This document shows, one piece after another, positions 1 through 26,829 of a stretch of DNA of 26,829 nucleotides. The translations under genes and the position numbers were made by a program. Each line of letters opens with the position of its first letter. The stretch's first letter is position 1. The stretch comes from Treponema sp. Its GTDB lineage: Bacteria; Spirochaetota; Spirochaetia; Treponematales; Breznakiellaceae. Location: positions 1-26,829 of the forward strand of contig JAIRSD010000270.1 in the NCBI GenBank assembly GCA_031255615.1. The letters run 5' to 3'. Under the pieces are notes generated by a model. That model saw nothing but the letters and a program-made list of their open reading frames with translations, was not told the origin of the DNA and searched no databases.

Positions 1-214
1 AGCCCCCCCGCTCTTCCTTATCCTCCGCCGCCCGCCGGACTTTCGCCCCGCAGACGGCTCCTGCTCCCCTTCCCTAAACCCCCCCGGGTCTCCCCAGCGG
101 AGTTGTTTGCCAAATATCACGGGAACCGGTGCTGTGCGCCGATTCCTACACTCTCTACCGCTTTATCAACGGACGGAGAAAACCCCGCGACCGTTGCGTT
201 AAGCAGGTTTTGTT

Positions 215-243
215 AAAATACTATTTCCGAAGTTCCGAGTCAA
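215..243 (-). promoter_or_regulatory. Predicted sigma70-type promoter reading leftward
   Basis: On the minus strand a TTGACT -35 (238-243) and a TATTTT -10 (215-220) are separated by exactly 17 bases, inside an AT-rich patch that stands out from the GC-rich surroundings. Transcription would start near 208 and run off the left edge. The only minus-strand frame open to the edge from here begins at a GTG at 118-120; it has no Shine-Dalgarno sequence and a biased Gly/Arg composition, so it is not called as a gene. The target gene probably lies mostly outside the window. Confidence 0.45.
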
Positions 244-439
244 GGGTTTGAGAAAAATATTTTAAATTTTTTCCGGGTTCCGGCGGTCTGTCCGGGAAGG
301 GGCCGGCGGGCCGGGGGCCAAAGAACCGGGAACAGGAATGGTAACCGCGAAGGAGCGCCAAGGCGGGCTATGGCTCGCCAGGTGAACTACTACCTTGATT
401 ATACCAAATCGCCGGATAAGCGAAAAAACCGGAAATAAG

Positions 440-595
440 AATTTTAACCACTAAGGCGCACCAAGGCGAGATGCGGCTCACCAGGCGAACTACGGCTCGC
501 CAGAACACGAAGGAATAAAAAAGCGCCTTCAATCTCCGCCTTTCGTGCGCCTTCTTCGCCTTCGTGGTAAATTTCTTCCATCCGTATATCCTACC
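440..595. repeat. Dispersed CACGAAGG-type repeat, copy 1 (imperfect inverted repeat)
   Basis: The outer arms are inverted: AATTTTAACCACTAAGGCG (440-458) pairs imperfectly with the complement of 557-574, which reads CGCCTTCGTGGTAAATTT. Between them lie a 19-bp unit plus a partial unit of the tandem repeat (472-501) and the stretch AGAACACGAAGGAAT. Most of 487-584 recurs at 669-766 with scattered substitutions. A shorter relative lies at 2105-2143. No convincing protein is encoded. Confidence 0.7.
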
Positions 596-615
596 TTTTA
601 GACTAATCAACCTAC

Positions 616-683
616 TACGGCTCGCCGGACGAGCTGCGACTCGCCGGGCGAACTACGGCTCGCCGGGCGAACTACGGCTCGCC
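616..683. repeat. 19-bp tandem repeat, about 3.6 units
   Basis: Units begin at 616, 635, 654 and 673 (the last has 11 bases). The consensus is TACGGCTCGCCGGGCGAAC, with a few substitutions in the first two units. The same unit occurs 1.6 times at 472-501 and in diverged form near 369-390. There are no spacers between units, so this is a tandem array and not a CRISPR. Confidence 0.8.
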
Positions 684-768
684 AGAACACGAAGGAATGA
701 AAAAGCGGCTTCAATCCCCGCCCTTCCTGCGCCTTCCGCGCCCTGGCGGCAAATTTCTTCCATCCGCG
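669..768. repeat. Dispersed CACGAAGG-type repeat, copy 2
   Basis: This block repeats 487-584: AACTACGGCTCGCC, then AGAACACGAAGGAAT, a CTTCAATC segment, and the terminal AAATTTCTTCCATCCG. The right arm is more diverged than in copy 1, with GGCGGC where copy 1 has GTGGT. It directly abuts the 19-bp tandem array. Confidence 0.7.
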
Positions 769-826
769 CATACCGCACGGGAGGGGGCCGCCGCCGCTTT
801 AAAGCCAACAGGGGATGTTAAACGGG

Positions 827-1098
827 TGTTGTCGGCGGGAACTGAAGGTTTCGCCGGCAACGCTATTATTTAGACATGGGCCTAAAACACTGGCGGGTTT
901 GGGGGCTTCACGATGGAGTGCGGAAGCCCATCCGGGGATGGGTTCCCCGTTTCGGCGCGGCGTGGACGCGGACCGAAGGCGCGAAAGGGCAGGGAAACCG
1001 AACCAAAAAGCTGCGCCTTTCGGTTTTGCGGAGTTTCGCGGCGGGCCGCGGAACTCCACACCGCGGGCAGCCTACTCGCGTTTGCGCGGAGCGCAAAC
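827..1098. repeat. Array of hairpins in gene-free DNA
   Basis: Successive inverted repeats fill this stretch. They include a 10-bp stem pairing 828-837 with 852-861, CCCATCC/GGATGGG at 927-942, a stem of AAACCGAA with TTTCGGTTT around 996-1032, GGAGTT..CGCGG pairing with CCGCG..AACTCC near 1030-1057, and a perfect GTTTGCGC/GCGCAAAC hairpin at 1080-1098. Frames open across this region in several directions overlap one another and encode Arg/Pro/Gly-rich sequence with no recognisable domain, so none is called. Confidence 0.6.
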
Positions 1099-1103
1099 AA
1101 AAG

Positions 1104-1231
1104 GCGAAGGCCGGCGGCCTTCGCCCGCGCAAGGGATAGGAGGGGTGCGGAGCAGCCACGCCGGAGGCGGGGCCGGAGCGAAGCGGAGCCCCGGATAGCC
1201 CGGTCCCCGGCCTCGGGCCGGGGATGCGCCC
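1104..1231 (+). repeat. Modular hairpin repeat, copy A
   Basis: In order: hairpin 1 (GCGAAGGCC/GGCCTTCGC, 1104-1124), core GCGCAAGGGATAGGAG (1127-1142), a GC-rich middle beginning GGTGCGGAGCAGCC, the constant GGATAGCCCGGT (1193-1204), hairpin 3 (CCCCGGCC-TCG-GGCCGGGG, 1205-1223) and ATGCGCCC. The constant parts recur at 5093-5239, 14041-14184, 23083-23242, 23409-23501, 25177-25276 and 26346-26540, with different hairpins. Confidence 0.8.
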
Positions 1232-1301
1232 GGCTTTTTATGACGCTTATGGATAGCTTTTGGCTTGGGGCGGGCTCCGGAAGGGGGCGTTTTTCCGGGT
1301 T

Positions 1302-1904
1302 TTAGCGCGGTTCGCCGGATTCGGGGGTCTTCCGGTATACGCTGAGATAGTCCAGGAAGGACAGGATGGCAAGGATGACGGAGAGGAGGAAGGCTGCCTG
1401 GGCGGCGATTTTTAGGCCCTGCGCGGGGCCGGGGGGGGCGCCTGCGCGGGTGAGGCTGGCGCTGAGGAGGGCGAGGGCGACGGCGAGGATATAGGAGATG
1501 GTTTTTACTTTGCCCAGGATTCGGGCGCCCATGGCGGCGCCTTTTTTGAGCATGAGGTTGCGGATGAAGAGTATCGAATATTCGCGGTAGAGGACCAGCA
1601 GATAGAGGGGGGCGGGGAGTATTTCGTCGATGACGAAGCAGAGGAAGCAGCTAAGCTGGGTTAGGGTGTCGGCGAAAGGATCGAAGAGTCTGCCGAAATC
1701 GCTGGTTTCGCCCCGGCGGCGGGCTAATTGGCCGTCCAGCATGTCGGTAAGTTCGGAGACCGTGAAGAGGATCCAGAGTACGGGGATGGTCCAGATCCCG
1801 GCGGCGGCGCTCCAGTGGGGGAAAAACCGGGGCAGGAGGTACACGACGAAGAAGATGGGGGCTAATACCAGGCGCAGGGAGGTAACTTTGTCGGCTAGCG
1901 TCAT
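1302..1904 (-). CDS. pgsA: CDP-alcohol phosphatidyltransferase, probable phosphatidylglycerophosphate synthase
   Basis: A 200-residue integral membrane enzyme. The complete CDP-alcohol phosphatidyltransferase signature is visible: D54, D57-G58, A61-R62, G71, D75 and D79 with family spacing, followed by several hydrophobic segments (about 15-30, 38-52, 82-100, 138-155 and 170-190). Family members transfer a phosphatidyl group from CDP-diacylglycerol to an alcohol in the membrane. The length and overall pattern fit PgsA, which uses glycerol-3-phosphate and makes the precursor of phosphatidylglycerol. The exact acceptor cannot be proven from sequence, and other members of the superfamily share the motif. 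No Shine-Dalgarno sequence precedes the ATG. A promoter-like element ends six bases before it, so the message may be leaderless. It stands alone, with repeat-rich DNA on both sides. Confidence 0.85.
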   Translation of the reverse strand: MTLADKVTSLRLVLAPIFFVVYLLPRFFPHWSAAAGIWTIPVLWILFTVSELTDMLDGQLARRRGETSDFGRLFDPFADTLTQLSCFLCFVIDEILPAPLYLLVLYREYSILFIRNLMLKKGAAMGARILGKVKTISYILAVALALLSASLTRAGAPPGPAQGLKIAAQAAFLLSVILAILSFLDYLSVYRKTPESGEPR

Positions 1905-1910
1905 GCAGTC

Positions 1911-1939
1911 AGTATAGGGGAGACGGGATAATTCGGCAA
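1911..1939 (-). promoter_or_regulatory. Predicted promoter of pgsA, possibly leaderless
   Basis: TTGCCG (1934-1939) and TATACT (1911-1916) are separated by 17 bases on the minus strand. Only six bases separate the -10 box from the ATG at 1904, which places the expected transcription start at or next to the A of the start codon. No ribosome-binding sequence fits in between. Confidence 0.5.
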
Positions 1940-2104
1940 TGAAGCGTGAGGGGTAGGGAATCGGCGGGAATTCTCAGTTTCGCCCCGTTCTATCTTGTGG
2001 GGGATTGGTTGTTCCCCCGCCGCGGCCCGGTTAGCCGGGAGTTTGCGTCGGGGTTCACGGCTTGTGCAGGGGGGATGGCAGGCGGGGAGGGCCGGGAATA
2101 AGAA

Positions 2105-2271
2105 TGTTAACCACGAAGGCGCACCAAGGTACACGAAGGAATAAGAGGAGCGCGGAGCAGCCCCGCCGCGGAGCGCCGGGGCCAGGGCGGAACCCTGGCG
2201 GCCTGCGGCTGCACTGACGGTCTGATCCCCGCCGGTGGCGGGGATCAGACCGCCGTATATGCGGTATACGG
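2105..2271. repeat. Repeat fragments and two strong hairpins between pgsA and the M32 gene
   Basis: 2105-2143 is a shortened relative of the CACGAAGG-type repeat (TTAACCACGAAGGCGCACC, later ACACGAAGGAAT). 2150-2215 contains GCGGAGCAGCCCCGCC and GCGGCTGCACTGA, which match parts of the modular hairpin repeat. A perfect 16-bp stem with a GGT loop spans 2218-2252, and CCGTATA/TATACGG forms a second hairpin at 2253-2271. Neither has a T-tract, so they are not typical intrinsic terminators, although they lie just beyond the stop of the M32 gene. Confidence 0.65.
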
Positions 2272-2300
2272 AGTCTTACAAACGGGGAACCGCCGGAGAA

Positions 2301-3833
2301 TCAGAGGCCGTAGAGTTCCCCGTACTTGGCTTCGATGTAGTCCAGGAAGGGATGGGGGGAAAGTTTCTCCCCCACGGCCTCGTGCAGGAGTTCCGGCGGG
2401 GAAAGACGGCAGCCCCAGGAGTAGACATGCTCCGAAAGCCACGAGAAGACCGGCTGGAAATCACCGGCGGCCAGGGAAGATTCAAGGTCTGGGAGGTCCT
2501 TCTTCATCCGGGCCCAAAACTGGAGGCTGTAAAGATTGCCCAGGGCGTAGCTGGGGAAGTAGCCGAAGGCCCCCATGGACCAGTGGACATCCTGGAGGAC
2601 CCCATCGGCATCGGTGGGGCTTTCCATATCCAGGTAGCGGCGGCTGTACTCCCGCCAGCGGCGGGGGAGATCCTCCGGCGGCAGCTCCCCGGCGATAAGC
2701 TGCTTTTCCAGTTCAAACCGGAGGATAATGTGAAGGGCGTAGCTAATCTCATCCGCGTCCACCCGAATAAGGGAGGGCCGGCACTGGTTCAGCGCCCGGT
2801 AGAAGACATCAGCCTGGAGGGTCCCAAGCTGGGCGGGGAAATGGCGCCGCAAAACGGGAAAGAGGCCCTCCCAGAAGGGGCGGCTGCGGCCGATAACGTT
2901 TTCCCACAGCCGGGACTGGGATTCGTGGATCGCCATGGAGGCGCCGTCCGCCAGGCAGGAGCCCCGGAGTTCCGGGGGAAAGCCCATCTCGTAGAAGGCG
3001 TGGCCCGATTCATGGATGACCGAAAAAATGCTGGAAAGAAAATTGCCGGGAAAATAGCGGGTGGTGATCCGCACATCGTCGGAACCGAGGGAGGTAGTAA
3101 AGGGATGGGCGCTGGTATCCAGACGGCCCCGGCTCCGGTCAAAGCCCAAGTAATCCATGAGACAGCCGTTAAAGCGGACCTGGGTTTCGATATCGTAATC
3201 CTGGTTGAGGAAGGGGTAGTCCTCCGGGGGGCCGATCCGTTTAAGGACGGCGCTCAGCCGTTCCTGAAGGGGGCCGAAGATCTCGTCAATCTCCGCGGCC
3301 CCCAGGCCCGGTTCGTAGATATCCAGGAGCCCGTCGTAGAGGCTGCCCTTCCCGCCCCCGGCATCAGAGTAGCCCCAGTACCGCGCCCTCTTCCGAGCGT
3401 TCTCTATCATAACGGAAAGGTGGGGCAAAAAGGCAGAAAAATCATCGGCCCGCCGGGCCTGGGCCCAGGCGGCCTGGGAAAGGCCCTCCGCCCGGGCGGC
3501 GGCCCGCACGAAATCCTCGGGAAGTTTTATTTCCCTGTCGTAGGAACGACGCAGGACCCGCAGAAAATCCCGTTCCAGGGGCGGCAGGGATTCATCCCCC
3601 CGGGGATTCTCCGAGGTAGAACCCAATTCGTCCAGGAGACGGCCCGTTTCCGGGGAAACCAGACGCTGATGGGCAAGACCCTGGAGCAGGGCGAGCTGTT
3701 CCGCCCGCTCCCCGACCCCTTTAGGAGGCAGGCAGGTCTCCTCATCCCACTGCAGCACCGCCAGGGCCTTCTCAAGGTACCGGTATTCCCGGTCTATACG
3801 GTGCAGTTTTTCCAACGCTTCGCTTGATTTCAT
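2301..3833 (-). CDS. M32 family metallocarboxypeptidase (thermostable carboxypeptidase Taq type)
   Basis: A 510-residue cytoplasmic zinc peptidase expected to trim C-terminal residues from peptides. Landmarks, numbered from the chosen start: the family motif D..RGRLD.SAHPF at about 232-245, the zinc-binding HESGH at 274-278, and IHESQSRLWEN at about 302-312, which supplies the third ligand and the M32-specific residues. Length matches the usual 490-510 of the family, and no signal peptide is seen. An in-frame ATG exists 27 bases upstream at 3858-3860 but has no ribosome-binding site. The ATG at 3831-3833 is preceded by GGAGG with five bases spacing and is preferred. The upstream ATG lies in a 13-bp sequence that is duplicated at 3925-3937. 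The gene appears monocistronic. Confidence 0.93.
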   Translation of the reverse strand: MKSSEALEKLHRIDREYRYLEKALAVLQWDEETCLPPKGVGERAEQLALLQGLAHQRLVSPETGRLLDELGSTSENPRGDESLPPLERDFLRVLRRSYDREIKLPEDFVRAAARAEGLSQAAWAQARRADDFSAFLPHLSVMIENARKRARYWGYSDAGGGKGSLYDGLLDIYEPGLGAAEIDEIFGPLQERLSAVLKRIGPPEDYPFLNQDYDIETQVRFNGCLMDYLGFDRSRGRLDTSAHPFTTSLGSDDVRITTRYFPGNFLSSIFSVIHESGHAFYEMGFPPELRGSCLADGASMAIHESQSRLWENVIGRSRPFWEGLFPVLRRHFPAQLGTLQADVFYRALNQCRPSLIRVDADEISYALHIILRFELEKQLIAGELPPEDLPRRWREYSRRYLDMESPTDADGVLQDVHWSMGAFGYFPSYALGNLYSLQFWARMKKDLPDLESSLAAGDFQPVFSWLSEHVYSWGCRLSPPELLHEAVGEKLSPHPFLDYIEAKYGELYGL

Positions 3834-3848
3834 GGGATCCTCCGGCGG

Positions 3849-4023
3849 CATTAAAGTCATAGTTTCAAGGCAGTCGCGGACCTGCGGTCCGAGTCCATCA
3901 TGGGTCTACATTATGGCAGACTCCCATTAAAGTCATAATTGAAGTCATATAAAAGCCTGCTCCAAAACTAATTGACGCTGCGCTAACGATCCCGGCATGG
4001 CCGGGGGCAAAGTTTTGGAACAG
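3849..4023. repeat. Direct and inverted repeats between the M32 and kinase-like genes
   Basis: CATTAAAGTCATA occurs at 3849-3861 and again at 3925-3937. TCCAAAACT (3961-3969) is inverted as AGTTTTGGA (4011-4019), enclosing a CCCGG/CCGGG hairpin at 3991-4005. The remainder, to 4183, holds short imperfect repeats of GAACAACNNCGAA character and no supported gene. An 87-codon minus-strand frame at 3898-4161 has no Shine-Dalgarno sequence and no recognisable domain. Confidence 0.5.
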
Positions 4024-4183
4024 CCCTGTATAAAAATCGAAACCGGCGTTTTTCAGCGGCTGCCGCTTGAAACCAGGGTTTCCCTTCCAACCCTGAACAA
4101 CTTCGAACAACCCCGAATAACGCCATAAAAACGGATGCCGGCAAAAGCGGAGGCCCGCCATCTTTACAGACAGCCGCCGTTTT

Positions 4184-4211
4184 TACAAAACCCCGCCCCG
4201 CGGAGGCGGGG
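4184..4211 (-). terminator. Intrinsic terminator after the kinase-like gene
   Basis: On the minus strand, seven bases after the stop codon, CCCCGCC pairs with GGCGGGG across a seven-base loop and is followed by TTTTG. This is a compact GC stem with a short T-tract in the correct position. Confidence 0.7.
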
Positions 4212-4217
4212 AAAGAC

Positions 4218-5039
4218 CTAATGCATCATGTTGTATTCCTGAACGATCTGTATCTCGCTCTGCACCTGGGCCGGCGAGGCGACCTCCCGGGCGGCGGCCA
4301 GCGCGGTTTCGACGAGGGACTGGGAACCGGCCACCCCATAGAGGGTTATGCAGCCCCCGGAAACCGCGGCCTCCAGGAAATTGATGGGAATCTCCTTCTC
4401 GTAGATGATACAGTGCTTTACCTTCTGGGCCAGAGTCAATTCCTTGATCCGCCCCAAACCCTGAAGTTCTACTTCCCTGGAAATATTGTGGCCCATGAAT
4501 ATTTTGACAATATCCGCACAGGCCGTCGGATGCAGGTAGCCGGTATTCAGGGAAAGATGATAGTTCGCCGAATCCTTCCACTCGGTATCAAAAAAATAGC
4601 GGTGGAAACCAGTCCGGTCCCGGTCGCTTTGCTCGATAACTTGGCGGGCCCGCTTTTCATCACTCTGGAAGTAACTCCTTACCCGTTCCAGCCGGATACC
4701 CAGGGGGGCGACCAGGAAAACCGAGACCACCCCCGGTACATTCTCCAGCGCGATACCGGCCCCCCGGCCGATGAACACACAGTTCCCCTCCCCCGCTTCG
4801 GCATAGATGGCGGTCTTGAGAAAATGTACATAGTCATCCCGGCCCTGGGACAGAGACGCCCAAAAAGACGGCTTCCGCTCGTCGTATTTTTCCAGCTTGC
4901 TGTCAACCATCCCGTAGGACTTGATCCGGCCTTCCAGAACCTGCCTGTCGATAAACCGGTAATTGAGCTGTTTAGCCAATTCATGGGCGGTTTCGTCGCC
5001 AAGGGCCGCCAATTCACGGGAAACCGTAATTATTGCCAT
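4218..5039 (-). CDS. Cytidylate-kinase-like protein with C-terminal BON-like region
   Basis: A 273-residue protein. The first about 185 residues follow the cytidylate kinase-like P-loop family, with an ITVSREL start, a helix LAKQLNY, RFIDRQVL, and GRGAG at 91-95. Family members usually read ISR.(F/Y)GSGG at the phosphate-binding loop. Here residues 8-15 read RELAALGD, so the glycine-rich loop is degraded and kinase activity is doubtful. Residues about 205-270 (helix, then ITLYGVAGSQ, helix, then VQSEIQIV) resemble a BON domain, a small fold seen in envelope and regulatory proteins. A strong GAGGAGG lies five bases before the ATG, and a terminator follows the stop. A role as a nucleotide-sensing or regulatory protein is possible but unproven. 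Confidence 0.75.
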   Translation of the reverse strand: MAIITVSRELAALGDETAHELAKQLNYRFIDRQVLEGRIKSYGMVDSKLEKYDERKPSFWASLSQGRDDYVHFLKTAIYAEAGEGNCVFIGRGAGIALENVPGVVSVFLVAPLGIRLERVRSYFQSDEKRARQVIEQSDRDRTGFHRYFFDTEWKDSANYHLSLNTGYLHPTACADIVKIFMGHNISREVELQGLGRIKELTLAQKVKHCIIYEKEIPINFLEAAVSGGCITLYGVAGSQSLVETALAAAREVASPAQVQSEIQIVQEYNMMH

Positions 5040-5092
5040 AAAGCCTCCTCTTTGCCCGGTGTCCGGTGCGATACTAACACAGCCGCGATCAG

Positions 5093-5239
5093 TTTAGAAC
5101 ATACCGCGTATCAACTAAAATTTGGGCGCATCCCCGCCTGCGGCGGGGACCGGGCTATCCGCTCTAACAAAAACCCTGCGGGTTTTTATTCCGCTCCTAT
5201 CCCTTGCGCGGGCGAACGCCGCGCCCGCGCGGCGTTCGC
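5093..5239 (-). repeat. Modular hairpin repeat, copy B
   Basis: Read on the minus strand: hairpin 1 (GCGAACGCCGCG arm), core GCGCAAGGGATAGGAG, hairpin 2 (an AAAAACCC/GGGTTTTT stem), GGATAGCCCGGT, hairpin 3 (CCCCGCC/GGCGGGG), ATGCGCCCAA, and finally the outer motif GATACGCGGTATGTTC. It sits directly upstream of the kinase-like gene. The rest of the 384-base gap up to the Nudix start contains nothing else recognisable. Confidence 0.8.
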
Positions 5240-5423
5240 TTTCGCCGTTCCCCGCCGTCTTTGGCTGTAGGGAGGACCGGTCCGGCCCGCCATACATATA
5301 CCGGCGGCATTACTCCCCGGCAATATACCATCCCCCCTGAAACAGACCGGGAGCAGCGGGGAACCGCTGATATCAGCATAAAACTGATGGGCGGACTTGT
5401 CAAAAAGATATATGGTGGAATCC

Positions 5424-5981
5424 ATGGAAATACATGAACTGGCATGGCGGGAAGAGGAAAGCAAAATCGTCTTTGACAGCCGCATCTTTTCGGTAAGGGA
5501 GAGTCTTTGCCGTTCCCCCAAGAATGATATAAAGACATTTACGGTCATGGACGCCGCCGATTGGGTCATTGCGATGCCCCTGATCGAAAGGGCCGGGGAA
5601 AGGGAATTCGTGATGGTAAGACAATGGCGGCACGGATCCCGGGAGATGAGCCTTGAATTCCCCGGCGGCGTGATGGAACGGGGGGAGACTCCTTTTGCGG
5701 CGGCGGGACGGGAACTGCGGGAAGAAACCGCCTACGAGGCGGGCAAACTGCGGAAGCTGGGGGAATTCAGGCCCAACCCGGCCCTCATGGCGAATACGGT
5801 ACACATCTTTTTGGCGGAGGATCTGCGCCACACCGGGGCCCAGAACCTGGACGAAGACGAATATCTTGAGGTGATCCCGGTCAAAGCGGGGGAGGTATTC
5901 CGGGACATGGGGCGGCCCCCCTATGTTCACGCCCTTATGGGGAGCGCCCTGGCCCTTTACCTGCGGGAATACCCCTTATAA
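5424..5981 (+). CDS. Nudix hydrolase, ADP-ribose pyrophosphatase-like
   Basis: A 185-residue cytoplasmic protein. The Nudix box spans residues 82-104 (G82, E88, then R96-E97-L98-R99-E100-E101), supplying the metal-binding glutamates. The usual glycine near its end is alanine (A103). The N-terminal pattern KIVFDSRIFSVRE and the motif MVRQWRHG before the box are typical of ADP-sugar pyrophosphatases, which cleave ADP-ribose and related nucleotide sugars. The exact substrate is not determined. The start is uncertain. ATG 5424 follows a weak GGTGGA, ATG 5412 is in frame 12 bases earlier, and a TTG at 5397 would add nine residues. Copy B of the modular repeat lies upstream. The downstream neighbour is convergent. 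Confidence 0.88.
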   Translation: MEIHELAWREEESKIVFDSRIFSVRESLCRSPKNDIKTFTVMDAADWVIAMPLIERAGEREFVMVRQWRHGSREMSLEFPGGVMERGETPFAAAGRELREETAYEAGKLRKLGEFRPNPALMANTVHIFLAEDLRHTGAQNLDEDEYLEVIPVKAGEVFRDMGRPPYVHALMGSALALYLREYPL

Positions 5982-6040
5982 ATCAGTCCGGCAGCGTCCG
6001 CGCTCCGCAGACCCCAATTCCAGCTTTAAATATGGGCGGC

Positions 6041-6070
6041 AAAACGCGCCCGGCGTGTTCCAGGCCGGGC
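6041..6070 (-). terminator. Probable terminator of the lipoprotein-LysM operon
   Basis: On the minus strand, 16 bases after the LysM gene stop, GCCCGG pairs with CCGGGC over an 11-base loop and is followed by GCGTTTT. The T-tract is short. The Nudix gene ends convergently at 5981, so the hairpin may serve both directions. Confidence 0.5.
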
Positions 6071-6086
6071 ATTGCCGCTTATCCGC

Positions 6087-6872
6087 TTACCGGGAGATGG
6101 AAGGGTATTCTATCTTCTCATCCCACATGCCCCTTCTGGTTTCCCCCCGGATGCTTGGAATGTCCAGCACCATGCCGGGGTGGATAAGATCGGGGTTACC
6201 GGCTTCGGGAAGTTTGTCCCGGTTGGCATCGTAGAGGAAACGCCACTGCCGGGAGTCCCCGTAAACCCAGGGACGGCCCGCGATGTTCCAAAGACAGTCC
6301 TGGGAAAAGCTCCAGGGACGGACGGTGTACCGGGCGGGCAGATCCGGAATCTCCGGCGGGGGGGCCTGGACGGGCGGCGCTTCCTGGGGCGGCGCTTCCT
6401 GGGGCGGCGCTTCCGCCGGTCCGTGGACATTGGCCAGGAGGAGGATCACCCTGTTTGCCGAATCTATGGCGGCGTCCCATTCCTCCATGGATCGATAGTT
6501 CAGGGCGGCGCCGTAATGGTCCTGGGATTCCTGGTACTCCTCCGGGAATTCGGTTGAAGCCCCCGAAGACGCCGCCCAGTCCAGCCGGCTTTTCGCGGCG
6601 GCGATGGCGTTGTTGGTTTCCCGCATTTTAAGCCGCAGGGCGATATATTCATCCGAAAGCCGGGCGTAACGCACCGATTCTTCCGCGTAAGCGGTAGATG
6701 CGTCGTACTCCCCGGCGTTATAGGAAAGCCGGGCCAAATTCGCAAGCCGCAGGCTTTCCGTAAAGTACTGGTTGTCCCGCAGGCCCCTAGGGATCTCCGG
6801 CCCCGCATCGGCGGCGCCGGCGGCCGCAGCCGCCGCCAGCGCTATAAAAATTGCTGCGATACAGCGTTTCAT
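6087..6872 (-). CDS. Exported LysM-domain protein with proline-rich linker
   Basis: A 261-residue secreted or periplasmic protein. Residues 1-22 form a signal peptide (MKR, then a long Ala-rich hydrophobic stretch). About 30-150 is helical and TPR-like, with aromatic and small residues spaced as in paired helices. 152-178 is a linker with repeated APPQE units, encoded by 15-bp tandem repeats near 6373-6420. About 182-238 is a LysM-like domain (RYTVRPWSF.., LW.IA, YGD..QWRFLYDANRD, ..NPDLIHPGMVLDIP), expected to bind peptidoglycan. The start overlaps the stop of the upstream lipoprotein gene by four bases (ATGA), so the two are translationally coupled and probably work together at the envelope. 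The precise role is unknown. Confidence 0.85.
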   Translation of the reverse strand: MKRCIAAIFIALAAAAAAGAADAGPEIPRGLRDNQYFTESLRLANLARLSYNAGEYDASTAYAEESVRYARLSDEYIALRLKMRETNNAIAAAKSRLDWAASSGASTEFPEEYQESQDHYGAALNYRSMEEWDAAIDSANRVILLLANVHGPAEAPPQEAPPQEAPPVQAPPPEIPDLPARYTVRPWSFSQDCLWNIAGRPWVYGDSRQWRFLYDANRDKLPEAGNPDLIHPGMVLDIPSIRGETRRGMWDEKIEYPSISR

Positions 6873-7996
6873 TCCATGTCTCCTTCGTCTCCCAATATCG
6901 CCTCCGCCTTGAGGGCGACGGATTCGCTTTCCGCCAGTTTCTTTTCCGCCGCGTCGATGGCGGCCTGGGCGATACGGCGTTTTTCCTCCGCCGCCAGGAC
7001 CAGGGCCGCGTAACCGGCCTCGGATTCGACGTAAAGATCCACCGCGTTTTCGTAACTCTCCGCCCTGTACGCGGACTCGGCCCGGGTAAAGATTCCTTCC
7101 GTTGCGGCAAAATCGTCTTTAACCGCCGCATCGGCCTTGGCGTTGAGGGCGTTCTGCCGCTCCCTTTGGGCCAGCGTCCGCAGTTGGGCCGCGTAGGCGG
7201 CCCAACCGGTCCGCAGAACCCCGGTGAAACGGAGCTTCGATTCGGAAGCGCCCTTTAGGGCCTCCTCAGCCCTCCCCTCCTCGTAGGCGGCAAGGGCGGC
7301 GTCAAAGGCGTCATCCCCCTGGCTGAAATTATCCGGGTCGAAACGGGCAAAATCGCGGCGGATTATCTCTTCCCGCAAGGAAAGGGCCTCCGCCCCGGCG
7401 GCGAGGGAACGATAACGGTTCAGGGCTTCGCGGCCAGCCTCGACAGCCTTATAGTAATCCTCCGCGTCCAGGTGATCCTGGACGGCGCCGGCGGCCTGAT
7501 CCGCCTTGTCCAGGTACTCGGGGCCCCGTTCGGCTATCCCCGCGGCGATGGCCTCGGAACGGGCCCTGGCCATCTCCTCCCCATATTCCTCGACATAACG
7601 CTCGGCGGTCCGGCGGAAGATGTCGCGGTACCTGTCCGCCGCCTCGTTATACAGACGCTCCGCCTCCGCCGCCCCCTGGGGGCTGGTCCTATCGGGACTT
7701 ATGGCCTGGTAAGCGGCCTCCGCGGATTCCCAGTCCTCGGGAAAGCAGTCGGGGGCCCCAAAATCCTCCGCCTGCCGGCGTTCCTTTTCCGCCCGGGCGG
7801 CGGCCTCGTCCAGGGCGGCCAAGGCCGTCTGGCTGGGCCCCGCAGGTTCGGCGGGAGGAGGCGCGGGCTGAGACCGGGGAGGCTCCGGGGGAGGAGGCTC
7901 CGGGGGGGGCAGTTCAGTCGTGGACGTGCTGGCGCATCCCTGTAAAAGGGCAATCCCAAGGACGAGACCCAGCGTATAGAGACGACGATTATTCAT
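6869..7996 (-). CDS. Predicted lipoprotein with helical repeats
   Basis: A 375-residue protein whose first 21 residues form a lipoprotein signal (MNNRR, hydrophobic core, then LLQGC with C21 as the lipidated cysteine). Gln at -2 is acceptable in the relaxed lipoboxes of spirochaetes. Residues about 27-52 are a Pro/Glu-rich linker. The rest is rich in Ala, Glu and Arg and looks like repeated amphipathic helices of about 40 residues with recurring A..Y..A.. patterns, in a TPR or coiled-coil manner. AAGGAG precedes the ATG by seven bases. It is the first gene of a two-gene operon with the LysM protein, which suggests an envelope-anchoring or scaffold role. No specific family was recognised. The leader upstream can fold into a branched structure (8018-8088). 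Confidence 0.82.
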   Translation of the reverse strand: MNNRRLYTLGLVLGIALLQGCASTSTTELPPPEPPPPEPPRSQPAPPPAEPAGPSQTALAALDEAAARAEKERRQAEDFGAPDCFPEDWESAEAAYQAISPDRTSPQGAAEAERLYNEAADRYRDIFRRTAERYVEEYGEEMARARSEAIAAGIAERGPEYLDKADQAAGAVQDHLDAEDYYKAVEAGREALNRYRSLAAGAEALSLREEIIRRDFARFDPDNFSQGDDAFDAALAAYEEGRAEEALKGASESKLRFTGVLRTGWAAYAAQLRTLAQRERQNALNAKADAAVKDDFAATEGIFTRAESAYRAESYENAVDLYVESEAGYAALVLAAEEKRRIAQAAIDAAEKKLAESESVALKAEAILGDEGDME

Positions 7997-8017
7997 ATAC
8001 AGCTCCTTATTTGCGCC

Positions 8018-8088
8018 GGGGTCTCATACCCCGCCCCTTGGGGCGGTTGGAGAAACGGCAACACCTGCAAAAAACGGCAGGAGACCCC
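8018..8088 (-). promoter_or_regulatory. Potential branched RNA structure in the lipoprotein gene leader
   Basis: An outer stem GGGGTCTC (8018-8025) / GAGACCCC (8081-8088) encloses two hairpins: CCGCCCC-TT-GGGGCGG (8031-8046) and a CCTGC/GCAGG stem (about 8064-8081, read on the minus strand). The structure ends 21 bases before the ATG and just before the AAGGAG ribosome-binding site. It matches no riboswitch class I recognise. The rest of the gap to 8306 shows nothing clear. Confidence 0.4.
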
Positions 8089-8306
8089 ACAGTTAAATTT
8101 CCTTACAAAACGAAGCTCGGAAACAATACGGCGCTTACAAAATCATTCCACCGCAGGCCCCATGCACCGGAAAGCTCCAAGATTTTCCACGTTGCGGGAA
8201 GCCAAGCCTTTGACGCCGGATCCGGTTGACCCTCATATTGCCAGATCGCCCTGCGGTAGGTTTTATTTATGATAATCGAGGCCTTGATTTTTCACAAGTT
8301 GAGCTT

Positions 8307-8363
8307 GTTTCAAAACTTCAGTTTTGAAACAATGGGGCAGTTCGGAAAGCTCGGTTTCCGAAC
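8307..8363. repeat. Two perfect inverted repeats upstream of the PC4-like gene
   Basis: GTTTCAAAACT-TC-AGTTTTGAAAC (8307-8330) and GTTCGGAAA-GCTCGG-TTTCCGAAC (8340-8363) stand in tandem about 40 bases before the start codon. They could be RNA hairpins in the leader or protein-binding sites. No T-tract follows, so a terminator is unlikely. Confidence 0.6.
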
Positions 8364-8403
8364 CGCAACCGCATAAAAACGGCCTGGCTGCCTGGAGGAT
8401 GGA

Positions 8404-8628
8404 ATGGCGGATATTAGTTTTGACATTTTGAAGCACCTTGGGATCCTTTCGGAGGAGCGGAGCGGCTGGAGGAAGGAGCTTAACCTGGTGTCCTGGAACG
8501 GCCGGACCCCGAAGTTCGATATCCGGGACTGGGCGCCGGGGCATGAGAAGATGGGGAAGGGGGTTACGCTGACCGCCGAAGAAGCCCGGACCCTGGGGGA
8601 ACTGCTGGAAGCCGCCCTGCAAGAGTAG
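8404..8628 (+). CDS. PC4/YdbC-type single-stranded DNA-binding protein
   Basis: A 74-residue cytoplasmic protein. The block ELNLVSWNGRTPKFDIRDWA, then GHEKMGKGVTLT and a C-terminal helix EEARTLGELLEAAL, matches the bacterial YdbC branch of the PC4 family. Those proteins form dimers that bind single-stranded nucleic acid through a curved beta sheet, and they are often annotated as transcriptional coactivator p15-like. Length is normal for the family. GGAGG lies five to six bases before the ATG. The gene is convergent with rnhA, with only 12 bases between the stop codons. The specific cellular role is not established. Confidence 0.85.
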   Translation: MADISFDILKHLGILSEERSGWRKELNLVSWNGRTPKFDIRDWAPGHEKMGKGVTLTAEEARTLGELLEAALQE

Positions 8629-8640
8629 GGCGGGAGGGGA

Positions 8641-9213
8641 TCAGCGCAGGGAGCGGATCGCCTCCTGGGTCATGCGGTCGCAGCGTTCGTTCATTTCGTT
8701 CCCCGCGTGGCCCCGGACCCAGGCCCAGGCAGGCTGAAAACGGCCCGCCAGGGCATCCAGACGCTGCCAAAGGTCCTGATTCTTGACCGGCTCCTTGCCG
8801 CCGGTGCGCCAGTTGTTCTGTTTCCACCGGTGGATCCACTGGGTGATGCCCTTTTGGACGTACTGGGAGTCGGTGTAGACGGTGATCCGTCCGGGGGGGG
8901 CCTGTTCCAGGATGGGGGGCAGGGACTCCAGGGCGGAGATGACGGCGGTAAGTTCCATCCGGTTGTTGGTGGTGTTGGGTTCCGCCCCCCATTTTTCCGC
9001 GAGAACGGCCGTTTCCCCCCGCTGAAACGGGGTTTTAGGGGCGGAAGCCCCTAGGAGAGGGGGGTGGGGAGCGACGGGCCCCGGCGAAGCCGGGGGTTGG
9101 CGCGCCCCAGGGGGGAGGCTTCCCCCCCCATGATTCCCTAACACAATATAGGCCCAGCCTCCGGGCCCGGGATTCCCCGAACAGCCCCCGTCGGTATAAA
9201 TCGTTATGTCCAT
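8641..9213 (-). CDS. rnhA: Ribonuclease HI with an in-frame insertion
   Basis: A 190-residue enzyme that degrades RNA in RNA-DNA hybrids. All catalytic residues are present: D8 (YTDGG), E87 (NNRMEL), D115 (YTDSQYV), D179 (ERCD) and H169. In E. coli RNase HI the first two acidic residues are 38 apart; here they are 79 apart. The about 41 extra residues (27-67, Pro/Gly/Ala-rich) lie between the first two strands and correspond to bases 9013-9135, which form three successive hairpins. The insert keeps the frame open and would form a surface loop. The start is the ATG at 9211-9213, with AGGAG ten bases upstream. It overlaps the end of sdaAA by ten bases, so it is probably the last gene of the sda operon. 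Confidence 0.93.
   Translation of the reverse strand: MDITIYTDGGCSGNPGPGGWAYIVLGNHGGGSLPPGARQPPASPGPVAPHPPLLGASAPKTPFQRGETAVLAEKWGAEPNTTNNRMELTAVISALESLPPILEQAPPGRITVYTDSQYVQKGITQWIHRWKQNNWRTGGKEPVKNQDLWQRLDALAGRFQPAWAWVRGHAGNEMNERCDRMTQEAIRSLR
9013..9135. repeat. Hairpin-rich insert inside rnhA
   Basis: Three adjacent hairpins: AGGGGC-GGAA-GCCCCT (9037-9052), CCCCGGC-GAA-GCCGGGG (9079-9095) and GGGGGGA-GGCT-TCCCCCC (9110-9127). The length fits the extra 41 codons of this RNase HI. It resembles the palindromic style of the intergenic repeats here but does not share their core motif. Confidence 0.6.
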
Positions 9214-10178
9214 GAATCGCTGTCTCCTGTGGGAAGGCCCCCCGTTCTTGCTTTGACGGACCGGCCTGTGGGGGTGAGGGCCAGGCCGCCGCCGGCGCTT
9301 TCCCGGACGGCAGCAGGCATGGCGTCGCCGATCTGTTTCATTGCCCATACCACTTCGTCGAAGGGTATTATGCTGGGAACCCCGGCCAGGGTCAAATCCA
9401 CGGCCAGGAGGGCGTTTAGGGCCACGAAGGCGTTCCGTTTGACGCAGGGGACCTCCACCAGGCCGGCCACCGGATCGCAGACCAGGCCCAGGGAATTTTT
9501 CAGCGACAGGGCGGCGGCGGAAAAGCAGTCTCCCAGGGGTTTCGCTTCCAGGTAGGCCAGGGCGCAGGCGGCCATGGCTCCCGCGCTTCCGCACTCCGCC
9601 TGGCAGCCTCCTTCGGAACCGGCCAGGGTGGCTCCCTGGGCGATGAGGACTCCCGTGAGGCTCGCCGCGAGGAAGGCCCCCCGGAGGCGGGGATGGTAGG
9701 GAGGGTCCAGCATGGGGGGCGGGGATTCGGGGCGGTCCGGGTTTCCCGCTCCGCCGTTTTGGGGGGCCCGGCTGTTTTGGCTGTCCCACCAGGCCCAGAT
9801 GAGGCCGGGGACGATGCCGCAGGACCCGGCGGTGGGGAAGGAAACGACCTTGCCGCCGCAGGCGTTTACCTCGTTGACGGCCAGGGCGTAGGACACGGCC
9901 CGGCGGTACAGCCTGTCTTCCACCAGCCGCCGTTCCGCCCGAGCGAAGGCCGCCGCGGCCCCCTGGGTGAGGCCGGACCGGGATACCTGGGGGCTCCCCA
10001 GGCCCTTGATAAGGGCGGTCCTGGTTACGGCGATACGGCGGTCAAGCTCCCGGTAGACGGCGTTTTCCGGGATTCCCGCCATAAAGGATTCCCGCTTGAC
10101 CGCGTAGTCCTCCAGGGAGACCTTTCCCTCCCGGAGGTTGGCTTCCAGCTCGGCGAAAGTATGGAACCGGTATTTCAC
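9204..10178 (-). CDS. sdaAA: L-serine dehydratase, iron-sulfur-dependent, alpha subunit
   Basis: A 324-residue subunit of the oxygen-sensitive enzyme that converts L-serine to pyruvate and ammonia. Recognisable blocks: FPTAGSCGIVPG (114-125), GSEGGCQAECGSAGAMAA (187-204) and GLVCDPVAGLVEVPCVKRNA (231-250). The cysteines C120, C192, C234 and C245 include the expected [4Fe-4S] ligands. Residues about 131-166 are a Pro/Gly/Asn-rich stretch longer than usual between GLIWAWW and the next helix. The start is a GTG at 10176-10178 that overlaps the sdaAB stop by four bases (GTGA), indicating translational coupling. The 3' end overlaps rnhA by ten bases. Confidence 0.93.
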   Translation of the reverse strand: MKYRFHTFAELEANLREGKVSLEDYAVKRESFMAGIPENAVYRELDRRIAVTRTALIKGLGSPQVSRSGLTQGAAAAFARAERRLVEDRLYRRAVSYALAVNEVNACGGKVVSFPTAGSCGIVPGLIWAWWDSQNSRAPQNGGAGNPDRPESPPPMLDPPYHPRLRGAFLAASLTGVLIAQGATLAGSEGGCQAECGSAGAMAACALAYLEAKPLGDCFSAAALSLKNSLGLVCDPVAGLVEVPCVKRNAFVALNALLAVDLTLAGVPSIIPFDEVVWAMKQIGDAMPAAVRESAGGGLALTPTGRSVKARTGGLPTGDSDSWT

Positions 10179-10987
10179 AGGGCCCCCAGGGAGGGGACCC
10201 GCATGACCCGGTAGATGGGGGCCAGGGCCTCGATGTGGCCCAGAATCTCCGGGGGGATGGGGCTGTCGGTCTCCACCACCAGCAGGGCGTCCTCCCCCTT
10301 TTCCTTGCGGAGGCTGGATGTCCCGGCCATGTTGATGCCGGCGGCGGCCAGAATCCGGGACACCTGGGCGATGACTCCGATTTCGTCATGGTGGAGGACC
10401 AGGAGGGCCTCCAGTTCGCCGGAAAGGTTCACCCGGTAGCCGTCGATTTCGTCCACCCGGATGGAACCGCCCCCGATGCTTGATCCCCGGATGGACAGGC
10501 GGGGCCCGGCGTCCGAGGGGGGAATGCCTCCCGGCGGAGGACCGTCCGGGGTCAACGCGGCGGGTGAGGCTCCGGGGGACGAAGCCCCGGCGGGGGGAGA
10601 ACCGGCGGCGGGTTCCGGCCTTTCAAAGAGTTCGATTGAGAGGGTGTTGGGATGCCAGGAGGGGGGCAGTTCATGGACCGGGAGGATCCGCAGGGCGAAG
10701 CCCTCCCCCCGATTCCGCAGTTCCTCCAACAGCTCCCGGCCCCGGAAAAGCCGCTCGTCCTCCGGGGGGATGCCCAGAAGCCCCGCCGCCGCCGCGTCGG
10801 CGGAACCGTGGCCTTCCCAGGTGGAGGCCAGGGAACCGTAAAAGCGGACCAAGGCCCGTCCGGGGGCGGCGCCGAACATTTTTCGGGCCAGAAAGGCGAT
10901 TCGGGCAACCCCGGCGGTATGGGAACTGGAGGGCCCTATCATGATGGGGCCGAATATTTCAAAGAGGGGGACGTTTTCTTTGGGCAT
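10175..10987 (-). CDS. sdaAB: L-serine dehydratase, iron-sulfur-dependent, beta subunit
   Basis: A 270-residue partner of SdaAA. The N-terminal FGPIMIGPSSSHTAG (12-26) is the hallmark of the beta subunit, and residues about 193-265 form an ACT domain (LLVLHHDEIGVIAQVSRILAAAGINM) that may bind serine or regulate the enzyme. Typical beta subunits have about 220 residues. The excess is mostly a Pro/Gly/Ala/Ser-rich insert at about 126-162, between the substrate domain and the ACT domain. AAGGA lies eight bases before the ATG. It is the first gene of sdaAB-sdaAA-rnhA. A TATGAT sequence at about 11020-11025 on the minus strand could be its -10 box, but no good -35 was seen. Confidence 0.93.
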   Translation of the reverse strand: MPKENVPLFEIFGPIMIGPSSSHTAGVARIAFLARKMFGAAPGRALVRFYGSLASTWEGHGSADAAAAGLLGIPPEDERLFRGRELLEELRNRGEGFALRILPVHELPPSWHPNTLSIELFERPEPAAGSPPAGASSPGASPAALTPDGPPPGGIPPSDAGPRLSIRGSSIGGGSIRVDEIDGYRVNLSGELEALLVLHHDEIGVIAQVSRILAAAGINMAGTSSLRKEKGEDALLVVETDSPIPPEILGHIEALAPIYRVMRVPSLGAL

Positions 10988-11078
10988 GGGGGCATCCTTG
11001 TTTTATCATCACCCTTATTATCATACCGCGGCCATGGATTTTCCACTGCCGGGCCCCTCGATGTGGGCCCGGCTTGGA

Positions 11079-11116
11079 CGCGGCGCGCCGGGGCCGGAGG
11101 CGGGGACGCGCCCAAC
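11079..11116. repeat. Fragment related to the modular hairpin repeat
   Basis: GCGCCGGGGCCGGAGGCGGGG followed by ACGCGCCCAACAT resembles the 3' end of the modular repeat (hairpin 3, then ATGCGCCCAAC). The core is missing. It lies between the divergent sdaAB and groEL genes. Confidence 0.4.
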
Positions 11117-11167
11117 ATACAGAGGAGGAGGGGCTGAGGCTTTAGAACCGAGAATTGCTGTTTTCTA

Positions 11168-11196
11168 TTGCCGTTGGCGTTTCAATTTGTTATTTT
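11168..11196 (+). promoter_or_regulatory. Predicted groEL promoter
   Basis: TTGCCG (11168-11173) and TATTTT (11191-11196) have a 17-base spacer in a locally AT-rich stretch. The start would be near 11203, giving a leader of about 100 bases with a GCCTT/AAGGC hairpin at 11205-11221. No CIRCE element (TTAGCACTC with its inverted copy) is present, so HrcA control at this site is not supported. Confidence 0.5.
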
Positions 11197-11202
11197 AAGT
11201 AA

Positions 11203-12951
<1,749 letters not shown>

Positions 12952-12994
12952 GCCAAAGGGCTATGTAAGCCGGTCGCAAGCGGCTTGATAATTC

Positions 12995-13019
12995 CGGCGT
13001 TTGCCTTTGGCAAACGCCG
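12995..13019 (+). other. Perfect hairpin in the groEL 3' region
   Basis: CGGCGTTTGCC-TTT-GGCAAACGCCG, an 11-bp stem with a three-base loop and no T-tract, lies between the groEL stop and its terminator. It could stabilise the 3' end of the message. Confidence 0.6.
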
Positions 13020-13048
13020 TGACCGCTGAATCTGTGATGGATTATACG

Positions 13049-13075
13049 ACCGCCCCCTCCGGGGCGGTTTTTTTT
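13049..13075 (+). terminator. Intrinsic terminator of groEL
   Basis: ACCGCCCC-CTCC-GGGGCGGT forms a perfect 8-bp stem followed by eight T residues (13068-13075). This is the clearest terminator in the window. Confidence 0.92.
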
Positions 13076-13188
13076 ACACGGGGCGGACTCCGGGCCCGCC
13101 CCGCGGACGATTGAAACCGGCGGCGCTTCCACGGCGGCCCGGCGGGGAGCTTCGGAGGCGGGGAACGGTTTGGGGACTGGATTAAGAT

Positions 13189-13959
13189 TTAAGGTTTAAG
13201 GGCCCTGGTTACCATATATTGAGGCATATAGTTCCGGAGCAGCCCCTGGCCTTCCCGGTCCCGGTCCTCGTAGAGGCCGGTAAGGATGAAACCCGCCTTG
13301 ATCTGGCCCCCTATCTGTTCTTCCAGGCTGTGGCTGAACTGGATCCCCTCATTCATCTTCAGGGCCCGGTCAAAAAGGGCGGGGTCCTTAAGGGGATTGA
13401 AGGGCAGTTTGTTCACCACCGTAAGGGGCGGCCTGGATTCGTCATCGAACATATAACGGAACCCGTTATCCATGCCGGAAATAAGAACGCCCCGCCCCTT
13501 GAGAATCCGGTAGGCCTCGTTCCATAGATGGTACACGTCCTCCACATAGCAGTTGGACACGGGGTGGAGGATCATATCAAAGGTCCCGTCGTCGAAGGGA
13601 AGGGGCTGGGTCATGTCCGCCTTGATAATCTCGATCTCGTAGTTTTCCCTGCGGGAAACGGCCCAGTCGTTTTCCAGTTGGAGATCGGAGTAGTCCAGAA
13701 CCGTGCAGTCCGCTCCCTGGGCGGCAAGGAGGGGCATCTGCTGCCCGCCCCCCGCGGCAAGCCCCAGAACCCGCAGGCCCTTGAGCGGAGGAAACCAGTC
13801 CCTAGGGACGGGCCGGGTGGGGGTCAAAAAAATTTCCCAGCTCCCCCGCTTCGCCCTCTGGAATGTCTCCCCGGAAATGGGGATTCCCCAGTCCCAACCG
13901 TTTTCCACCCATCCGTCGATAGTCTTGGCGTTAATACGAGTGTAGTGCTGCGTTTCCAT
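13189..13959 (-). CDS. SAM-dependent class I methyltransferase
   Basis: A 256-residue cytoplasmic protein. Motif I is VLGLAAGGGQQMP (64-76), and the acidic residue that binds the SAM ribose is D89 (CTVLDYSDLQL). These are followed by ADMTQPLPFDDGTFDMILHPVS and YRILKGRGVLISG, the usual post-motif pattern of small-molecule methyltransferases. The substrate cannot be read from the sequence. The ATG at 13957-13959 has AGGGGA six bases upstream. A longer frame reaching 14055 would add 32 residues with no ribosome-binding site and is rejected. Between this gene and the efflux operon lies copy C of the modular repeat, so co-transcription is doubtful. Confidence 0.82.
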   Translation of the reverse strand: METQHYTRINAKTIDGWVENGWDWGIPISGETFQRAKRGSWEIFLTPTRPVPRDWFPPLKGLRVLGLAAGGGQQMPLLAAQGADCTVLDYSDLQLENDWAVSRRENYEIEIIKADMTQPLPFDDGTFDMILHPVSNCYVEDVYHLWNEAYRILKGRGVLISGMDNGFRYMFDDESRPPLTVVNKLPFNPLKDPALFDRALKMNEGIQFSHSLEEQIGGQIKAGFILTGLYEDRDREGQGLLRNYMPQYMVTRALKP

Positions 13960-14040
13960 TGCTTCCCCTAAACGGGGATAGGGTAGCACACAAGGCAGGA
14001 TAGATAAACACGCCGTCAAGCGGGCCGGCAATGCCCGCTT

Positions 14041-14184
14041 GAGAACACGCCGCATATCGAAGATAGGTTGGGCGCATCCCCGCCTGCGGCGGGGACCGGG
14101 CTATCCGCTCTAACAAAAACCCTGCGGGTTTTTGTTCCGCTCCTATCCCTTGCGCGGGCGCGAAAGCCGCGCCGCGGCTTTCGC
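14041..14184 (-). repeat. Modular hairpin repeat, copy C
   Basis: Nearly identical to copy B through the core, hairpin 2 and hairpin 3 (CCCCGCC/GGCGGGG). Hairpin 1 differs completely on both arms (GCGAAAGCCGCG / CGCGGCTTTCGC in place of GCGAACGCC.. / ..GGCGTTCGC). The outer motif TATGCGGCGTGTTCTC is at 14041-14056. Together with hairpin-rich DNA at 14215-14300 it fills the 351-base gap between the methyltransferase gene and the efflux operon. Confidence 0.85.
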
Positions 14185-14310
14185 CTTCGCCGTGCCCCGC
14201 CGTTCCTGGGTTGCGCCGGGGGAGGGCCCCTCCCTAAGACAGACCGGGGAGCCCCTAAACCGGGAACCGCCGCAAACGGGTTGGGCATAGCCCGGTAACC
14301 GCGGAGGCCG

Positions 14311-14715
14311 CTACGCCTCGCCCAGGGAAAAGTCGCCGGTAATCTTGAAACGCGGGCCGTCCCGAACCACTTCCAGGGCCCGGCCCGGGAAGCAGCGGGG
14401 AAGCCGCTCCCGCACCAATTCCGCCGCCTCGACCATAAAGGTTTCAAATTCCCCCGGAGGCACCCGTTCCAAGGTGGCGACCCGGAGGGAAACCAGGTAG
14501 CCCCGGCCCCTCTCCGATCCGATGCCGGGGGTAAAATCCGGGACCACCTCAAAGAGTCCGTCCATCTCCGGGCTGGCCGTCTCCCCCCGCCGGGGCCGGT
14601 TGGGATGCAGGGAGAAGCGGCCGCCGTAGCGGTCTTCCAGTTCCTCATCAACCTGGCGGAAGAGTTCCTCCAGGTTTTCCGTAAAGGCCCGCAGCTTGGG
14701 ATGGACGTAGGACAT
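14311..14715 (-). CDS. Conserved-looking hypothetical protein, last gene of the efflux operon
   Basis: A 134-residue protein I do not recognise. It is soluble, with no signal peptide or membrane segment: an acidic N-terminal helix (FTENLEELFRQVDEELEDRYG), then GR.SLHPNRP, a strand-rich middle (GLFEVVPDFTPGIGSERGRGYLVSLRVATLE), a helix around VEAAELVRERLP and a closing strand pair (FKITGDFSL). AAGGT lies about seven bases before the ATG, and the gap to the preceding gene is 15 bases, so it is probably translated from the same message as the efflux pump. Codon use resembles that of its neighbours, which supports it as a real gene. Confidence 0.75.
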   Translation of the reverse strand: MSYVHPKLRAFTENLEELFRQVDEELEDRYGGRFSLHPNRPRRGETASPEMDGLFEVVPDFTPGIGSERGRGYLVSLRVATLERVPPGEFETFMVEAAELVRERLPRCFPGRALEVVRDGPRFKITGDFSLGEA

Positions 14716-14730
14716 CGAAGACCTTCTAAA

Positions 14731-15657
14731 TCAGGTTTCCATATTCTGGCCGTCATACTCCTTCCCGATGAGTAAATCGGGATCCTCCTCCGCGCTGGAG
14801 GGCGGGGGATCGGCGGGGGGATGAACCAGCGGCGGGGGAGCCGTCCGCCCGATGTTGAGCGAGGCATAGGGCGGCGGCGCGGAGGGCCCCGCCCAGGGCG
14901 GAACCGCCGCCCCGGCGGCCGGAATTTGCGGCGGCTGAACTGCCGCCGGCTGCGCTTGCCGCGCCGCCGGAAGCGGCCCGGGAGGGGCGGCGGGTTGGGG
15001 CGCCGCCTGGGATGCAGGGACAGCCGGCTGAACCGGCGGCTGGTATGCCGGTACGCCGGGGGCCGGGCTTTGCGGCGGCGGCGCCTGGACCAGTTGTACC
15101 TCCGGCGCCTGCACCGGCGGCGGCTGGACCGCCGCAATCCGTACTGCCGGCTCCGGCTGAACCGCCTGCACCGGCTGTGCCGGAACCGCCGCAATCCGCA
15201 CTGCCGGCTCCGGCTGGGCCGGCGGCTGAACGGGCGGCGGCGGGGCGGCGGGCTGGGGAGGAGAAACCGGCTGGGCCGGGGCGGGCGCCGGTGAGGAAAT
15301 GCGGATGGCGCTCCCTCCCTCGATATGCACCGCCGGTTGAATCCGGGTATGCTCGACCGCGTGGGAGAAACGGTTCGGCTCGGCGGGAATTCCAAAGACC
15401 CGGATTCCCTCATCGGGGAACTGTTTCTTTACCGCCGCCACCGCCCGGGCGATTCCCCGGGCCTCCTCCTCCTCGCACCAGACGATTAAGGAAAAATTTT
15501 CCTCCGGCCAGACGGCATCCCCCATACGGGGGCCGGAATTGCCGACCCCGAAGACATTGGCATACTTGGTATAGTATTTCCCCACCTCCTCCTGGGAAAA
15601 GGCATCCAAGATGTTCTCCTCCACCGAATGGTTGGCGATGATTTCAATACGGTACAT
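14731..15657 (-). CDS. PII-like transporter-associated protein with long Pro/Ala-rich tail
   Basis: A 308-residue protein. Residues 1-95 resemble the small PII-like proteins of the PG0541 type that accompany RND pumps: MYRIEIIANHSVEENILDAF, GNSGPRMGDAVWPEENFSLIV, then a helix and GIRVFGIP. From about 122 to 285 the sequence is almost wholly Pro, Ala, Gln and Val. It includes a 19-residue repeat whose unit contains EPAVRIAAV twice, encoded at 15128-15159 and 15185-15217. The last 25 residues are acidic. No signal peptide is present, so the PII-like part should be cytoplasmic. The ATG lies one base after the pump stop codon, and its ribosome-binding site (GGAGGT) is inside the pump gene, indicating tight coupling. 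It may sense a ligand for the pump (inference). Confidence 0.78.
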   Translation of the reverse strand: MYRIEIIANHSVEENILDAFSQEEVGKYYTKYANVFGVGNSGPRMGDAVWPEENFSLIVWCEEEEARGIARAVAAVKKQFPDEGIRVFGIPAEPNRFSHAVEHTRIQPAVHIEGGSAIRISSPAPAPAQPVSPPQPAAPPPPVQPPAQPEPAVRIAAVPAQPVQAVQPEPAVRIAAVQPPPVQAPEVQLVQAPPPQSPAPGVPAYQPPVQPAVPASQAAPQPAAPPGPLPAARQAQPAAVQPPQIPAAGAAVPPWAGPSAPPPYASLNIGRTAPPPLVHPPADPPPSSAEEDPDLLIGKEYDGQNMET

Positions 15658-15658
15658 T

Positions 15659-18600
15659 TTACAGGACCTCCCCCGGCAGGGCGGTTCCCGGGGACCCCGA
15701 ATACCCAAGGTCCTCAAGCCCCGCCTTCACCGATACGGAGGCGGCCCCCTGGCCTTCCAGGAACCGGCGATTCCCCTTCCGGTGGGGCAGTCCCGCGGCA
15801 ATCTCCTCCCGCCGCGCCCGGGCCCGGGCGTCCCGTTCGTCGGAATGGCGGTTAAAGATGTAGTAGACCGTGGGCATCAGAAAGAGGGTCATCAACGAAC
15901 CGAAGGAAAGGCCCCCCAGCACCGTCTTGCCGATGGGGGCTACCATCTCCGATCCTTCTCCGGGGAAGAAGGCCATGGGCACCAGGCCCAGGATCGTCGT
16001 CAGGGTAGTCATCAGGATGGGCCGAAGCCGGTTCCCCGCGGCCTCCACACAGGCTTCGTGGAGGGGGATTCCCCGTTTGCGGAGGGTGTTCGTGTAATCA
16101 ACCAGGACGATGCCGTTGTTGACGATGACCCCCACCAGCACCAGAAGCCCCACGGCGGTAAGGATGTTAAAGGTGTCGCCGGTGATAAGGTAGATGGCCA
16201 CAATGCCGATGACCGACAGCGGGATGGTGAGGAGGACGATAAAGGGATCCCGGAAGGATTCAAAGAGGCTTGCCATGATACCGAAGACCAGGGCCACGGC
16301 CACCGCGATGACCAGGGCGAACTTGAACATCAATTCCACCATCTCCGAGTTGTCCCCGGCGAATTCGATGACCACATCGTCTTCCGCGGGAATCTCCTGG
16401 GTAACAAGGGTGCGGATCTTCCCATCCAGCAGGTTAAGTTTGGTCCCCGGAGGGGCCCCGGCGGTAACGTGGATGACCCGGCTCTGATTTTCCCGGTTGA
16501 TGGTCATGGGGCCGGTCCCTTCTTTATAGGCGGCAAAGTTGGAAAGGGGGACCCTGCCCCCCGCCACCTGGCTGTTGACGAAGATATGATCCAGGGCGGG
16601 CCGGGTGCTGCGATCCGCCTCCGCCAGGCTCAGGACCACATCGTAATCATGGCCGGCGCTTTTGTAGCGGGTGGCGGTGATGCCGTCCACGGCGGCTTTA
16701 ATCTCGTTCCCAATGGTGAAGGTGTTAAGCCCCAGGGCGTAGATTCTTTCCCGGTCAAGCTCTATTTCGATCTGGGGAAGGCCGTCTTGCAGGCTTACCC
16801 GCGGTTCCGTAACTTCCCCGGGAAGCCGATCCTTCAGAAGGGCGGCAATCCGCTCCGCCAGGGCCTTTCCCTTTTCCAGGTCGTCAACCCGGATCGCGAT
16901 GTCCACGGGATTACCGCTGCCCATCATCATGCCGCCGCCGAAGTTAAAGATAACGCCGGGGAATTCGTTAAAATGATCCCGCATAAGGGCCTTTATTTGG
17001 TCCGCGTCCATGATCCGCTCGCTGTAACGGGGCAGATTGATCCGCAGGGATCCCGTATTGGCGCCCCCGCTGGAGAACATGCCCCCGCCGCCGACGTTCA
17101 CCACAATATCATCGTAACCCTGGATCTCCCGCTCCACGATGGTCTGAAGCCGGTGCAGGGTCGCTTCGGTCTCCGCCAGGGGCGTACCCATGGGCAGGGT
17201 GGCGTTTATTGATACGTTGTCCTGATCCTGGGGGGGCATAAAGACCCAGCCGATGACCCAGATCATGAAGATGCTGCCCACAAAAAGGACGAAGATCATC
17301 GACAGGGTGATAATTTTATGGCCCAGGACCCAGTTGACGGAACGGCGGTACAGGTTCCCCAGGCCGTCAAAAAACCGCTCAAAAGCCTGGTCGATGGGCT
17401 TCAGAAAACCCCGCAGGGGCTTCTGCTTCCGGGTAACCAGGGGGAAGTAGTGGCTGGAAAGAACGGGGACCAGGAAGATGGCCACCAGAAGGGATGAGGC
17501 CAGGGAAATTACCACCGTAAAGGCCAGGCCGGAGAACATTTCCCCCGCAATCCCCAGGAGGTCCTTGAACATTACCAGGGGGGCGAAGACGCAGATGGTG
17601 GTAAAGGTGGAGGCCACAATGGCGATAAGCATCTCCTGGGTGCCGATAACGCTGGCGGTGGAAAGTTTGGCCCCCTTTTCCCGGTAATGGTAGATGTTTT
17701 CCAGGATAACGATACTGTTGTCCACCAGCATCCCCACCCCCAGAATCAGCCCCGCCAGGGTCATCATATTCAGGGTAAGGTCGGCAAAGTACATCAGCAT
17801 AATAGTGATGACAATGGACACCGGGATGCTTACCCCGATGATCAGGGTGGGCTTAGCGGAACGCAGGAAAATAAACAGTATGACTATGGCCAGCACCGCC
17901 CCGCTGAGGGCGCTGGAACCTACCTGGTTGATCGAATATTCGATTTGATCGGTGCTGTTGAAAAGCTCGGTGATCTTAATATCCTGGGGAATCTCCTCGG
18001 CGATTCGGTTAAGCCGGGTCCGCAGTTCCTTGGCGGTTTGGACGGAATTCTTTCCGCTTTGCTTTTGAACCTGCATCATCACCGCAGTCTGGCCGTTTAC
18101 ATAGACCAGGCTGGATTCGTCCCGGTAGCCCTCGTACACATCCGCCAGATCCCGGAGGTACACGGTCTTCGGCGGTTCTATCCCCGCCATGGAAACTCCG
18201 CCCCCCTTGTAGGAGATGACGGTGTTGCGGATCTCCTCCAGGGAGCTGTATTCCCCCATGGTGGTCAGGATGTAGGAGAGCCCCCCTTCGGTGATGGTCC
18301 CCGCGGAGACCTGCTGATTATTGGCCGCCAGCATCTGCTGGATCTGGGTAACCGTAAGGCCGTAAGCCTCCAGCCGGTTCTGGGGTATCTCCACCCGGAT
18401 AATTTTCTCCCGTCCGCCGTTCACCGAGGCGGTGGCGACTCCGGGGACCTGCTCGATCCGGGGCACGATGGTAGTTTCGGTTATTTCCCGCAGTTCCTCC
18501 GGGGAACGGTTTCCCGTAACCATAAGCCCCATGATGGGGATCATGGAGGGATCGAATTTAAAGATCATCGGGGTATCGGAACCGGCGGGCAGATAGTTCC

Positions 18601-18946
18601 TTACCCGCTCCAGGGAGTCCCGGACGGAGTTCGATGCGTCCGCCAGGTCCGTCCCGTAGGTAAACTCCATTATCACCATACTGGAGCCCTTGGAGGAGGT
18701 GGAGGTTACCGTTTCCAGGCTGGAAACACTGGAAAGGACGGCCTCCAGAGTCCGGGTTACCGACCGTTCCACTTCCTCCGGTCCCGCGCCGGGGTAATTC
18801 GTATAGACCACCAGCATGGGCATATTGATCTCCGGCATTAAGTCGATAGGAAGATTGATAAAAGCAAAGAGGCCCAGCAAGATGAGGAGTACGAAGAATA
18901 CAAAAACAGTAGTGGGCCGTGAAACAATGGTTTTAGTTAAACTCAT
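15659..18946 (-). CDS. RND-family efflux transporter, AcrB/HAE1-like inner-membrane pump
   Basis: A 1095-residue inner-membrane transporter with the duplicated RND architecture. TM1 is at about 12-34, a large periplasmic porter loop follows to about 340, TM2-6 lie between 345 and 490, a second half starts near 545 with a second periplasmic loop, and the final TM cluster runs to about 1040. The proton-relay segment in TM4 reads GMLVDNSIVILEN (405-417), with D409 followed by Asn where AcrB has two Asp residues, as in many HAE1-like pumps. The second-half counterpart is VGVIVNNGIVLVDY. It would export small molecules, lipids or drugs by proton antiport together with the adaptor and TolC-like factor encoded next to it. 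AAGGA precedes the ATG, and 24 bases separate it from the adaptor gene. Confidence 0.95.
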   Translation of the reverse strand: MSLTKTIVSRPTTVFVFFVLLILLGLFAFINLPIDLMPEINMPMLVVYTNYPGAGPEEVERSVTRTLEAVLSSVSSLETVTSTSSKGSSMVIMEFTYGTDLADASNSVRDSLERVRNYLPAGSDTPMIFKFDPSMIPIMGLMVTGNRSPEELREITETTIVPRIEQVPGVATASVNGGREKIIRVEIPQNRLEAYGLTVTQIQQMLAANNQQVSAGTITEGGLSYILTTMGEYSSLEEIRNTVISYKGGGVSMAGIEPPKTVYLRDLADVYEGYRDESSLVYVNGQTAVMMQVQKQSGKNSVQTAKELRTRLNRIAEEIPQDIKITELFNSTDQIEYSINQVGSSALSGAVLAIVILFIFLRSAKPTLIIGVSIPVSIVITIMLMYFADLTLNMMTLAGLILGVGMLVDNSIVILENIYHYREKGAKLSTASVIGTQEMLIAIVASTFTTICVFAPLVMFKDLLGIAGEMFSGLAFTVVISLASSLLVAIFLVPVLSSHYFPLVTRKQKPLRGFLKPIDQAFERFFDGLGNLYRRSVNWVLGHKIITLSMIFVLFVGSIFMIWVIGWVFMPPQDQDNVSINATLPMGTPLAETEATLHRLQTIVEREIQGYDDIVVNVGGGGMFSSGGANTGSLRINLPRYSERIMDADQIKALMRDHFNEFPGVIFNFGGGMMMGSGNPVDIAIRVDDLEKGKALAERIAALLKDRLPGEVTEPRVSLQDGLPQIEIELDRERIYALGLNTFTIGNEIKAAVDGITATRYKSAGHDYDVVLSLAEADRSTRPALDHIFVNSQVAGGRVPLSNFAAYKEGTGPMTINRENQSRVIHVTAGAPPGTKLNLLDGKIRTLVTQEIPAEDDVVIEFAGDNSEMVELMFKFALVIAVAVALVFGIMASLFESFRDPFIVLLTIPLSVIGIVAIYLITGDTFNILTAVGLLVLVGVIVNNGIVLVDYTNTLRKRGIPLHEACVEAAGNRLRPILMTTLTTILGLVPMAFFPGEGSEMVAPIGKTVLGGLSFGSLMTLFLMPTVYYIFNRHSDERDARARARREEIAAGLPHRKGNRRFLEGQGAASVSVKAGLEDLGYSGSPGTALPGEVL

Positions 18947-18970
18947 GATTCATCCTTAAACACCGGGCGC

Positions 18971-19954
18971 TTATTTGGCGCTTCCGCTTGATTCCGCGGT
19001 TAGGGGTGGCAGACGCTCAATGATATTAACCTTGGCGCCATCTTGCAGCAGAGTCTGTCCCCGGACGATGATCTCGTCCGTCGGCGAAAGCCCCTCGGTG
19101 ATTTCCAGCACTCCGTCGATAAGGATGCCGGAACTGACATTTCGACGGCGGGCCACCGAACCCTCCCCGTTGTCGTAATCCGGTTCCACGACAAAAACAA
19201 AAATTTCGCCGAACCGTTCCACCAGGGCGTTGGCGGGAATCTTAACGATGTTTTCTTTTGTTTCGGTGATAAGCCGTACCTTGGCGAACATTCCGGCCTT
19301 CAGCTTCGAATCCCGGTTGTCCACATTGACCCGGACTTCCATGGTGCGGCTGGCGGGATCCACGGTGGGGGCGATCTCGTTTACCGTACCCCGGAAAACT
19401 TCTCCGGGCCAGGCGTCCAGGGTAATTTCGCAGGGCTGCCGTAGTTTGATTCGGGAGATGAACCGTTCCGCCACATAGAGCCGGATCTCCAGCCCCCCGC
19501 CGGCGGCAATTTTCGCCAGGGATACCTGCTGGCTTATGGTCATCCCTATCTGGGCGGGGAGGCTTACCACGGTCCCGCTGACAGGGGCCCGGACCACGCT
19601 TTCCACAAAATTCATCCCCGGCCGGGAGGGGTCCACCAGAACGATGGGGTCCCCCCGGCGCACCGCGCTTCCGGGGCTTACATAAAGCCGGGTAATCTTC
19701 CCCGTCGCGTCCGAGTAGGTATCCACGGTGGAACCCGCCACGATGTCCCCGGACAGGGCCAGGTAATCCTGGATCCGCCCCTGGCCGGGGGTGGTGGTGT
19801 TTACCGCGAAGACCGGGGCCTGGGGCTCCGGGGGAGGGGCGTCCTTGTTGGCAAGCCTCTCCTGAAAAGCCTGTATCCTGTCGCAGGAACCGAGAACTCC
19901 GCATATAAACAAAGCCAGGGCCGCCCCGGCCCCCAAGAATCTTTTCCTGTGCAT
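18971..19954 (-). CDS. RND efflux periplasmic adaptor (membrane fusion protein), lipoprotein
   Basis: A 327-residue adaptor linking the RND pump with the outer-membrane channel. The signal ends in LGSC with C24 as the lipidated cysteine. After a short linker come the split lipoyl/barrel-sandwich halves (about 70-105 and 113-145: VDTYSDATGKITRLYVSPGSAVRRGDPIVLVD, VRAPVSGTVVSL), a beta-barrel domain (about 150-235) and the membrane-proximal domain (GILIDGVLEITEGLSPTDEIIVRGQ). The coiled-coil hairpin between the lipoyl halves is very short, which occurs in some adaptors. The ATG shares one base with the TolC gene stop (TGATG) and has AGGAG eight bases upstream; a TTG directly before it is a less likely start. 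Confidence 0.92.
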   Translation of the reverse strand: MHRKRFLGAGAALALFICGVLGSCDRIQAFQERLANKDAPPPEPQAPVFAVNTTTPGQGRIQDYLALSGDIVAGSTVDTYSDATGKITRLYVSPGSAVRRGDPIVLVDPSRPGMNFVESVVRAPVSGTVVSLPAQIGMTISQQVSLAKIAAGGGLEIRLYVAERFISRIKLRQPCEITLDAWPGEVFRGTVNEIAPTVDPASRTMEVRVNVDNRDSKLKAGMFAKVRLITETKENIVKIPANALVERFGEIFVFVVEPDYDNGEGSVARRRNVSSGILIDGVLEITEGLSPTDEIIVRGQTLLQDGAKVNIIERLPPLTAESSGSAK

Positions 19955-21516
19955 CAATTTTCTCCTTGCCGCGAACCGAGGGTCCCGAAGGGAAGGCCCA
20001 TCGCGTATTCGAGTTCGATTAGGCTGTTCCGGTAGTTAAATTCCTGTTCCAGGATTCCCAGCCTTGCCTGGTGGAGCTGAAGCTCCGCGCTCTGCACCTG
20101 GAGAAGATCCTGAAGCCCCGCCTTGTAAGCCGCTTCGGTCAATGCGTAGGACTGTTCCGCCATAGCGACGGTCCGGTTCTGGGCTTCCACGGTGGACTGT
20201 ATCCTCTCCAATGTGAGGAGGGTGTTGTAGATCTCCAGTTCCGTCCCCCGGATCATCTGGTTTATGCCGAGGGCGGTGGTTTTTATTTGATTGTCGATGT
20301 CTTTGACAGCCTGCCCCTCCTTGGTGAAGGGGAAAAGGCTGTTCAGCGAAATGCCCAGAGTAATGGAGAAGGTCCCGCTGTCGCTCCAGTTGTCCTTATT
20401 AAACCACTCGTCTTTAAAGGGATCCAGGGCCGGACTAAAGGTCGGGTTCAGGCTCCAGTCAAGGCGGAGATAGGGGGTGTTGCCCTGGAGGAACCGGGCT
20501 TTGCGGGTTTTTTCCAAAAGCTCAAGCTGGCGCCGCAGTTCCCGGATATCCGGTTTGTGCCGCACCGCTTCCCGGACAAGTTCCGCCAGGTCCAGGGGGA
20601 TAAAGCCGGTCTCCTCCGCCTCCGGGACCAGTTCAAAGAGGGTCTCGTAGGGAAGCCCCAGGGTCATGGCGAACCTGGCCTGGGCCAGGGCGAAGCCGTT
20701 TTCCGCCTGGTCGATGGTGGGCCGCATGTTATCCCGGGAAACCTGGGCCTGAAGCAGGGTTAATTCCGGGGCAAGGCCGGCCCGGTAGTTGGCCTGGGCC
20801 ATGGCGACCTGCCGCTCCGCCGCTTCGTAACTTTCCCGGAGCAGGTCGATGTTCTCCATAAGAAGGAGCATGCTGTTGTAATCCTTCCGCAGATCCCGCT
20901 CCAGTTGGAGGCGGGCCTTTTCGTAGGTTACCAGCCCCGCCTGGTAATCCGCCCTGACGGCCTGGATTCCCGCGAAAAGGGCGGTGCTGAGGGTAAGGGC
21001 GGCGGAAAAGTTCCCCTGGACATGCCAGGGGGAAACTTCCTGCGAGTAGGGCATCATATAATTATAGAGGGGCCCCAGGGGAGTAGGTATTTCGAGGGGG
21101 CCGTAATTATTGGCGGTAAGCCAGGAATCCAGCGCCTGGGTTTGGCTGTTCAACGGCACCGGGGTTATCCCGCTTACCTTAGTCGCCTCATTCTGCCGCG
21201 CCAGGGTTCCCCGCACCGACAGGTCCGGCAGGAACTGGTTCCAGACCAGGTCGTTGGCCCGCCGCTTGGTGTCCAGGGCGACGGCCCCGGACTGGAGGGA
21301 CAGGTTGTTTTTCAGGGCCAGGTCCACCGCCTCCTCCACGGTAAGGCGCATCCGCTCCGCCTCCTCCCCAGGAGTTCCCGCGGCGGATTCCGCAACGTTT
21401 CCGCCGCCCGCCGTCTGGGCCCCCAGGGAAGCCCCCGCCAAGGCCAGGGCCATGAACAGGACCGCCAGCCTCGGCCCCAAAGCCAACCGGGCTCCGGGCC
21501 ATCCGTTTCCACGCAT
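19954..21516 (-). CDS. TolC-family outer-membrane efflux protein
   Basis: A 520-residue outer-membrane channel component. It has a signal peptide (to about residue 33, after ALALAGASLGA), then two outer-membrane efflux protein repeats rich in long alpha helices: the first starts LTVEEAVDLALKNNLSLQ (58-75), and the second is near 290-510, with the typical LRRQLELLEKTRKARFLQGNTPYLRL and the C-terminal helix QARLGILEQEFNYRNSLIELEYAMG. It forms the exit duct for the adaptor and pump encoded downstream. AAGGAG is six to seven bases before the ATG. The 136-base gap to the regulator gene shows no clear promoter or terminator, so it may be co-transcribed with the regulator. Confidence 0.93.
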   Translation of the reverse strand: MRGNGWPGARLALGPRLAVLFMALALAGASLGAQTAGGGNVAESAAGTPGEEAERMRLTVEEAVDLALKNNLSLQSGAVALDTKRRANDLVWNQFLPDLSVRGTLARQNEATKVSGITPVPLNSQTQALDSWLTANNYGPLEIPTPLGPLYNYMMPYSQEVSPWHVQGNFSAALTLSTALFAGIQAVRADYQAGLVTYEKARLQLERDLRKDYNSMLLLMENIDLLRESYEAAERQVAMAQANYRAGLAPELTLLQAQVSRDNMRPTIDQAENGFALAQARFAMTLGLPYETLFELVPEAEETGFIPLDLAELVREAVRHKPDIRELRRQLELLEKTRKARFLQGNTPYLRLDWSLNPTFSPALDPFKDEWFNKDNWSDSGTFSITLGISLNSLFPFTKEGQAVKDIDNQIKTTALGINQMIRGTELEIYNTLLTLERIQSTVEAQNRTVAMAEQSYALTEAAYKAGLQDLLQVQSAELQLHQARLGILEQEFNYRNSLIELEYAMGLPFGTLGSRQGEN

Positions 21517-21652
21517 ACCATACTCCTTCCGCCGAATCCGGCAAACGCGGTTCCCCGCCGAATGTTCCGAATCGGCCCCTAATATCAGGCCCGCATACGC
21601 GCGGCCCCGGGGAAGGCGGCCCGTTGTCCTGGAACCGCCCTTTCCCCAAAAC

Positions 21653-22438
21653 TCAACAAACCTGCGTCTGGGGGATAAGGTCCCCCATGCCCCGGACGAT
21701 AAGCCGGTAGAGATTCCGAAAGGTTTCGTTGGGAATCTTGGAAAACTCCTTTCGGGAAAACTGCCTTCTGCTGACCTTTGGCATACTCAGCCATTCGGTA
21801 AACCTTTTCTTGTCCACCCGGGCGTAGTGCATCAGGGAGGTTACCTCCAGAAAAAGGATCCACGCGGGGATCCAGTCCCCTTCGGCATTCCGGAAACGGC
21901 CCTTAACATCCGGGGAGACCTGAAGGCCCCGGAAGATCCGGTAAAGCCGGGAGGGAACCTTGTCCTCCGCCGGTTCCGGGAACTCGATGCGCCGGGTCCG
22001 CAGCCAGTCCAGGGCGATAAGCACGTCCGGCCGGGACCGGAGGTAGTCGCCGATAGAGAAGATCGCCAGGTAAAGCCGCTCCGCCGGGACCGGGGAAAAC
22101 TTCATACTCTCCTCCGCGAACCCGATGATCCGCTCAATTTCGGTGGCGAAAAGCTGAAACAGCATGTCCCGCTTGTTTTTAAAATGGGCGTAGAGGCCGC
22201 TTTTGGAGAGGCCGGAAATTTTCGCCACCATCTCCATGGAAACCCCCCAGGGACCGGCGCAGGCCACCGCCTCCGCCACGGAATGGAGCAGCTCATTCTC
22301 CTCTATCCGCAGACCGATGCCGGTAACTTTGTCCTCCAGGCCCTTATAATCCAAGGCGTCCACCTCTTTCTTTTGAAACCCAAGGCCGTTGAAAATGATA
22401 CAATAAACCAGCGAAATATCCCTTTCTATCGCGCCCAT
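21653..22438 (-). CDS. C-terminal half of a split double-TetR regulator
   Basis: The frame is open from upstream of the poly-G tract. The ATG at 22436-22438, preceded by AGGA and the G tract, is the first plausible internal start and would give 261 residues. It begins with the last helix of the preceding TetR module (ERDISLVYCIIFNGLGF), then a second complete TetR/AcrR DNA-binding domain (VSMEMVAKISGLSKSGLYAHFKNKRDMLFQLF) and its own ligand-binding helical region. Removing one G from the 13-G run joins it in frame with 22344-22961. Whether it is translated separately, by reinitiation or only in fused form is unknown. Confidence 0.75.
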   Translation of the reverse strand: MGAIERDISLVYCIIFNGLGFQKKEVDALDYKGLEDKVTGIGLRIEENELLHSVAEAVACAGPWGVSMEMVAKISGLSKSGLYAHFKNKRDMLFQLFATEIERIIGFAEESMKFSPVPAERLYLAIFSIGDYLRSRPDVLIALDWLRTRRIEFPEPAEDKVPSRLYRIFRGLQVSPDVKGRFRNAEGDWIPAWILFLEVTSLMHYARVDKKRFTEWLSMPKVSRRQFSRKEFSKIPNETFRNLYRLIVRGMGDLIPQTQVC

Positions 22439-22961
22439 CGCGTCTTCCTGCCCCCCCCCCCCCGGCGGATCTTTCGGAAGGCCCAAGCCGGTGGAAGTAA
22501 GCCAGGGCAAAGGTAAAGGTGGCGAAGATCATCCGTATCGCCAGGGGATAGGGGGCGTCCTTCAAAATCCGTTCAAAGATCCCCAGGTCCACCCCCCGGC
22601 CCGCCAGGAATTCATGGGGACTCCCCAGCCGCCGCTCCCCGTAAACATAAATAAGAGAAAACACGAAGGACTCGGCATTCCCGGCGTAATAGCGCATAAT
22701 AGCCCCGATCAGGATAACAAGGGTCTCCCTGGCATCCACCGCGGCGAGGGCCCGCCGGTACTCGTCCTTTATCTTGGCGGTATAGTCATCGACAAACCAT
22801 TCGTGCATGGCCTCCAGGAGGGCCTGTTTGGAGCAGAAGTGCCGGTAGAGGGCGGCCTTGCTGACCCCCAGTTCCCCGGCCACGTCGCTCAGGCTGGTGG
22901 TCCGGTAAAAGTTCCTGCCCCAGACCTTAAACGCCGCGTGAATAATGTCCGTCCTGGTCAT
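22344..22961 (-). CDS. TetR/AcrR-family regulator, N-terminal half, frameshifted at a G13 tract
   Basis: As the sequence stands this encodes 205 residues. Residues 1-47 are a TetR-type DNA-binding domain (TSLSDVAGELGVSKAALYRHFCSKQALLEAM). The helical effector domain runs to FTFALAYFHRLGPSERSA at about 167. At the run of 13 G (coding strand) the frame leaves the conserved sequence, and the last about 35 residues (Arg/Gly-rich, then hydrophilic) look like shifted reading. With 12 G, or 15, the protein continues into the frame at 21653 to give a double-TetR product (435 residues with 12 G). It lies directly upstream of the efflux genes in the same direction and is their likely regulator. The ribosome-binding site is weak (GGGG). 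Confidence 0.8.
   Translation of the reverse strand: MTRTDIIHAAFKVWGRNFYRTTSLSDVAGELGVSKAALYRHFCSKQALLEAMHEWFVDDYTAKIKDEYRRALAAVDARETLVILIGAIMRYYAGNAESFVFSLIYVYGERRLGSPHEFLAGRGVDLGIFERILKDAPYPLAIRMIFATFTFALAYFHRLGPSERSAGGGGAGRRDGRDRKGYFAGLLYHFQRPWVSKERGGRLGL
22451..22463 (-). repeat. 13-base homopolymer (C on plus strand, G on coding strand) inside the regulator gene
   Basis: An uninterrupted run of 13 identical bases encodes the GGGG linker between the two TetR modules. Homopolymers of this length are prone to slipped-strand changes. Exactly one base fewer restores the full reading frame. Confidence 0.95.
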
Positions 22962-23002
22962 GGCCCCGCACCCCGATGTCTTGGTGATTCCCCGCCCGCC
23001 GT

Positions 23003-23026
23003 ATGTTACCGACCGGTCGGTAACAT
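23003..23026. promoter_or_regulatory. Perfect 24-bp palindromic operator for the TetR regulator
   Basis: The half-site ATGTTACCGACC is followed immediately by its exact reverse complement. The central ACCGACCGGTCGGT is typical of operators bound by TetR-family dimers. It starts one base beyond the predicted -10 box and covers the expected transcription start of the regulator gene, a position suited to autorepression. Confidence 0.82.
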
Positions 23027-23027
23027 G

Positions 23028-23056
23028 AAGATAACAAACGGAGAAAAAAAAGGCAA
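23028..23056 (-). promoter_or_regulatory. Predicted promoter of the TetR regulator and possibly the efflux operon
   Basis: Minus-strand TTGCCT (23051-23056) and TATCTT (23028-23033) with a 17-base, T-rich spacer. The start would fall inside the palindrome at 23003-23026, about 60 bases before the ATG at 22961. Confidence 0.55.
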
Positions 23057-23082
23057 CACCGGGGGAACCATCTATGCTCAGT

Positions 23083-23242
23083 TGAGAACACGCCGCCTAT
23101 CGACTGCGGGTTGGGCGCATTTTTTGCGGCTCCGCCGCAAAAAACCGGGCTATCAAGGCAACCTTCGGTTGCCAGGGCTCCGCTATCGCTCCGGCCCCGC
23201 CTGCGGCGTGGCTGCTCCGCATCCCTGCGGATGTTCGCCTAT
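23083..23242 (-). repeat. Modular hairpin repeat, rearranged copy D
   Basis: The outer motif GATAGGCGGCGTGTTCTC and GGGCGCA are conserved. Hairpin 3 is TTTTTTGCGGC/GCCGCAAAAAA (as in the copy at 26346-26540), and the middle contains GGCAACC/GGTTGCC. The core GCAAGGGATAGGAG is missing, and the end joins directly to a GAACATCCGC hairpin. Between this copy and copy E (23243-23408) nothing recognisable is seen. Confidence 0.7.
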
Positions 23243-23408
23243 TTACAGAGCCGCGGCACCCGGAGGCTGCAGCCCGGCTTCCCTGCCGGGCCGGGCAAGG
23301 GAGGAAACACCGGACACCGGGGGAAAAACCGGGATCGGCAGCGGAGGCTGGGGGAAACCGTTCCCCCCAGCCCTTCCACGTGGGACCCGGAGGGGCCCGT
23401 TTAGGGAA

Positions 23409-23501
23409 CGCGCAAGGGATAGGAGCGGAACAAAAACCCGCAGGGTTTTTGTTAGAGCGGATAGCCCGGTCCGCCCGCCCGGAGGGCGGGCGGATGCGCC
23501 C
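23409..23501 (+). repeat. Modular hairpin repeat, copy E
   Basis: Core GCGCAAGGGATAGGAGCGG, hairpin 2 AACAAAAACCC-GCA-GGGTTTTTGTT (23429-23453), constant GCGGATAGCCCGGT, hairpin 3 CCGCCCGCCC-GGA-GGGCGGGCGG (23471-23493) and ATGCGCCC. It faces copy D in inverted orientation just beyond the murE stop codon. Confidence 0.82.
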
Positions 23502-23532
23502 AGGAACAACATCTTCCCCATAAAGGGGCGTG

Positions 23533-25116
23533 CTAGGTGCTTTGCAGCTCCGCCGCCGCCTTCTTGATTGCGTCGATTTCGTCATAGGGCCGGGGGCCGT
23601 CGGCGTAGATGATTGAGTTTTCGTGCCCCTTCCCCAGGAACAGGACCAGATCGCCGGGAGACGCCAGGGAGAGGGCCTTGCGGATGGCGGCGGGACGGTC
23701 GGCGATGAGAAAGAGGTCCCTGCCCCGCCGCAGTTTGATGTTGCCTTCCATGCAGCCCGCGGCGATTTCCTCCAGGATGGAGAGGGGATCTTCGCCCCGG
23801 GGGTCTTCGTCGCAGAGGATGAGGATGTCCGCGTAGCTGGCGGCGATTTCTCCCTGCATGTAGCGTTTCTGGATGTCCCGCTCCCCGGCGGACCCGAAGA
23901 TTGCGATGAGCCGCCGCTCTTTTCTTTTTTTTCCGGCGGCGCCGGGGCCTTGTTCCCGGTCCAGGCGGTCCCGCAGGGGGGGGAAGACGGCCCGGAAGGA
24001 GGAGGGGGTGTGGGCGTAGTCCACGAGAATTTCCAGGCCCAGGGAGTTGGGGACGCTGGTCATCCGGCCGAGGAGGGGTTTAAGCCGGGCCGCCAGGGGG
24101 GCCGTTTCCCGCAGGGGGATGTCGAGGAGTTCCGACACTACCAGGAGGGAGGCGAAGACGTTCCCCGCGTTAAAGGTTCCGGGCAGTTGGTCCCGGATGT
24201 CTATGATTTCTCCGGTCTGCCGGATCACGGCGTTGTACCAGTTTCCCCCGGCGCCGGGGACCATGCTGCCCAGGCTGAGATCCGCCGCGAGGCCCCGGAC
24301 GCTGTATGTCAGCATCTTCGCCGCGCCGACGGCGGAAAAGACGGCGGCGCTGGGATCGTCGGCGTTCACTACCCCGACGCTGGAAAGGAGTTCCCGCTGT
24401 TTCAGGGCCCGGAACAGGTTCAGTTTATCGTCCCGGTATTGCTCCCAGGTGCCGTGGAATTCCAGGTGTTCGTGGGTAACGTTGGTCATAACCGCGGCGG
24501 AGAATTTTATGTCCCGCAGGCGGCCCGTTTTTTGGGAAAGGCCGTGGGAGCTCGCCTCCAGCACCGCGTATTCCGCGCCGTTTTCCGCCATTTCCCAAAG
24601 CAGCCGCTGCACTTCCGGGGCCTCCGGGGTGGTTTGGTGTTCCGGGTTGGGGAGCGCCTCGCCCCCGTTGCTGGAAAGGACGGTGGAAAAAAAACCGGCC
24701 CGCTTCCCCATAAGCCGGAGGAGCTGCCAGATAAGGTAGACCGTGGTGCTTTTCCCTTCCGTGCCGGTTACCCCGATGCAGACCATCCGCTGGGCGGGGT
24801 GGCCGTAAAAGGAAGCGGCGATGGGGGACATGGCGGTGCGGGCGTTCTTTACCCGCAGATAGACCGCCCGCGGATCCCGGACCGGCAGGTCGCCTTCGTG
24901 GACGATGACCAGGGCCCCCCGCCGCAGGGCCTCGTCGATGTAGCGGCGTCCGTCGGTGTGGATCCCCTTGAGGGCGAAAAAAAGATTGCCGGGCTGCACC
25001 TTGCGGGAGTCCAGGGCCAGGCCGGTAACCAGAGGATCCCGCTGGCCGGGCCCCTCGACGCAACCGGCGGCCTGGGCGGTGCGGGGGCTGAAAAAGGCGG
25101 AAAGCTGAGACACCAT
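23533..25116 (-). CDS. murE: UDP-N-acetylmuramyl-tripeptide synthetase (Mur ligase)
   Basis: A 527-residue cytoplasmic ligase adding the third amino acid to the peptidoglycan stem peptide with ATP. Landmarks: N-terminal UDP-binding region (ALDSRKVQPGNLFFALKG, 34-51), P-loop GVTGTEGKST (115-124), EASSHGLSQ (187-195), THEHLEFHGTWEQYRDDKLNLF with the lysine expected to be carbamylated at 231, FGSAGERD (407-414), and GKGHEN (495-500). The position that is DNPR in meso-diaminopimelate enzymes reads DEDPRGE (436-442), so the amino acid added is not obviously diaminopimelate. Treponemes are known to use ornithine. No Shine-Dalgarno sequence precedes the ATG; a promoter-like element abuts it. Confidence 0.95.
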   Translation of the reverse strand: MVSQLSAFFSPRTAQAAGCVEGPGQRDPLVTGLALDSRKVQPGNLFFALKGIHTDGRRYIDEALRRGALVIVHEGDLPVRDPRAVYLRVKNARTAMSPIAASFYGHPAQRMVCIGVTGTEGKSTTVYLIWQLLRLMGKRAGFFSTVLSSNGGEALPNPEHQTTPEAPEVQRLLWEMAENGAEYAVLEASSHGLSQKTGRLRDIKFSAAVMTNVTHEHLEFHGTWEQYRDDKLNLFRALKQRELLSSVGVVNADDPSAAVFSAVGAAKMLTYSVRGLAADLSLGSMVPGAGGNWYNAVIRQTGEIIDIRDQLPGTFNAGNVFASLLVVSELLDIPLRETAPLAARLKPLLGRMTSVPNSLGLEILVDYAHTPSSFRAVFPPLRDRLDREQGPGAAGKKRKERRLIAIFGSAGERDIQKRYMQGEIAASYADILILCDEDPRGEDPLSILEEIAAGCMEGNIKLRRGRDLFLIADRPAAIRKALSLASPGDLVLFLGKGHENSIIYADGPRPYDEIDAIKKAAAELQST

Positions 25117-25121
25117 TGTTT

Positions 25122-25150
25122 ATTTTACATTTTTCCCTTATGGGGGTAAA
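25122..25150 (-). promoter_or_regulatory. Predicted promoter of murE, possibly leaderless
   Basis: Minus-strand TTTACC (25145-25150) and TAAAAT (25122-25127) with a 17-base spacer. Only five bases separate the -10 box from the ATG, and no ribosome-binding site is visible. The -35 match is modest. Confidence 0.4.
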
Positions 25151-25176
25151 GGCGCGGGAACAGCGATGCTCCGTTT

Positions 25177-25276
25177 GGAATATGCCGCATATCATGTGCG
25201 GGTTGGGCGTGTTTTTCGCGGCTGTCCGTCTGCGGCGGCCCCTCTGCGGCGGGGCGTAAAAAACCGGGCCCAACAT
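25177..25276 (-). repeat. Degenerate modular hairpin repeat, copy F
   Basis: It keeps the outer motif (GATATGCGGCATATTCC on the minus strand), a GGTTGGGCGTG variant and an inverted ACCGGGCCCAAC end. The interior is GC-rich, and the core is lost. It lies between the divergent murE and isomerase genes. Confidence 0.55.
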
Positions 25277-25391
25277 GCATCCCTTTATGGCATAATGGAT
25301 GTGTTCAATAACTGTGCATCCGCCTGTCCTGGACGATGGGCTGCCATATCAGGGCGGGCGGATCCCGATCAAGGCGGATGAGGAGGTTTCT

Positions 25392-26228
25392 ATGAGGTTT
25401 GGCGGAACCGTGTTGGGCCCTTACGCGGGGGCGGAGGCTTTTACGGCCATGGCCGGGGCATGTGGTTTCCGGGCGGTAACTTTTCCCCTGGACTACAAGG
25501 CGCCAGCGGCTGAGATTGACAAACTTACCCAGGCTTTAAAGGGGGCGGATATATTGGTCGCCGAGGTGGGGGCCTGGCATACCAATCCCCTTTCCCCGGA
25601 GGGGCAGGAAAAAAAGAGGGCCCTGGAACATATCAAGAGGCAGCTTGAGCTGGCGGAGTATATCGGGGCGCTATGCTGCGTCAATGTGGCGGGGGTTCAT
25701 GGATCCCAATGGGACGGCCACGCGGCGGACGCCTTTAGTCCGGCGGTGTTTAACGAGGTGGTGGAAACGGTGCGGGAAATTATTGACGGGGTGAATCCGA
25801 AAAGGACCGGCTATGCCCTGGAGACCATGCCCTGGATGATTCCCCACAGCCCCGATTCCTACGCGGAGCTTATCAGGGCGGTTGACCGTCCCGCCTTTGT
25901 GGGGCATCTGGATGTGGTGAACCTGATCAACAGCCCGGAACGGTACTACGCCAACGCCGCGATAACTCAGCAGTGCTTTGACAAGTTCGGTTTTTCCATC
26001 CGTTCCATCCACGTGAAGGATATTATTCTGGGGAACCGCCTGACGGTCCACCTGGATGAATGTCCGGTGGGGAAAGGGGGTTACGATATCGGCTGCCTTC
26101 TGAAAAACGCGGCGGCCCTGCCCCCGGATACTCCCCTCCTGGTGGAACACCTCGATAACCAGGAGGACTACAAAAACTCCATCGCCTATTTGAATAAACT
26201 GGCGGCGGATCTGGGGCTACTGCCCTGA
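25392..26228 (+). CDS. Sugar phosphate isomerase/epimerase-like TIM-barrel protein
   Basis: A 278-residue cytoplasmic protein of the xylose isomerase-like TIM-barrel superfamily (AP endonuclease family 2 fold). Candidate metal ligands fall on the expected strands: E144 (YALETMPW), H172 and D174 (FVGHLDVVN), H207 (IRSIHVKDI) and an acidic residue in LDECPVGKGGYDI (219-233). Members isomerise or epimerise sugars or inositol derivatives. The substrate is not inferable here. GAGGAGG lies five to six bases before the ATG at 25392, which sets the start; a longer frame upstream to 25299 runs through repeat-derived DNA and is rejected. It appears to be a single-gene unit. Confidence 0.85.
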   Translation: MRFGGTVLGPYAGAEAFTAMAGACGFRAVTFPLDYKAPAAEIDKLTQALKGADILVAEVGAWHTNPLSPEGQEKKRALEHIKRQLELAEYIGALCCVNVAGVHGSQWDGHAADAFSPAVFNEVVETVREIIDGVNPKRTGYALETMPWMIPHSPDSYAELIRAVDRPAFVGHLDVVNLINSPERYYANAAITQQCFDKFGFSIRSIHVKDIILGNRLTVHLDECPVGKGGYDIGCLLKNAAALPPDTPLLVEHLDNQEDYKNSIAYLNKLAADLGLLP

Positions 26229-26236
26229 TTGAGTCC

Positions 26237-26341
26237 GGGCAGGCCCCCGCCTCCGGCGGGGGCCTGCCCCGCGAACCCCAGGCCGGCACGGAGGCCGGCT
26301 GTGTCCATTTCAGGAGTTGCTGCGCGAAGTGCAGCAACTCC
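26237..26341. repeat. Large hairpins downstream of the isomerase gene
   Basis: GGGCAGGCCCCCGCC pairs perfectly with 26255-26269 over a TCC loop (15-bp stem, 26237-26269). A second hairpin, GGAGTTGCTGC/GCAGCAACTCC, is at 26313-26341. No T-tract follows either. They abut copy G of the modular repeat; together these elements fill the 334-base gap to the next gene. Confidence 0.65.
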
Positions 26342-26345
26342 GAAA

Positions 26346-26540
26346 GGCGAACATCCGCAGGGATGCGGATGTTCGCCCGCGCAAGGGTTAGGAGGGGTGC
26401 GGAGCAGACCCGGCGCGGAGCGGCGGGGCCGGAGCAAAGTCGGAGCCCTGGCAACCAGAGGTTGCCTTGATAGCCCGGTTTTTTGCGGCTGCGCCGCAAA
26501 AAATGCGCCCAACAGAAGAGCGATACGCGGAGACGGCTGC
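26346..26540 (+). repeat. Modular hairpin repeat, copy G (longest form)
   Basis: Hairpin 1 has GGCGAACATCCGC/GCGGATGTTCGCC arms (26346-26377). It is followed by core GCGCAAGGGTTAGGAGGGG, GTGCGGAGCAG, a CGGAGC-rich middle, hairpin CAACC-AGA-GGTTG, TTGATAGCCCGG, hairpin 3 TTTTTTGCGGC-TGC-GCCGCAAAAAA (26479-26503), TGCGCCCAAC and the outer motif CGATACGCGG. The middle matches copy A, and the last hairpins match copy D. Confidence 0.82.
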
Positions 26541-26562
26541 ACTGAGCATTGCGGGGCTTCCC

Positions 26563-26829
26563 TTAATCCGCGGCTCCGGGCAAATCCATCCAAAAAAGCA
26601 CGCCCCCGCCGTGGTTTTGCAGGGTGAAGGGGACGCCCATTCCGTCCAGGGCGCGCTTTACGATGGCAAGCCCCAGGCCGCTCCGCCCCGCGTCCCGGTT
26701 CCGGGCAGGGTCCCGGCGGTAGAAGGGTTCAAAAAGGTGGGCCAGGGCTTCTTCCTCGATATGGGCTTTCGGGTTGAATATGTTGAGGCGTATGTTTCCC
26801 GGCGCGGCCTGGTTCGGCGCGGTCCAGAG
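26563..26829 (-). CDS. Sensor histidine kinase, C-terminal part (cut by the window edge)
   Basis: The last 88 residues are present; the gene continues beyond 26829. Recognisable are the F box LFEPFYRRDPARNRD and the G2 box RSGLGLAIVKRALDGMG of the HATPase_c domain, followed by HGGGVLFWMDLP and the stop TAA (26563-26565). This is the ATP-binding end of a membrane or cytoplasmic two-component sensor kinase. The response regulator and sensor domain are outside the window, so the signal is unknown. Confidence 0.88.
   Translation of the reverse strand, partial: LWTAPNQAAPGNIRLNIFNPKAHIEEEALAHLFEPFYRRDPARNRDAGRSGLGLAIVKRALDGMGVPFTLQNHGGGVLFWMDLPGAAD

Follow-up and report, generated by a model that had tools for sequence, protein, structure and literature searches.

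The DNA analysed here, a single metagenome contig of 26,829 bases (the window), appears to carry, from a termite-gut-type treponeme, an autoregulated RND efflux operon whose tandem TetR regulator gene is broken in frame at a slippage-prone G tract, and we consider this tract a plausible on/off switch, giving the reading as a whole a probability of roughly one half. It builds on what can be read in the sequence itself, namely the gene order, a conserved palindrome, the frame break and a tract-length difference between near-identical relatives of opposite frame state. In the tandem TetR repressor that the first gene of the operon would encode, the two modules would form a single-chain pseudo-dimer, and this pseudo-dimer would bind the perfect palindrome in front of the operon. 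The short product of the broken frame would keep one DNA-binding domain and would lose half of the share of module 1 in a four-helix bundle together with the whole second module; as these parts are lost it should not hold the operator, so that the operon would be derepressed. Because long G tracts slip in replication, the tract could plausibly switch the repressor and hence set the pump level. That the regulator represses, that the short product has lost its function and that the break can be reversed is what we infer from this arrangement, and reversible switching is plausible rather than proven.

The regulator region of the window contains the following features:

22344 to 22961, minus strand: ORF A, 205 aa, module 1 with its DNA-binding domain and the helices to about α8 (TetR_N match)
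22451 to 22463, minus strand: G tract of 13 uninterrupted G, equal to 13 C on the plus strand (coding strand 22463 to 22451)
22436 to 22449, minus strand: AGGA and, 7 nt later, ATG in frame B just past the tract, a possible internal start of frame B
21653 to 22510, minus strand: frame B, 285 aa, last helix of module 1 and whole second TetR module (TetR_N match)

ORF A and frame B are consecutive on the minus strand and part at the 13-G tract, and TetR_N scores above the Pfam cut-off of 24 bits in both pieces (50 and 29.9 bits), just as a sequence-only reading of this DNA had described two frames of the same direction, each with a TetR DNA-binding domain and broken at 13 G. ORF A ends with about 35 out-of-frame residues past the tract, and frame B opens before the tract and shows its homology after it. 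The tract is the only G or C run longer than 8 in the window (counting runs of at least 6: 41 of length 6, 4 of 7, 5 of 8 and 1 of 13), where a first-order estimate predicts 0.07 G runs and 0.05 C runs of at least 13, about 0.12 together. ORF A is 81% identical to residues 1–164 of the relative P0004 and frame B 79% identical to its residues 170–433, and across both pieces every invariant residue (25 of 25) and every nearly invariant one (66 of 66) of a 99-sequence family alignment is kept. As both halves match P0004 and all conserved residues are kept, the regulator gene looks intact except at the tract, and an old pseudogene was rejected. Comparison with intact relatives agrees with the earlier description of frame B as carrying the second module in full and, ahead of it, the final helix of module 1; it places the tract in the α8–α9 loop, inside module 1 and before its last helix, and not between the two DNA-binding modules as had been assumed. 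In the predicted model of P0004 this loop has a pLDDT of 57 (block 161–170) and 73 (block 171–180). A further copy of the tract in the window was not found: among the best 120 of 400 protein matches of one search and all 8 of another, the window's own contig alone was 100% identical.

We examined 130 relative loci from 127 genomes, a subset of the family-level matches. Both modules lie in one frame at 120 of these loci, nine are cut by contig ends, and one (L203) is in two frames. The ancestral double-TetR protein proposed at the outset is thereby borne out, although such regulators had been called uncommon: by these counts, the double TetR is the rule in the lineage, and where separate genes for the two TetR domains had been named as the outcome that would speak against it, two frames were seen at that one locus of 130. 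Two independent TetR genes were rejected, as the relatives carry a single gene. Among the relatives listed, many are single proteins of about 400–465 aa, including P0004 (436 aa, 79% identical), and the intact relatives P0004 and P0006–P0010 measure 431–447 aa, a range that includes the 435 residues given in the sequence-only reading for the joined protein. At the family level a match at E ≤ 1e-3 was found in 155 of 195 genomes, 11 of which are weak (E > 1e-8) and may be other TetR genes. The regulator relatives include Leadbettera azotonutricia (P0075), a termite isolate, and the pump relatives in named genome records comprise 29 loci, all Treponema sp. or Spirochaetaceae; those at ≥71% identity are MAGs with accessions JAIR to JAIT, presumably from termite guts. 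Two Treponema loci are of other origin (L023, and L026, titled Red deer); their RND pumps are 48% and 46% identical, and the tandem regulator has distant counterparts in them (E 7e-11 and 3e-20). Given these two loci, the arrangement of regulator and pump may be older than the termite lineage.

The sequence-only reading had also placed RND efflux genes directly downstream, and these were identified together with a candidate operator:

23003 to 23026, upstream of ORF A: perfect 24-bp palindrome ATGTTACCGACC/GGTCGGTAACAT, candidate operator
19954 to 21516, minus strand: outer-membrane efflux protein (OEP), next gene downstream of the regulator after a gap of 136 nt
18971 to 19957, minus strand: membrane fusion protein of the HlyD type (domain match)
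15659 to 18946, minus strand: RND transporter of the AcrB/AcrD/AcrF family (E 2.1e-237)

The OEP gene comes next in 108 of the 114 relatives with at least 700 nt of downstream sequence, and no pump gene was found in the other 6. The palindrome has an 18-bp core that occurs once in the window and a 14-nt core, ACCGACCGGTCGGT, that lies 46 nt upstream of ORF A. Allowing up to 3 mismatches, ACCGACCGGTCGGT is present within 200 nt upstream of 110 of 124 genes (window included), compared with 1 of 118 control stretches taken 300–500 nt past the gene and 7 of 119 taken 0–250 nt past it. The 24-bp palindrome is thus likely the operator, and its conservation upstream of the gene lends indirect support to operator binding by the candidate TetR repressor; the simplest reading is that the regulator would act as an autorepressor of the RND operon. 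A promoter and terminator scan gave one promoter-like and one terminator-like site, against 0.6 and 3.6 in shuffled sequences.

Both modules match TetR structures in the predicted model of P0004, that is, of an intact relative and not of the window's pieces, and the best fold match of this model is the tandem TetR Mce3R, with a Foldseek TM of only 0.44 and an rmsd of 10.1. The tandem regulator is therefore predicted to be an Mce3R-like single-chain pseudo-dimer, with two modules in one chain in the relatives; in the window contig the modules occupy different frames. According to the accessible text of PMC11667970, Mce3R from Mycobacterium tuberculosis is a double TetR and a single-chain pseudo-dimer (PDB 9b7y), and its helices 8 and 9, which correspond to those on either side of the tract, contribute to an intramolecular four-helix bundle. 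Since the tract lies inside module 1 and helices 8 and 9 form such a bundle in Mce3R, the short product is probably non-functional, suggesting an on/off effect in place of the switch between a one-domain and a two-domain repressor that had been proposed. The treponeme protein resembles Mce3R in that a single chain of about 400 residues holds two TetR modules, the pseudo-dimer here being a prediction, but the two share 16–17% identity. Furthermore, the accessible text describes a non-palindromic motif for Mce3R, whereas the treponeme family site is a perfect or near-perfect palindrome (perfect in the window); it mentions no G tract, and the genes it names as controlled by Mce3R are cholesterol, oxidative-stress and lipid-transport genes and not an RND operon (PMC11667970).

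Tract length was found to differ between close relatives. The regulator gene L170 (genome G100) has 14 G at the module-1 loop and an open frame of 402 residues, while L203 (genome G099) has 10 G at the same loop and a broken frame, and the two genes are 97.2% identical with the tract as the sole indel in their alignment; this difference belongs to the homologous loop of relatives and not to the window's own species. The tract sets the frame both in the window and between L170 and L203, as it does at homopolymer contingency loci. In the 480 nt before the tract the two genes differ at 12 positions, of which 4 fall in synonymous and 8 in non-synonymous codons, leaning to the non-synonymous side in small numbers; in the 712 nt after it they differ at 19, with 14 in synonymous and 5 in non-synonymous codons. 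As the latter are mostly synonymous, the half of L203 behind the break gives no sign of decay. The tract is absent from L182 (82% identity) and L166 (74%). Two proteins, P0124 (173 aa, ending in FPRGGG) and P0039 (234 aa), whose contigs are each 21,058 bases long, align with the two halves of the intact P0016 at 82% and 83%; judged from the proteins alone, they are probably one broken gene and a third case of a break at this loop. P0123, of 208 aa and on a contig of 5,298 bases, ends in RPTGGGGL just past the last helix of module 1 and may represent a fourth break, at a junction tract.

These breaks bear on the main rival explanation, a homopolymer error, in which the real gene is open and the tract length in the contig is a sequencing or consensus mistake. 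Such an error would agree with the full conservation of both halves, with the open frame of nearly all relatives and with the origin of the window in one metagenome contig, and some MAG poly-G runs do lie at the ends of contigs and resemble artefacts (69 G in L145). However, the window's tract is internal with unique sequence on both sides, the same loop is broken in another assembly (L203, at the DNA level) and probably in a third (P0124/P0039, proteins only), the step from 14 to 10 G exceeds the usual one-base miscall, and long runs are also present in the single-contig 4.06 Mb genome G142. We regard an error in this contig as rather unlikely, while taking it seriously.

Among 31 tract-bearing loci other than the window, 26 are open, one is broken (L203), and at four the contig stops within the tract or shortly past it. 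Once 3 tail tracts are set aside, the frame is open at 23 of 24 frame-critical tracts, where random lengths would leave about a third open, although the loci were drawn from a score-ranked list in which open genes may be over-represented. In-frame lengths are identical between some related species (14/14/14, 15/15/15 and 15/15), which argues against fast free slippage. The poly-C run at one place in the tail after the last helix, where frame is of no consequence, has lengths of 10, 17 and 14 in L141, L144 and L149, which are 83–86% identical. As tail lengths vary and frame-critical lengths are held, the runs change length over time and selection seems to hold the frame, a pattern that fits either a switch that is mostly on or purifying selection with occasional losses. 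When the tracts of G099 and G100 were compared (22 and 30 loci plus L203 and L170, with 3 of 33 G100 matches left out and 5 runs excluded for lying close to a contig end), a partner was seen for the regulator tract alone, partners shorter than 8 being invisible in this comparison.

A G or C run of at least 8 occurs in or beside the matched stretch in 32 of 131 genes (window included). Within the matched stretch of the 130 relatives there are 21 runs of at least 8 against 5.8 expected from the tract density of each genome, and 11 runs of at least 12 against 1.3, about eightfold. Against the flanks of the same loci (152 kb of gene, 290 kb of flank), the counts are 21 versus 12 for runs of at least 8 (p 0.0006) and 11 versus 6 for runs of at least 12 (3.5-fold, p 0.01), both ignoring kinship of the loci and both flattered a little by the control, as runs near stretch ends were dropped from the count and not from the length. 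The enrichment against flanking DNA is thus modest. Alignment placed 31 tracts (window included): 11 in the module-2 helix 8–9 region, 5 in the 326–345 loop, 4 in the C-terminal tail, 4 in the module-1 helix 8–9 loop, 3 at the module junction and 4 elsewhere. At the module-1 loop the longest G or C run is at most 7 in 120 of 124 genes, and the nearest intact relatives, compared at the protein level alone, show no stretch of four Gly there; the window's tract is therefore not conserved, and of the single frame with a polyglycine linker that had been proposed as a check in relatives, the single frame was found, while these nearest relatives lack the linker.

This placement, mostly in length-variable loops and tails, would also suit a one-way loss, in which a mutation of the tract has permanently inactivated this strain's repressor and left the pump constitutively on, the G-run itself being neutral drift in a tolerant Gly-rich loop. 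The frame is moreover kept in most relatives, a pattern that selection on the gene would produce if breaks occurred now and then, and a repressor mutation that derepresses an efflux transporter has a parallel in another regulator family, as the accessible part of PMC10353445 describes for Rv0678/MmpR5. Against a one-way loss, neither half of the window gene shows further decay, the same loop is broken in two lineages and probably in a third, and the tract persists in both L170 and L203, which makes this explanation improbable in our view. Slippage of RNA polymerase or the ribosome on the G-run, by which some full-length protein would be made and the break would be a built-in attenuator and not a genetic switch, fits a long homopolymer at the frame junction and a frame B open from before the tract, but most relatives have no tract at the loop (again, runs of at most 7 in 120 of 124 genes), so that such a mechanism is not conserved, and with bacterial transcript slippage best known on A/T runs we hold it to be very improbable.

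A replication-slippage switch of the repressor can be set beside known systems. Repressors of the AcrR/TtgR/MtrR type are single-module proteins that act as homodimers; the treponeme regulator is likewise a TetR protein beside an RND pump, with sequence matches to MtrR, TtgR and AcrR chains, but its modules are fused and its gene stands in line with the pump genes. In the Rv0678/MmpR5 cases, drug treatment selected the mutations, and the run concerned is short and not a long tract. The poly-G cases of Treponema pallidum concern surface-protein genes of a pathogen. In what is accessible of the literature on poly-G phase variation of its tpr genes, G-tract length is likewise the proposed switch, and in the same wider spirochaete group; here the tract is a coding one in a pump regulator of probable insect-gut bacteria. 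A literature search on termite Treponema phase variation, spirochaete homopolymers and double TetR fusions, outside which most subscription papers fell, found no paper on the case.

By gene order and alignment, the tandem-TetR/RND operons with tract-prone loops are a widespread family, and this large family is added to the few tandem TetR regulators described. Its palindromic site and RND gene order make repression by a single-chain pseudo-dimer easy to test. If the tract switches, a pump of the multidrug type would be under phase-variable regulation in insect-gut bacteria that are probably not pathogens, which would suggest bet-hedging against chemicals from plants or the host as a further role of contingency loci. 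As a more tentative extension, which we think possible and somewhat doubtful, termite-gut treponemes would use G/C-tract slippage in tandem-TetR loops as a contingency switch of RND efflux: tracts would arise repeatedly in helix 8–9 loops, a break would remove a bundle helix (in module 1 also the second DNA-binding domain), and with the repressor off the pump level would be set in subpopulations. At least one run of 12 or more G preceded by another base is present in 174 of the 195 family genomes, so that the question extends genome-wide, and the single-contig genome G142 (4,059,867 bases) has 14 runs of 12 or more. These long G/C runs are a possible family-wide set of slippage loci; the search on homopolymer tracts of spirochaetes and termite Treponema found no paper on them.

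Some minor observations were made along the way. Four relative loci (L145, L043, L194 and L211) end in or just after long G runs of up to 69 G, inside or beside the regulator gene, and these ends are probably sequencing artefacts or assembly breaks at homopolymers. Elsewhere in the window, a 530-codon open frame at 2235–3827 on the plus strand lies antisense to the gene of an M32 carboxypeptidase (2301–3860, minus strand) and is probably a GC-rich shadow frame. The alpha and beta parts of a serine dehydratase are encoded by two overlapping genes at 9204–10178 and 10175–10987 on the minus strand.
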